This document shows positions 1 to 64,000 of a DNA stretch of 64,000 bases, in pieces. The translations under genes were made by a program, and so were the position numbers. This DNA comes from Cystobacter ferrugineus (GTDB lineage: Bacteria > Myxococcota > Myxococcia > Myxococcales > Myxococcaceae). Numbering within the stretch: the first letter of the stretch is position 1; the number at the start of each line of letters is the position of its first letter. The stretch spans positions 558,001-622,000 of the forward strand of contig NZ_MPIN01000002.1 of assembly GCF_001887355.1 (NCBI RefSeq), in the 5' to 3' direction. A model generated the notes under the pieces. It was not told where the DNA came from and did no database searches. It was given only the letters and a program-made list of their open reading frames with translations.

Positions 1-1323
1 GTCGAGCGCCTCGAGCTGCTCGGGCGTGACGTTGAGCTTGCGCAGCGCCTTCTTCATCGCCTCGGGGTCTTCCTTGGCCTCGCGGAGCAGCTCGCGCATG
101 GGCTCGATGGACATGCCGTAGCGGCGCTCGTGCTCGCGCAGCTCCGCCTCGGCCTTCTCCACGCGCTCGATGAGGGCCTTGAGGTTGCCGACGATGCGGT
201 CGACCTGCTTCTTGTTCAGCCGCATCTCCTCGAGGACTTCCATCATCTTGGTGCGCAGGTCCTTGACTTCCTGCTTGAGCTCCTTGCGCTTGACGTCGGT
301 GTGCTTCTTCTTGTTGGTGGTCAGCTCCGCGTCGAGCACCTCGCAGTCCTTGGCGAACTTGCGGATGCGCTCGATCTGCTTGTTGATCTGCTCGATCTTG
401 TTCAGCTCGCTCTGGGCGAGCTGCTGCGGCTGGGCCTCGCCCTCGGGGGACTCCTCGGACGCCTCGGCCTCCTCGGCCTCGCCCTGGGTCTCCTCGGGGG
501 CGTCCTTGATGACGTCGCGCACGCGCAGCTTGCCCGTCTTGAGCTTGTTGCCGATGTCGAGGATCTCCACCATGGCGACGCTGCAGGCGAGCAGCGCGCG
601 CAGCACTTCCTTCTCGCCGTCCTCGATGCGCTTGGCGATCTCCACCTCGCCCTCGCGCGTGAGCAGGCTCACGCTGCCCATCTTGCGCAGGTACAGGCGC
701 ACGGGATCGTTGGACTTGCCACCCGGCTCGTCGTCCTCGTCCTTCTCGTCCTCGTCGGCCTCGGCGCGCTCTTCCTCCACGGCGACCGTGGGCTTGATCT
801 CCGCGTTCTGGGCGGCCTTCTGCGCGTCGACGATCTCGATGTCGTTGTCGCCGAACATGCTCATCACGTCGTCGATCTGATCCGACGACACGATGTCCGC
901 GGGCAGGGCGTCATTGACCTCGTCGTAGGTGAGGAAGCCCTTCTCGCGACCGGCGGCCAGGAGGTCCTTGACCTCCTTGCGGTCGGCGATGGGCTCCTCG
1001 TCCACCTCGTCCTCGACGGCGTCGGGATCGACCTCGACGGCGGCGGCGGCCTCTTCAGCGGCCTCCTCGGGGTCGACGTCGCCGTCGTCCACCTGGGTGA
1101 CGGCCTTGCGCTTCTTGAGGGTCTCGGTGGCCTTCTCCGCCGCGGCGGCCTTCTCGGACTTCTCGCCCTTGTCGGCCTTCTTCGCCTGGACCGCGGGCGT
1201 GGCGCTGGCGTCCGCCTCCTGAGCCGAGGCCTCCTCGGGAGACTTCTTCTTCTTACGGATCTCCGGGGCCACCTTCTTCTTGGGCTTGACGGCCACCTTC
1301 GAGGAGGGCTTCTGCGTCGGCAT
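1..1323 (-). CDS. rpoD: Primary RNA polymerase sigma factor (RpoD/SigA), N-terminal part, cut by window edge
   Basis: This is the housekeeping sigma factor that directs RNA polymerase to promoters. Only the first 441 codons lie in the window; the gene runs off the left edge. A charged Lys/Ala/Glu-rich leader fills residues 1-110, followed by a region 1.1-like part (about 115-175) and an acidic stretch. Region 1.2 begins at about residue 205 (NDPVRLYLRKMGSVSLLTRE), and the large non-conserved helical domain follows. Regions 2-4 are outside the window. The ATG at 1321-1323 is preceded by TAAGGAG. It is the last gene of the rpsU-yqeY-dnaG-rpoD operon. The gap to dnaG is 89 bp, AT-richer than its surroundings, and could hold an internal promoter. 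Confidence 0.95.
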   Translation of the reverse strand, partial: MPTQKPSSKVAVKPKKKVAPEIRKKKKSPEEASAQEADASATPAVQAKKADKGEKSEKAAAAEKATETLKKRKAVTQVDDGDVDPEEAAEEAAAAVEVDPDAVEDEVDEEPIADRKEVKDLLAAGREKGFLTYDEVNDALPADIVSSDQIDDVMSMFGDNDIEIVDAQKAAQNAEIKPTVAVEEERAEADEDEKDEDDEPGGKSNDPVRLYLRKMGSVSLLTREGEVEIAKRIEDGEKEVLRALLACSVAMVEILDIGNKLKTGKLRVRDVIKDAPEETQGEAEEAEASEESPEGEAQPQQLAQSELNKIEQINKQIERIRKFAKDCEVLDAELTTNKKKHTDVKRKELKQEVKDLRTKMMEVLEEMRLNKKQVDRIVGNLKALIERVEKAEAELREHERRYGMSIEPMRELLREAKEDPEAMKKALRKLNVTPEQLEALD

Positions 1324-1412
1324 TCGGGTACTTCTCCTTAGAAAAACAGGGCCTTGGCCTGGAGCGAACCGGGCGATCTATCGCAAAGTGAAGGATTCTT
1401 ACAAACGCGAAG

Positions 1413-3281
1413 TCAAACCGGTTGCATTGGGGACTTTGTTCCCGCAGGAAGGTGGGTTTCCTCTTCCACCCGTTTCTTGAGGGCCAGCAGCTCCATGCGC
1501 TGGGCGAAGAGCTGTTTGGCCTCCTCGGACAGGTCCATGGCGCCGGCGGTCTGGGCCGTCACGCGGCCGATGTAGTCCAGCTGGAGCTTGATCCGGCGCA
1601 GCATGATGGAGCGGCACACCTGGAGGAAGTAGTGCTCTAGGGCGGACCCCTGCAGGGAGGCGAGCTGGCGCATGGCGGCTTCCACGGCCCGTTTGACGAG
1701 ATCGGGGGCCTCGAACAGGGCGTCCTCGGCCCCATGGCCAGAGGTAGCGTGGGCGAGGACCAGCCGCAACCCGGAGTGGGACAGCTCGTCATGGACGCGG
1801 AAGGTGTCGCGGGCGATGAGCCGGGGCTCGCGCAGGATGACGGCGACGTAGAGCGCCTCCAGGGAGTCCGGGGGTTTGGCGGGTGGGGGGCGCTGGGCGG
1901 GGGCACCCGGAGGGGGTGCCCGGCCCGGGGGCGGGGCGCGGCCGGGAGCGGGGCCCGGACGGCCGGAGGGAGCCGCCCGGGGCGCCTGGGGAGCGGGAGG
2001 GGGAGGCGCCTTGGAGCGCAGCGCGGACTCCAGCTCGGCGGCGGGCAGGCCGCACCAGGCGCTCAGTGCGGCGAAGAAGGCCGAGCGCACCAGCCCCACC
2101 GGGAGCTGCGCCGACACGGGCTTGAGCCGCTCGAGCGCGGCCATCTTCTCCTCGAAGCTGGCCTCCTTGCCCTGGGGCAGGACGGTGGAGAAGACGTGGG
2201 CGGTGAGGGGCCGGGCCTCGTTGAGCAGCCGCTCCAGGCCGGCGGTGCCCTCGCGGCGGATGAAGGTGTCGGGATCGTCCCCCGTGGGCAGCAGGGCCAC
2301 CTTGGCGGCGGCTCCCGCGGCGAGCAAGGGGCCAGCCAGGCGCTCCACGGCCGCCAGGCCCGCCTGGTCTCCGTCCAACAGGAGGAAGAGCTCCCGGGCC
2401 TCGGCGCGGCCGAGCGCCTTGAGGTGCCCCGGGGTGAGGGCGGTGGAGCACAGGGCCACGGTGTGCTTCACCCCTTCCTGGTGCAGGGCGATGCAGTCGA
2501 AGTAGCCCTCCACGAGCACGGCGGCCTTGCGGCGGCGGATCTCATCGCGCGCCTGATCCATGCCGAAGAGCGTCTCGCTCTTGTTGTAGAGCCGGGACTC
2601 GCGGGAGTTGAGGTACTTGGGGCCCTCGTCCGAGCCCACCAGCCGGGCGCCGAAGGCGATGGGGCGGCCCTCGGGGGCGCGGATGGGGATGATGAGGCGG
2701 CCGCGGAAGAAGTCGTAGTAGCCCTCGCCCTTCTGGCGCCGGTTGACGAGGCCCGCATTCAGGCCCCATTCCACCATGCCCGCCTGGGTGAGCTTGTCCG
2801 CGAGCGACGACCACGCGTCCGGCGCCCACCCGAGGCCGAACGCCCGGGCGGTCTCCTCGGAGATGCCGCGGCTGGCGAGGTAGTCGCGCGCCGGACGTCC
2901 TTCCTCCTCCCACAGGAGCGCCCGGAAGTGCTCGGCGGCGAGGTCCGTGGCCTCCTTGAGCTGCTGCCGTTCCCGGGCGGCGGGGTCCTGCGCGGCCTCC
3001 AGGTCCACGCCCACCTCGCGCGCCAGGTCGCGGATGGCGTCGATGAACGTCTTGCCCAGGTAGCGCTGGACGAAGGCCACGGCGTCGCCGCTGGCCCGGC
3101 ACCCGTGGCAGAAGTAGAAGCGCTTCTCGGGGATGACGTAGAAGGAGGGGGTCTTCTCCTGGTGGAAGGGGCAGCGGCCCTTGTACTCGCGCCCGGCCTT
3201 CTTCAGCTCCACGTAGCGCGAGACGAGGCTCACCAGATCCACCCGCTCGAGGACTTCCTGAATCTTGTGCTCGGGGATCAC
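1413..3281 (-). CDS. dnaG: DNA primase
   Basis: DnaG makes the RNA primers for replication at the fork. From the chosen start the protein is about 622 residues, normal for the family. The N-terminal CHC2 zinc site is visible as Cys37, His40, Cys58 and Cys61 (CPFH, FCHGC). The TOPRIM core follows, with VLVEGYFD and LLLDGDQAG. A Pro-rich linker leads to the helicase-binding C-terminal domain. I chose the GTG at 3279-3281, which begins the family-typical IPEHKIQEVLERVDLV, because AAGGGG sits 8 nt upstream. An ATG at 3318-3320 would add 13 residues. It is third in the macromolecular-synthesis operon. Confidence 0.95.
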   Translation of the reverse strand: MIPEHKIQEVLERVDLVSLVSRYVELKKAGREYKGRCPFHQEKTPSFYVIPEKRFYFCHGCRASGDAVAFVQRYLGKTFIDAIRDLAREVGVDLEAAQDPAARERQQLKEATDLAAEHFRALLWEEEGRPARDYLASRGISEETARAFGLGWAPDAWSSLADKLTQAGMVEWGLNAGLVNRRQKGEGYYDFFRGRLIIPIRAPEGRPIAFGARLVGSDEGPKYLNSRESRLYNKSETLFGMDQARDEIRRRKAAVLVEGYFDCIALHQEGVKHTVALCSTALTPGHLKALGRAEARELFLLLDGDQAGLAAVERLAGPLLAAGAAAKVALLPTGDDPDTFIRREGTAGLERLLNEARPLTAHVFSTVLPQGKEASFEEKMAALERLKPVSAQLPVGLVRSAFFAALSAWCGLPAAELESALRSKAPPPPAPQAPRAAPSGRPGPAPGRAPPPGRAPPPGAPAQRPPPAKPPDSLEALYVAVILREPRLIARDTFRVHDELSHSGLRLVLAHATSGHGAEDALFEAPDLVKRAVEAAMRQLASLQGSALEHYFLQVCRSIMLRRIKLQLDYIGRVTAQTAGAMDLSEEAKQLFAQRMELLALKKRVEEETHLPAGTKSPMQPV

Positions 3282-3556
3282 GAGATCCACCCCTTGCGGC
3301 CGGGATGCACGGGCCGCCATGGTCCGCGCGCCGACTCCCGCGGACGAGTATGGGAAGCCCCCCTGACACCCGGGCGGCCCACCACCGGAGGGCCACCGGC
3401 GCGCGTCCGGCCGGAATGCGAGATGAGGACGAGGAGGGGCATGTCGGCGCGTCACGTACCGCTCCCAGGGAGGAGGATCGCGACGGGGACTACCCTTAAC
3501 GGCCGATCAGGGGCCGGGCAAAAAATCGCCCGGCGCCGAGCTCGAGGCCTGGGTGC

Positions 3557-4018
3557 TCAGGACAACTTGGACAGCTGGCTCTTCACTTCCTCGGAGATGG
3601 CGCGGCCCTCGGCGCGGCCCTGGAGCTTGGGGGTGAGCAGCTTCATCACCGCGCCCATGTCCTTGGCGCTCTTGGCGCCCGCCTCGGAGATGGCGGCCTG
3701 GACCGCGGCGCGCAGCTCGTCCGGGGTGAGTTGCTGGGGCAGGTACTTCTGGAGGATGGTGATCTCCTGCTCCTCCTTCTCGGCCAGGTCGGCGCGGCCG
3801 CCGGCCTTGAACTGCTCGATGGAGTCGCGGCGCTGCTTGATGAGCGTGCCAATCACCTGGAGGATGCCGGCCTCGTCGAGCGGACTGGTGGCTCCGGGCT
3901 CCACTTCCTTGTACTTGACGGCACTCTTGATCATCCGAATGACGCTGGTCGCGGACTCATTCTTCGACCGCATCGCGTCCTTGAGGTCGGCGTCCAGGCG
4001 CTCTCTGACGGTGGCCAT
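3557..4018 (-). CDS. yqeY: GatB/YqeY domain protein
   Basis: A 153-residue protein of the GatB/YqeY family. It resembles the tail domain of the amidotransferase subunit GatB, which contacts tRNA, but stands alone. The precise role of the free-standing form is not established; a link to tRNA or translation is inferred from the domain. The sequence is all-helical with the family pattern LKDAMRSKNE near the start and ITILQKYLPQQL at about 100. It sits between rpsU and dnaG, which is its common position in many bacteria and supports the operon call. Confidence 0.92.
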   Translation of the reverse strand: MATVRERLDADLKDAMRSKNESATSVIRMIKSAVKYKEVEPGATSPLDEAGILQVIGTLIKQRRDSIEQFKAGGRADLAEKEEQEITILQKYLPQQLTPDELRAAVQAAISEAGAKSAKDMGAVMKLLTPKLQGRAEGRAISEEVKSQLSKLS

Positions 4019-4106
4019 ACAGGTCTCCAGGCGTGTGGGGGAGGGTGCTGAAAAGACGGAAGCCAGGGCGCGTACCTGACGCGTTCCCTGGCTCCCGGTG
4101 GTGCGG

Positions 4107-4301
4107 CTAGTACGTCTTGCGCGCCTTCTTCACCGCGCGCTTCTTGGCCGCGAGAGCCTTCTTCTTCCGCTTCACGGAAGGCTTCTCGTAGTGCTCGCGC
4201 TTGCGGATCTCGGAGAGAATTCCAGCTTTCTCGGTGGCCTTCTTGAAGCGCTTGAGAGCGCTCTCGATGGACTCGCCGTCCTTGACTCGAATGCCGGGCA
4301 T
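4107..4301 (-). CDS. rpsU: 30S ribosomal protein S21
   Basis: A 64-residue, very basic protein of the small ribosomal subunit. It carries the S21 signature: [20 protein letters not shown], then an [12 protein letters not shown]-type centre and a Lys/Arg tail. The start is fixed by a near-perfect Shine-Dalgarno sequence, GGAAGGAGGTGA, just before ATG 4299-4301; a longer in-frame reading from 4415 has no such support. It is the first gene of the rpsU-yqeY-dnaG-rpoD operon, so the promoter should lie in 4302-4420. I could not find a convincing -35/-10 pair there. Confidence 0.97.
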
Positions 4302-4420
4302 ATCGTCACCTCCTTCCGGATGCGTTGAGGGTTGGGGGGCGCCGATATGACGCAGCGGCGGTGAAAACGCAAGGACGCCCTCGGAAAAGGATGGGGCGGC
4401 TGCGCTAGAGTGCACCCCTC

Positions 4421-6019
4421 GTGACTGCCTCCCTCCTGCTGCTGCTCCTTTTGTCGGCCGGTCAGCCTGGTTCCCAGGGGGCGACGGGGTGCTGGACGGC
4501 CTGCCAGCGCAACGTGCAGGACCCCGCTCTGCGCGCTCGCGTCTGCCGCACCTGTCTCACCTCGGGCCGCGCCGAGAGCTGGCTGCTGGAGCTGGCCGAG
4601 AAGCCCGGCCCCCCCGCCCAGGCCGCGCTGCGCTCGGCGCTGGGGGACCCGAACTGGCGGGTGCGCTGGGGGGCGGTGCGCGCCCAGGCGAAGCTCCAGA
4701 GTGTCCTCGACCGGCGGATGCTCGCCGACTGGGTGAGCGACATCCCCGCCCGGGACGAGGTGGTCGCGTGTGTCACGGCCGCCCGGGCCGCCGCCGCCGC
4801 GGGTGTTTCCACGGCGTCCTTCTTGAGGGACGCGGGCGCGAGGGGACCCGCGGCCGCCGCCCGTGTCTGGGAGAAGCGTGACGCGGTGCGGCGGGCCCTG
4901 GAGGTGGAGGTGTATGCCGAGGACGCGACGCTCCGGGGCGAGGCGCTGCTGCACCTGGCCACCTTCCTCGGCCGGACGCCTGCCCGGGTGGCGTTGGAGG
5001 CCATGGCCCAGCGTCCCGAGTCCGCCGATGCCGCTCCCGCCTCCGCGCTGCTCTGGGTGGCGGACAAGCAGAACACCTCCGTGGGCCGCCTGCTCCTGCT
5101 GGAGGCCAAACAGCCCTCGGATCAGGTCCTCATCAACCGCCTCTTCGGTGTGTACTCCCAGGAGTTGGAGGCGCTGCAGAAGGGCCTGTCCGCGCCGGAC
5201 GTCGCCTCGCGGCGCGCCACCGTGCAGTCCCTGCGGCTCTATGGCCCCCTGGCGCGGCGCGAGCTGGAGCGGGCCCTCGGGGACGAGGACTCGAGTATCC
5301 GTCAGATCGCGGCGCGGGCCCTCGCCCAGTCCGAGGGCCTGTCTCTCACGGAGGCCGCGGGCCGATGGCTCCGGACGGCTTCCACCGAGCCCGCCACCCG
5401 GCGCGCCTGGTGGGAGGTGGCCGCGGCGGACAAGAGGTGTGACTCCTTCCTCCTGGAGATGGCGCGGGACACCCGGCTTCCCCCCGCCACGCGGGGCGAG
5501 GCGGTGGCGAGGCTGTCCGAGTGCGAGCGGCTCGCGAAGCGCCACTTCGAGGAGGTGTCCACCTTCCTCACGGATGCGCAGCCCCAGGTGCGCGCGGGCG
5601 CGGTGCGGGCGCTCGCCCAGCCGCGCTCGGCGCTGGGGGATGGAGCCGTCGCCGCCGCGCTCGAGGATGCCGCGCCGGAGGTGGTGGTCGCGGCCCTGTT
5701 CGTGGTGGGCCAGCACCGCCAGAAGGATCGCGCCGAGGAGGTGGTGGCCCTGCTGGACGCTTCCTCCCCGGAGGTGCGGCAAGCCGCCATCGAGGCCCTG
5801 GAGCGCCTGGGCCGCGCGCAGGATGTGAAGCCGCTGGCCCGCGTGCTGCGGGAGGACCGTGTGGCCGCGGTGCGTGTGGCCGCGGCGCAGGCCCTGGGGC
5901 TCCTGGGCGGGCCGTTCGCCGCCTCCGCGCTCAGTCAGGCCCTGTCCCAGGATCCCGACTCCCACGTCCAGCACGTGGCGCGGAAGGGTCTGGCGCGGCT
6001 CGGCTTCAGCCCTCCCTAG
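4421..6019 (+). CDS. Secreted HEAT-repeat protein
   Basis: A 532-residue protein with an N-terminal export signal (a run of seven leucines in the first 12 residues), then a short Cys-rich segment ([12 protein letters not shown]) and a long series of alpha-helical HEAT/Armadillo-like repeats. Typical repeat phrases are [43 protein letters not shown] and [17 protein letters not shown]. Such solenoids bind partner proteins; no catalytic motif is visible. It starts at GTG 4421, divergent from rpsU. Pipelines may label it PBS lyase-like; that label would describe the repeat, not an activity. Partner and role are unknown. Confidence 0.75.
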
Positions 6020-6099
6020 CACGGGGAGCGCTCGCCCTCTCGTTCCCCTTGTCCCGATCGAGGGCCTGTCTGTAGGGTGCGCTGTCTGGAGAGGTGAGC

Positions 6100-7017
6100 A
6101 TGAAGGTGACACGAGCCCTCGTCGTCGAGCCGCGAACCGCCGGGCGCCGCAAGCTGCAGGAGGGCCTGGAGAAGGCGGGTCTCGAGGTCTCCGCGGAAGC
6201 GGAGTGGGGGGAGGAGGCGGCGGTTCGGGCCCAGGTGGTGGTGCTGGGGCCCTCGGTGGAGGAGCCCGCGAAGGTGGCGCGCAAGGTGCGCGCGCGACTG
6301 CCGGGGGCGCTCGTGTTGGTCGCGCGGGAGGCGCCGGGCAAGGCGGCGGGCTTCGCCGATGGCGTGCTTCCCCTGCCGGTGTCCCCGAAGGATCTCCAGG
6401 TGCGGCTGCCGGAGCTGGTGAAGCTGCGGACGCTCTCGCGCGGCGCACCCGCTCGCAAGGGCCGGTCCGCCGTGGCGGCCGACGCGCCTCGGCTGCCGTC
6501 CGAGACGCTGTTGGATCCCCTCACCCAGTTCTACGCCTTCCCGCACTTCAAGGATCTCCTCTTCGTGGAGGTGAAGCGCTCGCGGCGCCATGGCCTGCCG
6601 CTGGCGCTGGCGCTGGTGGCCTTCGATGCGCTGCCGGTGCAGGTGGACCGCGACTTGCGCGAGCAGCTCCATGGGGGACTGGCGCTCGCCATCCGGCGCT
6701 CGCTGCGCGACACGGACTTCCCGGTGCAGTACTCGCCGGACCGCGTGCTGTTGCTCCTGCCGCACACGGACCTGGCCGGGGCCCAGACGGTGGCGCGCCG
6801 CGTGTGCGAGCGCGTGGCCCGCTCCAGCCTCGCCTTCGATGATCAGGTGCTGCGGCCCACCGTGTCCGTGGGGCTGTCCGCGCTCGCGCCGGGGCGGGAC
6901 GAGTCCTTCTCGGACATGGTGCGCCAGGCGCAGCGCTCGCTGGACGCCGCCCGGGCGGCGGGGGGCAACCGGGTGGAGATGCTCGCGGAGACGGCCGGAC
7001 TCGAGGCCGGGTCTTGA
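6100..7017 (+). CDS. Receiver-like plus degenerate GGDEF domain protein
   Basis: A 305-residue cytoplasmic protein. The first ~110 residues resemble a receiver fold (TRALVVEPRTAGRRKLQEGL) but lack the acidic pocket and phospho-Asp. A GGDEF-type fold follows from about residue 135 (LDPLTQFYAFPHFKDLLFVEV). The signature position reads YSPDRVLLLLP instead of a GG(D/E)EF loop, so cyclic-di-GMP synthesis is very unlikely. It may act as a binding or scaffold protein. GGAGAGG precedes ATG 6100; a GTG 6 nt earlier is an alternative. It converges with an intact FHA-GGDEF gene 16 bp away. Confidence 0.7.
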   Translation: MKVTRALVVEPRTAGRRKLQEGLEKAGLEVSAEAEWGEEAAVRAQVVVLGPSVEEPAKVARKVRARLPGALVLVAREAPGKAAGFADGVLPLPVSPKDLQVRLPELVKLRTLSRGAPARKGRSAVAADAPRLPSETLLDPLTQFYAFPHFKDLLFVEVKRSRRHGLPLALALVAFDALPVQVDRDLREQLHGGLALAIRRSLRDTDFPVQYSPDRVLLLLPHTDLAGAQTVARRVCERVARSSLAFDDQVLRPTVSVGLSALAPGRDESFSDMVRQAQRSLDAARAAGGNRVEMLAETAGLEAGS

Positions 7018-7036
7018 GCGGAAGCTGGCCCGCTCA
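7015..7036. terminator. Bidirectional hairpin spanning both stop codons
   Basis: TGAGCGG (7015-7021) pairs perfectly with CCGCTCA (7030-7036) across an 8-nt loop. The two arms contain the stop codons of the two convergent genes. It has no T-tract, so termination is inferred from position and symmetry. Confidence 0.5.
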
Positions 7037-7948
7037 GGGGCCGCTGACGGCCTTGCCGTCCACGCGGTTGCGGCCGGCGCGCTTGGCCCGGTAGAGATAC
7101 TTGTCCGCCGCGGCGATGATGTCCTCGGCCTGGGCGTAGTCCGAGTCGTGCAGCGTGGCCACTCCCAGGCTGATGGTCACCTTGATGGGCGTGCCGCTGA
7201 AGATGAAGTCCGTGCGGTCCACCGCCGCGCGGCAGCGCTCGGCGCACGACATGGCCTGCTCCTCGGCGGACTCGCGCAGCATGAGGGCGAACTCCTCGCC
7301 GCCATAGCGCGCGAACAGATCCTCGGTGCGCACCGTGTCGCTCACCCGCTGCGCGATGCGCGTGAGCACGTAGTCGCCCGCCGGGTGCCCATACACGTCG
7401 TTGATCTTCTTGAAGTGGTCCACGTCGAACATCACCAGCGACAGGGCCACCCGGTGGCGCAGGCAGTAGGCGAACTCCTTGCGCAAGGTCTCCATGAAGT
7501 ACTTCTTGTTGTACAGGCGCGTGAGCCCATCGCGCGTGGCCGACTCGTAGATGCTGCGCTGGTAGGCCTCCTCCAGCTGATCCTGGATGGAGAACTTGAG
7601 CACCGTGTTGGAGCCGATCTGGATCTTGTCGGTATCGTAGAGTGGCGCGGCGCTCACCTTCACGCCGTTGAGGAACGTGCCGTTGGTGCTGCCCAGGTCC
7701 ACGAGCTGGAAGCGGCCATCCCCGAGCGACACCACCTTGGCGTGCTTGCGCGAGATGCCATCGTCCTCGACCTGGAACTGCGCCTCCGCGCTTCGGCCGA
7801 GAACCGTTTCGGAGCGATCCAGCTTGAACATCCGCCCGATGCCGGAGGCCGACTTCGCGCTGATCACGATGAGATACGCGCTCTGCTGAGGCGCGGCGGC
7901 TCCCAGCAGGTCCGAGATGGAATGGACGGCGGTCTTCTCGTCGGACAT
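7034..7948 (-). CDS. FHA-GGDEF diguanylate cyclase
   Basis: A 304-residue cytoplasmic protein expected to make cyclic-di-GMP under control of a phosphothreonine-binding domain. The FHA domain (about 25-130) shows GRSAEAQFQVEDDGISRKHA and LVDLGSTNGTFLNG, with the usual GR, SRKH and TNG residues. The GGDEF domain (about 145-300) has DGLTRLYNKKYF, FDVDHFKKINDVYGHPAGD and the catalytic signature RYGGEEFALML. I chose ATG 7948, the start that gives MSDEKTAV; an ATG four codons upstream is possible. FHA-GGDEF fusions are common in myxobacteria, where Ser/Thr kinases are abundant. A partner kinase is not in this window. Confidence 0.88.
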   Translation of the reverse strand: MSDEKTAVHSISDLLGAAAPQQSAYLIVISAKSASGIGRMFKLDRSETVLGRSAEAQFQVEDDGISRKHAKVVSLGDGRFQLVDLGSTNGTFLNGVKVSAAPLYDTDKIQIGSNTVLKFSIQDQLEEAYQRSIYESATRDGLTRLYNKKYFMETLRKEFAYCLRHRVALSLVMFDVDHFKKINDVYGHPAGDYVLTRIAQRVSDTVRTEDLFARYGGEEFALMLRESAEEQAMSCAERCRAAVDRTDFIFSGTPIKVTISLGVATLHDSDYAQAEDIIAAADKYLYRAKRAGRNRVDGKAVSGP

Positions 7949-8024
7949 CGTGCCCCCCATCTTATGGGTCGAGGATTGGTAGCAGCAAGCAGACCTCGGG
8001 CCACCCGCCCAGCCATGATCGCTC

Positions 8025-9068
8025 TTAACGGGCGCGTCTCGACTTTTTGGCCGGAGTCCCGTGAACAATCGAGGGGCGATCGGTCATCTCGCCGACAATC
8101 GGCGTCTGGATGAACCGGGCTCGCGCTTCCCTGTCCCGGTGGTAGGCGAGCCCCTGCATGAGCTTCACGAGCGCCGCGGAGGGCGTCATGTCCCCCCCGC
8201 TCAGCGCCCCCTCGGCGAGCGCCGCCGCGCCGGATTCATAGAGGGAGAGGTCCACGCCGTTGTGGTGGGCCTGGCTCACCACCACCACCGGCACGTCCCG
8301 CGCGCGCGCCTCGCGGAACAGCGGCAGCAGGGAATGGCCGAGCGTGGGAGCCAGGGGGTAGTTGCCCGCGCCATAGGCTTCCAGCACCAGGCCGCGCACC
8401 TGGGGCAGGAGCGCCATGGGCAGCGAGGGATCCAGCCCGGGGAAGACCTTGAGGAGGAAGACGCGCGACTCGAGCCGCTCGCGCAGACGCCGGGGGCCCT
8501 TCTGCCTGAGACCTGGAGCGAAGTTGGCCTCCACTCCGAGCGTGCCGAGCAGGGGGCAGTTGGGGCTGTCGAAGGCGTCGTACTCGGCCACCTTCACCTT
8601 GCGGGCGCGGTTGCCGCGGTAGAGATGGGAGTCGAAGCAGATGCTCACCTCGGGCGGGCCCTGCAGGGCGGAGAGCACCGCGTCAATGAGGTTGAGCCGC
8701 GCGTCCGAGCGCACTTCGCCCAGCGGCCGCTGCGAGCCCGTCATCACCACGGGCTTGTCCAGGCCGGGCAGCATGAACGAGAGGGCGCTGGCGGTGTAGG
8801 CGAGCGTGTCCGTGCCATGCGTCACCACGGCGCCATCGAAGTCGGGCAGCCGGCGGTGCAGGTGCGCGGCGAGTCGGCTCCACAGCTCGGGCTGCATCTC
8901 CGAGCTGTCCAGGTTGCAGAAGAGCTCCAGCTCGATGTCGGCGAGCTGGAAGAGTTCAGGGCAGCGGGACTTGAGCGTCTTGAAGAAGGCGGCGGGGCGC
9001 AGCGCGGACGGCCGGCCTCCGGCCATCCCCAACGTGCCGCCCGTGTGCAGCAGGAGGAGTCTGGGCAT
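8025..9068 (-). CDS. ansA: L-asparaginase, type I-like
   Basis: A 347-residue cytoplasmic enzyme that hydrolyses asparagine to aspartate and ammonia. Catalytic threonines are seen in HTGGTLGM (residues 8-15) and the Thr-Asp-Lys region in VVTHGTDTLAYTASAL. TGSQRPLGEVRSDARLN is the family's second conserved block. No signal peptide is present. The neighbour at 7034 follows after 76 bp on the same strand but is functionally unrelated. Two small palindromes flank its ribosome binding site (9069-9100). Confidence 0.92.
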   Translation of the reverse strand: MPRLLLLHTGGTLGMAGGRPSALRPAAFFKTLKSRCPELFQLADIELELFCNLDSSEMQPELWSRLAAHLHRRLPDFDGAVVTHGTDTLAYTASALSFMLPGLDKPVVMTGSQRPLGEVRSDARLNLIDAVLSALQGPPEVSICFDSHLYRGNRARKVKVAEYDAFDSPNCPLLGTLGVEANFAPGLRQKGPRRLRERLESRVFLLKVFPGLDPSLPMALLPQVRGLVLEAYGAGNYPLAPTLGHSLLPLFREARARDVPVVVVSQAHHNGVDLSLYESGAAALAEGALSGGDMTPSAALVKLMQGLAYHRDREARARFIQTPIVGEMTDRPSIVHGTPAKKSRRAR

Positions 9069-9100
9069 GGGACTGGTCCCTTCCCTGGCAGAGCCAGGGT
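9069..9100 (-). promoter_or_regulatory. Paired hairpins around the asparaginase ribosome binding site
   Basis: CCCTGGC-AGA-GCCAGGG (9084-9100) and GGGAC-TG-GTCCC (9070-9081) bracket the AAGGGA that serves as Shine-Dalgarno for the gene starting at 9068. Such an arrangement could limit translation, but this is only a sequence-level suggestion. Confidence 0.3.
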
Positions 9101-9138
9101 TGCTTTACAAGCCTCGCGCGCATGGCTAAACCGGCGAT

Positions 9139-10098
9139 GTGCTCCCCGCCCGCCGCAACCGCGTCCTTCTGGCTCTCACCCTGGCGCTGACGGCTTTCGC
9201 CGGCGCTCCCACCGCCCTGGCGGCCCCGCCGCCCCCGTCGGCCCCGTCCAAGCCCGCCGCTCCCACGCCGCCCGCCGCGTCCGGAACCTCGGCCCTCCAG
9301 GGCATTCCTGGCATGGACTTCTCCGCGCTGTCGCCCGCGGCCCAGCGCGAGCTGTCCACGGTCTTCTCGGATGAATTCTGTTACTGCGGCTGCCCCCACA
9401 CGCTGGGCCAGTGCCTCAAGGGGCACACCGGCTGCCAGCATGCCAGGCGCATGGCTCGGCTCGCCGCCCGGCAGGCTGCCTCGGGCACGCCGGCCACCGA
9501 CATCATCGTCGCGCTCTCCGAGTACTACGCCTCCTTCCGCGCGCCCCGGCAGAAGTTCGAGGTGGACCCGCGCATGTGCATGGGCGACGCCAAGGCCCCG
9601 GTGACGCTGGTGGAGTTCTCCGACTTCGAGTGCCCCTACTGCGGCAAGGCCCGGCCGGTGCTCGAGGCCTTCGCGAAGAAGAACGCCACCAAGGTGCGCT
9701 TCTGCAACATCCCCTATCCGCTGCCCATGCACGCCAACGCGGTGCCCGCCGGCCAGGCGGCGCTCTGGGCGCGCGACCAGGGCAAGTACTGGGAGATGCA
9801 CGACGCGCTCTTCGAGAACGCCCACCGCCTGTCCACCACGACGATCGTGGAGCTGGCCAACAAGCTCGGCCTCAAGGGCGCCGAGCTGCAGAAGGCGCTC
9901 CAGGCGGGCACCTACGCCCAGGAGCTGGAGAAGTACAAGTCCATGGGCACGCGCGCCAACATCCGCGGCACGCCCAGCCTCTTCTTCAACGGCCGCTTCA
10001 ACGATCTGCAGATGGGCCTCACCGAGGAGATGCTCTCGCACGCCCTCGAGGACGAGACGACGTGGCGCGCCAACAACAACGCATGGGCCGCGGACTGA
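9139..10098 (+). CDS. Exported DsbA-like thiol oxidoreductase with Cys-rich N-terminal module
   Basis: A 319-residue exported protein. The first ~28 residues form a signal peptide ending near TALAAP, followed by a Pro/Ala linker. A small module at 72-105 holds five cysteines (FCYCGCPHTLGQC, then GC). The C-terminal DsbA/thioredoxin domain begins near residue 150 with VTLVEFSDFECPYCGKARP; the redox pair is Cys165-Cys168. The cis-Pro is in RGTPSLFFNG. This family moves disulfides in the cell envelope; relatives include BdbD and MauD-like proteins. It starts at GTG 9139. The next gene begins 7 bp downstream. Confidence 0.82.
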   Translation: MLPARRNRVLLALTLALTAFAGAPTALAAPPPPSAPSKPAAPTPPAASGTSALQGIPGMDFSALSPAAQRELSTVFSDEFCYCGCPHTLGQCLKGHTGCQHARRMARLAARQAASGTPATDIIVALSEYYASFRAPRQKFEVDPRMCMGDAKAPVTLVEFSDFECPYCGKARPVLEAFAKKNATKVRFCNIPYPLPMHANAVPAGQAALWARDQGKYWEMHDALFENAHRLSTTTIVELANKLGLKGAELQKALQAGTYAQELEKYKSMGTRANIRGTPSLFFNGRFNDLQMGLTEEMLSHALEDETTWRANNNAWAAD

Positions 10099-10105
10099 CG
10101 GGCTC

Positions 10106-11518
10106 ATGAGCGCGCGCTTCCGCATCGAGGGCTCCCAGCTCGTTCCCGACGAGCGGCCCGGAGTGTCTCCACAGTCGCCATCCGGACTGGCGGGCCGCGC
10201 GGGTTCCTACATCCTGCAGCCCACCTCGCCGGATCTGCTCGTCTTCTCGCGCTCGCCCGCGGAGGGAGGCTCGCTGCCCACCCCGCGCGTGGTGCTCTCC
10301 GGGGACGCGTCCGGCTTCCCGCTGTCCGACCTCATCGCCTTCCTCAGCCAGTCGCGCTGGAGCGGCATCGTGCGGGTGCAGGCCCCCAGTGGCGAGCGCT
10401 CGGTGGTGATGCGCGAGGGCGAGGTGCGCGGGGCCACCTCGGACGTGGCGGCGGACCGGCTCGGGGAGGTGCTCGTGCGCCTGGGCTACGTGGAGCGCGC
10501 CCAGCTCGAGGCCGTGCTGCGCGAGCAGCCTCCCTCCAAGATTGGCCGCACCCTGGTGGAGCGCGGCCTGTTGCAGGCGCATGATCTCTTCCGGTGCGTC
10601 ACGCACCAGGTGAGCGAGATCTTCCACTCCATCGTCCTGTGCCGCGAGGGCAGCTTCTTCCTCGTGGATCAGCCGGTGGAGGACAAGCTCGGCCACAACA
10701 TCCAGCTGTCCACGCAGAGCCTGCTCATGGACAGCATCCGGAAGATCGACGAGCTGGCGCACTTCCGCAAACGCATCCCCCACAGCCGCCTCTACGTGCT
10801 GCGCAAGGGGCCGGCGTTCGCCAAGCTGGAGCCGGACGAGGATCGGGTGCTGGCGCTGGTGGACGGGCGCCGCACGCTGCTGGAGCTGGGGCAGGCCTGC
10901 CGCCTGTCCGAGTTCGACGTCACCAAGGTCGTCTACGGCCTGCTGGAGGGCGGCTTCGTGAGCCTGTCCGACAAGGCCCTGGGCAGCCCGGTGCCGTCCA
11001 TGTCCGGGCTTCCCGCGGTGCGCCCGCGCAGCATCATGGGCATCCCCGTGGTGCGCCCCTCCTCCACGGGCCTTCCGGCGGTGCGGGTGAGCCAGTCCGG
11101 CATCCGCGCCATCACCGCGCACCAGGAGCCTCCTCCGGTGGTGGCCGTGAGCGAGGTGGTGAGCGTCTTCAACCGCATCTTCCGGGAGATCGCCACCGAG
11201 GTGGCCAAGCAGGGGCTGGCGCGCGAGTTCATCGCCTCGGCCAACGCCGCGTTGTCGGGTCAGGCGCTGTCGTCCTCGCCGGTGCTGGCGGGGCTCTCCT
11301 TCGCCGCGGATGGCAGCCTGTCGGAGACGAAGCTGCGTGAGGCGTATGAGCAGCACCGCAGCTCGATGGGCGCGGAGCCGGTGGTCTCCTTCCGCCAGGC
11401 GCTCAGCGACGTGATGTTCTTCCTCCTCTTCCAGGCCGGAGAGCTGCTCGAGTCGCGTGCCGACGAGGATCTCGCCCGGCGCGTGAAGGACATGCTCTCC
11501 ACGCTGGGAGGCGGGTGA
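10106..11518 (+). CDS. PATAN/DUF4388 domain protein
   Basis: A 470-residue cytoplasmic protein. A DUF4388 (PATAN-like) domain covers about 60-240: GFPLSDLIAFLSQSRWSGIV, then a TSDVAADRLGEVLVRLGYV-type helical block. Members often occur with two-component and gliding regulators; the biochemical role is unknown. A linker at about 295-335 repeats the phrase GLPAVRxSxSG, which also appears in the CheR protein at 57383. A helical C-terminal domain follows. It lies 7 bp after the DsbA-like gene and 1 bp before truD, suggesting one transcript. Confidence 0.7.
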   Translation: MSARFRIEGSQLVPDERPGVSPQSPSGLAGRAGSYILQPTSPDLLVFSRSPAEGGSLPTPRVVLSGDASGFPLSDLIAFLSQSRWSGIVRVQAPSGERSVVMREGEVRGATSDVAADRLGEVLVRLGYVERAQLEAVLREQPPSKIGRTLVERGLLQAHDLFRCVTHQVSEIFHSIVLCREGSFFLVDQPVEDKLGHNIQLSTQSLLMDSIRKIDELAHFRKRIPHSRLYVLRKGPAFAKLEPDEDRVLALVDGRRTLLELGQACRLSEFDVTKVVYGLLEGGFVSLSDKALGSPVPSMSGLPAVRPRSIMGIPVVRPSSTGLPAVRVSQSGIRAITAHQEPPPVVAVSEVVSVFNRIFREIATEVAKQGLAREFIASANAALSGQALSSSPVLAGLSFAADGSLSETKLREAYEQHRSSMGAEPVVSFRQALSDVMFFLLFQAGELLESRADEDLARRVKDMLSTLGGG

Positions 11519-11519
11519 C

Positions 11520-12542
11520 ATGGTGGCCGCCGAGCGGCCCCGGTTGACCCAGGACGTCCCCGGGTGTGGCGGTGCCTTCAAGCTCGTCCCCGAGGACTTC
11601 GAGGTGGAGGAGCTCCCCGCGTATCTGCCCTCGGGGGAGGGGGAGCACCTCTACCTGTGGCTGGAGAAGCGGGGCCGCGACACCCGCGAGGTCGTGAAGG
11701 CCCTGGCGGCCGCCCTGGCGGTGGACGAGGGCGAGGTGGGCGTGGCGGGGATGAAGGACCGGCAGGCCATCACCCGGCAACTGCTCTCCGTGCCCTCGAG
11801 GAGCGAGGCACGCCTGTCCGGCTTCGCCCTGGAGGGCGTGAGCGTGCTGTGGACGAAGCGTCACGGCAACAAGCTGCGCACCGGGCACCTGCGGGGAAAC
11901 CGCTTCCGGCTGCGCCTGCGCGACGTGAGGGACGTGGGCGCGGCACGTGAGACACTCGCCCGGCTGGAGGCGCGCGGCCTGCCCAACTACTTCGGGGATC
12001 AGCGCTTCGGCCGCGAGGGCGACAACGCGGACCTCGGCCGCCTGCTGGTGCTCGGCCAGCGGCTGCCGCGCCGCCCCGACAAGTTCCAGCGCAAGCTCTA
12101 CCTGTCCGCCTTCCAGTCCCGCCTGTTCAACCGGGCCCTGGTGGAGCGGCTGCGCGCGGGCACCTTCGACACGGCGCTCGCGGGTGACGTGCTGCGCCGC
12201 GAGGACTCGGGTGGCCTCTTCGTGTGCGAGGCCCCCGAGGTGGACGGGCCCCGCGTGGCCGCGTTCGAGGTGAGCCCCGCCGGCCCGCTCTTCGGGCCGA
12301 AGATGACCGCGGCGGCCCAGGCGGTGGCCGAGGCCGAGGCGAAGCTGCTCGCGGACGAGGGCGTGACGTTGGAGGACTTCCGGCGCGGCGGCGACGAGAC
12401 CCAGGGCGGACGCAGGCCCTACCGGGTGCGGCTCGGCGGCGTGTCGCTGGAGGTGGAGGGAGCGGACCTGCGGCTCGCGTTCGAGCTGCCCAAGGGCTCC
12501 TACGCCACCGAGGTCCTCCACGAGCTGCTCAAGGACGGCTGA
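11520..12542 (+). CDS. truD: tRNA pseudouridine(13) synthase
   Basis: TruD converts uridine 13 of tRNA to pseudouridine. The 340-residue protein shows the family blocks FKLVPEDFEVEELPAYLPSG near the start, the catalytic GVAGMKDRQAIT with Asp80 (the same position as in E. coli), and LPNYFGDQRFG. The insertion domain (TRUD) follows. The ATG at 11520 is 1 nt after the preceding stop. It ends before a strong hairpin. Confidence 0.95.
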   Translation: MVAAERPRLTQDVPGCGGAFKLVPEDFEVEELPAYLPSGEGEHLYLWLEKRGRDTREVVKALAAALAVDEGEVGVAGMKDRQAITRQLLSVPSRSEARLSGFALEGVSVLWTKRHGNKLRTGHLRGNRFRLRLRDVRDVGAARETLARLEARGLPNYFGDQRFGREGDNADLGRLLVLGQRLPRRPDKFQRKLYLSAFQSRLFNRALVERLRAGTFDTALAGDVLRREDSGGLFVCEAPEVDGPRVAAFEVSPAGPLFGPKMTAAAQAVAEAEAKLLADEGVTLEDFRRGGDETQGGRRPYRVRLGGVSLEVEGADLRLAFELPKGSYATEVLHELLKDG

Positions 12543-12559
12543 GGGCCCCCCGAAATGAA

Positions 12560-12597
12560 GGAGGGTGCTCGCGGCCTGTTGGCGCGCGGCACCCTCC
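12560..12597. terminator. Convergent hairpin terminator between truD and the OmpA gene
   Basis: GGAGGGTGC (12560-12568) pairs perfectly with GCACCCTCC (12589-12597) around a GC-rich 20-nt loop. It lies between convergent genes. There is no T-tract on either side. Confidence 0.6.
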
Positions 12598-12628
12598 GGG
12601 GGTTCCCCTCCGCGTGGGAGGAGGGGAG

Positions 12629-14311
12629 CTACTGATCGACGATGTTGAACTCGGTGCGGCGGTTCTCCGCGCGGCCCTTGGCCGTGAGGTTGGAGGCGAT
12701 GGGCTTCTCCATGCCGTAGCCCACGGCCTGCATGCGGCCCGGATCGATGCCGCGCTTGAGCAGCTGCGCCATCACCGCGTCCGCGCGGGACTGTGACAGC
12801 TTCATGTTGTTGACGGCCTTGCCCACCGAGTCCGTGTGTCCCTCGATGCGGATCTTCTTGATGGTGGGCATGTCGCGCAGCACCTGCGCCACGTCATCGA
12901 GGATGGTGAAGCTCTCCTTGCCGATGATCTTCGCCGAGCCGGAGGCGAACTTGATCTGCTTCTTGATCTCGATCTTGTCCCGCTTGACGACCACCATCTT
13001 GTACTTCTTGGGGCAGCCGCGCTCCTCCTTCACGCCCGGGTCGTCCGCGCACACGTCGATGCGGTCGGGGATGCCGTCCATGTCGCGGTCCGGATCCGGG
13101 CAGCCGCGCAGCTCCTGGGTGCCGGCCTGATCCGGGCACACGTCCAGCCGGTCGATGAGGCCGTCGTTGTCCTTGTCCGCGTCGGGGCAGCCGCGCGTCT
13201 CGTGGGGGCCGGGCTGCTCGGGGCAGATGTCGAGCCGGTCGACGATGCCATCGCCGTCCTTGTCCGGATCCGGGCAGCCGCGCATCTCCTGGGGACCGGG
13301 CTGATCCGGGCACAGGTCGGTGCGATCCATGGTGCCGTCGCCGTCCTTGTCCGCGTCGGGGCAACCGCCGCCCTCCAGGGGACCGGCCGCGAGCGGGCAG
13401 CGGTCGATGGCATCCGGGATGCTGTCGTTGTCGTTGTCGAGGTCCGGGCAGCCATCCTCGTCCTGGAAGCCGTCCTTGTCCTCGGACTCGTCCGGGCACT
13501 TGTCCTGCGCGTCGTCGATGCCGTCCCCGTCCTTGTCGGTGCGGGGGCAGCCCAGGCTCTGGATGGGCCCGGCGGCATCGGGGCACTTGTCCGCGTTGTC
13601 GAGCAGCCCGTCGTTGTCGTTGTCGAGGTCCGGGCAGCCATCGGAGTCCTCGTGGCCGTCCTTGTCCTCGGGCTGCAGCGGGCACTTGTCCAGGTCGTCG
13701 GGGATGCCGTCGCTGTCACTGTCCGTGCCCGCCTCCTGCGGGCAGCCCTGGTTGGACAGGGGGCCGGGCGTCAGCGGGCACTTGTCGTTGCCGTCCAGCA
13801 CGCCGTCGCCGTCGTTGTCCGGCTCGGGGCAGCCGTCCGCGTCCTCGAAGCCGTCGAAGTCCTCGGCGCGGTCGGCGCAGGGGTCATCCTTGTCGGGCAC
13901 GCCGTCGCCGTCGGTGTCCTTCTCCTCGATCTGCACCACCACCTGCTGCTGGGGCCGGGAGGGGGAGGTGGCGTCCGCGGGCGTCTGCTCCTGGGCCTCC
14001 GGCTGATCCTTGCCGTAGACGACCCGCGGGGGCGCGCAGTCCTTGGAGAGATCGAGCGCGCGCTTGATGGCGGACTCGGCGGTACGGATGTGCTCGGAAG
14101 CGCGGTAGCTGGCGCCCTGGCTGAGCTCGCCTCGGGCGAAGTCGAGGTTGGCCTCGGCAACGGCCAGTTCCACGGGGGCACAGCGCATGGCGCCGCTGCG
14201 GCGGGCGCGCTCGACGCTGGCCTGGATGACCTCGGAGTCCGCGCGGACCTTGTTCCCGCTCACACAGGAGGTGCCGAGCAGTAGCAGCGCGGTGGCGAAG
14301 AGACGTCGCAT
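12629..14311 (-). CDS. OmpA-family lipoprotein with thrombospondin type 3-like repeats
   Basis: A 560-residue outer-membrane lipoprotein. The signal ends in a lipobox (LLGTSC, Cys about 16). Residues 20-110 form a helical DUF4398-like segment (VELAVAEANLDFARGEL). About ten Asp-rich calcium-binding repeats follow (DTDGDGVPDKDDPC, DNDGDGVLDGNDKCP and similar), each with a Cys pair. The C-terminal OmpA domain binds peptidoglycan: KIRIEGHTDSVGKAVNNMKLSQSRA and an AVGYGMEKPIA block. It probably spans from the outer membrane to the wall. It is transcribed after the small lipoprotein at 14331 (19-bp gap), which shares the DUF4398-like fold. Confidence 0.88.
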   Translation of the reverse strand: MRRLFATALLLLGTSCVSGNKVRADSEVIQASVERARRSGAMRCAPVELAVAEANLDFARGELSQGASYRASEHIRTAESAIKRALDLSKDCAPPRVVYGKDQPEAQEQTPADATSPSRPQQQVVVQIEEKDTDGDGVPDKDDPCADRAEDFDGFEDADGCPEPDNDGDGVLDGNDKCPLTPGPLSNQGCPQEAGTDSDSDGIPDDLDKCPLQPEDKDGHEDSDGCPDLDNDNDGLLDNADKCPDAAGPIQSLGCPRTDKDGDGIDDAQDKCPDESEDKDGFQDEDGCPDLDNDNDSIPDAIDRCPLAAGPLEGGGCPDADKDGDGTMDRTDLCPDQPGPQEMRGCPDPDKDGDGIVDRLDICPEQPGPHETRGCPDADKDNDGLIDRLDVCPDQAGTQELRGCPDPDRDMDGIPDRIDVCADDPGVKEERGCPKKYKMVVVKRDKIEIKKQIKFASGSAKIIGKESFTILDDVAQVLRDMPTIKKIRIEGHTDSVGKAVNNMKLSQSRADAVMAQLLKRGIDPGRMQAVGYGMEKPIASNLTAKGRAENRRTEFNIVDQ

Positions 14312-14330
14312 CGGTAGGGGGCTCCCTGCG

Positions 14331-14654
14331 TCAGGGGTTGGGGCGGGGGGAGGCAGCGCCGTCGGTGTTGTCATTGGCCACGGCCAGGGCCTTTTCACGC
14401 GCCTCGGCGGCATAGCGCGCGGCCTTCTCGGCGAAGTCCACGCCGGACTGGTAGTCCGAGTAGCTCACCTCTTCGCGCGCCTTGTGGATGTAGAGGTTGG
14501 CGGCCGTCCACTCGTAGGGCGCGAGCGTCTCGGCCCCCGCGGTGCGGGCCGCCTGGATCTGCACCTCGGCGTCCAGCAGGTGGGAAGTGGACTTGATGGG
14601 GCCGCAGCCGCTCAGGGCTCCCGCCACCGCCAGCAGTACGAGGAGTCGCTTCAT
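14331..14654 (-). CDS. Small DUF4398-like lipoprotein
   Basis: A 107-residue lipoprotein with a clear lipobox (GALSGC). The mature part is one helical hairpin: LLDAEVQIQAARTAGAETLA and YEWTAANLYIHKAREEVSYS. The same pattern appears in the N-terminal segment of the OmpA protein just downstream, so the two are likely co-expressed and may interact in the envelope. The function is unknown. Start ATG 14652-14654. Confidence 0.75.
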   Translation of the reverse strand: MKRLLVLLAVAGALSGCGPIKSTSHLLDAEVQIQAARTAGAETLAPYEWTAANLYIHKAREEVSYSDYQSGVDFAEKAARYAAEAREKALAVANDNTDGAASPRPNP

Positions 14655-14817
14655 CGGAGAGGCCTCGGCATCAGGGCTGGAAGACACTGGGTGGGGTCGT
14701 ATCAATCGCCTCGGGGAGGGTCAAGAATCGGGGCGGCGAGGGCGTCCCGGAGGGAGGAAGCAGGCCCGGGCCGGGTTTTTGACAGGCTCGCACGGGGCTT
14801 GCCATCCTGCGCCCCCC

Positions 14818-15804
14818 GTGGGAACCCCGCTCGTCCGCCTGCTGCTCCTGTTGCCTCTCGTGTCCTCTCTGGCCCTCGCCGCGCCTCCCTCCGTGCAGAA
14901 GCGCATGGGGCGCCGCGCCGAGACCCAGGCGCTCGTCGAGCAGGTCATCGACGGCGCCCTCCCGGTGCCCACCGCCATCTCCCGCCTGCGCATCCTGCGC
15001 GAGGAGGCCTACGCCGCGCAGCAGCTCGCCCGGGGCATCTCCCAGGAGATGGATCCGCGGCGGCTGCGCGACCAGACGGCGGTGCTGGCCGGTCTGGAGA
15101 CTCGCGCGGCCGAGCCGCTGCTGGTGCAGCTCGCCGGGCACGAGGACAGCGCGGTGCGCATGTACGCGGCGCAGGGCCTGGGCCGGCTGGGCAGCAAGCG
15201 CGTCGACGTGTTGTTGCCGCTGTTGCAGGACAAGTCGTACGGGGTACGCCGCGAGGTGGCGCGCGCCCTGGGGGCCAGTCACGACCCCCGGGTGGGCAAG
15301 ACGCTCGTCACCCAGGCGCGCACCGAGACGGATCCCCAGACGCGCGTGTTGATGCTGGAGGCGGTGGGCGCCGCGGGGGACAAGAAGCAGGCCAAGGCGC
15401 TCGAGGCCTTCCTCGATGACAGCTCGGAGAGCACGCGCTTCGCCGCGGCCCGGGGACTGTGTCTGTTGGGGGCGCCCGAGGGCTTCTCCTTCGCGCGCAA
15501 GCTGCTCGCCTCCGAGGACCGGCTCGTGCGCCGCCAGGGGCTCGGGCTCTACGAGGGGCTGCCCGTGAAACAGACGGGGCCGGCGCTGCGTCCGCTCCTC
15601 GAGGACAAGGACCGGGCCCTCGCGGCGGGCGCGGCCCGCATCCTCGCCCAGGGCGGCGACAAGACGATGGTGTCCTGGCTGGTGCTCGCCTCGTGGAACG
15701 CCAACGGCGAGGAGAAGCTCACCTACGAGAAGGAACTGGAGACGCTCCAGCTCCCGGATGACGAGCGCAAGGCCATTCTGCGCGCGGCGGGGGTGGCGAA
15801 ATGA
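14818..15804 (+). CDS. Exported HEAT-repeat protein
   Basis: A 328-residue protein. A signal peptide (LVRLLLLLPLVSSLALA) is followed by HEAT-like repeats, for example DSAVRMYAAQGLGRLGSKRV, KSYGVRREVARALGAS and SSESTRFAAARGLCLLG. There is no enzyme motif. The start is GTG 14818, chosen because it places the signal peptide at the N-terminus. The stop overlaps the next gene's ATG by 4 nt, so it is coupled to the DUF1460 amidase-like protein and may escort or localise it (inference). Confidence 0.75.
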   Translation: MGTPLVRLLLLLPLVSSLALAAPPSVQKRMGRRAETQALVEQVIDGALPVPTAISRLRILREEAYAAQQLARGISQEMDPRRLRDQTAVLAGLETRAAEPLLVQLAGHEDSAVRMYAAQGLGRLGSKRVDVLLPLLQDKSYGVRREVARALGASHDPRVGKTLVTQARTETDPQTRVLMLEAVGAAGDKKQAKALEAFLDDSSESTRFAAARGLCLLGAPEGFSFARKLLASEDRLVRRQGLGLYEGLPVKQTGPALRPLLEDKDRALAAGAARILAQGGDKTMVSWLVLASWNANGEEKLTYEKELETLQLPDDERKAILRAAGVAK

Positions 15805-16715
15805 TGGCCGCCGCCCTGGTGGCGGCCGTGCTCGCCCAGGTGGCCACTCCGGCGCCGCCGCTCCGGACGGCGAAGGCGGGGGGCGTGCTGCCCTCGGGGG
15901 CCCCCGTGGTGTGGGCGTCGCTCGGCGAGCGGGAGCGGGCCGACCTCATCTCCGGGGACGCGCTGCTGCCCCTGCGCGAGCGGCTGCTGCGCGTGAGCGA
16001 GCGCTTCCTCGGCACGCCCTACGTGCACTCGCCCCTGGGGGAGGGCGGTGGGGTGGACCCGGATCCCACCTTCCGGCTGGACGCGGTGGACTGCCTCACC
16101 TTCGTGGAACAGTCCCTGGCCCTGAGCCTGGCGCGCTCGGCCTCGGAGGTGCCGGGGCTGCTCGAGCGCCTGCGCTACGCCAACACCCCCTCCTATGAGG
16201 ACCGCAACCACCTCATGGAGGCCCAGTGGCTGCCCAACAACCAGCGCAAGGGCTTCCTCGTGGACGTGACGCGGCGGCTGGGGGGCGCGGACACGGTGCG
16301 GGTGAGCAAGACGCTCAACGCGCTCACCTGGAGCTCGCGCTCCTCGCTCGCCCTGGGCCTGCCCCCGGCACACCAGCCGCGGGGCACCTACTCGCTGGAC
16401 ATGATTCCCCTGGAGCGGGTGCTGGCGCATGCGCGGCAGGTGCCCTCGGGCAGCATCCTCGTCGTGCTGCGTGAGGATCTGCCGCTCAAGGCCACCCGGG
16501 TGACCCACCTGGGCTTCGTGGTGCAGAAGGGCCGCCGCACCTGGCTGCGGCACGCGCGGCGGGGCGTGGATGGCAACGGCCGCGTGGTGGACGAGGACCT
16601 GGAGAGCTTCCTCGCGCGCAACGCCAGGTACGACAAGTGGAAGGTCACCGGCGTGAGCCTCTTCGAGGTGCGTGCGCCCTCGGAGACCGGAGCGTCGGCG
16701 GCCTCCACGCCGTAG
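15801..16715 (+). CDS. DUF1460 N-acetylmuramoyl-alanine amidase-like protein
   Basis: A 304-residue exported protein of the DUF1460 family, which has an NlpC/P60-type papain fold and is linked to peptidoglycan cleavage. A short hydrophobic leader is present. The likely nucleophile is in RLDAVDCLTFVEQSLAL (Cys about residue 97), the partner histidine in RVTHLGFVVQKG, and LGTPYVHSPLGEG is the usual lead-in block. It overlaps the upstream HEAT gene by ATGA. The substrate is inferred from the family only. Confidence 0.82.
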   Translation: MMAAALVAAVLAQVATPAPPLRTAKAGGVLPSGAPVVWASLGERERADLISGDALLPLRERLLRVSERFLGTPYVHSPLGEGGGVDPDPTFRLDAVDCLTFVEQSLALSLARSASEVPGLLERLRYANTPSYEDRNHLMEAQWLPNNQRKGFLVDVTRRLGGADTVRVSKTLNALTWSSRSSLALGLPPAHQPRGTYSLDMIPLERVLAHARQVPSGSILVVLREDLPLKATRVTHLGFVVQKGRRTWLRHARRGVDGNGRVVDEDLESFLARNARYDKWKVTGVSLFEVRAPSETGASAASTP

Positions 16716-16739
16716 CGGCGCCGGGAGGCCCGGCCAGGC

Positions 16740-17180
16740 TCACAAGGAGCCGGGGGGAACGCTGCCTTCCGTCTCGCGCTCCTCTTCCTCGGCGGCGAGG
16801 GCGGCTTCGGCCGAGGTCGCCTCCAACTGCCGCTTCTCCTGGGCGATGAGCTGCACGGCGCGCTCGAGGTACTCCTCGCCCACCATGATCTCCCACCAGG
16901 GCTCCAGTGCCCCCGTGGTGAGCACGTCCACGGAGCCCGAGCGGCGCGGCCGGATGAACACCGGGATGCGCTGGATCTCCAACAGCCGCACATAGTCCTC
17001 GGCGGTGAAGGGATCCTCCGCCGTGGCCGCCCGGACGAACTTCCGGGTTTCTCCCTCACCGGGCAGCGGAATGTGGCGCTGGCGCATGGCTTCCGCGTCC
17101 ACCAGGGCACTTCCGGGACAGTCCGCACACTCCGTCACGCCCTCCTGGTACTCGGAACCGCACTGCATGCAGTATTTCAT
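16740..17180 (-). CDS. Zinc-ribbon protein with DUF2007-like signal-transducing domain
   Basis: A 146-residue soluble protein. An N-terminal zinc ribbon is formed by CMQCGSEYQEGVTECADC (Cys4, Cys7, Cys18, Cys21). The rest resembles a DUF2007-type domain (YVRLLEIQRIPVFIRPRRSG; WEIMVGEEYLERAVQLIAQ), ending in an acidic tail. The role is unknown. It starts at ATG 17178-17180 with GGGAGGCACG upstream. It is preceded on the same strand by a single-domain response regulator 61 bp away. Confidence 0.6.
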   Translation of the reverse strand: MKYCMQCGSEYQEGVTECADCPGSALVDAEAMRQRHIPLPGEGETRKFVRAATAEDPFTAEDYVRLLEIQRIPVFIRPRRSGSVDVLTTGALEPWWEIMVGEEYLERAVQLIAQEKRQLEATSAEAALAAEEEERETEGSVPPGSL

Positions 17181-17241
17181 CGTGCCTCCCTTCGCAGGAC
17201 CTACACCCTGGCAACCGAGCACGATTTTAGCACGCCCCGCC

Positions 17242-17610
17242 TCAGTGCCTGGCTGCTTCCCCCAGGCTTCCCACGACGGCTGACAAACGCTCGACATCAA
17301 TGGGCTTGCGCAGCACCACGTCGCAGTAGCCAGAGTCCACGTTCGAATACCCGGACACCAGCACCACCCCCGCCTTGGGCTGGCGGCTCTTGACCTCCTG
17401 GGCGAGCGCTGTTCCACACATGCCCGGCAACGACTCGTCCGTGACCACCACGTCCGGATGGTCGTCCTCGAACGCGCGCAGCCCCGCGACCCCGTCCGCG
17501 GCGGTAATGACTTCGAAGTCCAGCTCGAGCAGCTCCGCGAGGAGCTCGCGGCTGTCGCCGTCGTCCTCGACCAGCAGGACCTTGATCCGCTCTCCGATTC
17601 GCTCACCCAT
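17242..17610 (-). CDS. Single-domain response regulator
   Basis: A 122-residue stand-alone receiver domain. The acidic pocket is VEDD (residues 14-17), the phospho-acceptor is Asp58 in VVVTDESLPGM, the switch residues are in VVLVSGYS and the conserved Lys is in VLRKPID. It has no output domain, so it must act through protein contacts. A partner kinase is not evident nearby. It is divergent from hpf. Confidence 0.85.
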   Translation of the reverse strand: MGERIGERIKVLLVEDDGDSRELLAELLELDFEVITAADGVAGLRAFEDDHPDVVVTDESLPGMCGTALAQEVKSRQPKAGVVLVSGYSNVDSGYCDVVLRKPIDVERLSAVVGSLGEAARH

Positions 17611-17764
17611 TCGAACGCTCAACCTAATGACGACGCGAAAACATCCCCGGAGGGCCCTGCTCCTTCGCTCGGAGAGCAGCCGGGCGGGCACGTCCGCGCC
17701 TCCCCCCCGCTCACCGAATGCGCCGGGACTGCGCACCCTGGGGAGACCAAGGGGAGGTGACACC

Positions 17765-18109
17765 ATGAAGGTGTTGATGCGAGGAGTCCACCTGCAGCTC
17801 ACGGACTCGCTTCGGGACTATGCGACGCGGCATCTGGTGGACCCCATCGAGAAGTTCATCGACGATGAGGCGAGCGAGGTGGATATTTCCCTCGTGGACA
17901 TCAATGGCACCAAGGGGGGGGTGGACCAGGAGTGCCGGGTGACCGTGCGCATGCCGGGCTTCTCCGGCATTCACGTGACCGAGACGGCCGAGACCATGTT
18001 CCAGGCCATCGACTCGGTGCGAGATCGCCTGGAGAACACCATCAAGCGCACGGTGGAAAAGCGCCGGGATGTCAGCAACGACGGGCTGCCCCAGGACGTG
18101 CGCTTCTAG
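17765..18109 (+). CDS. hpf: Ribosome hibernation promoting factor (HPF/RaiA family)
   Basis: A 114-residue protein that binds idle 30S/70S ribosomes in stationary phase. It has the family pattern MKVLMRGVHLQLTDSLRDYA, followed by EVDISLVDING and a helical FQAIDSVRDRLENTIKR. It is the short form without the dimerising tail. GGGGAGGTGA stands 5 nt before ATG 17765. A hairpin follows the stop. Confidence 0.9.
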   Translation: MKVLMRGVHLQLTDSLRDYATRHLVDPIEKFIDDEASEVDISLVDINGTKGGVDQECRVTVRMPGFSGIHVTETAETMFQAIDSVRDRLENTIKRTVEKRRDVSNDGLPQDVRF

Positions 18110-18119
18110 CGGCGCGCTG

Positions 18120-18151
18120 GAGCCCGGACTCCTCGTCTGGTGTCCGGGCTC
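18120..18151 (+). terminator. Hairpin terminator after hpf
   Basis: GAGCCCGGAC (18120-18129) pairs perfectly with GTCCGGGCTC (18142-18151) over a 12-nt loop. It stands 11 nt after the hpf stop, with no T-run. Confidence 0.6.
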
Positions 18152-18235
18152 CCAAGCGTTGGGGACCGAACCTTGATGGTCCCGAGGGGGGGGCGGTATA
18201 ACCCGGCCTCCACCCCGAGGGCGTAAAGGTCGGTG

Positions 18236-20365
18236 ATGGTTCGCTTCAAGTTCTTCGTTTTCGCGCTCCTTGTCCTCGGACTGGGAGTGGCGCATCTGCC
18301 CCTGGTTTCGGGCCCGCTCAGCGCCAAGGCCGTGGAGGGTGCCGCGTCGCCGGCCACCGCCGCCATCTCGGAACTGGCTCGTGCCCTGGAGGCGCGCCGT
18401 TCCTCCGTTCAAGCCCTGGCGCTCTCCCTGGCCGGCAATCCCGACGTCGTCGCCGCCGTGCAGCCCCACGTGGAGGCCCTGCCCCGCGGCAAGGGCATCC
18501 GCATCGTGGAGCCGCCCATGGACGAGCGCTTCAACGCGCTGCGCGCCGCCCTGGGCGGGCGCGTCCCCTCGCCGCTCGAGGACTCGCTCGTGCTCGGCCT
18601 CGTCACCACCGAGGGCGTGCTGTACGCGCGCGGCACGGGAGAGGCGAGCGCGGATGAGCAGTTCGACCCGCGCTCCCAGCAACAGGTGGGCGCCGGGGGT
18701 GGGGTGGCGGACGCGTTCGGCGCCCCGCATGTCTTCTTCTCCGTGCCCGTGTTGTGGAGCCCCGACGGCGGCCACGCCCAGGTGGCGGCGACCCTGGTGC
18801 TGGGCGCTCCGCTGCTTCACAAGGCCTTCCTCGAGTCCGCGGCCGTGAACTCCGGCGTCGCCGCGCTCGCGGTGGTCAGGGGCGACCAGGTCCTGGACAG
18901 CGCGGGTGCCGAGAAGGAGCTCGTGACGAAGGCGCTCGAGAACGTGGGCTCGGGCAAGTCCGGCCAGGTGGTCGAGCGCGGCAGTGTGCGCAGCCTGCTG
19001 GCCCAGGTGCCGGGCGTGCGTCTGCCCCTGCTCACCCATCCCTCGGACACCCTGGGGGGCGATGCCCCTCTCGCGGTGGGCTCGCGCCAGTCGCTCGGTG
19101 GGGACCTGGAAGCCGTGGCCGTCTCCAGCGTGCGGCCCTTCATGACCGTGCTGGCGAACTACCAGCACGATGCCCTCTTCGCGCTCCTGGGCCTGCTGGG
19201 CTTCTCGCTCGTGTGGATGCTGTTGATGGGCTCGGGCCGCCCGGCGGCCGCGACCGCCGACTCGAAGAAGCAGAAGAAGGGCGGCAAGCAGCAGGAGGAG
19301 CCGGTCAGTGCTCCGGCGGCGGGCCCCGCGGTGGCCGCGTCGCCCCTGGCGGGTCCGGCGTTCCTGACGCCCGCTCCCGAGCCGCCCACGGCGGGACCGG
19401 AGGACTTCCCGTTCCCCGCGGCGCCCGCTCCCGCGCGGCCCGCCGCCGCGGCCGCTTCTCCCGAGACTCCCTTCGACGCCCCGGCGGCGATGCCGTTCTC
19501 GGACGCGCCCGCGGCTGCTCCGGAGGCCAATCCCTTCACGTCGCCGCCCGTTCCCGCCGAGCCCGCCTTCGCCCAGGCTTCCGCTCCCGCCGGGGATCTC
19601 TACCCCTTCTCCACCCCGGAAGTGCCGCGAGGCGGAGATCCGTTCGGCACGCCCACGGTGCCCGGCAAGGATCCGTTCGGCACGCCCACGGTACCCGGCA
19701 AGGATCCGTTCGCCTCCCTGGGGGCGGCCTCGTCGCTGCCCTTCGCCCCCTCGGACTCCGCGGCGAGCGTGCCCGCGGCCGCTCCCCGGCGGGGTGCCGC
19801 CTTCGCCTTCGAGGATCACCCGACGGCGGCCTACTCGCTGCAACAGGCGGCGGACCCCTTCGCCGCGGCCACCGCGCAGGCGCGCCAGGGTGGTGGCTTC
19901 GATGACGACGGCGGCTCGCCCGAGCCGACGCGCGTGGCGGCCATCCCGCGTGAGCTCCTCGCGCGCTCGGCCCGGCCGATGACGGGCGAAGTCAACGTGC
20001 CTCCCTCGGCGCTGGGCATCCACCCCGGCGTGGCCTCGCCGATGAACGCGGCGCCCCAGCAGCAGGCCGGCGTCACCACGTCTCCGTTCGGTACGGGCGC
20101 GGGCGCGGCGACGAGCGCGAGCACGGGCGCTGGTGCGGTGGCCTTGTCCGAGGAGCAGCACTTCCAGGAAGTCTTCCGCGAGTTCGTGCAGACGCGCGAT
20201 CAGTGCGGCGAGCCCCAGGATGGCCTGACGTACGACAAGTTCGTCGCCAAGCTGCGCAAGAACCGCGAGCAGCTCGTGCAGAAGTACGCGTGCAAGACGG
20301 TGCGCTTCCAGGTGTACGTCAAGGAGGGCAAGGCCGCCCTCAAGGCCACGCCCGTCAAGGACTGA
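18236..20365 (+). CDS. Large membrane-anchored sensor-like protein with Pro/Ala-rich linker
   Basis: A 709-residue protein. An N-terminal membrane helix (FKFFVFALLVLGLGVAHL) leads into a ~250-residue extracytoplasmic domain that looks like a double-Cache/PAS sensor (VLGLVTTEGVLYARGTGEAS, VFFSVPVLW). A second membrane helix lies near 310 (DALFALLGLLGFSLVWMLL). A long Pro/Ala/Phe-rich linker follows, with a tandem GDPFGTPTVPGK repeat. The C-terminal ~75 residues (HFQEVFREFVQTRDQCG onward) are a compact basic domain. This looks like the myxobacterial family named after MXAN_5187; the name is from memory and the function is unknown. ATG 18236 follows AAAGG. Confidence 0.65.
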   Translation: MVRFKFFVFALLVLGLGVAHLPLVSGPLSAKAVEGAASPATAAISELARALEARRSSVQALALSLAGNPDVVAAVQPHVEALPRGKGIRIVEPPMDERFNALRAALGGRVPSPLEDSLVLGLVTTEGVLYARGTGEASADEQFDPRSQQQVGAGGGVADAFGAPHVFFSVPVLWSPDGGHAQVAATLVLGAPLLHKAFLESAAVNSGVAALAVVRGDQVLDSAGAEKELVTKALENVGSGKSGQVVERGSVRSLLAQVPGVRLPLLTHPSDTLGGDAPLAVGSRQSLGGDLEAVAVSSVRPFMTVLANYQHDALFALLGLLGFSLVWMLLMGSGRPAAATADSKKQKKGGKQQEEPVSAPAAGPAVAASPLAGPAFLTPAPEPPTAGPEDFPFPAAPAPARPAAAAASPETPFDAPAAMPFSDAPAAAPEANPFTSPPVPAEPAFAQASAPAGDLYPFSTPEVPRGGDPFGTPTVPGKDPFGTPTVPGKDPFASLGAASSLPFAPSDSAASVPAAAPRRGAAFAFEDHPTAAYSLQQAADPFAAATAQARQGGGFDDDGGSPEPTRVAAIPRELLARSARPMTGEVNVPPSALGIHPGVASPMNAAPQQQAGVTTSPFGTGAGAATSASTGAGAVALSEEQHFQEVFREFVQTRDQCGEPQDGLTYDKFVAKLRKNREQLVQKYACKTVRFQVYVKEGKAALKATPVKD
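19638..19709 (+). repeat. Tandem ~30-bp in-gene repeat
   Basis: Two consecutive near-identical 30-bp units plus part of a third encode GDPFGTPTVPGK / KDPFGTPTVPGK / KDPFA in the linker of the 18236 gene. A copy-number change would alter only linker length. Confidence 0.7.
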
Positions 20366-20369
20366 CGCC

Positions 20370-20403
20370 GGCCGCGCGGCGCGAGTGGGCGCCGCGCGGG
20401 GCC
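20370..20403. terminator. Strong bidirectional hairpin
   Basis: CCGCGCGGCG (20372-20381) pairs with CGCCGCGCGG (20390-20399), and flanking GG/CC bases extend it. It lies in the 48-bp gap between the convergent genes ending at 20365 and 20414. Confidence 0.6.
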
Positions 20404-20413
20404 GGAGTCCGGT

Positions 20414-20911
20414 TCATGATTCCGAGGCCAGCCGCTCGAGCAGCAGCACCAGTGCGCGGTCCGCGATGGCTCGCCGCACCGCGCTCCGGTCTCCCGTGAA
20501 GACGTGACGCTCCACGGTGGCCCTCCCGCCCCGGCGCAGCACCGCGAGGAAGGCCAGCCCCACCGGCTTTCGTGGCGTGCCTCCCGTCGGCCCCGCGATG
20601 CCTGTCTCCGCCACCGCCCAGTCCGCGCGCGAATGCGCCAGCGCCGCGTGGGCCAGGGCCTCCACCGCCTCCTCGCTCACCGAGCCATGTGCCTGGAGCA
20701 ACTCCAGCGGCACGCCGAGTTGCTCCACCTTGGACTCGTTCGAGTACGGAATGAATCCGCGCTCCACCACCGCCGACGCGCCCGGCACCTCCGTCAGCCG
20801 TGCACACACGCGGCCGCCCGTACACGCCTCCACCAGCACCAGGCGCGTGCCCGTTTCACGGCAACGCCGCACCACCTGCTCCGCCAGCACATCTGGTGCT
20901 TCCGCCGTCAT
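20414..20911 (-). CDS. pncC: CinA C-terminal domain nicotinamide-nucleotide amidase
   Basis: A 165-residue stand-alone CinA C-terminal domain. This family deamidates nicotinamide mononucleotide in pyridine-nucleotide recycling. It shows LVLVEACTGGRVCARLTEVPGAS (the usual SxTGG block here reads ACTGG), GFIPYSNESKVEQLGV and AVAETGIAGPTGG. The Ser-to-Ala or Cys shift at the usual SCTGG position deserves attention because that Ser is proposed as catalytic in characterised PncC. The length is normal. Confidence 0.85.
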   Translation of the reverse strand: MTAEAPDVLAEQVVRRCRETGTRLVLVEACTGGRVCARLTEVPGASAVVERGFIPYSNESKVEQLGVPLELLQAHGSVSEEAVEALAHAALAHSRADWAVAETGIAGPTGGTPRKPVGLAFLAVLRRGGRATVERHVFTGDRSAVRRAIADRALVLLLERLASES

Positions 20912-21231
20912 CCGTGTTCCTCCACGGTCCGTGAGCCCCTCACCGCTCCCTGCGTGTCATTCCAGCAGGAGCTTCCCACCAACCTCGCCGACCGTGCAGA
21001 CCATTTGATTGAAATTCATTGCAACGAGAGTGGTGCATTCCCTGCCATGGCTTCCGAATAAAAAAGCGCCCAGCTCCGTTTCGGAGTCCAATTCCAAACC
21101 GTGACTTCGTCCAGCGAATGTCCTCGAACCAGGTGGAAGGCTGCTCTCCTGGGAGGAACTCGCTCAGCTTGACGGTATCGGCTCACTTCACGGTTCAGTT
21201 GCAGCTCCTTGCCCCCATCACCGAGGTTCTC
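20912..21231. other. Intergenic region between divergent pncC and the trypsin-like protease
   Basis: 320 bp without a supported gene. An AT-richer stretch lies around 21000-21070. A TTGACG at 21169-21174 could be a -35 box for the protease, but I see no matching -10. No strong inverted repeat was noticed. Confidence 0.4.
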
Positions 21232-22110
21232 ATGGTTTCAGCATTCATCACGCGTCGTTGGGCACTCGCCGGCACGATATCCCTGCTGGCTGGCTGTGGT
21301 CCCGAGGCTGTCGAGCAGACTCGTGCGCAGGAGACGGCGCTTGCCTCCGAGCAGGAGATCGTCGGCGGCACCAACGCGACGATCGCCGCCAATCCCTGGC
21401 AGGTGTCCCTGCAGGACAGCTCGGGCTCGCACTTCTGCGGCGGCTCGGTACTCAACGAGAACTGGATCCTGACCGCGCAGCACTGCGTGAGCGAGAATGG
21501 CACCATCAGCAAGCCGGCACAGGTGGCGGCGGGCAGCACCACGCTCAAGGGGATGCGCTCCTCCGGACAGATTCGCCCGGTCGCCGAGGTCATCGTCTAC
21601 CCGGGCTACGTGGATGTGAACCAAGGCAAGGACGTGGCGCTGCTTCGCCTGGCCGCGCCGCTGGACCTGAGTGGGGCGAACGTGAAGGCCATCCCCCTCG
21701 CCACGGCGGCCGACGAGGCCGCGGGCATCACCAACGCGGGCGTGGTGGCGCGCGTCACCGGCTGGGGCGCGCTCGCCAGCAGTGGCCCCATGTATTCCCC
21801 CGACACGCTGCAGACGGTGGACGTGCGTCTCCTGAGCAACAGCTCGGCCCAGTCCTCCTACCCGGAGGAGACCATCGGCTCGGATCAGCTCGCCGCGGCC
21901 TCGCCCGGCAAGGACTCGTGCCAGGGTGACAGCGGCGGTCCGCTCACGGTGCTCGAGAACGGCACGCACGTGCTGGTGGGCGTCGTGAGCTGGGGCGATG
22001 GCTGCGCCGACTCGCGCCACCCGGGCATGTACGCCCGCGTGGGGTCGTTCGAGCCCTGGATCGCCTCGCAGATCAGCGACGGTGGCTCGCTGACCGCGAC
22101 CATCCCGTAG
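21232..22110 (+). CDS. Secreted trypsin-like serine protease (S1 family)
   Basis: A 292-residue secreted lipoprotein-type protease. The leader contains a lipobox-like LLAGCG near residue 20. A propeptide ends at the activation site IVGGTNATIAANPWQVSLQD. The catalytic triad is visible: His in LTAQHC, Asp in GKDVALLRL and Ser in CQGDSGGPL. The Cys of HFCGGSVL and of the His loop can form the standard disulfide. SWGDGCADSRHPGMYARV is the usual C-terminal block. ATG 21232 gives the cleanest signal. Such proteases are common in predatory myxobacteria. It is followed by a 12-bp-stem hairpin. Confidence 0.92.
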   Translation: MVSAFITRRWALAGTISLLAGCGPEAVEQTRAQETALASEQEIVGGTNATIAANPWQVSLQDSSGSHFCGGSVLNENWILTAQHCVSENGTISKPAQVAAGSTTLKGMRSSGQIRPVAEVIVYPGYVDVNQGKDVALLRLAAPLDLSGANVKAIPLATAADEAAGITNAGVVARVTGWGALASSGPMYSPDTLQTVDVRLLSNSSAQSSYPEETIGSDQLAAASPGKDSCQGDSGGPLTVLENGTHVLVGVVSWGDGCADSRHPGMYARVGSFEPWIASQISDGGSLTATIP

Positions 22111-22122
22111 TCGTCCGTTGCC

Positions 22123-22170
22123 TTCACGGCGGAGCCGTCCCTCCCGAGGGTGCCGCGCCTCCGCCGTGAA
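22123..22170 (+). terminator. Hairpin terminator after the trypsin-like protease
   Basis: TTCACGGCGGAG (22123-22134) and CTCCGCCGTGAA (22159-22170) form a perfect 12-bp stem with a 24-nt loop, 12 nt past the protease stop. Confidence 0.65.
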
Positions 22171-22257
22171 GCCCGGTGCGGACCGGGTTGAAGCCACTCC
22201 TCCACTGTGGACGCGCGGCGCACGAGCCTGCCGCGCGAGGGGTTCACGGCGAGGTGG

Positions 22258-22383
22258 CGTGTACTCCAGTTGCAGCCGGGCCTGCTCCAACTGGGCCTCG
22301 GCCGCCTTCACCCGGGCATGGGCGAGCTGCGCGTTGGCGCGGGCCGCGGCGAGCTTCGCGTCGATAGGCGCGCTCTGATCCAA
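22258..22383 (-). pseudogene. Remnant of an RND-efflux membrane-fusion protein (HlyD-like)
   Basis: On the minus strand, directly downstream of the TetR gene, 42 codons read as a typical adaptor-protein coiled-coil hairpin: SAPIDAKLAAARANAQLAHA, then RVKAAEAQLEQARLQLEYT. In intact adaptors this is followed by the lipoyl half (IVAPxxG), but here the reading turns into unrelated sequence. Upstream, another frame gives VFHEAAQAALT, as if a frameshift split it. The start, the lipoyl domain and the rest are missing. TetR genes commonly precede adaptor/RND pump operons, so a lost pump operon is inferred. Confidence 0.6.
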
Positions 22384-22424
22384 CTGTCAGGGCGGCCTGC
22401 GCGGCCTCGTGGAAGACATGGGGA

Positions 22425-23048
22425 CTACACCTCGATTCCCTTCAAGAAGACCTGGAGCAGCACGTCCGCCCCGCGCTGGAGCTCATCGCTCCGCTTCGCC
22501 TCGGCGGCTCGCAGGAGCAGCGCGCGCACCATTCCCACCAGCAGCGAGGCGTGGAACTCCGAGCCCTCGCGCCGCACCTCGCCCGCCGCCACCCCGCGCC
22601 GCACGAGCTGCTCCACCCGCGCCGTCAGCTCCACGATCGTGCCGCCCTGGGCGGGAACGATCGGGCCGCGCAGGGCCTCGGACTGCATCGCCAGGGCGAA
22701 GAAGCGCGAGTGCTCGCGGAAGTGGGCGAACACCACGGAGAGCAGCGCCTGGAGCTGCTCGCGGAAGGGCCGCCCCTCCACCTCGGCCACCACCGCGTCC
22801 AGCTTCTCCAGCAGCGCCTCGCGCCGCGTGCGCAACAGCTCGCGCAGGAGCGCCGTGCGATCCTCGAAGTGGTTGTAGAGGGTGCCCACCGACACGCCCG
22901 CCCGCTCGGCGATGTCCTCCATGCGCGCGCCAAACCCCTGCTCGCCCAGCACCTCCTCGGCCGCCGCGCGGATGGCCTCCGTCGTCGCTTCCTTCAGCCG
23001 CGCCCGCAGCCGGGGCACGGGGATTTTCTTCGCTGAATCTCGATTCAT
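22425..23048 (-). CDS. TetR family transcriptional regulator
   Basis: A 207-residue repressor-type regulator. The helix-turn-helix is at about 20-65: AIRAAAEEVLGEQGFGARME, then DIAERAGVSVGTLYNHFEDR. The C-terminal ligand domain is helical and ends in ALLLRAAEAKRSDELQRG. Its likely target would have been the efflux operon of which only a fragment remains at 22258-22383, so it may now be an orphan. It starts at ATG 23046-23048, divergent from the DEAD-box helicase with a 195-bp gap. Confidence 0.9.
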   Translation of the reverse strand: MNRDSAKKIPVPRLRARLKEATTEAIRAAAEEVLGEQGFGARMEDIAERAGVSVGTLYNHFEDRTALLRELLRTRREALLEKLDAVVAEVEGRPFREQLQALLSVVFAHFREHSRFFALAMQSEALRGPIVPAQGGTIVELTARVEQLVRRGVAAGEVRREGSEFHASLLVGMVRALLLRAAEAKRSDELQRGADVLLQVFLKGIEV

Positions 23049-23243
23049 TTTCTGAGCCCTGGTTAACTCCGCGCCTGCCTGGCGTCAATGGAGGGGCCTG
23101 GCTGGTGCCAGGCGTCCGGGCGGGCGAGGACTCGGAGTCCTGGCCGAGCCACCTGGGAAGGGTGGGGCGGAGGCCGCGGCCACGAGGTGGGGGGACGAAA
23201 GGCCGGGTGGTCCTGCCTCGGGGGCCGTGATACCCCCGGCCGG

Positions 23244-24518
23244 GTGACCGACACCTTTGCCCAACTCGGACTGTCCCCCGAGGCGCTCGACGCCGTGCGC
23301 CGCGCCCGGTTCTCGCGGCCCACTCCCATCCAGGAGAAAGCCATTCCTCCGGCGCTCGAGGGCCGGGACGTCATCGGGTGCGCCGCCACGGGGACGGGCA
23401 AGACGGCCGCGTACGTGCTGCCCCTGGTGGAGCGCCTGGCGGGTCAGGAGGGGACGCTGGGGCTGGTGCTGGCGCCCACGCGCGAGCTGGTGCAGCAGAT
23501 CTCCGAGACGGTGCGCTTCTTTGGCGAGTCGCGCGGGGTGTCACACGCGGTGGTCATCGGGGGGGAGGACATGGGGGCTCAGGCGGGGGCGCTCGAGCGG
23601 CGGCCCACGCTGGTGCTGGCCACGCCGGGGCGGCTGGTGGACCTGCTGAAGTCGGGCCTCGTGGACTTCTCGCGGCTGCGGGTGCTGGTGCTCGACGAGG
23701 CGGACCGGATGCTGGACATGGGCTTCCAGGAGCAGCTCGAGCGGATTCTCGCGGCGCTGCCCCGCCGGAGGCAGACGCTGTTGTTCTCCGCGACGCTGAG
23801 CCCGGACGTGAGCGACTTCGCGGCGGCGCGGCTGCACCGGCCCGTGCGGGTGGAGGTGACGCGCAGTGGCACGCCGGCCGAGCGCGCCGAGCAGCGGCTG
23901 TACGTGGTGAAGCCCGAGGAGAAGACGGCGCTGCTGCTCACGCTGCTGGCGAGGGACGAGGCGACGGCGCTGGTGTTCGCGGGGACGAAGGAGCGGGCGG
24001 ACAAGGTGCACAAGGCGCTGCAGCGAGCGGGGTACCGGTGTGGGGTGCTGCACGCGGATCGGACGCAGAACCAGCGCAACCAGGCGATGAAGGCGTTCCG
24101 GGACGGGACGTACCGGTGCCTGGTGGCCACGGACATCGCGGCGCGCGGGCTGGACGTGGAGGATGTGGGGCACGTCATCAACTACGACCTGCCGCACGCG
24201 CCGGAGGACTACGTGCACCGGATTGGACGCACGGCGCGGGCCTCGGCGAGCGGCGTGGCCTCCACGTTCGTGACGGCGAAGGACCGGCAGATGACGGAGA
24301 AGATCGAGCGGGTGATGCGCGCGAACATTCCCCGGGCGGAGGTGCCGCGCGAGGATCCGGTCTTCCAGGCGGAGATGGCGCGGCGGGAGGCCGCCCAGAG
24401 GGATCCCGGACCGCCCCAGAAGGACCACGGCGTGAAGAAGTCCGAGGGACAGGCACCCGGGCGGCATGCTCGGACGCACCAGCGGGGCACGGGGGCGAAG
24501 GCACAGCCGAAGAAGTGA
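23244..24518 (+). CDS. DEAD-box RNA helicase
   Basis: A 424-residue ATP-dependent RNA helicase (RhlE-like). The motifs appear in order: Q-motif FSRPTPIQEKAIP, Walker A ATGTGKTA, PTRELVQQI, TPGRLVDLL, DEAD in VLVLDEADRMLDMGF, SAT in LLFSATLS, then in the second RecA domain RCLVATDIAARGLDV and HRIGRTARA. The basic tail (about 390-424) is typical of RNA-binding extensions. It starts at GTG 23244 because conserved sequence begins there; upstream in-frame codons look non-coding. Confidence 0.92.
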   Translation: MTDTFAQLGLSPEALDAVRRARFSRPTPIQEKAIPPALEGRDVIGCAATGTGKTAAYVLPLVERLAGQEGTLGLVLAPTRELVQQISETVRFFGESRGVSHAVVIGGEDMGAQAGALERRPTLVLATPGRLVDLLKSGLVDFSRLRVLVLDEADRMLDMGFQEQLERILAALPRRRQTLLFSATLSPDVSDFAAARLHRPVRVEVTRSGTPAERAEQRLYVVKPEEKTALLLTLLARDEATALVFAGTKERADKVHKALQRAGYRCGVLHADRTQNQRNQAMKAFRDGTYRCLVATDIAARGLDVEDVGHVINYDLPHAPEDYVHRIGRTARASASGVASTFVTAKDRQMTEKIERVMRANIPRAEVPREDPVFQAEMARREAAQRDPGPPQKDHGVKKSEGQAPGRHARTHQRGTGAKAQPKK

Positions 24519-24614
24519 CCTGAGTGCTCGGGCAGGTGTCCTCCGAGATGAGGTCGGTCCACCCCATACCGTGCGTCCTTCACTGTCCCGGCCCGAAGAC
24601 CCTCCACTGCGGGC

Positions 24615-25631
24615 ATGGAGACAGGACGTGCCTGGTTGGTTTTTGCCCTGGGTGATGAGCGCCAGTATGCAGGAAACGTGGGGTACGCTGATGAGCTGCA
24701 CTCGGTCTATCGCTATGACGACTTTGTGGCCAACCATAAGCAGATAACCGAGGGAGATCTGCTGATCCTTCGAGATGGGCGTCGCGTTCTGGGGACAGCT
24801 CGGGTTTCCTGGATCAGCACTGAAGAGGGATTCAAGACACTGAATCGCTGTCCACGGTGTGACATCACGGGCATCAAACGCCGCAAGATCAAGCGTCCGC
24901 TCTATCGTTGTGATTGCGGCTACGAGTTTGATGTGCCCAAGTCAGTACAAGAGGAGTGCGTGAAGTACTCTGCCTGGTTCGAAAAAACGTATCGACCACT
25001 GGCGGAGCACCTTCCCGTGGAACAGGTTCTGGCGGCTTGTCCCAGGTATAACGAGCAAATGGCCATGCAGGAGTTGGTCCTGGATCTTTTGGAGGGATCC
25101 GCCAGAGTCCTGGTGCAAAGTGCTGCGGCGCAATCCTTGGAGCCAAGCTATGTGCTTCCTATTGCAGCTGATGCATCAGATGACTTGTATGCGCCGGACG
25201 GAAAAGATGAGCGAGAGAGTGTTGTCCGCCAGATTTGGGGACGCCGAGGGCAAGGTGCCTTTCGTCATGCGCTCCGTAATCAGTTTGCAGACACGTGTCT
25301 GGTGACTGGATGCAAGCTGGCCGATCTTCTTGAGGCTGCTCATATCAATCCCTATCGGGGAGAGAAGGACAACCACCCGTCCAATGGGTTGCTGCTGCGC
25401 ACGGACATCCATACGCTCTTTGACTTGAACCTGCTCGGGATCGATCCTGAATCCCTCCGGATTCATCTGCACCCGAGGATCAAGGGCTCCGAGTACGAGC
25501 GCTTCGACGGTAAGCGCCTTGCGTGCGAAGCGAAGTTGCTGAGCAAAGAGGCATTGGAACTGCGCTGGAATGCATTCCAAGAACGGCTGATGCTCGTCGT
25601 GGGCCTCAAACGGAGTGGAGAAGATTTGTAG
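24615..25631 (+). CDS. HNH endonuclease with N-terminal reader-like domain and zinc ribbon
   Basis: A 338-residue protein whose base and codon use is clearly less GC-rich than its neighbours, suggesting recent gain. Residues 1-70 (WLVFALGDERQYAGNVGYAD, then EGDLLILRDGRRVLGTARVS) look like a PUA/EVE/ASCH-type small barrel of the kind that reads modified bases. A zinc ribbon follows (Cys79, Cys82, Cys99, Cys101). The C-terminal HNH_2-type nuclease shows CLVTGC, AAHINPY (His243), NGLLLRTDIHTLFD (Asn257, His266). By analogy with type IV restriction enzymes (McrA, ScoMcrA, EVE-HNH) it may cut modified foreign DNA. The reader assignment is tentative; the HNH is firm. Confidence 0.8.
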   Translation: METGRAWLVFALGDERQYAGNVGYADELHSVYRYDDFVANHKQITEGDLLILRDGRRVLGTARVSWISTEEGFKTLNRCPRCDITGIKRRKIKRPLYRCDCGYEFDVPKSVQEECVKYSAWFEKTYRPLAEHLPVEQVLAACPRYNEQMAMQELVLDLLEGSARVLVQSAAAQSLEPSYVLPIAADASDDLYAPDGKDERESVVRQIWGRRGQGAFRHALRNQFADTCLVTGCKLADLLEAAHINPYRGEKDNHPSNGLLLRTDIHTLFDLNLLGIDPESLRIHLHPRIKGSEYERFDGKRLACEAKLLSKEALELRWNAFQERLMLVVGLKRSGEDL

Positions 25632-25826
25632 CCGTCCACCGAGCAGGCTCGGTTGAGGGGAGGACAGGCTCTTCTGCGCACCCTGGTCGGCCTTCATACC
25701 GCGCTGGCATCCGGTGCGGTGGTCCGCCCTGCGTGCGCATCAGGGCTCCCAGACAAGCACCAGGTGTCGTGCCTCCGGTAGGTGCATACCTCATCGGGGA
25801 ACCTCCTCGAACAGCGGGGTGACACC

Positions 25827-26231
25827 ATGGACGTCAACGAGGTCATTGACAGGGCGCGTGATTCCTTCAACGTTCGGCGCGTTTTCGGAGAACCCATTCA
25901 ACAAGGCGAAGTGACCCTGGTCCCCGCAGCCTGGGTAAGAGGCGGAGGGGGCGGTGGTGGGGGCGAGGGCCCTGCCACCGAGGGAGCGAAGGCAGAGGAG
26001 AATGCCGCCAAGGGCTACGGCATTGGCGTTGGCCTGAATGTTCGGCCCGCTGGTGTCTTCATCGTGAGGAATGGAAAGAAGGTGCAGTGGATGTCAGCGG
26101 TGGACGTCAACCGCATCGTCCTGGGGGCGCAGGTGTTGTTGGGCCTCTTCCTGCTGACCATCGGCAAGCAGCTCGTGCGCCGCTTCCTCACGGAGGACAA
26201 GCCGTTCGGCCGCAAGCGTTTCGCGTGGTGA
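25827..26231 (+). CDS. gerW: GerW/YtfJ family sporulation-type protein
   Basis: A 134-residue protein of the YtfJ/GerW family, known in Bacillus for spore germination and found widely elsewhere. It shows DSFNVRRVFGEPIQQGEVTL, a Gly-rich stretch of eight glycines at about 39-46, GYGIGVGLNVRPAGVFIV and a C-terminal hydrophobic segment (VLLGLFLLTIGKQLV). A role in myxospores is possible but not shown. ATG 25827 follows GGGGTGA. It stands alone. Confidence 0.82.
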   Translation: MDVNEVIDRARDSFNVRRVFGEPIQQGEVTLVPAAWVRGGGGGGGGEGPATEGAKAEENAAKGYGIGVGLNVRPAGVFIVRNGKKVQWMSAVDVNRIVLGAQVLLGLFLLTIGKQLVRRFLTEDKPFGRKRFAW

Positions 26232-26255
26232 CGTGCCGGGTGGAACAGCTCGTCC

Positions 26256-26507
26256 TGGAACTCAAACGGAGCGGGGCAGGGACAAGGTGAAGCACGCTCC
26301 CTGGCCCGGCTCGCCGCCCACGTCCAGCTTGCCACCGTGCTCCTGGAGGATGCGCGCGGCGATGGCCAGCCCCAGCCCCGTGCCGCCCTCCTTCGTCGTG
26401 AAGTAGGGCTCGAAGATGCGGGCGCGGTGCTCGGGAGGAATCCCGGGCCGCTGTCCTGCACCTCCACCAGCGCCTCCCGCTCCGTCCCCTTCACCCGCAC
26501 GTGCAGG
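26256..26507. repeat. Left copy of a 252-bp direct repeat (kinase gene 3' end)
   Basis: This segment repeats 27074-27326 in the same orientation, with about ten differences counted by eye, including a 1-bp deletion in the run of Gs near 26445. The two copies bracket the small gene at 26532-27038. Confidence 0.85.
26262..26507 (-). pseudogene. Degenerate second copy of the histidine-kinase C-terminus
   Basis: Read on the minus strand this begins like the kinase at 27080: LHVRVKGTEREALVEVQDSG, the G1 box of the ATPase domain. It then shifts frame after DSGPG because one base is missing, so the FEPYFTTKEGGTGLGLA block is read only in another frame. The stop codon context of the intact gene is kept (26262-26264). 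It carries no promoter or start of its own and is not expected to make a functional protein. Confidence 0.8.
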
Positions 26508-26531
26508 CTTCCCTCGGGCCAGTACTTGACT

Positions 26532-27038
26532 TCAGGCAGGAGCGGTAGCCGATCGGCCAGCAGCCTGTCTCAATGAGGCAAGCCCAGCGATCTGGGCATC
26601 CTTGTAACCTGATGCCTCAAGGCAGGAAACGATCGTCCGCAGGACTTCCTGCCACCCAGCAACAAAGGAGCTTTTTCTGGTTTGAACCGACTCACGCCCG
26701 GTCAAATCCTCTGCTCCCGGTTCAGGACGGGCGATTGCGTGGATCTCCACTATGGATGGATCCCATTTGAGGGTCCAATGATAGGGGAATCCACTGGATG
26801 GCCAGTCGACCTGAAACGTTCCCGATGGGGAGGCTTGTAGGGCAACAATCATCTGGGCAATGTCGTCAGCCATCATGCTCAAGTCGTATTTGTAGCTGAG
26901 AGATATCTCGATTCCTCCCCAGTCCAACGTCGAACATGTCTCCAATGGAAATACCGTCTGCATCGCGTCGCTGATGGTAGAATCTTCAGCATCGTGCACT
27001 GTCAGGCAAGCCGGTGTTCCTGCTCTTAATGAAAACAT
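26532..27038 (-). CDS. Unknown low-GC protein inside a repeat-flanked cassette
   Basis: A 168-residue soluble protein that I do not recognise. Composition and codon use are much less GC-biased than around it. Visible features: ETCSTLDWGGIEISLSYKYD, then SGTFQVDWPSSGFPYHWTLK, and a helical C-terminal half (VAGWQEVLRTIVSCLEASGY). Mixed beta/alpha size and solitary location resemble immunity or antitoxin-type proteins, but this is only an impression. It is flanked by direct copies of the kinase 3' end, pointing to insertion as a unit. No toxin partner is visible. Confidence 0.5.
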   Translation of the reverse strand: MFSLRAGTPACLTVHDAEDSTISDAMQTVFPLETCSTLDWGGIEISLSYKYDLSMMADDIAQMIVALQASPSGTFQVDWPSSGFPYHWTLKWDPSIVEIHAIARPEPGAEDLTGRESVQTRKSSFVAGWQEVLRTIVSCLEASGYKDAQIAGLASLRQAAGRSATAPA

Positions 27039-27073
27039 TCCCGTTCCCGCCTGTTTTATTTATCGGCTCGCTG

Positions 27074-27326
27074 TGGAACTCAAATGGAGCGGGGCAGGGA
27101 CAGGGTGAAGCAGGCGCCCTGGCCCGGCTCGCCGCCCACGTCCAGCTTGCCACCGTGCTCCTGGAGGATGCGCGCGGCGATGGCCAGCCCCAATCCCGTG
27201 CCGCCCTCCTTCGTCGTGAAGTAGGGCTCGAAGATGCGGGCACGGTGCTCGGGCGGAATCCCGGGGCCGCTGTCCTGCACCTCCACCAGTGCCTCCCGCT
27301 CCGTCCCCTTCACCCGCACGTGCAGG
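27074..27326. repeat. Right copy of the direct repeat, within the intact kinase gene
   Basis: This holds the last ~82 codons of the histidine kinase, including its stop. It matches 26256-26507 at roughly 96% by eye. Confidence 0.85.
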
Positions 27327-28729
27327 TTGCCTCCCCCTCGCGCCATCGCCTCCTCGGCGTTCTTCACCAGGTTGACCAACACCTGCGTCAACTGGTCCCG
27401 GTCCGCCCGCGCCACCACCCCCGGCTGCACCTCCGAGTGCAGGTGAATCCCCTCGGGCGGCGTCGCGTAGAGCGACAGCACGTTCCTCGCCAGCTCCCCC
27501 AGGTCCACCGGCTCCAACTGCGGCTTGGGCATCCGCGCGAACTGGCTGAACTCGTCCACGATGCGCCTCAGCCGGTCCACCTCTTCCAGGATGACTCCCG
27601 CGCTCTGCCGGAAGATCGCCGGGAAGCGCGCGTCCTTCGCGTCCTGCACCGCCAGCAACGTCTCGATCGACATGCGGATGGGCGTCAGCGGGTTCTTGAT
27701 CTCATGTGCCAGCCGCCTCGCCACCTCCTGCCACGCCGCCACGCGCTCGCTCGCCACCAACCGCTCCGTCGTCGAGCGCAGCTCCGTCGTCATGTGGTTG
27801 AACGTCTTCACCAGCTCGCCCACCTCGCCCGTCGTCTCCACCTGCACCCGCTCGTCCAGCGCCCCCTGGCCCACCCGCCGCGCGCCCTCCGTCAGCGCCT
27901 CCACCGGCTGGGTGATGCGCCGGGCCACCAGCAGTCCCAGCAGCACCGCGAACGCCAACCCCAACCCCGCCAGCAGCAGGAAGGAGCGCAGCACCCCCAA
28001 CGTGGCCTCGCGCTCCGCCGCCCGGCTGAACACGAGCCGCACCGAGATGCTCTCGCTCAGCGGCAACACCCGCGCCACCGTGGGCGGCGTCACCTTGCCC
28101 GCCTTCGCCACCACCGCGCCTCCCGTCAGCAGCGTCACCTCCGCCTGCGTCAGTCGTGACAGGTGCGCCGCCAGCCCCTCGTCCAGCAACACGCCCCCCA
28201 CCACCCACAGCCGCGCGTCGCCGTAGTCCACCGGCCTCGCGGTGACGAGCGCGGGCACCTCGCGCAGCCCCTCGTTGCCCCGCACCGACACCGTCACCGG
28301 CACCGGCTGGGGCGACTTCTCCCGCGTCACCGCGAAGAGCACCGGATCCGGATCCCCCCGGCGCGCTGGCAGATGCCCCGAGGACAGCGTCGTCCCCTGC
28401 CGGTCGAAGAGCGACAACACCGTGAGGCCCCGGCTCTTCATCAACGGCCGCGCCGTGTCCGCCCGGATCGCCCGCGAGGGCGCATCGCGGGACTCGCGCG
28501 CGAGATCTTCCATGGCGGGGCTCTCCACCAGCTCCTCCACCGCCCGGCACACCGTGGCCGCGGTCCGATCAATCGCCTCCTTCCCCGAGGTGGTGGCTCC
28601 CTCCATCCGCGCGTCCAGGCTCCTCGAGAGCGTGGCGCGCAGTCGCGTCAGCGTGAAGGGCACCATCACCGCCAGCGGCACCAGGGCCAGCAGCGCGAAG
28701 GCCAGCGCCAGCCGCGTCCTCAGCCTCAT
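27080..28729 (-). CDS. Membrane sensor histidine kinase (NtrY-like)
   Basis: A 549-residue kinase. TM1 (RLALAFALLALVPLAVMVPF) is followed by a ~210-residue periplasmic sensor, TM2 at about 245-265 (FLLLAGLGLAFAVLLGLLVA), HAMP (RRITQPVEALTEGARRVGQG), HisKA with the phospho-His in LAHEIKNPLTPIRMS, N box NLVKNAEEAM, G1 DSGPGIPP, F box and G2 GGTGLGLAIA. The arrangement matches NtrY-type kinases. Its start overlaps the upstream peptide-binding-like gene by 4 nt, so that protein may feed it a signal. No response regulator is adjacent; the NtrC-type regulator at 46609 is a possible but unproven partner. Confidence 0.9.
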   Translation of the reverse strand: MRLRTRLALAFALLALVPLAVMVPFTLTRLRATLSRSLDARMEGATTSGKEAIDRTAATVCRAVEELVESPAMEDLARESRDAPSRAIRADTARPLMKSRGLTVLSLFDRQGTTLSSGHLPARRGDPDPVLFAVTREKSPQPVPVTVSVRGNEGLREVPALVTARPVDYGDARLWVVGGVLLDEGLAAHLSRLTQAEVTLLTGGAVVAKAGKVTPPTVARVLPLSESISVRLVFSRAAEREATLGVLRSFLLLAGLGLAFAVLLGLLVARRITQPVEALTEGARRVGQGALDERVQVETTGEVGELVKTFNHMTTELRSTTERLVASERVAAWQEVARRLAHEIKNPLTPIRMSIETLLAVQDAKDARFPAIFRQSAGVILEEVDRLRRIVDEFSQFARMPKPQLEPVDLGELARNVLSLYATPPEGIHLHSEVQPGVVARADRDQLTQVLVNLVKNAEEAMARGGGNLHVRVKGTEREALVEVQDSGPGIPPEHRARIFEPYFTTKEGGTGLGLAIAARILQEHGGKLDVGGEPGQGACFTLSLPRSI

Positions 28730-30111
28730 CTCCTCCCTCCCGAGCCCCCCACCGGGGCCGGCGCGAGCCAGACGCCCTCCAGCACGGGCAGCCCCTGGGC
28801 ATCGAAGACGAGTCCGCCCACCTCCGGCTCGGCGCGCAGTGCCAGTCCCTGCGCATAGAGCGGCAGCAGCGGCAGGGACGGGGCGAGCACGAGGGCCCGC
28901 TCGCGCACCCGGGCATCCCGTGCCGCCGCGTCCGGCAACGCGCCGATGCGAGGCAGCTCCACGCCCAGCAGATCCTTGCGGCCCGCCGCGTCCAGCACCA
29001 CCGCCAGGGCGGGGCCCGGCACCGGGGGCAACAGCAGAGAGTGGAGCATCAGCTCGTAGTCCCCCTTCGCCCAGCGCGCCCGGAGCCCAGCGCGGGGCAG
29101 CGCCGTCAGGGCCACCGTGTAGCCCTGGTCGTGCAGTTTCACCTGGAGCCGCTCGGCCACCGCGCGTTGATCCTCGTTGTCCGTGTCGTAGAGCAGCGTC
29201 ACCTGCCGCCCCCCAGCGGGCACGGGCGGGCGGGGCGGACGGGGCCCCGCGGCCTTGGGCATCAGCGCCGAGGGCAGCAGGTGCGGCATGGGCTCGGCGG
29301 GCCCGCGCACGAAGAGGCGCGTGAGGTCCTCGCGGTCCAGGGCGTTCTCCACCGCCTGCCGGAAGTCCACCGGCACCCGCCGGGGCGACCAGGCCAGATA
29401 GGTGGCGTACAGCGCCGCGCCCGTGCTGCTGCCCGGATCCGGAGGCACGCCGAGCGCCACCTGGGTGCCGTGCGTCGACAGCAGGCGCGTGAGTCCCCGC
29501 TCATCGGTGGCGCGTGGGCGCAGCGTGTCCAGGTACGGCCGCCCGGGAGGCCAGGAGAGCCGCGCCTCCAGGGTCTGCGCGGTGGCGGAGGCGGAGGAGA
29601 ACGGGCCGAGCGCGGCGGCGGACGAGCGCGGCGGCGCGAGGGTGGGGTGGCACAGGGCCCTCTCCTGATCGGGCCAGGGGAAGGCGAGCGTCAGCTCCAG
29701 GGTGTCGCCCGTGGCGGAGAGCCGTCGGCCCTCGTCGCGCAGGGGGAAGAGGAGCGCGCGGTAGGGCGAGGTCTCCTCGGGACTGGAGAGCCGGGCCCAT
29801 GCCTGGACGAGCGCCTGGGCCTGGGCGGGCGAGGGCAGTACGAGCCGCACCACCTGGGGAAAGGGGCGGGACATCGACAGGGCGAGCGCGGGCGCGGCCT
29901 GTCCCTCGGGGGTGAGCTGGCAGACGGAGCGGGAGACGAGCCCGAGCAGGGTGGCCTCCAGCGGCGTATCGGCGAGCGAGGGCACCGCGGGCGTGGCGGG
30001 TCCCGTGTGGGCGAGGCGCAGCTCTCCTCCGTAGGGAGTCCGTCCCGCCGCCCGGGCCGTGGAGGCACCGAGCAGCAGGAGGCTGGCGAGGAGGGCGGGG
30101 CGGAGCGTCAT
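28726..30111 (-). CDS. Exported peptide/nickel-type solute-binding protein homologue
   Basis: A 461-residue exported protein. A signal peptide (LLASLLLLGASTARA) leads into a sequence with the SBP_bac_5 plan: YGGELRLAHTG near the start, PVDFRQAVENALDREDLTRL in the middle and PLLPLYAQGLALRAEP at the end. It is shorter and more divergent than transporter-linked members (usually 500-550). No ABC permease genes are near. It is sandwiched between an FG-GAP protein and a histidine kinase with 4-nt overlaps on both sides, so a sensing rather than transport role is inferred. Confidence 0.7.
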   Translation of the reverse strand: MTLRPALLASLLLLGASTARAAGRTPYGGELRLAHTGPATPAVPSLADTPLEATLLGLVSRSVCQLTPEGQAAPALALSMSRPFPQVVRLVLPSPAQAQALVQAWARLSSPEETSPYRALLFPLRDEGRRLSATGDTLELTLAFPWPDQERALCHPTLAPPRSSAAALGPFSSASATAQTLEARLSWPPGRPYLDTLRPRATDERGLTRLLSTHGTQVALGVPPDPGSSTGAALYATYLAWSPRRVPVDFRQAVENALDREDLTRLFVRGPAEPMPHLLPSALMPKAAGPRPPRPPVPAGGRQVTLLYDTDNEDQRAVAERLQVKLHDQGYTVALTALPRAGLRARWAKGDYELMLHSLLLPPVPGPALAVVLDAAGRKDLLGVELPRIGALPDAAARDARVRERALVLAPSLPLLPLYAQGLALRAEPEVGGLVFDAQGLPVLEGVWLAPAPVGGSGGRR

Positions 30112-31454
30112 GGCGCACCCTGGCGCAGGAGGAAGAGTTCGCCCGAGCCATCGGGCCGGGTGAGCCCCACGAGCACCTCGCGGAACGCGTCTCCGTCCAG
30201 GTTCGCCGTCACCCCCAGCAGCGCCCGGCCTGCGGGCAGGGGTCCCTGCCAGAGCGGCTCGCGCGACAGGGAGAGGCCCCCCTTCGTCGGGAAGACGCGC
30301 AGGACGTCGGGCGTGGGTTGGAACTCGGGCGAGGTGGTGAGCAGCTCCGGTGTCCCGTCTCCATCCACGTCTCCGAGCAGGCTGCCCGCGCCGAGCCCCG
30401 AGAGCGCGACCGGGGCCGCCGAGGGCTGGGCGTAGAAGGAGCCCGAGCCGTCCGGATGGACGAGGAGTACCTGGGAGCCGGCGGCGCTGAAGGAGGTGAA
30501 GCGGGCCGGGACGTGCTCGAGCCGCTGCTCTCCGGAGCCGAGCCGCACCTCGGGGGTGAACGCGGTCTGTCCCGGAACGAAGGCACCCCGGGCTTCTGGC
30601 CCCAGGGGCACGGACTCGAGCCGGGACACGAAGCGCAGGGCGCCCTGTTCCAGCGCCAGCACCGTGCCGTGGGCGAAGCGGGTGGAGAAGGCGGCGATGC
30701 GCGGGGGCCCGGAGAGGATGGCCACCGCGCCGAAGGGCTCGCGGGTGGCCGCGGTGGAGGGAGGCAGCACGTCCAGGGAGCGCTCGGCGACGAGGCGCCC
30801 GTCCGCCGCGAACACCTGGACGGCGCGCTCGGTGAGCACCACCACCTCGTCCCGTCCGTCCCCATCGAGATCCCCCGCCGCGAGCGCCGCGGGGGGCGTG
30901 GGCAGGTGCGTGAAGGAGGCCCCCACGAAGCGGAGCGGACGCGGCGTGCCCGTGGCCGGAGGGGGAGCGGGAGGGGGCGCCACGGCGGCGAGCGCGAGGA
31001 TCGCTGCATCCGCCTCCACGGCGTGGACGAGGGCGGCGGCGGGAGCGGATGGACGGGATGGCGTGCGGCCGGACCAGAAGTTCACCCAGGTGCCCACCAC
31101 ATCGCCGCGTGCGTGGAGCTTCCCGGCCTCCAGGGACAGGGAGAGCCGCACCAGGGCTCGGGCGCCCCGGTCGCGGGCGAGCGGCTCCGCGGCCTCGGCC
31201 GAGGGCGCGTCCAGGACGAAGGGCGCGAGTCCCCGTTCGGCCAGGCGCGCGGCGAGCAGCGTGCCCCAGGCGCGCCGCAACTCGGGGGATGCCCCCGAGA
31301 GGAACAGGGCCACGGGGGCCTCGGGCCGGGCCTCGCCCACGTCCTTCGCCACCGTCTGGGCGAGCCGTTCGAGCGCGGCGCGCGCGGGAGCCGAGTCAGC
31401 GGCGGCGGCGAGGGCGGCGGCGAGCAGCAGCGCGGCGGCGAGGGCGCGGCTCAC
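30108..31454 (-). CDS. Exported protein with FG-GAP/VCBS-like repeats
   Basis: A 448-residue exported protein. The signal is ALAAALLLAAALAAAADS. Residues 25-170 resemble a small regulator-like domain (VALFLSGASPELRRAWGTLL). The remainder is a beta-propeller-like array with Asp-rich calcium loops: AGDLDGDGRDEVVVL, LLGDVDGDGTPELLTTSPE, NLDGDAFREVLVGL. The start is GTG 31452-31454, which overlaps the PBP1A stop by 4 nt. The function is unknown; the coupling suggests a cell-wall-linked envelope role. Confidence 0.7.
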   Translation of the reverse strand: MSRALAAALLLAAALAAAADSAPARAALERLAQTVAKDVGEARPEAPVALFLSGASPELRRAWGTLLAARLAERGLAPFVLDAPSAEAAEPLARDRGARALVRLSLSLEAGKLHARGDVVGTWVNFWSGRTPSRPSAPAAALVHAVEADAAILALAAVAPPPAPPPATGTPRPLRFVGASFTHLPTPPAALAAGDLDGDGRDEVVVLTERAVQVFAADGRLVAERSLDVLPPSTAATREPFGAVAILSGPPRIAAFSTRFAHGTVLALEQGALRFVSRLESVPLGPEARGAFVPGQTAFTPEVRLGSGEQRLEHVPARFTSFSAAGSQVLLVHPDGSGSFYAQPSAAPVALSGLGAGSLLGDVDGDGTPELLTTSPEFQPTPDVLRVFPTKGGLSLSREPLWQGPLPAGRALLGVTANLDGDAFREVLVGLTRPDGSGELFLLRQGAP

Positions 31455-34018
31455 AGCCCCCGGCTGCCTTCCTGGAGGAAGAAGTCGGTCTCGGAGGCAT
31501 GGCCGGGCGGAGGCGCCTCGGCGGTGGGCTGGGTGCCTTCGAGGAAGGACTCGAGCCGGCCGGGCACGGAGTTGCCCGCGAGCAGGCCGGTGGCGGGATC
31601 GATGCGCACCTGCACCACGCCCGGGGGCACCTCGAACTCGCGCGCGGGCAGCCCCTCGTGGGCGGCGCGCATGAACTCCAGCCAGATGGGCAGGGGGGCG
31701 CGGCCACCCGTCTCCGAGCCGCCGAGCGGCGAGTGGTCGTCGAAGCCCACCCAGGCGCTGGCCACCCAGTCGGCGGTGTAGCCGGAGAACCACGTGTCGC
31801 GGCTCTCGTTGGCGGTGCCCGTCTTGCCCGCGGCGGGGCGGTGGAGCTCCGTCACCGCGCGCGCCGTGCCCTCCTCCACCACGCTGCGCATGAGCGACGT
31901 GGTGAGGTAGGCGACCGCCGGGGGCAGCTTCTCCTCGAAGGCCGGCTGGTGCTCCTCGAGCACCTTGCCCTGGGCGTTCGTCACCTTGAGCAGCAGGAGG
32001 GGCTCGGCGTAGCGGCCATTGGACTGGAGCGTGGCGTAGGCGTTGGCCGCCTCGATCATGCTCACCTCGCCGGTGCCCAGTGCCAGGGTGAGGTTCTCCG
32101 GCAGGGGCGAGCGGATGCCGGCCCGGTTGGCGAAGTCGATGGCGGCCACGGGGGTGATGGCCTCGATGATGCGCACGGACACGGTGTTCTTGGACTTGGT
32201 GAGCGCGGTGCGCAGCGTCATGGGGCCCTCGAAGGTCCGGTCGTAGTTCTGCGGCTTCCACGTCTTGCCGGTGTAGGGATCCCGGATGGCCTCGGGGGCG
32301 TCGTTCACCGTGGTGATGGGGGTGAAGCGTCCGCTGCCGAGCGCGGCCCCGTAGATGAAGGGCTTGAAGGACGAGCCGGGCTGGCGCCGGGCCTGGGTGG
32401 CGCGGTTGTAGGGCGAGCGCGCGAAGTCATAGCCGCCCACGAGCGCCACCACGTGCCGATCCGAGGGGCGGATGACGACGAGGCCCCCCTGCACGAGCGG
32501 TACCTGATCCAACGTGGCGTCGAGCAGCGCGGGCGCCGGGGTGACGCGCAGCACGCGCACGCGCACGATGTCCCCGGGCTTCATCACCTGCGACATCTTC
32601 GTGGGCGCGCTCTTGCCCTTCTGGCGGGCCCAGGTGACGGAGGCGAAGGGAATCTCCGCCATGCGCCCCACCAGGTCCACGCGGGCCTTCTTGGTCGTGT
32701 CATCCACCTGGGTGACGACGCCCGCCACGCGCAGACCCTCGACGAGCGGCGCGAGCGCCACGCCCTGCGCGAGCTTCTCGTCGGGCGACAGCGTGGCGTC
32801 CTCCGCCTCCTCCGTGGGCGTGGGCGCCACCGGGGCGCCGGCCACCGCGGGCGGCGGCTCCTCGGTCTGCGCGAGCGAGGTGAGATCCGCCACCGAGGCG
32901 CCTTCCTTCTGCCGGCGGCCCGCTTCCTCCACCTGTCTGGCCAGCAGGGGCTTGAGCCGCTCGAAGCGCGCGAGATCGATGGTGCCCACGGGGCCGCGGT
33001 AGCCCTGGCGCCGATCCACCGCCTCCAGGCCCTTGCGCACCGAGTCGTCGGCCACGGCCTGGAGCTTGGGCTCCATGGCGATGTCCACGCGCAACCCGCC
33101 GCTGAGCACGGCCTCCTCGCCGTAGCGCGCCACGAGCGTGCGGCGGATCTCCTCGGCGTAGTACAGGCCCTGCTCCGGGGGCGGCCGGGGCGCGAGCACG
33201 ATGGGCTTCTCCAACTCCTTGTCCACCTCCGCCTGGGGGGCGAAGCCGTGCGCGGCCATCTGTCCGAGCACGTAGCGCTGGCGCTGCTTGGCCTTGACGA
33301 TGTTGCGCTCGGGGTTGATGCGGTTGGGCGACTGCACCGTGCCCGCCAGCACCGCCGCCTCGCCGAGGCTCAGCTTCTCCGCGTGCTTGCCGAAGTAGTA
33401 GAGCGCCGCCTCCTCGATGCCGCTGCGGCCCTGCCCGTAATACACCTGGTTGATGTAGAGGCTGAGGATCTGATCCTTGGTGAGCGCCTGCTCCACGCGC
33501 GGGGTGAGGATCCACTCGCGAATCTTGCGCGAGAGGCTGCGCTCGGGCGTGAGCAGCATGTTCTTCACCACCTGCTGCGTGAGCGTGGAGGCGCCGGACT
33601 TGCGGCTGCCGGGGATGAGGTTCTTCACCGCCGCGCGCGTCATGCCGAAGAAGTCCAGGCCCGCGTGCTTGTAGAAGTCCGCGTCCTCGGCGGCGAGGAA
33701 GGCGTTGCGCACGTGGGGCGGCAGGTGCTCGATGTTCACCACGGTGCGCCGGCCCTGGGGCAGGAAGTACTCGGCGCACACCGAGCCGTCCGCGCACCGC
33801 ACCTTCGTCACCTGGGGCAGGGCATAGTTGCGCAGCGCCTCGGCCGAGGGCAGTCCCTGGTTGAAGTAGAAATAGACGCCCGCGCAGACGAGCACGAGCA
33901 GCACTCCCGCCACGGCCGCGAGCATCAGCAGCCGCTTCGTCCAACGCCACAGCCGGCCTCCCGGACCGGAACGGGGCGCGGGCGCCGGGGGAGTCGAGGA
34001 GGAAGGAGAGGGAGTCAT
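31451..34018 (-). CDS. mrcA: Penicillin-binding protein 1A (bifunctional transglycosylase/transpeptidase)
   Basis: An 855-residue class A PBP that polymerises and cross-links peptidoglycan. A cytoplasmic Pro/Ser leader and TM (MLAAVAGVLLVLVCAGVYFY) precede the GT51 domain: AAEDADFYKHAGLDFFGM, GASTLTQQVVKNM, and TPRVEQALTKDQIL. An OB-like insertion is present at about 360-480. The transpeptidase motifs are SSFK (in QPGSSFKPF), SKN (in LTKSKNTVSV) and KTG (in AGKTGTANESRD). It heads an operon with the FG-GAP protein, the binding protein and the kinase, an unusual set for a PBP. Confidence 0.95.
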   Translation of the reverse strand: MTPSPSSSTPPAPAPRSGPGGRLWRWTKRLLMLAAVAGVLLVLVCAGVYFYFNQGLPSAEALRNYALPQVTKVRCADGSVCAEYFLPQGRRTVVNIEHLPPHVRNAFLAAEDADFYKHAGLDFFGMTRAAVKNLIPGSRKSGASTLTQQVVKNMLLTPERSLSRKIREWILTPRVEQALTKDQILSLYINQVYYGQGRSGIEEAALYYFGKHAEKLSLGEAAVLAGTVQSPNRINPERNIVKAKQRQRYVLGQMAAHGFAPQAEVDKELEKPIVLAPRPPPEQGLYYAEEIRRTLVARYGEEAVLSGGLRVDIAMEPKLQAVADDSVRKGLEAVDRRQGYRGPVGTIDLARFERLKPLLARQVEEAGRRQKEGASVADLTSLAQTEEPPPAVAGAPVAPTPTEEAEDATLSPDEKLAQGVALAPLVEGLRVAGVVTQVDDTTKKARVDLVGRMAEIPFASVTWARQKGKSAPTKMSQVMKPGDIVRVRVLRVTPAPALLDATLDQVPLVQGGLVVIRPSDRHVVALVGGYDFARSPYNRATQARRQPGSSFKPFIYGAALGSGRFTPITTVNDAPEAIRDPYTGKTWKPQNYDRTFEGPMTLRTALTKSKNTVSVRIIEAITPVAAIDFANRAGIRSPLPENLTLALGTGEVSMIEAANAYATLQSNGRYAEPLLLLKVTNAQGKVLEEHQPAFEEKLPPAVAYLTTSLMRSVVEEGTARAVTELHRPAAGKTGTANESRDTWFSGYTADWVASAWVGFDDHSPLGGSETGGRAPLPIWLEFMRAAHEGLPAREFEVPPGVVQVRIDPATGLLAGNSVPGRLESFLEGTQPTAEAPPPGHASETDFFLQEGSRGL

Positions 34019-34090
34019 GGGGTACGGGGACGGCGAAGGGGGACGACGTTAAACCGCCGGGCGGGGATCCGGAATGCCCTTCCCGGAGGG

Positions 34091-35080
34091 TCAGCCCGGA
34101 TCGGCTTCCCGCGCCCCTTCGCGCGAGGCGGCCTGGACCTGGGCGGAGGCGTGGGTCTGGCGCTCGAGCCGCGCGTGGTTGAGGCGGGCGTTGCGGTTCT
34201 TCGGAGACAGGCGCAGCGCGGTGTCGAAGGCCATGGCGGCCTCCTCGTAGCGCCCCAGCCGCTCGTAGGCGAGCCCCAGGTTGTTGTGGACGAAGCCCTC
34301 GTAGGGCAGCAGGTAGGCGGCCTGGGCGAGAGCCTCCGCGGCCGCCTCGTCCTGGCCAGCGAGCAGCCGGGCGAAGCCGAGGTTGTTGAGGGCATACCCA
34401 TGGTACGGGTCGAGGTGCACCGCCTGCTGGAAGCGGATGATGGCGCGCTCGAGCTGTCCGGCGGCGAGGTGGGCCCGGCCGAGCACCTGATACACCTCGG
34501 GGTACTCGGGGTCGAGCAGGAGCGCGGCCTCGGCGGCGTGCAGGGCGCTCTCGGTCTGCCCCAGCTCCAGGAGGATGCGGGCCTTCTGCACCAGGGGCTC
34601 GGGGCCATCCGGGAAGAGGTGGGCGAGCTCCTCGTAGGCGTCGGCCGCGAGCTGCTTCTGGCCGGCGAGGCGGGCCAGGGGGATGAGGTGATCGAGCGCC
34701 GTCTCGCGCGCGTCGAGATCCTCCCCCGCGTCGTGCACGGCGCGGCGCGCCTCGGTGAGGGCTCCCGCGAGGTCTCCGTCCTGGCGCAGCACGCGCGCCC
34801 GGCCGAGGTGATCCACCGGGGCGAGGTGCTCCTCGTGCGGCAGCGAGAGCGCATCCGCGGGCTCGGCGGGAGCCAGCTCCTCGGCCGTCACGGCGCTCGC
34901 CTGGACGGGCTCGGAAGAGGGCTCGGCCTTGAAGGAGGGGCACGGTGCGGCCTCGGAGGACGCGGCCGGGGGGGCGGCGCGGGTGACGGGAGACAACCCC
35001 TGGGGGCCTCGAAGCGAGCGGGCCTCACAGCCGGCGAGGCAGAGGGTGACGAGGCAGGCGAACAGGGTGGTGGAGCGCAT
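34091..35080 (-). CDS. TPR-repeat lipoprotein
   Basis: A 329-residue lipoprotein with signal and lipobox CLVTLCLAGC. The mature protein has a low-complexity Ala/Pro segment, then about six TPR units, e.g. PEVYQVLGRAHLAAGQLERA, HGYALNNLGFARLLAGQDEA, GFVHNNLGLAYERLGRYEEA. TPRs hold partner proteins. It lies 72 bp upstream of the PBP1A gene on the same strand, so it may help position cell-wall synthesis (inference). An ATG eight codons earlier is possible, but 35080 starts the signal peptide. Confidence 0.82.
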   Translation of the reverse strand: MRSTTLFACLVTLCLAGCEARSLRGPQGLSPVTRAAPPAASSEAAPCPSFKAEPSSEPVQASAVTAEELAPAEPADALSLPHEEHLAPVDHLGRARVLRQDGDLAGALTEARRAVHDAGEDLDARETALDHLIPLARLAGQKQLAADAYEELAHLFPDGPEPLVQKARILLELGQTESALHAAEAALLLDPEYPEVYQVLGRAHLAAGQLERAIIRFQQAVHLDPYHGYALNNLGFARLLAGQDEAAAEALAQAAYLLPYEGFVHNNLGLAYERLGRYEEAAMAFDTALRLSPKNRNARLNHARLERQTHASAQVQAASREGAREADPG

Positions 35081-35274
35081 GCGTGTGGGTACTGCGACGC
35101 CCATGCCAAGACGGTTTTCCCTCTATGGGACAGTGCGTCATGCGGGGGAGCGAGGACGCTCGCCCGCTGGGGAAGGCGCCGGGGTGTGGTCCGCGGGCCA
35201 CACAGTGGAACATACCTGGACCTACAGGGGAAAAAGGGTGGCGAGGTAGGAGATCACATGCGACCTTGGCCGGG

Positions 35275-36048
35275 ATGAAGATCGCTGCCTGGAACGTGAA
35301 CTCCGTCCGCGCCCGGCTGGACCGGCTGGTGGAGTGGTTGAAGAACGCTCAGCCCGACGTGGTGTGCCTGCAGGAGTTGAAGTGCACCGATGCCGAGTTT
35401 CCGCGGGAGGCCGTGCTGGAGGCGGGCTACCACGCGGCGGTGCACGGGCAGAAGACGTACAACGGGGTGGCCATCCTGGCGCGCACGCCGCCCCAGGACG
35501 TGGTGAGTGGCCTGTCCGACGGGGTGGAGGACTCGCACGCGCGGGTGATCGCCGCCACGGTGGACGGGGTGCGGGTGGTGAGCGTGTACGCACCCAACGG
35601 GCAGCAGGTGGACTCGCCCGCGTATGTCTACAAGCTGGAGTTCTACGCGCGGCTGCGGCGCTACCTGGACACGCGGCACAAGCCGGACGAGCCGCTCGCG
35701 CTCTGCGGGGACTGGAACGTGGCGCCCGAGGACATCGACGTGTGGGATCCGGTGGCGTGGCAGGGGCAGACGCTCTTCACCGAGAAGGAGAAGGCGGCGT
35801 GGCGGGAGCTGTGCGCCTTCGGCCTGACGGACACGTTCCGCTCGCTGTACCCGGCCGAGAAGAAGTTCAGCTGGTGGGACTACCGGATGCTGGCCTTCCA
35901 GAAGAACCAGGGCGTGCGCATCGACCACGTGCTCGCGACCGGGCCGCTGGTGAAGCGGCTGACGGCGGCGGGGGTGGATCGCGAGGCGCGCAAGGGCAAG
36001 CAGCCCTCGGACCACGCGCCGGTGTGGGCCGAGTTCAAGGCCGGCTGA
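35275..36048 (+). CDS. xth: Exodeoxyribonuclease III
   Basis: A 257-residue Mg-dependent AP endonuclease/3'-5' exonuclease for base-excision repair. The endonuclease/exonuclease/phosphatase motifs are all visible: MKIAAWNVNSVRARL, VCLQELKCTDAEFP (catalytic Glu), VYAPNGQ, CGDWNVAPEDIDV, WWDYRMLAF, RIDHVLATGPL and the terminal SDHAPVWAEF with the active-site Asp-His. ATG 35275 matches the family start. Confidence 0.95.
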   Translation: MKIAAWNVNSVRARLDRLVEWLKNAQPDVVCLQELKCTDAEFPREAVLEAGYHAAVHGQKTYNGVAILARTPPQDVVSGLSDGVEDSHARVIAATVDGVRVVSVYAPNGQQVDSPAYVYKLEFYARLRRYLDTRHKPDEPLALCGDWNVAPEDIDVWDPVAWQGQTLFTEKEKAAWRELCAFGLTDTFRSLYPAEKKFSWWDYRMLAFQKNQGVRIDHVLATGPLVKRLTAAGVDREARKGKQPSDHAPVWAEFKAG

Positions 36049-36080
36049 GTGTTCAGGGCGCCAGGCGCTCGGGGCTCAGC
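36044..36080. terminator. Hairpin spanning the stops of xth and the FmdE-like gene
   Basis: GCTGAG (36044-36049) pairs with CTCAGC (36075-36080); an inner GCGC-CAG-GCGC adds stability. Both stop codons lie in the arms, as at 7015-7036. Confidence 0.45.
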
Positions 36081-36591
36081 GGACTTCCTCGAAGACCTCG
36101 GCATCGGGCAGGGTGAGGACCTCCCGGCCCGCCTCGGCCAGCCGTTCCCGGGGCAGGTCCCGGTAGCGCTCCACGAAGCCCGCGGTGGGCCGCAGCGTGA
36201 CGACGTCGCCGGTCGAGCGGCGGCGGTAGGTGGTCGCCACGCGTGAAGGGTCCGGTTCGTCCACGAGCGCCAGGTTGAGCTTGCCCAGGCTCGCGCCGGT
36301 GGCCGCCGCCGCGCCATCCGCGATGCAGGTGTATTGCACCTTCGCGGGAGCGTGGTGTGCCACCTCCAGGTCGAAGCTGCCCGCCTTCAACCCGAGCCGC
36401 TGCAGCGCGGATTGCCCCATGCGGTAGCCCGCCACCACCCAGGGGCCCGCGCCTCCATGGACGACGGTGATGCGGGCCAGCGCGGCCTCGGTGGAGTCCG
36501 CCGGGGCGGCGGATGGGGAAGGGGCCACGGGGCGTGAGGCCGCGCAGCCAGACAGCAGGAAGGAACAGAGCAGCAGGGAAGCAGTGCGCAT
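36076..36591 (-). CDS. FmdE-like lipoprotein
   Basis: A 171-residue lipoprotein (lipobox SFLLSGC) whose mature part resembles the FmdE family, first named from formylmethanofuran dehydrogenase. GPWVVAGYRMGQSALQRLG matches the GxRMG-type block, and VQYTCIADGAAAATGASLGK matches the CxxDAxxxxTG block. The usual metal-binding HGHxCPG is replaced by HGGAGPW, so one metal site is probably lost. Related envelope proteins exist in many bacteria without methanofuran. The function is unknown. Confidence 0.65.
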   Translation of the reverse strand: MRTASLLLCSFLLSGCAASRPVAPSPSAAPADSTEAALARITVVHGGAGPWVVAGYRMGQSALQRLGLKAGSFDLEVAHHAPAKVQYTCIADGAAAATGASLGKLNLALVDEPDPSRVATTYRRRSTGDVVTLRPTAGFVERYRDLPRERLAEAGREVLTLPDAEVFEEVR

Positions 36592-36662
36592 GGGCGCGCA
36601 TTCTCGCGCGGAAGTGCGCGCTTCAGGTGATTCCCTTGGAGTCTGTCTAGAGTAGCGCCGCC

Positions 36663-37592
36663 ATGGACACGCTCCCGCGGTTCCTCCTCTCCGAATCTCC
36701 CCACCCGGCCCCGCTCGGCTCCGTCGAGGACTGGTGGAAGCAGCACCTGCGGCTGGCCCTGAGCTTCTCCCTCCCGGTGGACGTGGCGCTGGCCGCGGGG
36801 TTCCGCGCCGACCGCCTGGGGTACGCGTTCGCCTCGGGCTACCACTCGGCCATCCGCTCCCTGCTCCCGGGCCTGCCGCGCGAACACCGCTACGCGTTGT
36901 GCGCCACCGAGTCCGGGGGCGGTCATCCCGCCGCCATGCAGACGCGCCTCTCGGGCCCGGAGTCGGGACCCTGGCGTCTGGACGGCACCAAGACCTTCGT
37001 CACCCTGGGCCACGCGGCGGACGAGCTGCTGGTGGTGGCCAGCGAGGGCCAGGACGAGGGCGGACGCAACCGGCTGCGGTTGGTGCGCCTGGACGCGCGC
37101 CGCGCGGGAGTGACGCTCACGGAGCTTCCACCGCCGCCCTTCGTCCCGGAGGTGCCCCACGCGGAGCTGCGCCTGGAGGGCGTGGCGGTGGAGCTTGGCG
37201 AGGTGCTTCCCGGGGATGGCTACGCGCGCTTCCTCAAGCCCTTCCGCACGGTGGAGGACTGCCATGTGTTCGCGGCGGTGCTCGGCTGGCTCCTCCAGGT
37301 GGCGCGGCGCTCGGGCTGGCCGGACGAGGTGCGCGAGGGACTGCTCGCCCTGGCGGTGATGATGCGGGGGCTCGCCCAGATGGATCCGGCGTCCCCCGAG
37401 GTCCACCTGGCGCTCGGAGGGGCGATCGGCCTGTTCCGCGAGCGCGTGGCGTCGTTGGATCCGCTCTGGACCCAGGTGGATGCGCCGACGCGCGAGCGCT
37501 GGGCGCGGGATCGTCCGCTGCTCCAGATCGCCGGGAAGGTGCGGGCCCTGCGCCTCGAGGCCGCCCGGCGGAGCCTCTCCGGACGCGGGTGA
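36663..37592 (+). CDS. Acyl-CoA dehydrogenase-like protein
   Basis: A 309-residue flavoprotein-like protein. The middle domain is recognisable: RYALCATESGGGHPAAMQTR, then WRLDGTKTFVTLGHAADELL (the KxFxT-type FAD/substrate region). It is shorter than standard acyl-CoA dehydrogenases (about 380) and the C-terminal helical domain is weak, with no clear catalytic Glu. A redox function on acyl substrates is plausible but unproven. It is followed 102 bp later by a GMC oxidoreductase on the same strand. Confidence 0.65.
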   Translation: MDTLPRFLLSESPHPAPLGSVEDWWKQHLRLALSFSLPVDVALAAGFRADRLGYAFASGYHSAIRSLLPGLPREHRYALCATESGGGHPAAMQTRLSGPESGPWRLDGTKTFVTLGHAADELLVVASEGQDEGGRNRLRLVRLDARRAGVTLTELPPPPFVPEVPHAELRLEGVAVELGEVLPGDGYARFLKPFRTVEDCHVFAAVLGWLLQVARRSGWPDEVREGLLALAVMMRGLAQMDPASPEVHLALGGAIGLFRERVASLDPLWTQVDAPTRERWARDRPLLQIAGKVRALRLEAARRSLSGRG

Positions 37593-37694
37593 CTCGCCGC
37601 GCCAGGGCCGCACGAATACCCTCCAGGCGGGCAGCGGAGCGCGTTCGTCCGAGGCCCGATAGGGTGTAAGTCATCCCGGTATGGGGAGGACCTG

Positions 37695-39338
37695 ATGGAG
37701 TTCGATTGCGACTGGCTCATCATCGGCTCGGGCTTTGGCGGGAGCGTGAGTGCCCTGCGCCTGACGGAGAAGGGCTACCGGGTGGTGATGCTGGAGAAGG
37801 GTCGCCGCCTGGAGGGCAAGGACTTCCCCGAGACGAACTGGAACTTGAAGAAGTGGCTGTGGATGCCGGCGCTCGGCTGGCGCGGCCTCTTCAAGATGAC
37901 CTTCTTCCGCCACGTCACGGTGCTCTCCGGCGTGGGCGTGGGCGGCGGCTCGTTGGTGTACGCCAACACGCTGCCCATCCCGAAGGATGACTTCTTCCAG
38001 TCGCGCTCCTGGGGTGGGCTCGCGGACTGGAAGACGGAGCTGGCGCCGCACTACGACACCGCGCGCCGGATGCTCGGGGCCACGGTGAATCCGCTGCGCA
38101 CCCTGCCCGATCAGATCGTCCAGCAGGTGGGCAAGGAGATGGGCCGCGAGGACTTCCAGCCCGCCACGGTCGCCGTCTACTTCGGACAGCCCGGGGTGAC
38201 GGTGCCAGACCCCTACCACGGGGGCGAGGGCCCCAGCCGCACCGGCTGCAACTCGTGTGGCGGGTGCATGACGGGCTGCCGCTTCAACGCGAAGAACTCG
38301 CTCGACAAGAACTACCTCTACCTCGCGGAGAAGCGCGGCCTCACGATCCACGCGGACACGGAGGCCACCTGGGTCCGCCCCCTGCCCGGCGGTGGGTACG
38401 AGGTGAAGGCCATCGAGGGCACCTCGCGCGCATCCCGCCGCGAGCGGCGCTTCACGGCGCGCCAGGTCATCTTCTCGGGTGGCGTGCTCGGCACGGTGGA
38501 GCTGCTGCTCAAGCTCAAGGCGCACCCGGACGGACTGCCCCGGCTCTCGGAGCGCGTGGGCGACTGCGTGCGCACCAACTCCGAGTCACTCATTGGCGTG
38601 GTGGCCGGCAAGCGCTTCCAGGGCGAGGACCTGTCCCGGGGCATCGCCATCGGGTCCATCCTCCACACCGATGAACATTCGCACCTGGAGCCGGTGCGCT
38701 ACGCGGCGGGCTCGGACTTCTTCCGCACCCTCATGGCGCCTCACGTGGGGGGCACCACCGCGCTGTCTCGGCTGGCGGGCCTGCTGGGTCTCGCCTTGCG
38801 CCACCCGCTCAAGCTGGTGCGCGCCTGGTTCACCCGCGACTTCGCCCGGCGCTCGATGATCCTCCTCTATATGCGCACGCTGGATGGGCACCTGCGCATG
38901 CGCCGGGGCCGAGGCCTGTTCACCGGAGGGCGCAAGGGCGTGCTCACCAGCCTCGCGGAGGGACCGGCCCCGAGCGCCTACATCCCCGAGGCCACGGAGC
39001 TCGCCCACCGGGTGGCGGAGAAGCTGGACGGAATGCCCATGAACATGGCTTCCGAGACGCTGATGGGCATCCCCACCACCGCGCACATCCTCGGAGGCTG
39101 CTGCATGGGCAGCTCCCCCGAGACGGGGGCCATCGACTCCCAGCATCGCCTCTTCGGCTATGACGGGCTCTACGTCATCGACGGCGCGGCCATCTCCGCC
39201 AATCCGGGCGTCAACCCCTCGCTCACCATCACCGCGCTCGCCGAGCGCGCCATGACCTTCATTCCCGCCCGGCGGCGGGTGGAGTCCAGCGAGGAGATGA
39301 CGCGACCCGCCACGCACCGCTCGGCCGTGGGGGCCTGA
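37695..39338 (+). CDS. GMC-family oxidoreductase (cholesterol-oxidase-like)
   Basis: A 547-residue FAD enzyme. The Rossmann motif is at the very start (WLIIGSGFGGSVSALRLTEK); GVGVGGGSLVYANTLP is the second flavin block; the C-terminal HILGGCCMGSSPETGAIDSQ and DGAAISANPGVNPSLTITAL are typical of the cholesterol-oxidase branch. A striking Cys cluster CNSCGGCMTGCRFNAK (about 190-205) resembles an iron-sulfur or zinc loop. No signal peptide is present, so it is probably intracellular. The substrate is likely a sterol or alcohol, not determined. Confidence 0.85.
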   Translation: MEFDCDWLIIGSGFGGSVSALRLTEKGYRVVMLEKGRRLEGKDFPETNWNLKKWLWMPALGWRGLFKMTFFRHVTVLSGVGVGGGSLVYANTLPIPKDDFFQSRSWGGLADWKTELAPHYDTARRMLGATVNPLRTLPDQIVQQVGKEMGREDFQPATVAVYFGQPGVTVPDPYHGGEGPSRTGCNSCGGCMTGCRFNAKNSLDKNYLYLAEKRGLTIHADTEATWVRPLPGGGYEVKAIEGTSRASRRERRFTARQVIFSGGVLGTVELLLKLKAHPDGLPRLSERVGDCVRTNSESLIGVVAGKRFQGEDLSRGIAIGSILHTDEHSHLEPVRYAAGSDFFRTLMAPHVGGTTALSRLAGLLGLALRHPLKLVRAWFTRDFARRSMILLYMRTLDGHLRMRRGRGLFTGGRKGVLTSLAEGPAPSAYIPEATELAHRVAEKLDGMPMNMASETLMGIPTTAHILGGCCMGSSPETGAIDSQHRLFGYDGLYVIDGAAISANPGVNPSLTITALAERAMTFIPARRRVESSEEMTRPATHRSAVGA

Positions 39339-39367
39339 GCGCCTCGCGTGCTACGAAGCGGGGCCGC

Positions 39368-40309
39368 ATGATCTCCCTCCCGTCGAAACGAAGAGCGGGC
39401 GTGCTCGCCTGCGTGCTGCTGCTGGCCGCGGGCTGCGGCCTCGGCGATGCCCCCGGGACTCCGCGCCTCGTGGCGCATCGCTCCGGCTCGGGCAACTTCC
39501 CGGAGAACTCCCGCTCGGCCATCACCGCCGCCCTGCGCGAGGGCTATCCCTCCATCGAGGTGGACGTGGTCCTCACGCGCGATCGCATCCCCATCCTCTC
39601 GCATGATGCGTGGATCGATCCGGTGCTGTGCACCTATGCGCAAGGCCCGGGCGAAGCCGAGCCGCGCCGGCTGCCCGAGGACTCGCGCTGGCCCATCCAG
39701 GACTTCACGCTCGAGGAACTGCAGCGGGACTTCCGCTGCGGTGGCCTGGGCGATCCCACCAAGCCCGAGGCGCAGCGGGTGGCGGACACGTACGTCACCT
39801 TCGACGAGCTGCTCTCGCTGATGAAGGGCCACCCGGACACGGTGCTCCAGTTCGACATCAAGCAGGACCCCGCGTACACGCAGTCCCCCGAGGTCTTCGC
39901 CGACGAGATCCTCCGCCGGTGGAACGCGGCGGTGTTGCCCAACCGCTTCTTCATCACCTCCACCCGGGGCGCGCTGCTCAAGGCGTTCCAGGCGCGCCAG
40001 GACATGGAGGCGCTGCTCATCTGGCCGGAGCTGCGCAAGGACTCGAACGCCACCGTGACGGCCATCCTCAACGAGTTGCAGCGTCAGGTGGGCGTGAAGG
40101 ATCTCATCCAGCTCACGCGCGACGCGGGGGCGGATGGCATCGCCGTGGCGTACCAGGTGGCGGATCGCGCCGCGCTGGAGTCCGTGCGGAGCGCCGGGTT
40201 CAAGACGGCCGTGTGGACGGCCAACACCGAGGCCCAGCTCTCCCTGTTCTGCCGCTGGCCCCTGGACTACCTCATCACCGACTACGTGGAGCGTGCACCG
40301 TGCCGTTGA
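39368..40309 (+). CDS. Glycerophosphodiester phosphodiesterase-family lipoprotein
   Basis: A 313-residue lipoprotein (lipobox LLAAGC) with the GDPD barrel. Key residues are seen: the HR pair in LVAHRSGSGNFPENS, Glu/Asp in IEVDVVLTRD, and His in ILSHDAW. Lys in LQFDIKQD and the terminal VWTANTEAQ block complete it. The family hydrolyses glycerophosphodiesters to glycerol-3-phosphate plus an alcohol. It overlaps the following gene by 10 nt. Confidence 0.88.
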   Translation: MISLPSKRRAGVLACVLLLAAGCGLGDAPGTPRLVAHRSGSGNFPENSRSAITAALREGYPSIEVDVVLTRDRIPILSHDAWIDPVLCTYAQGPGEAEPRRLPEDSRWPIQDFTLEELQRDFRCGGLGDPTKPEAQRVADTYVTFDELLSLMKGHPDTVLQFDIKQDPAYTQSPEVFADEILRRWNAAVLPNRFFITSTRGALLKAFQARQDMEALLIWPELRKDSNATVTAILNELQRQVGVKDLIQLTRDAGADGIAVAYQVADRAALESVRSAGFKTAVWTANTEAQLSLFCRWPLDYLITDYVERAPCR

Positions 40310-40785
40310 CCCTCTCCCTGGTGGCCGCGGGTCTCACCCTGGCCGCCGCGCCCGTGCGCCTGGATCGCGTGGATCTGCTCAGCGAGGACGAGGGCACCTT
40401 CCTCAACTATGACCTGCCCCTGTTCTCGGCCTATGCGCCCATCACGGGCGGGCGCTTCCTCGAGCAGGTGAAGGTGGTGCTCTCCCTGCCGGTGAGTGGC
40501 CTGTACGCGGGGGCGTCCATCGCCTCGCAGTCGCTTTCCTACGAGGGGCCGTTGTGGCGCTCCCAGGATGGACGGGGCCTGTTCTGGGTGGGCAGTTTGC
40601 ACACGCGGCTGCTCATGCCCTACGGGGCGCATGCGGGCGTGGCGTGGCGCTTCGGCCTCATGCGCCTGGGCGTGGGCGCGAGCCTGTCCACCGAGGCCAC
40701 CTGGACCCGGCCGGAGTGGAGTCAGTGGCGGGTGTTGCCCGTGCTGGCGGTGGGCATCGGTCCCAACGTGGCTCCGGGGATGTAG
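40300..40785 (+). CDS. Small exported protein of unknown function
   Basis: A 161-residue protein beginning at GTG 40300, overlapping the GDPD gene by 10 nt. A short signal (LTLSLVAAGLTLAAAP) is followed by a mainly beta sequence: LPLFSAYAPITGGRFLEQVK, ASIASQSLSYEGPLW, LMRLGVGASLSTEATW. The alternating hydrophobic strands suggest an outer-membrane-associated or small barrel protein. I do not recognise a family. The overlap supports co-translation with the phosphodiesterase. Confidence 0.6.
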   Translation: MPLTLSLVAAGLTLAAAPVRLDRVDLLSEDEGTFLNYDLPLFSAYAPITGGRFLEQVKVVLSLPVSGLYAGASIASQSLSYEGPLWRSQDGRGLFWVGSLHTRLLMPYGAHAGVAWRFGLMRLGVGASLSTEATWTRPEWSQWRVLPVLAVGIGPNVAPGM

Positions 40786-40806
40786 CGGCCCGCTCCGGGG
40801 GAGGGC

Positions 40807-42684
40807 TCACTCCACTCGGATGCTCGTCCAGGGCTCGTAGAGCACCAGGCCCTTCGGCCCGCGCAGCCCCATCTGGTACCAGAGCACGTCGCGCGACAGC
40901 TTCGCGCGATCGCGCCCGAGGGACTCGCCGCAGTCGAAGGGTCCATCGAACGTCTGGAGCCGTGATTTCTCATTCGCGCGGAAGCGGCAGACCACCCGCC
41001 ATCCCTCGGGCGGCGGCGTGTCCAGCACGGGCCGCAGGAGCACCTCGTGCTCGGTGGGTTCCACGGCCGCGCGGGGACGGGGGAGTGACGTGATCAGCTC
41101 TTGATGGCGCGCCACCTGCTCGTCCAGCGAGGCGAAGAAGTCATCGAACACCTGGGACAGATCGATGCCCGCCGTCTGGAACGCGTCCTGCCAGAGCAGG
41201 GCCTCCTGGAGACCCTCGGGGGCATCCTTCCTCCCGAGCGCCGCGAGCACGCGTGCCGGAGCGCCGTCCCCGTGCCGCCGAACCAACGCCTCGACGAAGG
41301 CGCGTCCGAGCGGATACACCCAGTTCGCGTCCCGCTCGGCCGCGAGCCTGTCGGGAGCGAGCAACTCCTCGGTCTTCACCTCGCGCCGGGCGCGGGCGGT
41401 GGCGGCGAGCCAGTGGTACTCCTCCAGCGCGTCGGGTGGGCGGAAGAAGCGGTACTCCACGTAGGTGGCGAGTCCCTCGGCGAACAGGTGCATGTCGGCC
41501 AGGTGGGGAGTGGCCTCCGGTCCCACGATGCGCTGGGAGAGCACGTGCGTCGTCTCGTGTCCGAGCACGGCGAGCGCTTCCTCGTCGGAGGAGAGGTTCT
41601 CGAGGCCCATGCGCAACGTGTTCCAGTAGGCCGTGCCCGCCGTGTGCCGCATGCTTCCACCGAGGTCCGCGCGGAGGGGCTCGCCCGAGTCGACTCCCAG
41701 GAAGGCGCGCACCTTCTCGAAGGAGGCGTCGGCTCCCCGCAGGAGGGGCTCGGCGCGCTGGCGCAGGCTGGCGGGGTAGGTGAACTGGTAGTGCCGGGTG
41801 TCGGCCTGGGCGCTGGCGCTGGTGGGGAACTCCACCCGGACCTCCTCGCCGCTCGTGGCCGTCTCGTCATCGGCGCCTCCCCAGCGCATGAACACCGCGA
41901 AGAACAGTCCCACGGTGGTGACGGAGGCCAGCACCCCCAGCCAGGAGCCCTGGAGCCGCTGTTGCGCGGCGGCGAGCAGCCGCTCTCCCCAGCCGAGGAA
42001 CTGCGCCAGGGCGAGGGCGAGCAGGGCCGCGGTGACGGAGAGCTGGAGGAGCAGGGCCTCCACGGGCCAGCGCCAGTGGTTTCCCTCGAACACGGGCGCG
42101 GTGAGGCGGAGCGGGTTGAGGGCGGACCACCAGGGGGCCCGGTCCTCGAGCAGGCCCTGGGCGAGCATCAGCACGGCGAGCAGGGTCCAACACAGCCGGC
42201 GCAAGGGAGCCAGGGCCAGGCCGAGGGCGAGCACGGAGAGCGCCTGCACGACGCGCAGCACGATCGCCATGCCGATGACGTCCAGGTGCAGGCCGGGCTC
42301 GAGCGAGGTGCGTGACAGGGCCTGTTCGAGAAGCGTCCAGGCCGTCATCCCGAGCGGGTACACGAGCACGGTGGCGAGCGCGACGAGCACCTTGATCCAG
42401 AAGAGCGTCCAGCGCGAGGTGGGCAGGGCGTCGAGGAACTCCAACGTGCGGTCGTCCTGTTCCCGCACGAGCAGCCCGCTGCCGAGCGCGAAGGCGAGGA
42501 GGAAGGTGAGCACGGACAGGTCATCGTCCGGCTCGAAGCGCTCCGGGAGACTCACCGCGTAGGGGGAGAAGCCCAGGGGCGCCTCCCACAGCGCGGAGAG
42601 CACGTTGAGCAGGAGGAGGAAGAGCGCGAGCCCGAGGAACGGCCGTTGATCGCGCGCTTCCTTGGCGACGAGGGGGCGGATCAT
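40807..42684 (-). CDS. ABC-2 permease fused to a gluzincin-type metallopeptidase
   Basis: A 625-residue protein. Residues 1-270 are an ABC-2-type membrane domain with about six helices (LGLALFLLLLNVLSALW; VLVALATVLVYPLGMTAW; LLLQLSVTAALLALALAQFL; SVTTVGLFFAVFMRW). Residues 290-570 form a peptidase-MA/M1-like domain: His376-Glu377-x-x-His380 in LGHETTHVL, with the third ligand Glu403 in LFAEGLATYVEY, spacing as in gluzincins. The ABC ATPase at 44525 and the paralogous permease at 42681 complete the transporter. The peptidase should face outside and may process the exported substrate (inference). It overlaps the previous gene by 4 nt. Confidence 0.85.
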   Translation of the reverse strand: MIRPLVAKEARDQRPFLGLALFLLLLNVLSALWEAPLGFSPYAVSLPERFEPDDDLSVLTFLLAFALGSGLLVREQDDRTLEFLDALPTSRWTLFWIKVLVALATVLVYPLGMTAWTLLEQALSRTSLEPGLHLDVIGMAIVLRVVQALSVLALGLALAPLRRLCWTLLAVLMLAQGLLEDRAPWWSALNPLRLTAPVFEGNHWRWPVEALLLQLSVTAALLALALAQFLGWGERLLAAAQQRLQGSWLGVLASVTTVGLFFAVFMRWGGADDETATSGEEVRVEFPTSASAQADTRHYQFTYPASLRQRAEPLLRGADASFEKVRAFLGVDSGEPLRADLGGSMRHTAGTAYWNTLRMGLENLSSDEEALAVLGHETTHVLSQRIVGPEATPHLADMHLFAEGLATYVEYRFFRPPDALEEYHWLAATARARREVKTEELLAPDRLAAERDANWVYPLGRAFVEALVRRHGDGAPARVLAALGRKDAPEGLQEALLWQDAFQTAGIDLSQVFDDFFASLDEQVARHQELITSLPRPRAAVEPTEHEVLLRPVLDTPPPEGWRVVCRFRANEKSRLQTFDGPFDCGESLGRDRAKLSRDVLWYQMGLRGPKGLVLYEPWTSIRVE

Positions 42685-44528
42685 CGGATCTCCCGGCGCT
42701 GCGCGAGCAGGCGGATGGGGCACCCGAGCGCCTCGGAGTCCACCTGCACCACGAAGAGCCACCGGGCTCCCCGGGAAAGGCCCAGGGGCAGCCTCGCCCC
42801 CGTGCCAGACACCACGTCCTGCCGGGAGAGGGCATGCGCGGGCACCTCGTTCTCGAAGGGCTCCAGCTCATGGTGGAGCAGGGCGTAGGGGGGAGGCGGG
42901 GCCCCGGTGCTCGTCCGGAGTTCGTGTTCCAGGCGGAAGGTCCGCGCCGACTCCGCCACCAGGGTGAGGGTTGGCTGGAGCCGGGTCAGGGGCTCGAGCA
43001 TGTCCGTGTGAGCCTCGCGATCCCGCCGCAGCGCCTCGCGCCAGAAGCCCGCCAGCTCGTCCACGGAGGGCCCATCGCGATGGGCCAGCAGCTCGGCCAG
43101 CCGGGGCTCCCGCCACAGGCCCCAGAATCCCGTGCCCTCGGGGATGACGAGCACGCGGCGCATCAGCTCCTGGAAGGCGGATTGCCCGAGCCGGTGCCGC
43201 AGCACCTGGAGGCCCCGGGCGCCCAGCGCTCCCGACAGACAGGGGCCGAGGCGCTCGCGCGTGGTCAACCAGTGCTTCTCCTCGAAGTCCTCCCGGGACG
43301 CCACGGCGGCGCGCGCGGGCAGGGGTTCGGCGCCTGTCTGATTCACCCACCAGGTGGTGAAGCCGTCGAGCAGCCACTGGCGCTCCTCGCGCAGCACGCG
43401 GCCCTGGCTGGCTTCGATGAGCACTTCCCGGAAGAGGAAGGACTCGAAGGCGAGCGGATCGAAGTCCGGGGCCGCGAGGTTCGCCCGGACGACGACGCCA
43501 TCGGCCTTCTCCAGCTCCGCGCGCTGGAACACGTCGGCATCGAGCTCGAGGATGGGCAGCACCGCCACGGGGGGAAGCTGTTCGAGCCCCAGGAAGTCAC
43601 TCATGGTGCCCAGGTCCGCGGCGAGCCGCTCCGCGAACAGCCGGGCTCGCTCCGGGGGAAAGCCCACCCCGGAGGCCACCTGGAGCGACGAGGACTTCAC
43701 CGGCGCCCGCTCCGCCTCGCTCAGGGCGAAGGGCTTGCGTTGGTTCGCCTCGTCCCAGGTGGCCACGCACACGAAGAGCCCGACGAGGAGGCAGGCGATG
43801 AAGACCTTCTCCCGGTGGCTCATCCGCTGGGAGAGCAGCTCGGCCAGGGTTCCATCCCGGTAGAGCACGAGCCCGAAGCCCGCGCCGACCAGGGCGCCCG
43901 AGAGCGCCCAGCAGGTGAGCAGATCCTTCCAGGGCACGCGGTGGCGCTCGAAGGCGAAGTCCGAGCCGAGCAGGGCGAAGGGCCCCCAGCGCGAGAGGTC
44001 GAAGTCGGTGAGGTGATCCGCCGCGAAGAGGGCGATGAGGAGGAAGAGATAGAGGGGGTTGCGGTAGCGGCCGAGCAGTCCGGCGAGGGCGAAGAAGCAC
44101 CAGCCCAGCAGCACCGGAGTGGATGCGCGCGTGAGCAGCAGCAGCACGAAGCGGCCGGAGATGGACTCGTGCGCTCGGGCCTGGTTCCACAGGAGCAGCA
44201 AGCTCAGCACGAGCGGTGGCAGCAACGCCGCGGTGCCCAGGACGAGCTTGGTGGCGAGCACGCGGGCGCGCGAGACGGGGAGGACCTCGAGGAAGAGCTG
44301 GGTGCGCTGGCCGTACTCGTGGACGATCAGCCGGTGGGCGACGAAGAGCGCGCCGCCACTGGCGAGCAGCAGGGTGGGGCTCTTGAGCAAGGCGAAGAAG
44401 CTGCCCTGTTCGGCGAAGGCTTCCTGGCCCTGCCACACCACGAGCAGCATGGCGGCGACGAGCAACTGGAGCAGCAGCCAGGCGCCGCGATGCTCGCGCC
44501 ACTCCTTGCGCACCAGGGCCAGGCTCAT
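42681..44528 (-). CDS. ABC-2 permease with a dead metallopeptidase-like domain
   Basis: A 615-residue paralogue of the neighbouring permease. The membrane part (1-255) includes GAWLLLQLLVAAMLLVVW, LPPLVLSLLLLW and KVFIACLLVGLFVCVATW. The C-terminal half follows the same peptidase plan, but the HExxH position reads RxxxI: Arg367-Glu368-Val-Leu-Ile371 in FLFREVLIEASQ, and the third-ligand block LLDGFTTWWV has Asp for Glu. It is therefore unlikely to cut. It likely pairs with the 40807 product as a heterodimer. It overlaps both the ATPase gene and the next permease by 4 nt. Confidence 0.8.
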   Translation of the reverse strand: MSLALVRKEWREHRGAWLLLQLLVAAMLLVVWQGQEAFAEQGSFFALLKSPTLLLASGGALFVAHRLIVHEYGQRTQLFLEVLPVSRARVLATKLVLGTAALLPPLVLSLLLLWNQARAHESISGRFVLLLLTRASTPVLLGWCFFALAGLLGRYRNPLYLFLLIALFAADHLTDFDLSRWGPFALLGSDFAFERHRVPWKDLLTCWALSGALVGAGFGLVLYRDGTLAELLSQRMSHREKVFIACLLVGLFVCVATWDEANQRKPFALSEAERAPVKSSSLQVASGVGFPPERARLFAERLAADLGTMSDFLGLEQLPPVAVLPILELDADVFQRAELEKADGVVVRANLAAPDFDPLAFESFLFREVLIEASQGRVLREERQWLLDGFTTWWVNQTGAEPLPARAAVASREDFEEKHWLTTRERLGPCLSGALGARGLQVLRHRLGQSAFQELMRRVLVIPEGTGFWGLWREPRLAELLAHRDGPSVDELAGFWREALRRDREAHTDMLEPLTRLQPTLTLVAESARTFRLEHELRTSTGAPPPPYALLHHELEPFENEVPAHALSRQDVVSGTGARLPLGLSRGARWLFVVQVDSEALGCPIRLLAQRREIR

Positions 44529-45403
44529 GGTTCGTCCGAGCGCCGGGCGTAGGCGAGGAAGATGTCCTCGAGCGAGAGCCGCTGGACGGTCTCCGGAGCG
44601 AGGGATGCGGTGTCCCAGTCCGTGGGCGCGCCGAAGAGGACGACGGCCACGCGCCCATCGGGCAGGTGCTCGCGCCTGACGAGCGAGAGGCCCGGGGGGA
44701 GGGGGGCGGTGGTGGAGTCCAGGAGCACGCGCCGGACGGACTGGCGCAGGGTGTCCAGGCTCCCCTGGAAGCGCAGCCGGCCCTCGTGGAGGATGCCGAT
44801 GCGGTGCGCCACTTCCTCCACCTCGCCGACGAGGTGCGAGGAGAAGAGCACCGTCTGGCCCTCGCGCCGCACCTGGTCGCGCAGGATGTCGAGGAACTCC
44901 CTGCGGGCCACCGGATCCATCCCGGCGGTGGGCTCATCGAGCAGCAGCAGGGGCGGGTGGTGGGCCAGCGCGAGCGCCAGCCCCAGCTTCATCCTCGTCC
45001 CACCGGAGAGCTGCGCGGCCTTGCGGTCCTCGGGGACGTCGAGCACCCGGAGCAGCCGCCGGAACTCCTCGTCACTCCAACGGGGATAGAAGCCGGAGAC
45101 GAACGCGCCCAGTTCGCGCGCGGTCATCCAGGGGTAGAAGACCTGCTCCTGCGACACGTAGCCGAGCTGCCGCTTCTGGGCGCTTCCCACGCGGCGCACG
45201 CGCTGGCCCATCAGCTCGATGTGGCCCCGGTCCGGGCGCAGGATGCCCATGAGCATCCGCAGCGTGGTCGTCTTGCCCGCGCCATTGCGTCCCAGGAATC
45301 CGTAGACCTCACCCCGGCGCAGCTCCAGGTCCACGCCCTCCACGGCCGCCACCTTGTGGAACAGGCGGCTGAGCCCGTGGGTGCGCAGGATGATCTCGGA
45401 CAT
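44525..45403 (-). CDS. ABC transporter ATP-binding protein
   Basis: A 292-residue ATPase of the ABC-2 exporter type. Walker A GRNGAGKTTTLR, Q-loop YVSQEQ, signature LSGGTRMKLGLAL, Walker B LLLLDEPTAGMDPVA and the H-loop SSHLVGEVEE are all intact. The Gly in LSGGTRM is followed by Thr, as in many drug/lipid exporters. It drives the two permease-peptidase proteins encoded next. One base separates it from doxX upstream. Confidence 0.93.
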   Translation of the reverse strand: MSEIILRTHGLSRLFHKVAAVEGVDLELRRGEVYGFLGRNGAGKTTTLRMLMGILRPDRGHIELMGQRVRRVGSAQKRQLGYVSQEQVFYPWMTARELGAFVSGFYPRWSDEEFRRLLRVLDVPEDRKAAQLSGGTRMKLGLALALAHHPPLLLLDEPTAGMDPVARREFLDILRDQVRREGQTVLFSSHLVGEVEEVAHRIGILHEGRLRFQGSLDTLRQSVRRVLLDSTTAPLPPGLSLVRREHLPDGRVAVVLFGAPTDWDTASLAPETVQRLSLEDIFLAYARRSDEP

Positions 45404-45404
45404 G

Positions 45405-45803
45405 TCAGAAGGGGCGGCGGCGCATCTTCGCATCGACGCTCAGGGGCCCTCCGCCGATGAACACGGCCGCGAGGAATACCGCGAGGTAGAGCACCGCCAG
45501 CTCCATGCGCCCGAAGGCATCCATGCGGTGCTGATAGAGGGCCACTCCCATGGTGCAGGCCACGAAGAAGGCCGCGAGCCGGGTGAAGAGCCCCAGCGCC
45601 ACCAGGAGCCCGCCCACCAGCTCGGACAGCGCCGCGGCCCAGGCGAAGTAGAGCGGGTAGGGGAAGCCCAGCGCCTCCACGCCCTGGGCGAAGCGGCTCA
45701 TGTCACCCGTCACCTTGGGCAACCCATGGGCGAACGCCAATGAGAGTCCGAACACCACCCGTACCAGCGTCCAGCCCAGCGTGGATCCACGTGAAGCGTT
45801 CAT
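45405..45803 (-). CDS. DoxX family membrane protein
   Basis: A 132-residue protein with four membrane helices, DoxX type: RVVFGLSLAFAHGLPKVTG, FAWAAALSELVGGLLVALGL, FFVACTMGVALYQHRM, ELAVLYLAVFLAAVFIGGG. DoxX-like proteins are linked to redox or membrane stress but the exact role varies. It is the first gene of the doxX-ABC-permease-permease unit. Its start follows GAGGTGAAGG. Confidence 0.88.
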   Translation of the reverse strand: MNASRGSTLGWTLVRVVFGLSLAFAHGLPKVTGDMSRFAQGVEALGFPYPLYFAWAAALSELVGGLLVALGLFTRLAAFFVACTMGVALYQHRMDAFGRMELAVLYLAVFLAAVFIGGGPLSVDAKMRRRPF

Positions 45804-45975
45804 CCTTCACCTCCCGAGGTGGATCTTGTTTTTACGGGAGGTTGTGGGCGGGGGCCACTCCACGCTTTGGGTTCGCCTGCCCCCTTGGGGGTTGCCCGTG
45901 CGCACACCGAGCGCACACGGGCCACGTGCTACAGGGTGCTTCCACCCGATCCCATCCGCCGTTTGCTGATGACTT

Positions 45976-46434
45976 CTAGTCCCGTCGTACCTCGAAGGCG
46001 GAGGAGACGTAGCCAGCGTCGGTCTGGATGTAGGTTATGGTCGCCCCGTTCTTCGTGACGAAGAAGTCGAAGTGCGTCGTGTCTCCGCTGTTGTCGATGA
46101 TCGTCATGGTGCCGCTACAGTCGGCATCGAGGGTGTAGGTGCCAGAGTAGGCGCTGCGCGTGATCTCACCATTGGTACTGTCGGTCGCCCAACCGGTAAG
46201 GGTCCCGTCCCCGGGGAAGAAATCATGACCGGCCTCTGCGAAGGGGATCTGCTCGGACCCCCTCACGATGTACCCATCGGTGGCATAGACGTAGTGGCCC
46301 TTCAGCATGCTCGGCTTGCATTGGGAAATCATCGAAGGCTCCGCCGCGGGAGCCTCGCCAGCTGCCTCGTGCGCAACGCCCAGGAGCCCGGCCGTGAGGA
46401 CACTTCCCATGACGTACCATTGGAATCGCTTCAT
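45976..46434 (-). CDS. Small secreted protein of unknown function
   Basis: A 152-residue exported protein: signal YVMGSVLTAGLLGVAHEA, then a mature beta-rich region (MLKGHYVYATDGYIVRGSEQ; YSGTYTLDADCSGTMTIIDN; FFVTKNGATITYIQTDAGYV) with two cysteines. The layout (LKGHYxY and DADCSGT) resembles small secreted lipocalin-like or allene-oxide-cyclase-like beta barrels, but I cannot name the family. GC content is lower than that of its neighbours. A 7-bp hairpin stands near the ribosome binding site. Confidence 0.6.
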   Translation of the reverse strand: MKRFQWYVMGSVLTAGLLGVAHEAAGEAPAAEPSMISQCKPSMLKGHYVYATDGYIVRGSEQIPFAEAGHDFFPGDGTLTGWATDSTNGEITRSAYSGTYTLDADCSGTMTIIDNSGDTTHFDFFVTKNGATITYIQTDAGYVSSAFEVRRD

Positions 46435-46450
46435 GTTCCCCTCCTTCGTT

Positions 46451-46469
46451 TCGGGCCATCACGGCCCGA
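46451..46469 (-). promoter_or_regulatory. Leader hairpin of the small secreted protein gene
   Basis: TCGGGCC-ATCAC-GGCCCGA (46451-46469) lies 17 nt upstream of the start at 46434, next to GAAGGAGGGG. It could be an operator or translational hairpin. Confidence 0.3.
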
Positions 46470-46608
46470 TGCACAGGGGGGACAGAAGTAGGCACGGCCC
46501 GGGTCTGCTCAAATCGGACCTGGGTTGGTCTCGGTCGTGCAGTGATGGATTGCCGAGTACGACCGCGAGCGGAGGAAGGCCTGGCTGGACACCGATGGCG
46601 GGTGATTC

Positions 46609-48066
46609 TCAGGGGATACCGGGCTCCTTGTCGCCCCGCTTTACCCCGAGGGCTTTCAGCTTCTTGTAGAAATGGCCGCGCTCCAGATCCAGCAACCGCG
46701 CCGCCTCGGTGACGTTGTCCTGGGTATGCGCGAGCGCGAACAGGAGGATCTCCCGCTCGGCGTCCTCCACCTGCTCGCGGAAGGGGCGGTCCACGCGGGG
46801 CCGGAAGCCGCCGCCTGGGGCGCCCGAGGGCATCGCCACGGAGGCGGGGACGCGGGGCGCCTGGGGAGAGGCGGCATCGGAGGGCGCGGGGGGTGGGGCG
46901 CCCTTGCTCCGAGGGAGCAGCTCGGCGGCCTCGGCGCCGGTGACGGTGGGGCCCTCGCAGAGGATGGCCAGCCGCTCCACGAGGTTGCGCAGCTCGCGCA
47001 CGTTGCCCGGGTAGGAATGGGCGGCCATCACCGCGAGGGCATCGGGCGACAGGGACAAGGGGCGGCGGCCATTGCGCGCGCACGCCTCCTTGAGGAAGGT
47101 GTCGATGAGGAGGGGGAGGTCCTCGCGCCGCTCGCGCAGCGGGGGCGAGTGAATCTGCACCACGTTGATGCGGTAGTAGAGGTCCTCGCGGAAGCGGCCC
47201 GCCTCGATCTCCTTCTCCAGGTTCTTGTTCGTCGCGGCGATGACGCGCACGTCGACCTTGAGCGTCTCGGCGCCGCCCACGCGCTCCAGCTCGCCTTCCT
47301 GCAACACGCGCAGCAGCTTGGCCTGCATGGCCTGGGGCATGTCGCCGATCTCGTCCAGGAAGAGCGTGCCCTCGTGGGCGAGCTCGAACTTGCCCCGGCG
47401 CATGCTCACGGCGCCGGTGAACGCGCCCTTCTCGTGGCCGAACAGCTCGCTCTCGATGAGCTCGTGTGGCACCGCCGCGCAGTTGAGCTTCACGAAGGGC
47501 CCGCCCTTGCGCCGGGAGTTCTGGTGCAGGGCGCGGGCGATGAGCTCCTTGCCGGTGCCGTTCTCGCCGGTGATGAGCACCCGGCCTTCCGAGGGCGCGG
47601 TGCGTTGGATGAGGGAGAAGATGTGCTGCATGGCCGGGCCACCGCCCACCATGTCGTAGCGGCCCATCTCCGCGCGCAGGGCGCGCAGCTCTTCCAGGGC
47701 GGCCTGGTGCTTGAGCGCGTTGCGCAGGGCCACGAGCATCCGGTCCCGGGCGATGGGCTTCTCCAGGAAGTCGCGCGCCCCCAGTTGGGTGGCCTTCACC
47801 GCCGTGTCGATGGTGCCGTGCCCGGACATCATGATGACGGGCAGCTCGGGCTTGAGCTCCATCAGCCGCGCGAGCACGGTGAGCCCGTCCATGTCCGGCA
47901 TCTTCACGTCCATGAGCACCACGTCCACGGGCCGCGCGGACACCACCTCCAGGGCGAGCTGCCCATGGGCCGCCAGCTCCACGTGGTAGCCCGCGAGCTG
48001 CAACGAGGTCTGGAGCGTCAGCAGGATGTTCTTCTCGTCATCGACGATGAGGACGGAGGCGGGCAT
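46609..48066 (-). CDS. Sigma-54-dependent NtrC-family response regulator
   Basis: A 485-residue enhancer-binding protein. The receiver has DD at 9-10 and phospho-acceptor Asp53 (VLMDVKMPDMDG). The AAA+ domain has Walker A GENGTGKE, the sigma-54 contact loop EKGAFTGAVS, Walker B GTLFLDEIGDM and the arginine fingers in RFREDLYYRINVV. A Pro-rich linker leads to a Fis-type HTH (DNVTEAARLLDLERGHFYKK). It is intact, so an active transcription activator is expected. No kinase is adjacent; the NtrY-like kinase at 27080 is a candidate. Many such regulators control development in myxobacteria. Confidence 0.95.
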   Translation of the reverse strand: MPASVLIVDDEKNILLTLQTSLQLAGYHVELAAHGQLALEVVSARPVDVVLMDVKMPDMDGLTVLARLMELKPELPVIMMSGHGTIDTAVKATQLGARDFLEKPIARDRMLVALRNALKHQAALEELRALRAEMGRYDMVGGGPAMQHIFSLIQRTAPSEGRVLITGENGTGKELIARALHQNSRRKGGPFVKLNCAAVPHELIESELFGHEKGAFTGAVSMRRGKFELAHEGTLFLDEIGDMPQAMQAKLLRVLQEGELERVGGAETLKVDVRVIAATNKNLEKEIEAGRFREDLYYRINVVQIHSPPLRERREDLPLLIDTFLKEACARNGRRPLSLSPDALAVMAAHSYPGNVRELRNLVERLAILCEGPTVTGAEAAELLPRSKGAPPPAPSDAASPQAPRVPASVAMPSGAPGGGFRPRVDRPFREQVEDAEREILLFALAHTQDNVTEAARLLDLERGHFYKKLKALGVKRGDKEPGIP

Positions 48067-48562
48067 GAAGGCGCACCTGGGGAGCGGACAGGGGTGGACG
48101 TCGCACCGTCTCGTAAATCAGCCAACCCTTCAAGGGGGCCGCGTCTTCCCGGGGTGCTCGTGGACGGCAGGAGGCACGAAACAACAGACAAGATTCCCAC
48201 GCTGGGGCCGCGTGCTTGTCATTCTTTGCCGCGCGCCTCGCCGCGCCCCATCGGTGACGGGGGCGAACGGCTCCGTACCGCTGGCCTCCTTCGAGTCCGG
48301 GGGTCAAGGGAAAAGCGGGCCCTGGTCTGTTTCCCCTGGCGCGGGACGTGCTTCTCTCCACGGGTTGAATGGACGACAAATCGTCCGATTCGCGTGGAAG
48401 TGTCCAACAGCAGTGCGTTCTTGCACCTGAAACAGATCGGCAACGAGTGGGCCCGCTCCAGCCGGGGGGCAATGGACAAAAGGCTTTGACTCGATGTTCC
48501 AGGGCGGGCTAGAGGCGAGCGCGTTGCCCATCCACTGGATGACATCATTTTTTGGAGGATCA
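48067..48562. other. Long divergent intergenic region
   Basis: 496 bp between the sigma-54 activator and the Pal-like lipoprotein. No supported gene is seen. It holds one sigma-54-like site (48337-48352) and a good ribosome binding site (GGAGG, 48556) at the right end. A long 5' leader for the lipoprotein or a small RNA is possible; I see no direct evidence. Confidence 0.4.
48337..48352 (+). promoter_or_regulatory. Possible sigma-54 promoter
   Basis: TGGCGCGGGACGTGCT has the GG and GC dinucleotides at the correct -24/-12 spacing (consensus TGGCACGNNNNTTGCW) with two mismatches. It points toward the Pal-like gene at 48563, with a ~200-nt leader. A chance match is quite possible in GC-rich DNA. 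Confidence 0.3.
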
Positions 48563-49321
48563 ATGCGTCGGATCTCGATGGTCGCGGGGCTCGCCCTCGC
48601 CGTGGCCGTACTCACCGGCTGCCCGCCGACCTACCCCAACTGCAAGAGCGACGAGACCTGCCAGGAGAAGGGCGAGGTTTGCGTCAACGGCACGTGCCAG
48701 GAGTGCTCCACCGACGCCAACTGCAAGGAGGGCTTCGCGTGCCAGGGGAACAAGTGCGTGCCCAAGGCGCCCGAGTGCTCGCGTGACGAGCAGTGCACGG
48801 GCGGGCAGATCTGCGAGGGGGGCAAGTGCTCCGCGCCGCAGTGCACCGCCAAGGCCGACTGCCCGGGAGCCCAGGACTGCCAGAAGGGCCGCTGCGCGCT
48901 GCCGCCCGGTGCCTGCAACTCCAGCACGGACTGCGCGGATGGCCAGGAGTGCCAGGACAACAAGTGCGTGGCCGCCTCGGCCCCCCAGGCCCAGTGCAAC
49001 TGGGAGCCGATCCTCTTCGGCTTCAACGAGTACACCCTGCCCTCCGACGCCCAGGGCCGTCTGGGCGAGCTGGCTCAGTGCATCAAGGACGCGGGCTCGG
49101 GCCGGATCGAGCTCGCCGGGCATGCGGACGAGCGTGGCACGGAGGAGTACAACCTCCAGTTGTCCAACAAGCGCGCCGCCTCGGTGCGTAAGTACCTGCT
49201 GGACCTCGGGATCCCGGCCAACCGTCTCAAGGCGGTGGGCTACGGGGAGAACCGGCCGGCCGAGCAGGGCGCCACGGAAGAGGCCTGGGCGGCCAACCGT
49301 CGCGTCGAGTTCGTTCGCTAG
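48563..49321 (+). CDS. Cys-rich lipoprotein with C-terminal OmpA/Pal domain
   Basis: A 252-residue outer-membrane lipoprotein (lipobox AVLTGC). Residues 25-145 are four to five Cys-rich units of ~25 residues (CQEKGEVCVNGTC, CKEGFACQGNKC, CTGGQICEGGKC, CPGAQDCQKGRC, CADGQECQDNKC), similar to tandem modules of myxobacterial surface proteins. The C-terminal OmpA/Pal domain is complete: FGFNEYTLPSDAQGRL, IELAGHADERGTEEYNLQLS, RLKAVGYGENRP. It should bind peptidoglycan like Pal. TTGGAGGA precedes ATG 48563. Confidence 0.9.
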   Translation: MRRISMVAGLALAVAVLTGCPPTYPNCKSDETCQEKGEVCVNGTCQECSTDANCKEGFACQGNKCVPKAPECSRDEQCTGGQICEGGKCSAPQCTAKADCPGAQDCQKGRCALPPGACNSSTDCADGQECQDNKCVAASAPQAQCNWEPILFGFNEYTLPSDAQGRLGELAQCIKDAGSGRIELAGHADERGTEEYNLQLSNKRAASVRKYLLDLGIPANRLKAVGYGENRPAEQGATEEAWAANRRVEFVR

Positions 49322-49347
49322 CCATCTTTGAGGTAGGCTGCGCGCGA

Positions 49348-49782
49348 ATGGCCTCGATCGAGACCGAGACACGGCAGTCCTACCTCGTCTTCGCCTGCGG
49401 CGGCAGTTGGTATGCCGTGCCCGCCGAGTGCGCGGCGGAAGTGGTCAGCTTTCCGGAGCTGACGCGGGTGCCCGGTGCCGCCGGGCATCTGCTGGGCGTT
49501 TTCGCCCACCGCGGGGAGGTCATCCCCGTGGTGGACATCAGCATGTTGGTTTCCGGGGAGCGCGAGCCCACGCGGCGCGCGGTGCTGGTGCGGCTGTCGC
49601 GCGGCACCCTGGCGCTGACGGCCAGCCGCGTGGCGGGCGTGTCCCAGGTGGATGGCCGCCTGGAGCCGCTGGGCGCGGGTGGTGTGCACCTGCACCTGCG
49701 GGGTCCGGCCCGCAGTGCGCAGCGCGACGTGGCGGTCATCGACCCCGAGGGACTGTTCGATCACCTCAGCCAGGGAGGCTGA
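49348..49782 (+). CDS. cheW: CheW-like chemosensory coupling protein
   Basis: A 144-residue CheW domain: YLVFACGGSWYAVPAECAAE, LTRVPGAAGHLLGVFAHRGE (the RG hinge) and VIPVVDISMLVSGE. It links receptors to the CheA kinase. It opens the chemosensory operon, 4 nt before the second, diverged CheW-like gene. Confidence 0.9.
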   Translation: MASIETETRQSYLVFACGGSWYAVPAECAAEVVSFPELTRVPGAAGHLLGVFAHRGEVIPVVDISMLVSGEREPTRRAVLVRLSRGTLALTASRVAGVSQVDGRLEPLGAGGVHLHLRGPARSAQRDVAVIDPEGLFDHLSQGG

Positions 49783-49785
49783 GCG

Positions 49786-50157
49786 ATGCGGACGGACAGC
49801 CGTATCTCGGGCACGCTCCTGTGCCGTGCGGGCGAGGGCCGCGTGGCGTTCGCCGCGCATGAAGTGGCCTCCATCGAGTCTCCCGAGACGTTCGGTGGCC
49901 GGGCGGGCTCGGCCTGCGAGGCGTTCGCGGAGGAGTCTTTTTCCGGACGCATCCTCGTGGCCGCCTCGGGTGAGGCGGTGGGGGTGAACGCGCTGGAGAT
50001 CGACGCCGAGCCCTTCACGGTATTGCCCGCGCCGGCCCTGCTCGCGCGGGTGGCGGGGGGCAGCTTGAGGGGCTTCATCCAGGTGCGTGGCATGTTGTGG
50101 CCGGTGATGTCCCTGGTGGACTTCGGCCGTTTCCTGGCGCCCGGGGAGGCCACGTGA
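49786..50157 (+). CDS. Diverged CheW-like protein
   Basis: A 123-residue protein with the CheW plan but a worn sequence: GRVAFAAHEVASIESPE, LARVAGGSLRGFIQVRGMLW and PVMSLVDFGRFL. The first half lacks the usual CheW residues, much like FrzB in the Frz system, which lacks parts of CheW. It may be an adaptor for one receptor. It overlaps the first MCP gene by 4 nt. Confidence 0.75.
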   Translation: MRTDSRISGTLLCRAGEGRVAFAAHEVASIESPETFGGRAGSACEAFAEESFSGRILVAASGEAVGVNALEIDAEPFTVLPAPALLARVAGGSLRGFIQVRGMLWPVMSLVDFGRFLAPGEAT

Positions 50158-51953
50158 AGGTGCCAGAGGATCTCAAGGGACTGTCGGCGTGGACCCTGCG
50201 GCCGTCCTGGTGGGGCGGGGTGCTGGGTCTGCTGTTGTCGTTGCTGTACGGCTACGTCACGCACTCGCTGCCCCTCGGGGACATGGGGTTGTTCCTCGGG
50301 TTGGTGGGGGCGGTGATGACGATGAACGTCCTGCTGACCTACGCCCAGGAGCGGCACGCGTTGCGGGTGCTGTGGGCGCTGGAGCAGGGGCGGCTGCCTC
50401 CCACTCCGGACAACCTGCGCCGGGCGCTGCAGGAGGTCCGCCGCGTTCCCGGCCGCTCCTTCTGGTTCACCCTCCAGGGGTGGTTGGGGGGCACGCTGCT
50501 CCTGGCGGCGACCTACACCTCGCTGTCCGCGGTGCACTGGATGGTGGGGGTGCGCATCGGCCTGGTGGGCGTGTCGCTCGGGCCGCTGTCCTCCATGCTC
50601 GTCTATCTGCTGGTGGTGCGCCGCAGCCGCCGGGCCGCCGTGCTCATCGCGGACAAGGGCTTGTCGCCGCAGGAGGTCATCTCCGCCCTGCCCGCCGAGC
50701 GGTTGCGGCTGCGCAGGCGCCTGGTGTTGTTCACCGCCGTGGCGGTGCTCTGCCCGTCCGTCTTCATCCTCGACGTGTCTGTCAGCCGCACCATGGACAC
50801 CTTCGATCAGATCCTCGAGACGAGGGATCTCCAGGCGCAACAGCGCGTGGTGCATCAGGCGCGCCGGGCCACGGGCCTGCCGCTGGGGGTGCTCGCCGGG
50901 CTGGTGGTGGTGTTGGTGCTGGGCACGGCGTACGTGGCGGGCACGGCGCTCGCCGAGCCGCTGCGTGCCCTGTCGGAGGACGCCACGCGCATCGCCCAGG
51001 GCGAGGTGCGCACCCCCCGCTTCATCCCCGCCGAGGACGAGGTGTGGGCCGTGTCCGCCGCCTTCACCCGCATGCAGGCGCAGCTCGCCCAGGCGCTCGT
51101 GCAGTTGCAGCGCGCGGGGCTGCAGATCTCCTCCACCACCGAGCAACTGGTGGCGACGTCCGCGGATCAGGAGTCCGGCGCGGGCGAGCAGGCCGTGTCG
51201 CTCAACGAGACGCGTGCCACCACCGAGGAGCTGGCGCGCTCGGCGCAGCAGATCGCCGTCAACGCCGAGTCGGTGTCCGCCATGGCGGAGACCACCTTCG
51301 GGGCGGCGCAGAGCGGGCAGCGCAGCGCGGCGGCCTTCCTCGCCGCCATGCACCGGATGAAGGGCGACAACCAGGCCATCGCCGATGCCGTGGTGCGGCT
51401 CAACAAGCGGGTGCAACAGATTGGCAAGGTGGTCGAGTTCATCAACGAGATCGCCGACAAGTCGGACCTGCTCGCGCTCAACGCCGAGCTGGAGGGCACC
51501 AAGGCGGGCGAGCCCGGCCGGGGCTTCTCGCTCGTGGCGGCGGAGATGCGCCGGCTGGCGGAGAACGTGCTGTCCTCCACCCTGGCCATCGAGCGGCTCA
51601 TCGATGAAATCCGCGACGCCACCCAGGCCGCGGTGATGGCCACGGAGGCGGGGCTGAAGACGACGGAGCGGGGCGCGTCGTTGGCGGCGCAGGTGGACGC
51701 GAGCCTGGGCCTCATCCTCGAGCTGGCGCGGCAGACGTCCCACGCCGTGCGCTCCATCTCGCTGGCCACCCAGCAGCAGCAGACGGGCACGGATCAGCTC
51801 GCCGCGGCCATGGGCGACATCCTGCGCGTGACGGAGGAGAACGCCGAGGCCACCCAGCAGATGGTGGCCGCCAACACGGACCTGTCCGCGCTCGCGCGCG
51901 ACTTGAAGGCCACCGTGCAGCGCTTCCGCGTGGCGGACCGGGAGGGGGCATGA
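50154..51953 (+). CDS. Methyl-accepting chemotaxis protein with six-helix membrane domain
   Basis: A 599-residue receptor. Unlike classical MCPs it has no large periplasmic domain; six membrane helices are seen in residues 17-270 (LGLLLSLLYGYVTHSL, MGLFLGLVGAVMTMNVLL, LGGTLLLAATYTSLSAVHWM, IGLVGVSLGPLSSMLVYLLV, LFTAVAVLCPSVFILDV, LGVLAGLVVVLVLGTAYVAG). A HAMP-like part follows, then the signalling hairpin tip ADKSDLLALNAELEGTKAGE (Frz-like LEGTKAGE, not IEAARAGE). The GTG start at 50154 overlaps the CheW-like gene's stop. GGGGAGG precedes it. Confidence 0.88.
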   Translation: MKVPEDLKGLSAWTLRPSWWGGVLGLLLSLLYGYVTHSLPLGDMGLFLGLVGAVMTMNVLLTYAQERHALRVLWALEQGRLPPTPDNLRRALQEVRRVPGRSFWFTLQGWLGGTLLLAATYTSLSAVHWMVGVRIGLVGVSLGPLSSMLVYLLVVRRSRRAAVLIADKGLSPQEVISALPAERLRLRRRLVLFTAVAVLCPSVFILDVSVSRTMDTFDQILETRDLQAQQRVVHQARRATGLPLGVLAGLVVVLVLGTAYVAGTALAEPLRALSEDATRIAQGEVRTPRFIPAEDEVWAVSAAFTRMQAQLAQALVQLQRAGLQISSTTEQLVATSADQESGAGEQAVSLNETRATTEELARSAQQIAVNAESVSAMAETTFGAAQSGQRSAAAFLAAMHRMKGDNQAIADAVVRLNKRVQQIGKVVEFINEIADKSDLLALNAELEGTKAGEPGRGFSLVAAEMRRLAENVLSSTLAIERLIDEIRDATQAAVMATEAGLKTTERGASLAAQVDASLGLILELARQTSHAVRSISLATQQQQTGTDQLAAAMGDILRVTEENAEATQQMVAANTDLSALARDLKATVQRFRVADREGA

Positions 51954-53797
51954 GCCGTCCCGTCTTGTCGTGGGTGCACCGTCCCTTCAGCCGCCCCCTG
52001 ATGGGCGCCATCGTCACCGCCAACGTCATCACCGCGCTGCTCGGCTCGCGCTACGCGCTGTTGACCGCCAGCATGCGCCTGAAGGAGAGCCTGACGCTGT
52101 TCCTCTCCCTGATGGGCAGCTTCTGTCTGGCGGCCATCGGGGTGGTGTGGTTCCTGGCCCTGCGCCGGCTGCGCGTGCTGCGCGAGGTGGAAGTCCTGCG
52201 TCCTCCCGTGGCGCCCGAGCGGTTGAGCCAGGCCCTGCTGGAGAGCCACCGCCTGGCCGACTTCGCCTTCGTCGCCACGCTGGTGGGGTGGCTGCTGGCC
52301 GCCGCGTTCGCCAACGTCGCGCTGTGGAGCCTGGGGGGGTTCACGGGCTCCCTGGTGGAATTGCGCACCTGCCTGCCGGGCCTGCTCTTCGGGCCGCTCG
52401 CCGCGCTGCTCACGTACTGCATGGTCACCCTGCGCGCTCGCGCGGTGGGCTTGATCCTGTCGTCCCGGGGACTGACGCACCCGCAGGCCATCTCCGTGGT
52501 GCCCAGGCGCGCGCAGATCCGCCTGCGGCTCATCCTCTTCACCGCCATCGTCGTGGTGACGCCCGCGGTGTTCATCTGGGACGTGTCCTCGGTGCTGACC
52601 CACCGGGCCTACGATGAGCTGTTGGCGACGAGCCCGGAGCGCCAGGCGGCCCTGGTCGAGGAGCTGCGCATGGACGCCATCGAGGTGGGGGGCGCGATGT
52701 GCCTGCTCGTCTTCGCCGTGGCGCTGGCGGCCGCCTACCTGGGCGGCACGCTCCTGGGCCGGCCCATGCGCCAGCTCGGCGAGGCGGCCCACCACATCGC
52801 CGAGGGAGACCTCAGCCAGCCCCGCCTCATCCCCGCGGAGGATGAGATCTGGTCCGTCTCCGCCGCCTTCTCCACCATGCGGGCGCACCTGGCCGGCGTG
52901 CTCGCGCAGTTGCAGCGCGCGGGCAGCCGCATCGGCACCACCACCGAGGAGATCCTCGCCACCTCCTCGCGCTACGAGGCCGGGGCCGCCGAGCAGGCCA
53001 GCTCCCTGGATCAGACGAGCGCCACCACCGAGGAGCTGGCGCGCTCGGCGCGGCAGATCGCCGAGAACGCGGGCTCCGTGGCGGAGATCGCCCACAAGAC
53101 GCTCGCGGCGGCCAAGGCGGGCCAGGCCAGCTCCGAGGCCTTCATGGAGACCATGAGCCGCATGCGTCACGACAACCAGGCCATCGCCGCGGCGGTGGCC
53201 CGGTTGAACAAGCGCGTGCAGCAGATTGGGAAGATCGTCGAGTTCATCAACGGCGTGGCCGACAAGTCGGACCTGCTCGCGCTCAACGCCGAGCTGGAGG
53301 GCACCAAGGCCGGTGAGGTGGGGCATGGCTTCTCGCTCGTGGCGGCGGAGATGCGCCGGCTCGCGGAGAACGTCATCGAGTCCACCAAGGAAATCGAGGG
53401 GCTCATCGAGGAGGTGCGCGATGCGTCGGGTGGCGCGGTGATGGCCACCGAGGGCGGCGTGCGCGCCACCGAGACGGGCACCACGCTCGCCCAGCAGGTC
53501 TCCGAGTCGCTGCGGCAGATCGTCGAGCTGGCCGGGAGGACCTCGGACGCGGTGCGCGCGATCTCCCTCGCCACCCAGCAGCAGCAGGGCGGCACGGACC
53601 TGCTGGCCGAGGCCATGGCGGACATCCTGCGCATCACCCAGCAGAGTCACAACGCCACCAAGCAGGTCATCAGCGCCAACGGAGACCTGTCCACGCTGGC
53701 CCGGGACCTGAGGAGCGTGGTGGAGCGCTTCCAGATCGAATCCTCCGCGTCCTCCTCCTCGTCCTCGTCTTCCTCCTCTCCGGGAGCGTTCGGGTGA
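51950..53797 (+). CDS. Second six-helix MCP, tandem paralogue
   Basis: A 615-residue paralogue of the preceding receptor with the same plan: helices such as LMGAIVTANVITALLGSRYA and GAMCLLVFAVALAAAYLGG, then HAMP-like residues and the tip ADKSDLLALNAELEGTKAGE. Membrane domains have diverged far more than the signalling domains, as expected if the two receptors sense different things and share one kinase. The C-terminus carries a run of serines from a TCC-type microsatellite. It overlaps both neighbours by 4 nt. Confidence 0.88.
   Translation: MSRPVLSWVHRPFSRPLMGAIVTANVITALLGSRYALLTASMRLKESLTLFLSLMGSFCLAAIGVVWFLALRRLRVLREVEVLRPPVAPERLSQALLESHRLADFAFVATLVGWLLAAAFANVALWSLGGFTGSLVELRTCLPGLLFGPLAALLTYCMVTLRARAVGLILSSRGLTHPQAISVVPRRAQIRLRLILFTAIVVVTPAVFIWDVSSVLTHRAYDELLATSPERQAALVEELRMDAIEVGGAMCLLVFAVALAAAYLGGTLLGRPMRQLGEAAHHIAEGDLSQPRLIPAEDEIWSVSAAFSTMRAHLAGVLAQLQRAGSRIGTTTEEILATSSRYEAGAAEQASSLDQTSATTEELARSARQIAENAGSVAEIAHKTLAAAKAGQASSEAFMETMSRMRHDNQAIAAAVARLNKRVQQIGKIVEFINGVADKSDLLALNAELEGTKAGEVGHGFSLVAAEMRRLAENVIESTKEIEGLIEEVRDASGGAVMATEGGVRATETGTTLAQQVSESLRQIVELAGRTSDAVRAISLATQQQQGGTDLLAEAMADILRITQQSHNATKQVISANGDLSTLARDLRSVVERFQIESSASSSSSSSSSSPGAFG
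53737..53778 (+). repeat. Serine-coding TCC/TCG microsatellite
   Basis: A run of TCC, TCG and TCT triplets codes for about twelve serines in the last residues of the second MCP. Slippage here would change tail length and, because the overlapped cheA start follows, could also affect coupling. Confidence 0.6.
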
Positions 53798-56247
53798 GCA
53801 GCGCGCGGGAGAAGTTGCTCAAGCAATTCCGCGAGCTGGTGGGTGTACGCCTGGAGCGCATCAACCGCCGCATCGTGGAGCTGGAGGCGGGAGCGAGCCT
53901 GGAAGCGGGCCGTACCGTGTTGCGCGAGCTGCACGGGCTCAAGGGCGAGGCGCGGATGATGGGCTTCGACGCCATCAACGCCGTCGTCCACGAGATGGAG
54001 GAGCTGGTGCGCTCCACGGAGCGCGTCGAGCACGCGCTGTCCGCCGGCTCCATCGACGCGCTCCTGCAGGCCGGGGACGCGGTGCTGGTGTTGTCCGGCG
54101 CCGCCGTGCACGAGCCTCCGCAGCCGCCTCCCGAGGTGGACAAGCTGGTGCGCTGGCTGAAGGACTGCACCCGCCTCGAGCAGTCCGGCCTCGCGGGGGC
54201 AGGGCAGGGGAGCGCGGCCCCCTCGTCCCGCGTGGTCCCTCCCCCCGCGCCCCCCCCGCGCCCCGAGCCCCTGGCGCGGGACGAAGAGGAAGTCACTCCG
54301 GCCTGGGGCTCGGCGTCGCTCAACCTCGCGGCCCCGTCGCTGGTGTCGCGTCAGGTGCCCCCGCCCGCGCCGACGCCCCCGCCCGCTGCTTCCCGGACGC
54401 CGGGAGGGGGCCGGCTGGGAGGGGGAGAGCCCGCGCGCCCCGCGCCCTCGGCGGCTGTCGCGGCCACCGCCGCGATTGGCCGGATGCCGCCCGCGGCTCC
54501 CGAATCTCCCGTCCGGGGTACGGGCTCGTCTCCCGCGGTCCGTCCGGGGGATCGCGCGGATGGCTCGGTGCGCATCGGCGTGGCGAGCCTGGATCGCTTG
54601 ACGAGCGCGGTGACCAACCTCACCCAGGTGTCGCGCCGCCGCGAGCTGGCCACCACCCGGCGGTTGGATCTGGCGCGCGAGCTGAGTCTGCTGGCGCGCT
54701 CCGCGGAGGACCTGGGTCCGGCGGGCGCGGAGCTGGCCGAGCGGCTGGGCCGTGCCAAGGAGTTGGCGGCCGCCCTCCACCGCGAGGAGAAGCTGCTGGC
54801 CAACGAGGAGCTGAGGGACCTGGGCTACGTGGCCGACGAGGTGCAGCGCCTGCGCATGCTGCCCCTGTCGGTGCTCTTCGAGCCCTACCCGCGCATGGTG
54901 CGCGACCTCGGGCGCGAGCTGGGCAAGGAAGTGGAGCTGAAGGTGGAGGGCGAGGACACGCGCGCGGACCGGGCCGTGGTGGAGGCGCTGAGGGATCCGC
55001 TGCTGCACCTGGTGCGCAACGCCCTGGACCATGGCCTGGAATCACGCGTGGACCGGGTGGCCGCGGGCAAGCACCCCCGGGGCCGGTTGTCGCTGGTCGC
55101 CGCGCGCGATGGCAACCGGCTCGTGCTTCGGGTGGAGGATGACGGTGTGGGCCTGGAGCCCTCGCTCCTGCGCCGGGCGGCGGTGCGCAAGGGCTTCCTG
55201 GACGAGGCCGCGGCGTCGGCGTTGACGGATCAGGCGGCGCGCGAGCTCATCTTCCTCTCGGGTTTCACCTCCCGCGAGGTGGCCACGGACATCTCCGGGC
55301 GAGGCGTGGGGCTGGACGCCGTGCGCAGCTCGCTCCGGGCGCTGGGCGGCGACGTGTTGGTGTCGTCCGAGGCGGGGGCGGGCACGCGCTTCGAGCTGCG
55401 GGTGCCCGTGTCCCTCACCGTCTCGCCGTTGCTGTTCGTGAAGGTGGCCGAGGAGACGCTGTGCCTGAGCGCCGCCCATGTCTCGCGCGCGGTGAGGGTG
55501 GAGCCCGGCCACCTCAAGGACGTGGCCGGGCGCGCGGTGCTGCAGGTGGATGAGCAGCCCATGCCCTTCGCCTCCCTGCGCTCCCTGCTCGGCCTGGGCG
55601 CCGAGCCGGGCCTGGACGAGGGCGCGCTGGTGCTCGTGGTGCGCAGTCAGGGCGCCATGGCCGCGCTCGCGGTGGATCGCGTCCTGGAGGAGAGCACCCA
55701 GGCCATCCTCCCGCTCAAGGGGTTGTTGGCCCACTACCCCCACCTCACCGGAGCCACCACCCTGGCGGATGGCCGGCTGGCCATGGTGCTGTCCGCGGCG
55801 CACCTCATCGCCAGCGCCCGGGGCCTCACGGGCTCGCGCATCGCCCGATCGGCCGCCGCCCCTCGTCCCGCCCCCGCTCCCCGCCGCCGCATCCTCGTGG
55901 TGGACGACTCTCCTCTGACTCGCGAGCTCATCGCCTCCCTGCTGGAGGCCGTGGGCTACGACATCCTCATGGCCACCGACGGAGCGGAGGCCCTGGACCT
56001 GCTCGCCCAGAATCCGGTGGACCTGGTCTGCACGGATCTGGAGATGCCGCGCGTGGACGGGCTCGAGCTGACCCGCCGGCTCAAGGAGCACCCCACCCAC
56101 AAGGTTCTCCCCGTGGTCATCCTCACCACCCGTGGTGGAGAGGATGACCGCCAGCGCGGGCTCGCCGCGGGGGCAGACGGTTACATCACCAAGGGTGACC
56201 TGGTGCGTCAAGATCTCGTGGATGTGGTTGGCCGGCTGCTCGGTTGA
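53794..56247 (+). CDS. cheA: Hybrid CheA histidine kinase with C-terminal receiver (FrzE-like)
   Basis: An 817-residue kinase-receiver fusion. HPt: His47 in RELHGLKGEARMMG. A long Pro/Ala linker (about 145-250) replaces the P2 domain. P3-P4: NLTQVSRRRELATTRRLDLA, HLVRNALDHGLE (N box), DDGVGLEP, GRGVGLDAVRSS. CheW-like P5: VKVAEETLCLSAAHVSRAVR. Receiver (about 700-817): ILVVDDSPLTRELIASLLEA, phospho-Asp in VCTDLEMPRVDG. This is the FrzE layout; no separate CheY gene is in the operon, so output goes via this receiver. It overlaps the MCP stop by 4 nt. Confidence 0.93.
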   Translation: MSSAREKLLKQFRELVGVRLERINRRIVELEAGASLEAGRTVLRELHGLKGEARMMGFDAINAVVHEMEELVRSTERVEHALSAGSIDALLQAGDAVLVLSGAAVHEPPQPPPEVDKLVRWLKDCTRLEQSGLAGAGQGSAAPSSRVVPPPAPPPRPEPLARDEEEVTPAWGSASLNLAAPSLVSRQVPPPAPTPPPAASRTPGGGRLGGGEPARPAPSAAVAATAAIGRMPPAAPESPVRGTGSSPAVRPGDRADGSVRIGVASLDRLTSAVTNLTQVSRRRELATTRRLDLARELSLLARSAEDLGPAGAELAERLGRAKELAAALHREEKLLANEELRDLGYVADEVQRLRMLPLSVLFEPYPRMVRDLGRELGKEVELKVEGEDTRADRAVVEALRDPLLHLVRNALDHGLESRVDRVAAGKHPRGRLSLVAARDGNRLVLRVEDDGVGLEPSLLRRAAVRKGFLDEAAASALTDQAARELIFLSGFTSREVATDISGRGVGLDAVRSSLRALGGDVLVSSEAGAGTRFELRVPVSLTVSPLLFVKVAEETLCLSAAHVSRAVRVEPGHLKDVAGRAVLQVDEQPMPFASLRSLLGLGAEPGLDEGALVLVVRSQGAMAALAVDRVLEESTQAILPLKGLLAHYPHLTGATTLADGRLAMVLSAAHLIASARGLTGSRIARSAAAPRPAPAPRRRILVVDDSPLTRELIASLLEAVGYDILMATDGAEALDLLAQNPVDLVCTDLEMPRVDGLELTRRLKEHPTHKVLPVVILTTRGGEDDRQRGLAAGADGYITKGDLVRQDLVDVVGRLLG

Positions 56248-56316
56248 TGGCGCACTGCCGCATGTGGGGCCACATTGGCTATACTCCAGGGAGTGCGCAC
56301 GGGGTATGGAAGTCAC

Positions 56317-57375
56317 ATGGGCAAGAAAGTGTCGGTGCTGGTCGTTGACGACTCGCACATCTGCCGACAGCTGATTTGCGAAGCACTGAGCCGGGATCCG
56401 GATCTGGAAGTGGTGGGAACGTGCGCCAACGGCCAGGAGGCTCTCGACGCGGCACGAGATCTCCGTCCCCAGGTCATCACCATGGACGTGGAGATGCCGG
56501 TGATGGATGGGCTCACGGCCGTGGAGCACATCATGGCCGAGGTGCCCACGCCCATCCTGATGCTCACCGCGGATCCGCGGCAGCAGGCGCCGGAGCTCAC
56601 GTGCCGGGCGCTGGAGATCGGCGCCCTGGCGCTGCAGATCAAGCCTTCCATCGACGCGGGCACGGAGGCGTGGAACCTGTCGCGCGAGGTGAAGCTCTTG
56701 TCCTCGGTGCGCGTCATCCGCCACATCCACAGCAAGCGCCGGCCCCCCCTGCCGGGCGGAGGCGTGGCGCCGCCCGCTCCGGTGGGCATGCCCTATGGCG
56801 TGCTCGCGGTGGCCAGCTCCACGGGCGGTCCCCAGGTGCTCTTCCGCATGGTGTCGGAATTGCCGGCGGACTTCCCCACGCCCATCGTCATCGTGCAGCA
56901 CATCAACGCCGCCTTCTCCGAGTCGCTGGCGGGTTGGCTCGCCAACTCCTCCAAGCTCAAGGTGCGGCTGGCTCAGGACGGCGAGCAGCTCCTGCCGGGC
57001 AACGTGCTCATCGCCCCGCCGGGCCAGCACATGTCCATTCCCTTCCGGGGCCGGGTGGCGCTGCGGCCGGGGGTGGAGCGTGACGGGCACATGCCCTCGG
57101 GCACGGTGCTGCTGGAGAGCGCGGCCAAGGCGTACGGACGGCGCGCCATGGGCCTCATCCTCACCGGCATGGGCGAGGATGGCGCGGACGGCATGCTCGC
57201 CATCAAGCAGGCCGGGGGCCTGACGCTGGCGCAGAACGAGGAGTCCTGCGTGGTGTTCGGCATGCCGGGCGCGGCGGTGGCGCGCAAGGCGGTGGATCAC
57301 CTGGTCCACGGAGATGACGTGGCGAGCACGCTGGTGCGCCTGGTGCGCGGTGAGTCCCTCTCCGTGGGTCGCTGA
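56317..57375 (+). CDS. cheB: Chemotaxis response regulator protein-glutamate methylesterase
   Basis: A 352-residue CheB that removes methyl groups from (or deamidates) receptor glutamates. Receiver: DD at 11-12 and Asp57 ([12 protein letters not shown]). Catalytic domain: Ser in [11 protein letters not shown], His in [12 protein letters not shown] and Asp in [10 protein letters not shown]. It pairs with CheR downstream for adaptation. ATG 56317 was chosen at the receiver start; a 69-bp gap from cheA precedes it. Confidence 0.95.
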
Positions 57376-57382
57376 AGCCTCG

Positions 57383-58708
57383 GTGCCTCCCTCCCGCTCT
57401 CCCTTCGCTCCCATCCACGCGCTCGTGGCGCGGCGCACGGGCACGGCCCTGAGCGAGCTGCAGAGCCGGCGCATCGACGAGAAGCTGGCGGGACGGCCCG
57501 GTGGGATGAGCGCGCGCTATCTGCTCTACCTGCAATCCCCCGCGGGAGCCGCGGAGCTGGCCGAGCTCATCGACGCCATCTCCGTGCAGAAGACGGAGCT
57601 GTTCCGGGACGAGGCCCAGCTCGAGGCGCTGCGCACGCACGTGCTGGCGCCGCTGGTGGCCCGAGCCCGCCGGCCGCTGCGGCTGTGGAGCGCGGGGTGC
57701 GCCACCGGCGAGGAGGTGGCCACGCTGCTGGTGATGCTCGCCGAGGTGGGCGCGGATCCGGCCAGCACGGTGCTGGGCACGGACATGTCGGAGACGGCGA
57801 TCGCGCGCGCGCGCGAGCTGTGCTTCAGCTCGGAGCAGCTCCAGCGGGTGCCGCTTGGCGTGCGGGATCGCTGGTTCGTGTCCCTGGGCTCGGGCCGTCA
57901 CTCGCTCGTCGGACACCTGAAGGAGCGCGCCAGCTTCCTCGTCCACAACCTCATGGAGCCGTCCTATCCCTCGACGGTGGAGGGGCGGGGCTTCGACATC
58001 ATCGTCTGCCGCAACGTGCTCATCTACCTCACCCCCGAGTCCTTCTCCCGGGTGGTGGAGTCCCTCGCCGAGCGGCTCGCGTCCGAGGGTCTGCTGGTGC
58101 TCTCTTCCACCGAGCCGCTGCTGAGCGCTCCGCCGAGCCTGCGCACCCTGCGCTATGCGGACGCGTTCTTCTATGGCCGCGCGCCTCCCGAGGCCCCGCC
58201 CGGTGTCCCGGCCCCTTCCATGCCGGCTCTGTCCGCGGTGCGCCCCTCGCAGTCGGGTCTGCCCGCGGTGCGCCCCTCGCAGTCGGGTCTGCCCGCGGTG
58301 CGCCCCTCGCAGTCGGGTCTTCCCGCCGTGTCTCCCACCAGGCCGGGTGATCCTCCGGAAGCCGCTCGCGGCGAGGACTCCGCGCATCGGGATGCCGACG
58401 CGCTCTTCAGTCAGGTACTGGACGCGGTGGGCAGTCAGAGCCAGCCGGATCCCCAGACGGAGGACAGCTTGCGGCGGTGCCTCTTTTTGGATCCGGATCT
58501 GGCCGCGGCGCGCTATCTGCTGGGCCTGGTATTCGAACAACGCGGCGCGTGGACGGATGCGGCGGTCGAGTACCGGCGCGCGTTGCGCTCCCTGGAGGAG
58601 GGCAGGGCGCGCGCCACCCCTTTCTTCACCAATAACTCCCGGCTCCAGATGGCCTGCGTGCGGGCCATCGAGCGCGTGGAGCGGGCCACTCCCCCGACGT
58701 CGCGTTGA
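57383..58708 (+). CDS. cheR: CheR methyltransferase with C-terminal TPR-like domain
   Basis: A 441-residue receptor glutamate methyltransferase. N-terminal helical domain, then the SAM-binding fold: LWSAGCATGEEVATL, TVLGTDMSETAIARA, and FDIIVCRNVLIYL. A linker (about 275-325) contains three tandem GLPAVRPSQS units; the last ~110 residues are TPR-like (LAAARYLLGLVFEQRGAWTD), as in FrzF. It starts at GTG 57383, 7 nt after the cheB stop. It closes the chemosensory operon. Confidence 0.93.
   Translation: MPPSRSPFAPIHALVARRTGTALSELQSRRIDEKLAGRPGGMSARYLLYLQSPAGAAELAELIDAISVQKTELFRDEAQLEALRTHVLAPLVARARRPLRLWSAGCATGEEVATLLVMLAEVGADPASTVLGTDMSETAIARARELCFSSEQLQRVPLGVRDRWFVSLGSGRHSLVGHLKERASFLVHNLMEPSYPSTVEGRGFDIIVCRNVLIYLTPESFSRVVESLAERLASEGLLVLSSTEPLLSAPPSLRTLRYADAFFYGRAPPEAPPGVPAPSMPALSAVRPSQSGLPAVRPSQSGLPAVRPSQSGLPAVSPTRPGDPPEAARGEDSAHRDADALFSQVLDAVGSQSQPDPQTEDSLRRCLFLDPDLAAARYLLGLVFEQRGAWTDAAVEYRRALRSLEEGRARATPFFTNNSRLQMACVRAIERVERATPPTSR
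58231..58334 (+). repeat. 30-bp tandem repeat in the cheR linker
   Basis: About 3.3 copies of a 30-bp unit (CCCGCGGTGCGCCCCTCGCA then GTCGGGTCTG) encode GLPAVRPSQS. The first copies are identical at the base level. The same peptide motif occurs in the PATAN protein at 10106. Confidence 0.85.
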
Positions 58709-58786
58709 GGGGCGGACAGGCGGGCCCCCGGGAAGCGTGAAGAAGCGCACGCGCGCCGGAGCTTTGCCCGGTAGGATGCGCCGCCT

Positions 58787-59638
58787 ATGCGAAGGCTTGC
58801 CCTCATCGCCCTCCCTTTCATGCTCTCGGGCTGCTTCTACCCGGCGGCTCGCGGACGCGCGCTGGAGACCCGGCTGGATCAACTCGATGCCTCCCAGGCG
58901 CAGATCCAGGCGGAGCTGAAGCGCACGCGCGAGCAGCTCGACGCCACGCTGCCGCTCATCGACGAGAAGATCGCCCAGGTGTCCAAGGCCCTGGACGGTC
59001 TGGACAAGGCCTCGCGCCGCTCGGGCGCGGACATCGGCATCCAGCTCCAGAAGACGGTGGAGGACCTGGCCCAGCTCCGCGGCCAGGTGGAGACGTACGT
59101 CTACAAGATTGGCGAGCTGGAGGCGGCGCTCGCGAAGACGACCGAGGACACCGACAAGCGGCTGCTCGAAATCAAGGGAGAGCAGGCGCTCAAGGAGGCC
59201 GAGGCCCGCAAGAAGGCCGAGGAGCTCAAGCGTCCCACGGACAAGAAGGAGTTCCTCGCGCTGGCCCAGGACAAGGCCAAGGCCGGTGACGTGACGCTCG
59301 CCCGCCAGCTCTACGGGGAGTTCATCAAGAAGTGGCCCAAGGACGCGCTCGTGGCCGAGGCCCACTTCGGGCTGGGCGAGAGCTACTTCGCCGAGGACAA
59401 GTGCCGCGAGGCCCTCTTCGAGTATGGCAAGCTCTTGCAGGAGCACCCCAAGGCGGCCTCCACGCCGGAGGCCTACCTGCGCTCCTCGGAGTGCTTCCAG
59501 AAGCTGAAGATGCAGGATGAGGCGCGGCTGGCGCTCGAGGAGCTCGTGAAGGGCTACCCGAAGTCCGATGCGGCCAAGACGGCCAAGACGCGGCTCGCGG
59601 AGCTGGACAAGGCGAAGAAGAAGGGAAGCAAGAAATGA
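58787..59638 (+). CDS. YbgF/CpoB-like coiled-coil TPR lipoprotein
   Basis: A 283-residue lipoprotein (lipobox FMLSGC). A coiled coil fills about 25-150 (LDQLDASQAQIQAELKRTRE; VEDLAQLRGQVETYVYKIGE). A TPR/YbgF C-terminal domain (about 155-270) follows: ARQLYGEFIKKWPKDALVAE, AHFGLGESYFAEDKCREAL. YbgF/CpoB works with Tol-Pal and PBP1b in envelope constriction. The tail is Lys-rich. Its stop overlaps the ATG of the candidate selenoprotein (ATGA), so the two are translationally coupled. Confidence 0.85.
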   Translation: MRRLALIALPFMLSGCFYPAARGRALETRLDQLDASQAQIQAELKRTREQLDATLPLIDEKIAQVSKALDGLDKASRRSGADIGIQLQKTVEDLAQLRGQVETYVYKIGELEAALAKTTEDTDKRLLEIKGEQALKEAEARKKAEELKRPTDKKEFLALAQDKAKAGDVTLARQLYGEFIKKWPKDALVAEAHFGLGESYFAEDKCREALFEYGKLLQEHPKAASTPEAYLRSSECFQKLKMQDEARLALEELVKGYPKSDAAKTAKTRLAELDKAKKKGSKK

Positions 59639-60744
59639 GCAGGCGTCCGTTCCTCCTGGCGCTGTTGGCGCTGCTGCTCTCGCCCTGGGTGGCGGGGGCG
59701 GAGCCCAAGCACGTGGTGCTCCTCTTCACCGGAGACAATGGGGGCGAAATCGCCCCCTGTGGTTGAAGCCACAACCCGTCTGGCGGTCTGGCCAGACGAA
59801 AGACGGTCTTCTCGCGGGAGCGCGCGAAGGGGCCGGTGCTGGTGCTGGATTCAGGAAACGCTCTCTTCAAATCACCCGCTCCCGGAGGCATGGCTCGGGA
59901 GAAGGAGCGGGCCGTGTTGTTGCTCGAGCAGATGGATGCCCTGGGCACCACGGCCATGGCCGTGGGCGCGCGCGACCTCACCCTGGGGGCCGACTTCCTT
60001 TCCCAGACGGTGAAGGGCAAGAAGCTCAAGCTGCTGTCCGCCAACCTCGTGGACGCGGAGGGCAAGCCCCTGTTCGCCGCTTCCACCGTGGTGACGGTGG
60101 GCGGGGTGAAGTTCGGCGTGGTGGGCGTATCGCCCCCGGGCCCGGTCTCCACGGCCAAGGGAGTCAAGGGCCTGCCTCCGGCCAAGGCCGCCCTCGCCGA
60201 GGCACGCCGGCTGCGCGAGAAGGACAAGGTGGACGTGGTGGTGCTGCTCGCGGCGCTTCCCCAGACCGAACTCCAACCCCTGTCGGTGCAGGTGGGCACC
60301 ACGGTGGACTTCATCCTCCAGTCCCACGAAGGCCGGGCGTTCCTGCCCCAGCACAACGACTTCGCCGTGCTCCTCGGGGCGGGCGATCGGGGCCGGCAGG
60401 TCGCCTGGCTGGAGCTCTCCGTGGAGGGGAAGGGGCCCTTCCACGATCTCTCGTCCGCCGAGCGAGCCCAGCAGGGCGTCAAGCTCGTCGAGGAGAACCT
60501 CCAGCAGGCCCGGCGCAGCCTCGCGGCCGCCAAGGACGAGACCGTCCGGGCTTCCTGGCGGGAGACGATCGCCAGCCTGGAGAAACGCATCCAGCAGCTC
60601 TCCCAGGAAGCGAAGCTGGTCGGCAAGGCGGGCGAGCGCACCTTCCGCTTCTCCTACCTCCAGCTCGGCGGCGATGTGGTGGATGATCCAGGCCTGAAGC
60701 GGCTCGTGGAGCGAATCGAGGCCCCGGGGTCCGCATCTCATTAG
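59635..60744 (+). CDS. Candidate selenoprotein: exported metallophosphatase-like protein with in-frame UGA
   Basis: Read with UGA (59764-59766, codon 44) as selenocysteine, the gene gives 369 residues. A signal peptide ([19 protein letters not shown]) leads to [32 protein letters not shown]. From family knowledge, relatives with a 5'-nucleotidase/metallophosphatase fold have PCGCS...GGLARR here, so UGA replaces the second Cys. The rest is intact: [42 protein letters not shown], then a helical tail. Metal-ligand positions look partly altered, so a redox or binding role is as likely as hydrolysis. Start ATG 59635 overlaps the YbgF-like gene's stop. Automated calling would probably begin at GTG 59836 and miss the signal and the Sec site. 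The alternative is a nonsense mutation; the hairpin at 59777-59798 argues against it. Confidence 0.8.
59764..59798 (+). promoter_or_regulatory. UGA codon with bacterial SECIS-like hairpin
   Basis: After UGA (59764-59766), CGTCTGGC (59777-59784) pairs perfectly with GCCAGACG (59791-59798), leaving the loop GGTCTG (59785-59790). The loop's GGUCU starts 18 nt after the UGA. E. coli fdhF, from memory, has the same GGUCU at the same 18-nt distance, where SelB binds. The codons TCT, GGT, AGA and CGA inside the hairpin are rare for this GC-rich genome, as if selected for RNA pairing. Confidence 0.8.
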
Positions 60745-60753
60745 AAGGAACAG

Positions 60754-60769
60754 GGCCCGGTCACGGGCC
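60754..60769 (+). terminator. Short hairpin after the selenoprotein gene
   Basis: GGCCCG-GTCA-CGGGCC, 10 nt after the stop; 6-bp stem and no clear T-run. It directly precedes the predicted rpmE promoter. Confidence 0.4.
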
Positions 60770-60798
60770 TTGTGCCCCGCCCGGCGCGCCGTTATAAG
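60770..60798 (+). promoter_or_regulatory. Predicted sigma-70 promoter of rpmE
   Basis: TTGTGC (60770-60775), 17-bp spacer, TATAAG (60793-60798). The -10 has five of six consensus bases. Transcription would begin near 60805, giving a ~60-nt leader. Confidence 0.45.
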
Positions 60799-60825
60799 CG
60801 CCGACCTACCTCGAAAACGCCAGAC

Positions 60826-60845
60826 CTCCCACCTTGGGGTGGGGG
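60826..60845 (+). promoter_or_regulatory. Leader hairpin of rpmE
   Basis: CCCACC (60828-60833) pairs with GGTGGG (60838-60843) over TTGG, extended by a GU and a CG pair. It lies 20 nt before the L31 start codon and could take part in autogenous control of this ribosomal protein; this is inferred only from position. Confidence 0.4.
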
Positions 60846-60865
60846 CAAGGCGCAGGGAGTTGAAC

Positions 60866-61129
60866 ATGAAGCCCGATCTGCACCCGGTTTACGCCCCGTC
60901 TCGCATCACCTGTGCGTGCGGCAATGTCGTCGAGACGCGGTCCTCGCGTGGCTCGTTCTCCGTGGAAGTCTGCTCGAACTGCCACCCCTTCTTCACCGGC
61001 AAGTACAAGCTGCTCGACACCGCGGGCCGCGTGGAGAAGTTCCGCAAGAAGTACGCCGCCAAGCCCGCCGAGGGCGCCGCGGAGGGCGCCGCTCCCGCCA
61101 AGAAGGGCGGCAAGAAGGCCGAGGCCTGA
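60866..61129 (+). CDS. rpmE: 50S ribosomal protein L31
   Basis: An 87-residue large-subunit protein of the zinc-binding (C+) type: CACG near residue 16 and [10 protein letters not shown] near 37 supply four cysteines. [20 protein letters not shown] is the usual start. The tail is longer and richer in Ala/Lys than in E. coli ([18 protein letters not shown]). ATG 60866 follows GGGAG. A terminator with a T-run follows. Confidence 0.95.
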
Positions 61130-61195
61130 TCGTCTCGCCCTGTAGTCCGTCGTCACCGCCGGGCACGGCGCCGGAAGTCCTCCCCGAGGGCTTCC

Positions 61196-61215
61196 CGCCG
61201 TGCTCGCGGCGTTTT
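61196..61215 (+). terminator. Rho-independent terminator after rpmE
   Basis: CGCCG-TGCTCG-CGGCG followed by TTTT, a rare T-run in this GC-rich region. It sits 67 nt after the L31 stop. Confidence 0.6.
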
Positions 61216-61225
61216 GGAGGAGCGT

Positions 61226-62617
61226 CTAGAACAGGCTCGCGAGAGACGGCGGAGTCTGCTTCGTCGACGCGGTCCTCATGGACAAAAGCTCGAGCCGATC
61301 CTGCCCAGTGCTCTCGTCGGGACTGGTGCCTTCGTTCATGTTGCGGAGCCGAGCCATGAACTCCTCACGCAGCATCCGCTCCTCCGTCCCCCAGGGGTTG
61401 ATGAAGTGGATGTACTCCTTCATGCCCTCCTTCTGGTCCACCGCCGAGGTCCCCGTGACGAGCACCTTGTGCCTCGCGTGCTCCTCTCCGGGCTCCGCGA
61501 AGATCATGCCCACCAGTACGTTATTGCCGCTCTTCAGCTCGGCGTCGATGACATCCATTGCGGCCTTTTGTTGTTTGGAGTCTTTGATGTCAACGTAACC
61601 CATGTTCTTGCCGTGGATGGCGTCGTTGAGTCTATCGAGAGTCCGGGCGCTCGCGCCGGCCCCTTCTCCCGTGTCGTCAGTGTAGTCCTTGTTCCCATTG
61701 GCGATTTCCATGAGGGCGGGGATGATGATGCGCTGGTTGAGGGAGCGGCCGGTGCCGTCGTCCTGGAAGGACGTCTCCTTCTCGCGCACGAGCGTCGTCT
61801 TGCCGTCGGCCAGCTCCACCTTGCCCTCCTTGCTGGCCAGGCCCGTGGAGATGCGCGCGTACTCGGCCGGATTGTTTTCCGCCACGTCGATCATCAGCGC
61901 CGTGGGCGCGCACGTTCCACGTCCACCCTGATTGATGGAGCTGGGGGTCGCCAGTTCCCGGACCAGGGTGTTCGTGAATTCGCTTCGGCTGACGCCCTCG
62001 GCGAGATTCTTCCCACTGGCCGCATCCGCCAGATGGTCCAGAGTGGTGCCTTCGCCCTTGAAGTCCTTGCCGCCGGGCAGCTTGCCCTGGAAGAGCATCT
62101 TCTGGAGCGCCAGCAATCCCGTGCTCCTTTGAGGGTCCTCGTTGATGCTGCGCCTCACTTCCAGGTACTTCTTGCGGTCGCTCTCCGAGAGCTTCTTGAG
62201 CTCCTCCCTTTCCAGCTTCAGGTTGTCCTTCACGTGGCTGGCCGCGACGTGACTCTCGGTATTGTCGATGGAAGTTGGATCCTCCCCGTCGTGCTGGACC
62301 ACCCAGTCATCGCCTCGCTGCGTGAACCCCCTGGGGTTGAGCACCTCGTCCGCTCTGCGCAAGGCCTCTTCCTTGGTCTTGGGCTCGTTCTCGTACATTT
62401 TGGGGATCAGGTTGGGATCCGTGAATAATGTCGATGCGGTGGTGCGGTCGAACGACGAGTCCGTTCCGTGGCCTGGCTTCTGCTTGGGCTCGGGCTTCTT
62501 CGCGGAGGCCTCGGGCGTGGGCGCCCCCTGTTTGGCAACGGGCGCGTGGGGCTCGGTCTCCTTGGGCTTGGGTGGGGTGTACACCGGGGCGCTGCGGACG
62601 GTTCTGACGGAGATCAT
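61226..62617 (-). CDS. Papain-fold cysteine protease-like protein, possible secreted effector
   Basis: A 463-residue protein without a signal peptide. Residues 1-60 are Pro/Lys-rich and disordered. The C-terminal half has a papain-type set: Gln230 and Cys236 in INQGGRGTCAPTALMID (six apart, as Gln19/Cys25 in papain), His383 in HARHKVLVTGT and Asn407 in IHFINPWGTEE. It is lower in GC than its neighbours and lacks conserved flanking genes, suggesting gain by transfer. Lack of a signal plus a disordered start fits a toxin/effector delivered by a specialised system, but no immunity or secretion gene is adjacent. ATG 62615-62617 was chosen because upstream codons look non-coding. Confidence 0.7.
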   Translation of the reverse strand: MISVRTVRSAPVYTPPKPKETEPHAPVAKQGAPTPEASAKKPEPKQKPGHGTDSSFDRTTASTLFTDPNLIPKMYENEPKTKEEALRRADEVLNPRGFTQRGDDWVVQHDGEDPTSIDNTESHVAASHVKDNLKLEREELKKLSESDRKKYLEVRRSINEDPQRSTGLLALQKMLFQGKLPGGKDFKGEGTTLDHLADAASGKNLAEGVSRSEFTNTLVRELATPSSINQGGRGTCAPTALMIDVAENNPAEYARISTGLASKEGKVELADGKTTLVREKETSFQDDGTGRSLNQRIIIPALMEIANGNKDYTDDTGEGAGASARTLDRLNDAIHGKNMGYVDIKDSKQQKAAMDVIDAELKSGNNVLVGMIFAEPGEEHARHKVLVTGTSAVDQKEGMKEYIHFINPWGTEERMLREEFMARLRNMNEGTSPDESTGQDRLELLSMRTASTKQTPPSLASLF

Positions 62618-62746
62618 GCCGAGCCTGCCTTGGGGACACTCTCGGTGCGGGAGGTCCGAGAGGGAGTTATCGGGAGGACACCGTATTAGTATAGGTTTTG
62701 TTTGAAATACATCCCCCTGCCGGTAATTCCATGCACGATCGGGCAT

Positions 62747-62782
62747 TGAGAATTCAAGACAGTGGTTGTTTGTGAATTCTCA
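62747..62782. promoter_or_regulatory. Perfect 10-bp inverted repeat, possible operator
   Basis: TGAGAATTCA (62747-62756) and TGAATTCTCA (62773-62782), 16 bp apart, ~40 bp upstream of the minus-strand TATACT. Arms are AT-rich, unlike the terminator hairpins here, and lie where a regulator of the 61226 gene could bind. Confidence 0.45.
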
Positions 62783-62902
62783 CGGGGTGAAATGAAGAGG
62801 GTTGGATTTATGGGTTTTACTAGGAAGGCAGGCGCGCCCTTTTCAGTGACCGCGCCGGATTGGAGGCGGAGACGGGGCGGCATCAGCACTCTCGAAATGG
62901 AA

Positions 62903-62939
62903 CTGCCTCCTGCTCGTGGGTTGCACGCGCGGGAGGCAG
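62903..62939 (-). terminator. Hairpin after the BMP-type gene
   Basis: CTGCCTCC (62903-62910) pairs with GGAGGCAG (62932-62939). On the minus strand it is followed by TTCCATTTC. It lies 65 bp past the stop at 63004. Confidence 0.45.
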
Positions 62940-63003
62940 CAAGCGGTGAGTCACGCCGGATTCCTATGGATTCGTCGTGACGGGCACCCGGCCTTTTCTT
63001 CGT

Positions 63004-64000
63004 CTATTTGGGCTCGTCGGCCACCGGGCCGGTGACGCCGGGGGCCACCCACTGCATCTGGTTGAGCTCCTCCTTCGTCAGCGTCTTGCCCGCGGGCACG
63101 CGCGTGGCGCCGTGGCGATCCTGGAGCGGGCCCGTGAAGGGATCGAAGCCGGGCTTGCTCGAGGACATGTCCTTGAGCAGCTCCTGCACCCGGTCATGCA
63201 CGGACACCTGCTTGCCGCCCACTGTCATCTGCGCCTTCTTCAGCGCGTCCACGAACTTGGGATTGATGGGCACTCCCGGCTGGCCGCCCATCTCCACCGC
63301 GCCCTCGCGCAGCAGCCACCAGTAGTCCACCTCCTGGAGCTTGCCCGGCGCGTACGTGCCGTTGCGCACCTTGCTCAGGAAGTCGATGTAGATCTTCTCC
63401 CAGTGCACCAGTTGTCCTGACACCACGAAGTCCGGCGCGAAGCGCTGCATGGGCGAGTAGTGCGCGAAGGACGGCACCTTCTTGCGCCCCGCCACCTGCA
63501 CCACCGTGGCCGTGTCCTCGGTGAAGGCCAGCACGTCATTGCCCTCGGCCATCAGCGCCTCGGCCGCCTCGCGAGCCTTCACCGGGCTCACCCAGGCGCT
63601 GATCCACTTCACGTTCACCGTGGCCTGGGGATTCACCGCCCGCACGCCCATTGCGAACGCGGAGATGTGACGCTTCAGCTCGGGAATGGGGAAGGCGCCC
63701 ACGTAGCCTACCTTGCCGGTCTTCGTCAGCGCCCCCGCCATCAGACCGTTGAGGTAGTAGATTTGATAGAAGTCGGCCATGTAGGTGGCCATGTTGGGCG
63801 CCCGCTTGAAGCCCGTGGCGTGCGCGAACACCACCTTCGGGTACTTCCTGGCCGCCTCGAGCGTCTGATCCATGAAGCCGAAGCTCGTGGTGAACACCAC
63901 CTGGCAGCCGCCCTTCACCAGCCGATCGATGACGGGCAGCGCCTGGCCCTCGGGCACGGACTCCACGTACTGGGTCTCCAACCACGGCAGCGCCTTCATG
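63004..64000 (-). CDS. BMP-family (PnrA/Med-like) ABC transporter solute-binding protein, N-terminus cut by window edge
   Basis: 331 or more residues of a basic-membrane-protein type lipoprotein, which binds nucleosides or related ligands for an ABC importer. Visible blocks: GGCQVVFTTSFGFMDQTLEA, KYPKVVFAHATGFKRAPNMA, GKVGYVGAFPIPELKRHISA, FTEDTATVVQVAGRK and DFLSKVRNGTYAPGKLQEV. The signal and first ~60 residues lie outside the window, so the Met near 63999 is internal. Partner permease and ATPase genes, if present, are beyond the right edge. Confidence 0.88.
   Translation of the reverse strand, partial: MKALPWLETQYVESVPEGQALPVIDRLVKGGCQVVFTTSFGFMDQTLEAARKYPKVVFAHATGFKRAPNMATYMADFYQIYYLNGLMAGALTKTGKVGYVGAFPIPELKRHISAFAMGVRAVNPQATVNVKWISAWVSPVKAREAAEALMAEGNDVLAFTEDTATVVQVAGRKKVPSFAHYSPMQRFAPDFVVSGQLVHWEKIYIDFLSKVRNGTYAPGKLQEVDYWWLLREGAVEMGGQPGVPINPKFVDALKKAQMTVGGKQVSVHDRVQELLKDMSSSKPGFDPFTGPLQDRHGATRVPAGKTLTKEELNQMQWVAPGVTGPVADEPK

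Follow-up and report, generated by a model that had tools for sequence, protein, structure and literature searches.

What might a bacterium do with two ABC-2 permease chains that both carry a peptidase-like domain at the C terminus, one of them apparently active and the other apparently dead? The question is raised by two genes, here called A and B, in a 64,000-nucleotide stretch of the Cystobacter ferrugineus genome (NZ_MPIN01000002.1, positions 558,001 to 622,000), which is referred to as the window.

Organization of the locus

The genes are arranged on the minus strand in the order ATPase, B, and A, and according to the window translations neighboring genes overlap by the sequence ATGA. A single copy of gene A is present in the window's own genome.

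40807 to 42684, minus strand: gene A, 625 amino acids, ATG at 42684; ABC-2 permease half with a predicted extracytoplasmic gluzincin (HExxH-x22-E) peptidase-like domain
42681 to 44528, minus strand: gene B, 615 amino acids; ABC-2 permease half with a degenerate gluzincin-fold ectodomain
44525 to 45403, minus strand: ABC ATPase (P0003), ATG at 45403; match to PF00005 with an E value of 4e-31; predicted driver of the permease pair
45405 to 45803, minus strand: doxX, the stop of which lies 1 nt before the ATPase ATG

The motifs of the ATPase are intact in translation, i.e., Walker A (GRNGAGKTT), the signature (LSGGT), Walker B (LLLLDEPTAGMD), and the H-loop (SSH), and the protein is similar to ATPases of exporters, e.g., PmtA and DrrA, with matches below the cut-offs. 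A second in-frame ATG is located upstream at 45433 and overlaps doxX. The coordinates and residue numbers of the initial annotation (His376, Glu377, His380, and Glu403 in A; RExxI and DGF in B) were found to be correct on translation.

Distribution and linkage of the pair

A total of 147 genomes of the class were scanned with a profile of A and, independently, with a profile of B, and strong matches to both were obtained in the identical 17 genomes (17/147), with adjacent genes in every case. The lack of the pair in relatives had been named in advance as a finding that would speak against a heterodimer; A and B proved to be linked in all 17 carriers, and three congeners lack the pair. Two additional families of the phylum (L082 and L083) and the gammaproteobacterium Steroidobacter agaridevorans also possess the pair, the distribution beyond Myxococcota being derived from one pattern-based scan. 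The ATPase gene is located ahead of B in 10 of the 11 named-genome loci with the upstream side in view; the exception (L043) has a Ser/Thr kinase gene on the opposite strand instead of an adjacent ATPase gene. The divergences of A and B are correlated (r = 0.99; 11 loci), which could also result from linked inheritance or a shared species history. A search for plasmid-borne copies of the cassette found none.

Protein A carries the features of a gluzincin but not of family M1

The following features of A were located in the window.

41950 to 42684, minus strand: membrane domain, residues 1 to 245; six transmembrane helices with an ABC-2/type V fold, NosY match with a Z score of 17.3
41881 to 41943, minus strand: seventh transmembrane helix exiting the membrane, residues 248 to 268 (helix 247 to 270 in the model; Lys/Arg density)
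41545 to 41559, minus strand: HETTH zinc-protease motif, residues 376 to 380; HET[TSA]H in 13/13 orthologues
41476 to 41478, minus strand: E403 (EGLA), predicted third zinc ligand, 22 residues past the motif; invariant
41314 to 41316, minus strand: Y457 (YPLG), candidate transition-state tyrosine; invariant in alignment A3, its putative role deduced from the YxKG tyrosine of M1

None of the 13 aligned orthologues of A deviates in the HET[TSA]H motif, the EG pair, or Y457, which speaks against a chance occurrence of the motif, as does the absence of HExxH from all 13 orthologues of B. Two distant A proteins from two further families of the phylum contain HETAH and HELVH with the spacing of x22 retained, and HExxH-x22-E is found in every A of the aligned pairs, i.e., in Myxococcota and one gammaproteobacterium. 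The combination of HExxH, a glutamate on the following helix, and a predicted gluzincin fold corresponds to the definition of clan MA(E), and A is thus a gluzincin as judged by its motif and predicted fold.

The designation "M1-like" in the initial annotation does not hold in the sense of family membership. The spacing of x22 in A and its distant homologues differs from the x18 of M1, the GxMEN motif is absent from the ectodomain alignment, in which the conserved stretch before HExxH reads GTA[YF] and contains no Glu, and the Pfam family of M1 (PF01433) has no match in the window protein and only one among the 13 orthologues, with an E value of 0.23. Weak and scattered matches were obtained for PF13485 (Peptidase_MA_2) in 3/13 orthologues (best E value, 0.0018) and for PF01435 (M48) in 2/13 (best E value, 0.0058), the window protein remaining below the cut-off for both. 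Since comparisons of sequence profiles with PDB chains did not reveal a significant peptidase match either, the peptidase assignment rests on the comparison of folds.

Protein B as a maintained pseudo-peptidase

At the corresponding positions of B, the following residues were found.

43416 to 43430, minus strand: REVLI, residues 367 to 371, replacing HExxH, which is absent from all B proteins aligned
43365 to 43367, minus strand: D388 (DGF, residues 388 to 390, within D388-G-F-T-T-W-W) at the third-ligand position according to the profile-alignment register; DG nearly invariant

HExxH is absent from 13/13 orthologues of B and also from the B proteins of two other families, and the second His and the third-ligand Glu are substituted in all B proteins aligned. 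B as an active metallopeptidase was rejected, as the zinc ligands and the catalytic Glu are lacking. The replacements vary by branch, with REVLI in the clade of the window and HSII-, HAVV-, or HELL-type sequences elsewhere. The mean pairwise identity of B is 0.42 in the ectodomain and likewise 0.42 in the membrane half, and that of A is higher in the peptidase domain (0.51) than in the membrane half (0.45). As the ectodomain of B is about as conserved as its membrane half and DG is nearly invariant, B is by its sequence conservation a pseudo-peptidase that has been maintained, and not a pseudogene of recent origin.

Predicted structures, topology, and relationship of A and B

AlphaFold models were built from 13-row alignments. 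The model of A has a mean pLDDT of 78.7, with ectodomain blocks mostly between 85 and 97, and that of B has a mean pLDDT of 80.1 and a well-predicted ectodomain; loops are weaker in both. In structure comparisons, the membrane half of A matched NosY (Z score, 17.3; 222 residues at 3.3 Å), and that of B matched the mycobacterial Rv1217c-1218c pump (17.0), NosY (16.3), and PmtCD (14.5). The Pfam families ABC2_membrane_2 and ABC2_membrane_4 (PF12679 and PF12730) were recognized in 13/13 A and 10 to 12 of the 13 B orthologues, the window proteins themselves staying under the cut-offs. The predicted six-helix ABC-2 membrane domain and the matching ATPase gene are those of a type V system; the structure matches listed are of the ABC-2/type V fold, and none is of type VII (MacB/FtsX).

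The ectodomain of A is most similar to lugdulysin of family M30 (Z score, 14.6), M1 aminopeptidases (about 13), and collagenase (12.4). The ectodomain of B, which lacks the zinc site, matched the puromycin-sensitive aminopeptidase (13.1) and collagenase and lugdulysin (both about 12.3). Z scores of 12 to 13 for mostly helical domains have to be read cautiously, and the weight lies on the agreement of both models. Foldseek alone ranked M1 enzymes at the top for A as well as B. The overall TM-scores are low because each model spans a membrane part and an ectodomain.

A cytoplasmic peptidase domain would have contradicted the exporter proposed in the initial annotation, but the predictions place it on the other side of the membrane. 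Both proteins have six predicted ABC-2 helices and a seventh helix ahead of the ectodomain, and the frequency of Lys and Arg per residue is higher in the predicted inside loops than in the outside loops (about 0.21 versus 0.08 in A and about 0.18 versus 0.10 in B). Moreover, a standalone homologue of the A ectodomain in another genome (G159; profile match with an E value of 1.8e-19) starts with a signal-like sequence at its N terminus, and Sel1 repeats come after it. The seven helices, the charge distribution, and the signal-bearing homologue together lead to the prediction that the ectodomains of A and B are periplasmic.

The permease halves of A and B are firmly identified as paralogs by profile comparison of their sequences (E value, 1.5e-12). 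A common origin of the ectodomains is probable from the models, the profile signal between them being weak (E value, 0.003; probability, 9%). It had been assumed that the motifs of both proteins occupy matching places, which is correct insofar as they reside in successive helices of the same predicted fold and the register pairs EGLA with DGF, but the spacing differs (HExxH-x22-E in A and REVLI-x16-D in B). Co-occurrence, motifs, and models hence support the central claim of an ABC-2 permease pair, putatively a heterodimer, in which one ectodomain looks active and the other dead, together with one ATPase gene. We regard it as highly probable that the locus encodes a two-chain ABC-2 permease with an extracytoplasmic pair of an active and a dead gluzincin domain and a single ATPase gene.

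Loss of the cassette in a congener and the role of doxX

The genome of one congener (G002), which is about 96% identical in this region, runs straight from window position 40825 to 45390 (blastn versus L109).

40826 to 45389: deletion footprint of G002; 4,564 bases comprising ATPase, B, and A are gone, and the flanks adjoin at 95.6 to 96.3% identity

In G002, the last few bases of A and the first few of the ATPase gene are still present, and these remnants point to a deletion in the congener and not to an insertion in the window. The doxX gene has been retained with 98% identity. Such a clean loss with doxX kept argues for ATPase, B, and A as one dispensable unit, from which doxX is separate. 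In the window, doxX indeed adjoins the ATPase gene as proposed for a common operon, but this arrangement is not conserved and a functional role is unsupported. Among the loci compared, doxX is present only in the window and in four Archangium-type loci, in which a sigma-70-like gene and a CBS-domain gene are inserted between doxX and the ATPase gene; it was not found in the neighboring stretch of the other loci. doxX was therefore rejected as a functional part of the system.

A conserved small exported substrate was also sought beside the genes, as had been suggested. Clustering of the open reading frames around the cassette in 16 loci showed that only ATPase, B, and A, together with antisense shadows, recur across deep branches, and a conserved substrate gene was not found in these neighborhoods.

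Proposed mechanism and alternatives

According to our proposal, the three genes would encode a translationally coupled ABC system, in which two ATPase subunits would power an ABC-2 (type V) permease assembled as a putative heterodimer of A and B. The seventh transmembrane helix of each half would place its gluzincin-fold domain in the periplasm. The domain of A would be a zinc endopeptidase-like enzyme, and that of B, having lost its zinc site, may serve as a structural or substrate-positioning partner or as a gate, so that the dimer would possess one active site above the exit. A peptide or polypeptide handed over by the permease might be cut by A on emerging, and ATP-driven motion might control the access to this site. 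Export-coupled proteolysis of this kind is in our assessment the likeliest single mechanism, with about an even chance of being correct. The co-occurrence, the correlated divergence, the paralogous halves, the agreement of both models, the predicted periplasmic topology, the standalone homologue, the invariant sites of A and the constant lack of HExxH in B, the loss as a block, the similarity of the ATPase to those of exporters, and a single-chain relative in the same genus are in its favor. The absence of a conserved substrate gene nearby, the weak profile signal between the ectodomains, and the locus L043 without an adjacent ATPase gene count against it, as does the fact that some type V ABC proteins, including NosDFY, are not classical exporters.

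The evidence separates export-coupled cleavage only weakly from a mechanism in which a membrane-associated substrate would be pulled out by force and delivered to A. Without any export, force generated by the ATPase would in this case be transmitted to present a membrane substrate to the protease. The best permease match of A is NosY (Z score, 17.3), in whose system the ATPase works on a partner in the periplasm, and the lack of a conserved substrate gene is compatible with this scenario. In addition, the coupling of a periplasmic hydrolase to an ABC protein has a precedent in YbbAP-TesA, where the active site of the hydrolase faces the transporter, but YbbAP has the different type VII fold, the hydrolase is a separate subunit, and the substrates are esters and thioesters (PMC12646458). 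The best match of B is moreover the drug efflux pump Rv1217c-1218c (Z score, 17.0), although NosY is within 1, and a peptidase domain could suit either purpose. On balance, a purely mechanical role is less likely than not, but it is a serious competitor of export-coupled cleavage. Also less likely than not, and put forward tentatively, is a wider concept that covers exported as well as membrane-extracted polypeptides: the system may represent a distinct class of ATP-driven periplasmic proteases, in which the catalytic and the pseudo-peptidase ectodomain of an ABC-2 heterodimer form one gated site.

Improbable to a much greater degree is a pump for self-protection or quality control, i.e., a dispensable defense trait that would bind foreign or misfolded periplasmic or membrane peptides, which A degrades with the ABC part providing force or expelling the fragments. 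The patchy presence (17/147), the clean loss in the congener, and the occurrence in a distant gammaproteobacterium would be in agreement with such a trait, but patchiness fits many functions, and the neighborhoods examined showed no apparent association with genes for resistance or bacteriocins. Least probable of all is a non-proteolytic role of A in vivo, with both ectodomains as binding domains and a structural zinc or a site for metal delivery or sensing in A, since the invariance of the putative glutamate base E377 and of Y457 in the aligned orthologues and of HExxH-x22-E in distant ones would be unusual for a structural metal site, even if B is an example of this fold being retained after the loss of the catalytic site and the related NosDFY system handles copper.

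Comparison with known systems and significance

The export-coupled protease proposed here shares parts with several known systems. NosDFY has the same type V/ABC-2 fold (NosY Z scores: A, 17.3; B, 16.3) and a related ATPase, but NosY is not known to be fused to a peptidase domain, NosD forms a protein of its own, and the system serves in copper handling. The exporters Rv1217c-1218c and PmtCD, with the ABC-2 fold matching B (Z scores of 17.0 and 14.5), are not known to have a gluzincin ectodomain. Conversely, M1 aminopeptidases, lugdulysin (M30), and Vibrio collagenase (M9) possess the gluzincin fold of the ectodomains (Z scores of 12 to 14.6), but the solved proteins are not fused to ABC permeases, and the spacing and specificity motifs of M1 are unlike those of A. 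In PCAT transporters, a cytoplasmic cysteine protease (C39) is located at the N terminus of a half-transporter that includes an ATPase domain, whereas in the A-B system the predicted zinc gluzincin is C-terminal, the permease is of the ABC-2 kind, and the ATPase is a separate protein, so that the system lies outside the PCAT type. A literature search on ABC-2/metallopeptidase pairs, with incomplete coverage, found no paper.

Permease/M1-like fusions had been mentioned in the initial annotation as known from other bacteria. A single-chain, ATPase-linked permease/M1 fusion does occur in the class, but A itself does not belong to M1. This single-chain protein (P0005, G002:C1:10818293-10821862), a type labeled "ABC transporter permease/M1 family aminopeptidase" by NCBI, resembles the A-B system in the ATPase gene just upstream, the two ABC-2 halves, and one apparently active gluzincin domain that follows the last transmembrane helix, so that both systems share an ATPase, two ABC-2 halves, and one active-looking gluzincin that is predicted to be outside the cytoplasm. 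It differs in uniting both permease halves and a sole M1 domain (PF01433 over the cut-off; HEVAH) within 1190 amino acids, whereas the A-B system consists of two chains with an ectodomain each, one of which is degenerate and the active one non-M1 by motif. As such a single-chain relative is common in the class, the A-B system may be understood as a split, active/pseudoenzyme variant of a pump-protease fusion that is known but little studied.

If correct, the proposal would mean that ABC-2 proteins power periplasmic proteolysis. Transporter-protease fusions outside the C39 type are present in many genomes of the class, in which the single-chain fusion has long matches, and a search of the literature on its function or substrate found no paper. 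The division into a live and a dead ectodomain allows a genetic separation of catalysis from the role of the pseudoenzyme, and the natural deletion in a close relative offers a ready comparison. Mutual exclusion of the two systems was rejected, because several Archangium genomes carry both, and they are accordingly not simple replacements of each other.

Distribution of the cassette and its relatives

The cassette consists of an ATPase gene and the genes for two paralogous permease halves, B, with a degenerate ectodomain, and A, with a predicted gluzincin ectodomain. The features noted here are as follows.

L046:5261-9881, whole ATPase-B-A cassette, Steroidobacter agaridevorans (Gammaproteobacteria)
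L109, about 3251-3252, clean deletion scar, congener G002
L043:4481-7992, B-A pair without adjacent ATPase, MAG
L039:4291-5301 and L040:4304-5326, protein of 337-340 aa immediately upstream of the ATPase, two related MAG loci
Window 45976-46434, minus strand, small predicted exported protein (152 aa) upstream of doxX
L081:4378-6099, minus strand, standalone homologue of the A ectodomain
L084:1022-2542, plus strand, TPR protein, Peptidase_MA_2 domain weakly matched

The complete cassette in S. agaridevorans points to horizontal transfer or a wider distribution. At the scar in the congener, ATPase-B-A is absent between doxX and the downstream genes. Upstream of the B-A pair in the L043 MAG, a Ser/Thr protein kinase gene lies on the opposite strand. 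Neither the L039 protein nor the small predicted exported protein had a Pfam match.

The standalone homologue, encoded in a genome that also harbors the full cassette, matches the C-terminal region of the profile of A and carries a signal-like N-terminus, the motif HETAH-x22-E, and Sel1 repeats. The weak Peptidase_MA_2 domain of the TPR protein is similar to the peptidase region of A, and comparable weak matches are found across the class.

Follow-up and report, generated by a model that had tools for sequence, protein, structure and literature searches.

An in-frame UGA predicted to encode selenocysteine in a short UshA-like protein of Cystobacter ferrugineus and its myxobacterial relatives

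The window, a stretch of 64,000 nucleotides from the Cystobacter ferrugineus assembly GCF_001887355.1 (contig NZ_MPIN01000002.1) to which all positions below refer, carries on its forward strand a gene (59635-60744) whose single reading frame runs from an ATG at 59635 to a TAG at 60742-60744 and contains one internal stop, a TGA at codon 44 (59764-59766). Read through this codon, the gene encodes a protein of 369 residues. From its frame, its homologues, its match to the NCBIfam model NF041198 and its fold, we assign this protein to a short, cytochrome-less form of the UshA-like PCGU proteins, with selenocysteine (Sec) as residue 44. The TGA closes a Pro-Cys-Gly-Sec motif (P41, C42, G43 and U44; 59755-59766) defined by alignment, and Cys42 is the sole cysteine of the protein apart from position 44. 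A probable signal peptide (59635-59700) was recognised by eye from the sequence and from the N-termini of homologues, in some of the more distant of which a lipobox takes its place. The start codon overlaps the stop codon of the preceding gene, which ends at 59638, as ATGA. The first ORF that a gene caller would be expected to find 3' of the TGA begins with a GTG at 59836 and is 302 aa long. A preliminary description of this DNA had already proposed the frame broken only at codon 44, the ATGA coupling and the gene-caller start at 59836; all three were borne out, the first by direct translation.

The preceding gene (58787-59638, forward strand) encodes a CpoB/YbgF-like TPR lipoprotein with a lipobox (LSGC16) and two further cysteines, C206 and C236, an assignment based on TPR and YbgF profile matches, synteny and cysteine conservation. 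Downstream lies the gene for ribosomal protein L31 (rpmE; 60869-61129, forward strand), a conserved neighbour in many Myxococcaceae that is probably unlinked to the selenoprotein gene in function. Directly upstream (51950-58708) and in the same orientation is a chemosensory cluster, read from its translations as MCP-like, CheA hybrid, CheB-like and CheR with repeats; in close relatives, too, CheR is conserved on the upstream side. An ORF on the reverse strand (63004-63999) resembles, by its translation, a BMP/Med-type substrate-binding lipoprotein.

The source genome (12.05 Mb in 42 contigs, 99.99% complete) encodes the entire Sec machinery. A search for selA, selB, selD and selC had been recommended in the preliminary description, and all four are present above curated cut-offs: SelA scores 556.3 bits, SelB 301.9 bits, SelD 382.9 bits and the tRNA-Sec 71.3 bits, the last also being called by ARAGORN as SeC with the anticodon tca. 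The same genome uses UGA in a second gene. This gene (locus L103, C10:79800-84200) encodes a formate dehydrogenase alpha subunit with the UGA in its classic place, NQARI-UGA-HSSTVPGLG, followed by a hairpin with a GGUCU loop that starts 19 nt past the UGA, as it does in the window gene.

We read 71 homologous loci base by base. Codon 44 is UGA in 54 of them and a Cys codon (TGC or TGT) in the remaining 17, with no other codon at any locus, which upholds the earlier expectation that homologues would carry Cys or UGA at this position. The 54 UGA loci, all with the codon at the identical residue, span many genera and several families. Among 61 aligned proteins, with Sec entered as Cys, C42, G43 and position 44 are invariant. 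A tree of the 71 proteins implies about nine changes between Sec and Cys, at least six of them on well-supported branches, indicating that the residue has been swapped repeatedly. The 49 loci from named genomes, which overlap partly in species with the 71-locus set and include Myxococcus xanthus AM003, comprise 40 with UGA, seven with Cys and two without coverage of the site. Across the 195 Myxococcota genomes searched, about 97 contain a homologue with exactly one internal TGA. A scan of the genome contigs with the window protein as a single query retrieved no relative and the broad alignment (A1) proved too heterogeneous to serve as a query, while a closer alignment did find relatives.

Directly 3' of the UGA lies a SECIS-like hairpin, CGUCUGGC-GGUCUG-GCCAGACG (59777-59798), assigned from folding and covariation. 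Its apical loop, GGUCUG (59785-59790), begins 19 nt after the UGA, a spacing recognised by comparison with homologues and with the formate dehydrogenase gene. The predicted folding energy is -16.4 kcal/mol, equalled by 3-7 of 200 shuffled sequences. Covariation in the stem is 0.243 compared with 0.107 +/- 0.016 after shuffling (36 distinct sequences), none of 500 shuffles reaching the observed value, and pairings slid along the stem score at most 0.095. Twenty-two cells are changed on both sides of the stem, though these cells come from related sequences and are non-independent events. The preliminary description had suspected a hairpin somewhere within 59764-59810, and it is found there with compensatory changes between species.

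The hairpin also leaves its mark on codon choice, and a codon count indicates that it holds the codons GGT CTG GCC AGA (59785-59796) in place. In six neighbouring genes, with 248 Arg codons between them, AGA appears once, in this stem. The rare-codon loop GGCGGUCUG, 19 nt past the UGA, is kept in every UGA copy but one and is missing from the Cys copies with one exception. Likewise, of the 54 Sec copies 53 contain GGCGGU (GGC-GGU), whereas a single Cys copy among 17 does (Fisher p 9e-14). One Cys copy (L086, in genome G162) retains GGC GGT CTG, and its genome has no SelA match; possibly Sec gave way to Cys here only recently, leaving a remnant of the hairpin.

A natural experiment is provided by genome G094, which is 100% complete in two contigs and has no SelA above the cut-off (best E=1.9e-4). 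The ortholog there (L021), found in conserved gene order, carries TGC at codon 44 and no longer has the hairpin codons; it reads TCG GGC GGC TTG GCC CGG where UGA-bearing relatives read TCT GGC GGT CTG GCC AGA. More broadly, SelA was found in 94 of the 97 genomes with a UGA copy versus one of five with a syntenic Cys copy (p 4e-5, the genomes being related and non-independent). The three genomes with a UGA copy and no SelA match are G068, G142 and G011 (80, 87 and 92% complete, respectively), while G147 contains SelA yet carries a Cys copy.

Five independent lines therefore bear on the decoding of codon 44: the machinery, the use of UGA in formate dehydrogenase, the conservation of the site, the hairpin and the loss of SelA in G094. 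Judged from this comparative sequence evidence, it is close to certain that the UGA encodes Sec. SelB would deliver Sec-tRNA to the codon, guided by the hairpin, and the full 369-residue protein would be made and exported. Under the standard code, of course, UGA terminates translation, and the ORF from 59836 does exist, so that the frame might instead be a pseudogene, or a 43-residue leader peptide followed by a separate protein of 302 residues. This is hardly credible when the UGA falls at one residue in 54 loci and is exchanged for Cys alone, when the PCG motif 5' of it and the frame 3' of it are conserved together, when rare codons uphold the hairpin and when the source genome encodes the whole Sec machinery; moreover, the product from 59836 would have neither a signal peptide nor the opening strand of the fold. 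The recurrence of the UGA in about 97 genomes was a further ground for rejecting a pseudogene, and likewise a sequencing error.

Proteins described as 'COG0737, UshA-like' with a CxU motif have been listed among selenoproteins since the Global Ocean Sampling survey of 2008 (PMC2398784), and the listing is repeated in later reviews (PMC9312934, PMC13188914), the second of which additionally gives an UshA-like selenoprotein family 2 with the motif CxxU. In the window protein, C42-G43-U44 forms a CxU motif within an UshA-type domain. It matches NF041198 (UshA_like_PCGU, 'UshA-like (seleno)protein') with E=9.6e-51 and 172.9 bits, below the cut-off of 275, the alignment covering profile positions 9-375 of 519. 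Ten other short members, scanned singly, score 118-210 bits, all likewise below 275. NF041198 members and the window protein are homologous: both are exported and both have PCG[CU] in the same place, with Sec or Cys at the same site. The two differ in length, as the window protein and its orthologs (~370 aa) end without the tetraheme cytochrome c554 domain (PF13435) that long members carry in the C-terminal part of the profile. Long members with this domain include both Cys forms (L055 and L097-L099) and UGA forms (L078 and L084). One of them, L055 (C14:15296), belongs to the source genome itself; it combines PCGC with tetraheme c554 and lies just downstream of a response-regulator-like ORF. 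The model for family 2 (NF049981) describes a related fold and matches the window protein weakly (41.8 bits, E=8e-11, below its cut-off of 140); its motif is CxxU (PMC13188914) as opposed to the CxU of the window protein.

No Pfam domain was found above cut-off in the window protein, so the family assignment rests on NCBIfam, a PDB profile search and the fold. The short, cytochrome-less branch appears to be an unlisted part of a described selenoprotein family. The proposal of an unannotated selenoprotein thus stands as regards Sec, in view of the machinery, the UGA/Cys pattern and the hairpin, but the family as such was already described and only its short, sub-threshold branch is unlisted. 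As short members fall below the NF041198 cut-off, NCBI's pipeline probably leaves the model unapplied and truncates the gene in most Myxococcaceae, including M. xanthus.

An AlphaFold2 model of the window protein, built from 61 homologues (pLDDT 92.3, pTM 0.89), corresponds to the N-terminal domain of 5'-nucleotidase, superposing on E. coli UshA (1ho5) with Z 32.0 and rmsd 2.1 over 268 residues; the model also resembles SoxB (Z about 30). In agreement with this, the PDB profile search matched the protein to a 5'-nucleotidase (E=1.4e-31). The N-terminal metallophosphoesterase fold is shared with the UshA/5'-nucleotidase family (1ush, 2z1a, CD73), whereas the C-terminal substrate-binding domain is absent, the structural alignment ending at UshA residue 355 of a target length of 525. 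That the gene is a selenoprotein gene with an UshA-type fold, leaving aside any redox role, is very probable.

The metal site of this fold is eroded. At the positions which we take to be the metal ligands and the catalytic His of the UshA fold, placed by profile alignment to 2z1a, the window protein keeps only two of seven ligands, D34 and H231. The His of the D-x-H motif is replaced by G36, the Asp of GD by N75, the Asn of GNHE by A112, the next ligand His by A207 and the second His of GHxH by G233, while the catalytic His of GNHE is replaced by R113. Across the 61 proteins, G36, N75, R113 and A207 each represent the most frequent residue at the position, and Ala or Glu is the commonest kind of replacement at position 112. 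D34, D72, D114 and H231 are for the most part retained, and some distant relatives have more ligands, with Asp at position 75 in 16 of 61 and His at position 207 in 12 of 61. The description of the product as a metallophosphatase-like protein consequently holds for its fold and fails for most of its metal ligands and its catalytic His. In the alignment the PCGU loop follows the first metal-ligand motif and precedes the GGLAR motif, which places the redox motif beside the former metal site.

By sequence and model, the protein consists of one UshA-type metallophosphoesterase domain in which most of the metal site is gone and the Cys-Gly-Sec loop stands beside it. We propose that Cys42 and Sec44 would switch from a selenol/thiol pair to a selenenyl-sulfide and back while the protein trades electrons with a partner in the envelope. 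The window protein would accordingly be an envelope thiol or chalcogen oxidoreductase rather than a phosphatase, a reading based on the motif and on the cytochrome fusion of long relatives, to which we assign a probability of roughly 60%. It differs from the thioredoxin-fold thiol oxidoreductases in that its model (pLDDT 92) has a metallophosphoesterase fold. An active periplasmic phosphoesterase or nucleotidase resembling UshA, in which the role of Sec or Cys is confined to regulation or stability, would agree with the match to the UshA catalytic domain (Z 32), with the retention of D34, D72, D114 and H231 and with the fuller ligand sets of some distant relatives. Such an enzyme seems improbable for a protein in which five of the seven ligands and the catalytic His have been replaced, by the same kinds of residue that are commonest in the family, and from which UshA's C-terminal substrate domain is absent.

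The Cys-Gly-Sec loop could also serve as a site for a metal, a metalloid or a sulfur species (such as copper, mercury, selenite or tellurite, or sulfur chemistry of the SoxB kind) in place of a redox centre of the dithiol-disulfide type. In its favour, SoxB, a thiosulfohydrolase of the same fold superfamily, ranks close in both fold and profile comparisons (TIGR04486, E=9e-10), and multihaem cytochrome domains are joined to the UshA-like domain in some long forms. The SoxB match, however, reaches only 37.4 bits against a cut-off of 550, the fixed neighbour of the gene is the TPR lipoprotein, and no sox gene, nor any other metal or sulfur gene, was recognised in its immediate neighbourhood; we regard this alternative as rather unlikely. 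For the proposed oxidoreductase, the fusion of the domain to a tetraheme c554-type cytochrome in long relatives suggests electron exchange with cytochromes, and the short form, which has no cytochrome of its own, has to work with a partner that is not fused to it.

Among possible partners of the short form, the best candidate is the coupled TPR lipoprotein, in which two cysteines are conserved, and we name it tentatively, as one possibility. It adjoins nearly all short-form orthologs directly upstream, Cys-containing ones included, and of 51 loci, 43 retain one of its two non-lipobox cysteines and 46 the other. The TPR neighbour is not shared by the long and paralogous forms in synteny comparisons, and inspection by eye of the ORFs beside Cys paralogues and long forms revealed no single partner common to all. 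The TPR cysteines were rejected as a proven substrate: one or both are missing from the TPR lipoprotein at four UGA-bearing loci (L073-L076), and one of the two is also present in the nearest TPR paralogue in the source genome, which is unlinked (C6:172058). A more far-reaching and rather doubtful reading is that the Cys-Gly-Sec loop has replaced a dismantled phosphatase metal centre, yielding a dedicated oxidoreductase of non-thioredoxin fold for the coupled CpoB-like lipoprotein that would be near-universal in Myxococcaceae, including M. xanthus.

Comparative evidence for a bacterial selenoprotein is very clean at this locus, which combines conservation of Cys or UGA at one site, loss of the hairpin together with SelA and upkeep of the stem by rare codons. 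A literature search, whose coverage took in few of the subscription papers, returned no description of selenoproteins in myxobacteria. M. xanthus is a genetic model in which the function of the gene could be tested directly. Such work would also help to show what UshA-like PCGU proteins do. Some genomes with a UGA copy also have short Cys paralogues (L089-L096), in which the motif reads HCGC, DCGC, PCGC or QCGC and the TPR gene is not adjacent. A typical myxobacterial copy with its TPR neighbour was also found in a record titled 'Comamonas sp. KCTC 72670' (L124), the name or contents of which therefore look wrong.

Follow-up and report, generated by a model that had tools for sequence, protein, structure and literature searches.

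A putative SECIS and a conserved upstream hairpin at the in-frame UGA of an UshA-like selenoprotein gene of Cystobacter ferrugineus and its relatives

In the usual description of bacterial selenocysteine (Sec) insertion, a UGA codon and a downstream hairpin, the SECIS, suffice. The E. coli SECIS has a bulged U in its upper stem, and the GGUCU loop of the fdhF element begins 18 nt past the UGA. At the protein level, the NCBIfam family NF041198, UshA-like (seleno)protein (UshA_like_PCGU), was listed as a COG0737 UshA-like, CxU selenoprotein in an ocean survey (PMC2398784), and it is also present in a 2026 selenoprotein catalogue (PMC13188914). The selenoproteins of the group considered here are little described in the literature searched. 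The window analysed in this study is the whole stretch of 64,000 nucleotides between positions 558,001 and 622,000 of contig NZ_MPIN01000002.1 of Cystobacter ferrugineus (assembly GCF_001887355.1), and it carries on its forward strand a gene for an UshA-like selenoprotein of 369 aa (59635–60744, start ATG, terminal codon TAG). The open reading frame contains a single in-frame UGA, at codon 44 (59764–59766, + strand), which is predicted to be read as Sec within the motif P-C-G-U; the codon is UGA in 81 genomes of the host family, and Cys is found here in other homologues.

The UGA is followed on the same strand by the hairpin CGUCUGGC-GGUCUG-GCCAGACG (59777–59798), whose arms occupy 59777–59784 and 59791–59798 and whose apical loop GGUCUG lies at 59785–59790. 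An earlier note on this DNA, which began the feature at 59764, that is, at the UGA itself, had claimed a perfect 8-bp stem, a GGUCUG loop and a GGUCU 18 nt past the UGA, all of which are present in the sequence. Its comparison of loop and distance with fdhF was borne out by the E. coli MG1655 fdhF record, which also gives 18 nt, and each codon that it had called rare is indeed so, as judged from its share in long ORFs with high GC3 in the window (AGA 0.5%, CGA 2.9%, TCT 3.2%, GGT 6.8%). The hairpin falls within the ranges given for bacterial SECIS elements, with a stem of 4–16 bp, a loop of 3–9 nt, G in the first two loop positions and a UGA-to-loop distance of 16–37 nt (here 18 nt). A scan of the window at the Rfam gathering thresholds gave no match. 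The assertion that such an arrangement is very unlikely by chance has to be qualified: an 8-bp stem with GGUCU arose in only 0.09% (~0.0009) of synonymous resamplings with the peptide fixed, but looser patterns are common, with 43 of the 1218 TGAs of this GC-rich window (3.5%) followed by a loose bSECIS-like 8-bp hairpin and with UGA-N17-S-GGUCU, in which GGUCU stands at +18 and is preceded by G or C, at 65 sites in the genome vs 70 for the reversed control. In the 30 of these 65 sites that were inspected, a long stem was found only at the window site, which was also the sole strong match when a SECIS covariance model was run against the genome; the next two full-length matches are without GGUCU and look spurious. 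Chance figures drawn from a single sequence are only suggestive, and a comparison of homologues was therefore needed.

Homologues were collected by searching 96 host-family genomes with the protein and 195 genomes from across the phylum with a profile, two sets that overlap widely. A contig search with the single protein returned no matches, and the alignment of the post-UGA part succeeded as query. The UGA sites examined comprised 81 within the host family, in which UGA-bearing homologues show 38% to 92% identity, and 15 loci from other families. GGUCU was found exactly at +18 in all 96 UGA homologues vs 1 of the 27 Cys homologues (Fisher p = 9e-26, a value overstated by the relatedness of the sequences), and a Desulfobulbaceae homologue has it at +18 as well. 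The earlier note had named as refuting evidence homologues that keep the UGA and lose the stem, or a stem devoid of compensatory changes; no UGA homologue was without the GGUCU loop, and among 59 distinct sequences 24 double-sided changes were counted in the stem vs 6.3 ± 2.2 in shuffles, with 88.3% of cells paired vs 82.2% in shuffles and lower scores for slid registers. Since only 34 of the 59 sequences form the outer pair 15-34, the conserved element amounts to about 6 bp plus GGUCU; in these alignments, the 8-bp stem is a local form, typical of close relatives only. As far as sequence comparison can tell, conservation among homologues settles the choice between a SECIS and a chance hairpin. 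Two Cys homologues outside the host family, L154 and L157, carry GGUCU near the site (in L157 exactly at +18), possibly as relics of a former Sec site. Phage relatives were sought and none was found.

The host genome encodes the required machinery, with scores of 301.9 bits for SelB, 556.3 bits for SelA and 382.9 bits for SelD, together with a tRNA-Sec of 71.3 bits with a UCA anticodon. A second selenoprotein, the formate dehydrogenase alpha subunit FdhA (L186, C10:80613-81962), was located in the same genome by a molybdopterin family search and is also among the 65 UGA-N17-S-GGUCU sites; it has an in-frame UGA with GGUCU 18 nt after it, so that an independent gene shows the same signal. The replacement of Sec by Cys provides a clean natural experiment in G035, a complete genome whose orthologue has Cys and the loop GGCUUG, in which SelA, SelB and tRNA-Sec were not found and both RNA elements are eroded; other sampled members of its genus carry UGA, and its siblings G036 and G037 have UGA together with SelA, SelB and tRNA-Sec. 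Likewise, G050 (98% complete) has Cys, and none of SelA, SelB and tRNA-Sec was found in it. G083 has UGA, yet no Sec machinery was found in this assembly of 900 contigs (87% complete). SelB was not found in the UGA-bearing G046, G008 and G093, a gap that is probably due to assembly or threshold because SelA and tRNA-Sec are present. The conserved loop, the covarying stem, the presence of the machinery and the loss of the SECIS with the Cys codon thus support the SECIS interpretation, and we hold the UGA-SECIS reading to be correct with high confidence. The UGA at 59764 would be decoded as Sec, with SelB carrying Sec-tRNA-Sec predicted to bind the hairpin at 59777–59798 via its GGUCU loop, as in E. 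coli fdhF.

Concerning its surroundings, the selenoprotein gene is preceded on the + strand by a TPR/YbgF-like lipoprotein gene (58787–59638) whose UGA stop overlaps the selenoprotein ATG (AUGA), and the two genes likely form one operon. A gene for a bL31-like ribosomal protein, recognised from its translation by eye, lies downstream on the same strand (60868–61131); its product had no Pfam match, and by motif at least 48 UGA homologues have the same downstream neighbour, as does the Cys orthologue of G035. Several genomes (G003, G005, G002, G006, G034 and others) have a Sec copy plus one or two Cys paralogues at separate loci. A public record titled Comamonas sp. KCTC 72670 (L243) carries a Myxococcus-type copy of the selenoprotein gene and is probably mislabelled. 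Elsewhere in the window, an in-frame tandem repeat (58222–58348; 30-nt unit, 3.6 copies, 94% matches) encodes VRPSQSGLPA repeats inside a CheR-like/TPR gene, and imperfect short 21-nt tandem repeats (53635–53678 and 50542–50581) lie within chemoreceptor-like genes, two of which resemble tandem duplicates.

The window protein scored 172.9 bits against NF041198, below the curated cut-off of 275, and aligned with positions 9-375 of the 519 in the profile; it is therefore placed in a sister branch of that family and not as a strict member. It shares with NF041198 the PCGU/PCGC motif and the kinship to the 5'-nucleotidase N-domain, and all 24 aligned members match the NF041198 model; in contrast, the window protein is shorter, and its final part is a pair of long helices. 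The AlphaFold model (pLDDT 88, with the post-Sec residues 45-48 poorly resolved) resembles the 5'-nucleotidase N-domain (Foldseek 1oie, E 1.6e-18). Of the UshA metal ligands, D41 is kept, H43 is replaced by G, D84 by N and H217 by A, and N116 is variable; the catalytic His (H117) is replaced by R, and positions 252 and 254 were not reliably aligned. Judged from this alignment, most of the phosphatase metal site has been lost, and an active nucleotidase is disfavoured for the same reason. The C42-G43-U/C44 motif is invariant in the 24 aligned sequences, which, together with the loss of most metal ligands, suggests that the protein probably performs Se/S redox chemistry at the C-G-U pair. The product is an exported UshA-like domain deprived of most phosphatase metal ligands.

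A further hairpin precedes the UGA. Hairpin I (GGGGGCG-AAAU-CGCCCCC, 59740–59757, + strand) has its last base 6 nt before the UGA, and neither this hairpin nor the catalogued protein family was covered by the initial, sequence-only reading. A limited literature search turned up no description of a hairpin 5' of bacterial UGA-Sec codons. Its seven perfect pairs are present in 79 of the 81 UGA genes of the host family, whose sequences are not independent owing to kinship, vs 0 of 18 Cys homologues, which are mostly apparent paralogues, although L029 and, it seems, L114 are orthologues in place. A scan for synonymous constraint showed the codons 5' of the UGA to be almost as fixed as those of the SECIS. 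In the UGA set, the 8-codon windows under the strongest constraint in the gene begin at codons 46-48 and 36-37, and these do not stand out in the Cys set. Double-sided changes were observed at two pairs, C-G to A-U in L081 and G-C to U-G in L156, a covariation equalled by 1 of 500 shuffles, and in L091 and L094 two positions changed together, which in our reading would keep RNA pairing in a shifted register. Hairpin I is quite probably under selection as a nucleic-acid structure. Outside the host family, L139, L143 and L156 keep it intact or almost intact, and it is absent at the remaining UGA loci, where the SECIS persists; it is therefore not generally required for Sec insertion and represents a lineage-specific addition. 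Within this lineage, as these alignments indicate, conservation of the hairpin at 59740–59757 as an RNA structure is confined to genes with UGA. Between the two hairpins, fold prediction for this genome gave a candidate middle hairpin II with the UGA in its loop (UGUGGU-UGAA-GCCACA, 59758–59773, + strand), which failed the covariation test. The codons UGU GGU directly 5' of the UGA (59758–59763) are nearly fixed (79/80 and 75/80 UGA genes, respectively); GGU is rare, and hairpin I does not account for this fixity.

As to what hairpin I may do, the folding models suggest that it would sequester arms rich in G and C which would otherwise invade the SECIS, and that with the arms so locked the SECIS could fold, or refold after each ribosome. 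Over 20 sequences, the mean modelled probability of the SECIS core was 0.82 with the natural upstream sequence vs 0.63 after its synonymous replacement (p = 3e-5, optimistic because the sequences are related), and this decrease favours insulation; in L082-L087, from the middle of the family, the modelled SECIS probability is modest (0.2-0.6). Of the roles considered for hairpin I, insulation of the SECIS from misfolding is the likeliest, with a probability a little below even. Alternatively, it could space ribosomes or act on them like a speed bump, where slowing before the UGA would let the SECIS refold and SelB load. Such pacing would suit its position 7-24 nt before the UGA and its very GC-rich stem, and it agrees with what has been remarked in print about the refolding of the SECIS and the pile-up of ribosomes at fdhF; however, when the UGA occupies the A site, hairpin I would be at least partly in the mRNA exit path, and modelled support exists for insulation. 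Pacing as the role of hairpin I is rather unlikely, although the two ideas are compatible, and it is likely that the hairpin acts with the SECIS in one of these two ways.

Additionally, hairpin I might be a DNA palindrome, the operator of a regulator, and not an RNA element, given that GGGGGCGANNTCGCCCCC is a perfect palindrome that compensatory changes would preserve too. However, only one perfect copy exists in the 64 kb window, its position, within a coding region and next to the UGA, is fixed, L029 and L114, the Cys orthologues apparently in place, have it in degraded form, and the register-shifted variant of L091 and L094 retains RNA pairing; moreover, scans for sigma-70-type promoter-like sites, which are weak in this group, gave none in the vicinity. 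An operator is thus improbable, and less likely than the RNA roles. Even less credit is given to the idea that the upstream codon constraint is a mere by-product of the peptide and of GC-rich codon usage. From these two factors a perfect 7-bp hairpin is expected in 5% of synonymous resamplings for GGEIAP and 1.1% for GGEVAP, but it was observed in 79 of 81 genes, with Val39 encoded by GTC in 37/37 against a codon usage of 20% and with the rare GGU codon in use; Cys homologues vary freely here, as do other Gly/Pro/Ala sites of the gene. Finally, a reading in which the UGA truly ends translation or marks a pseudogene, and the hairpin after it is due to chance, could draw on the chance-level frequency of UGA-N17-S-GGUCU in the genome and on the 3.5% of window TGAs with loose SECIS-like hairpins, but is extremely unlikely in view of the phylum-wide conservation, the open frame and conserved protein past the UGA, the full Sec machinery and the parallel loss in G035.

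With hairpin I regarded as an RNA element, the Myxococcaceae Sec sites described here are probably composite signals, made of an upstream hairpin and a SECIS, gained within Myxococcota and dropped where Cys takes the place of Sec. A 5' hairpin whose conservation goes with the UGA form would constitute an extra cis element; if this is true, it may help to explain how Sec insertion competes against termination and how the SECIS stays folded in a GC-rich mRNA, and the upstream hairpin could sharpen selenoprotein prediction.

Compared with the known systems, the selenoprotein and its SECIS are new members of kinds already known, the UshA-like selenoprotein family having been catalogued before. The window SECIS agrees with the consensus bacterial model (PMC13188914, Fig. 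2) in its 6-nt loop, the GG at the loop start, the 8-bp stem, the spacing of 18 nt (16-37 in the model) and an energy below -7.5 kcal/mol. It shares with E. coli fdhF the GGUCU loop and its distance from the UGA, and differs from it in forming a straight perfect helix that lacks an equivalent of the bulged U. A further difference lies on the other side of the codon: fdhF is without an upstream hairpin and the consensus model (PMC13188914, Fig. 2) covers nothing 5' of the UGA, whereas the window gene carries a hairpin there.
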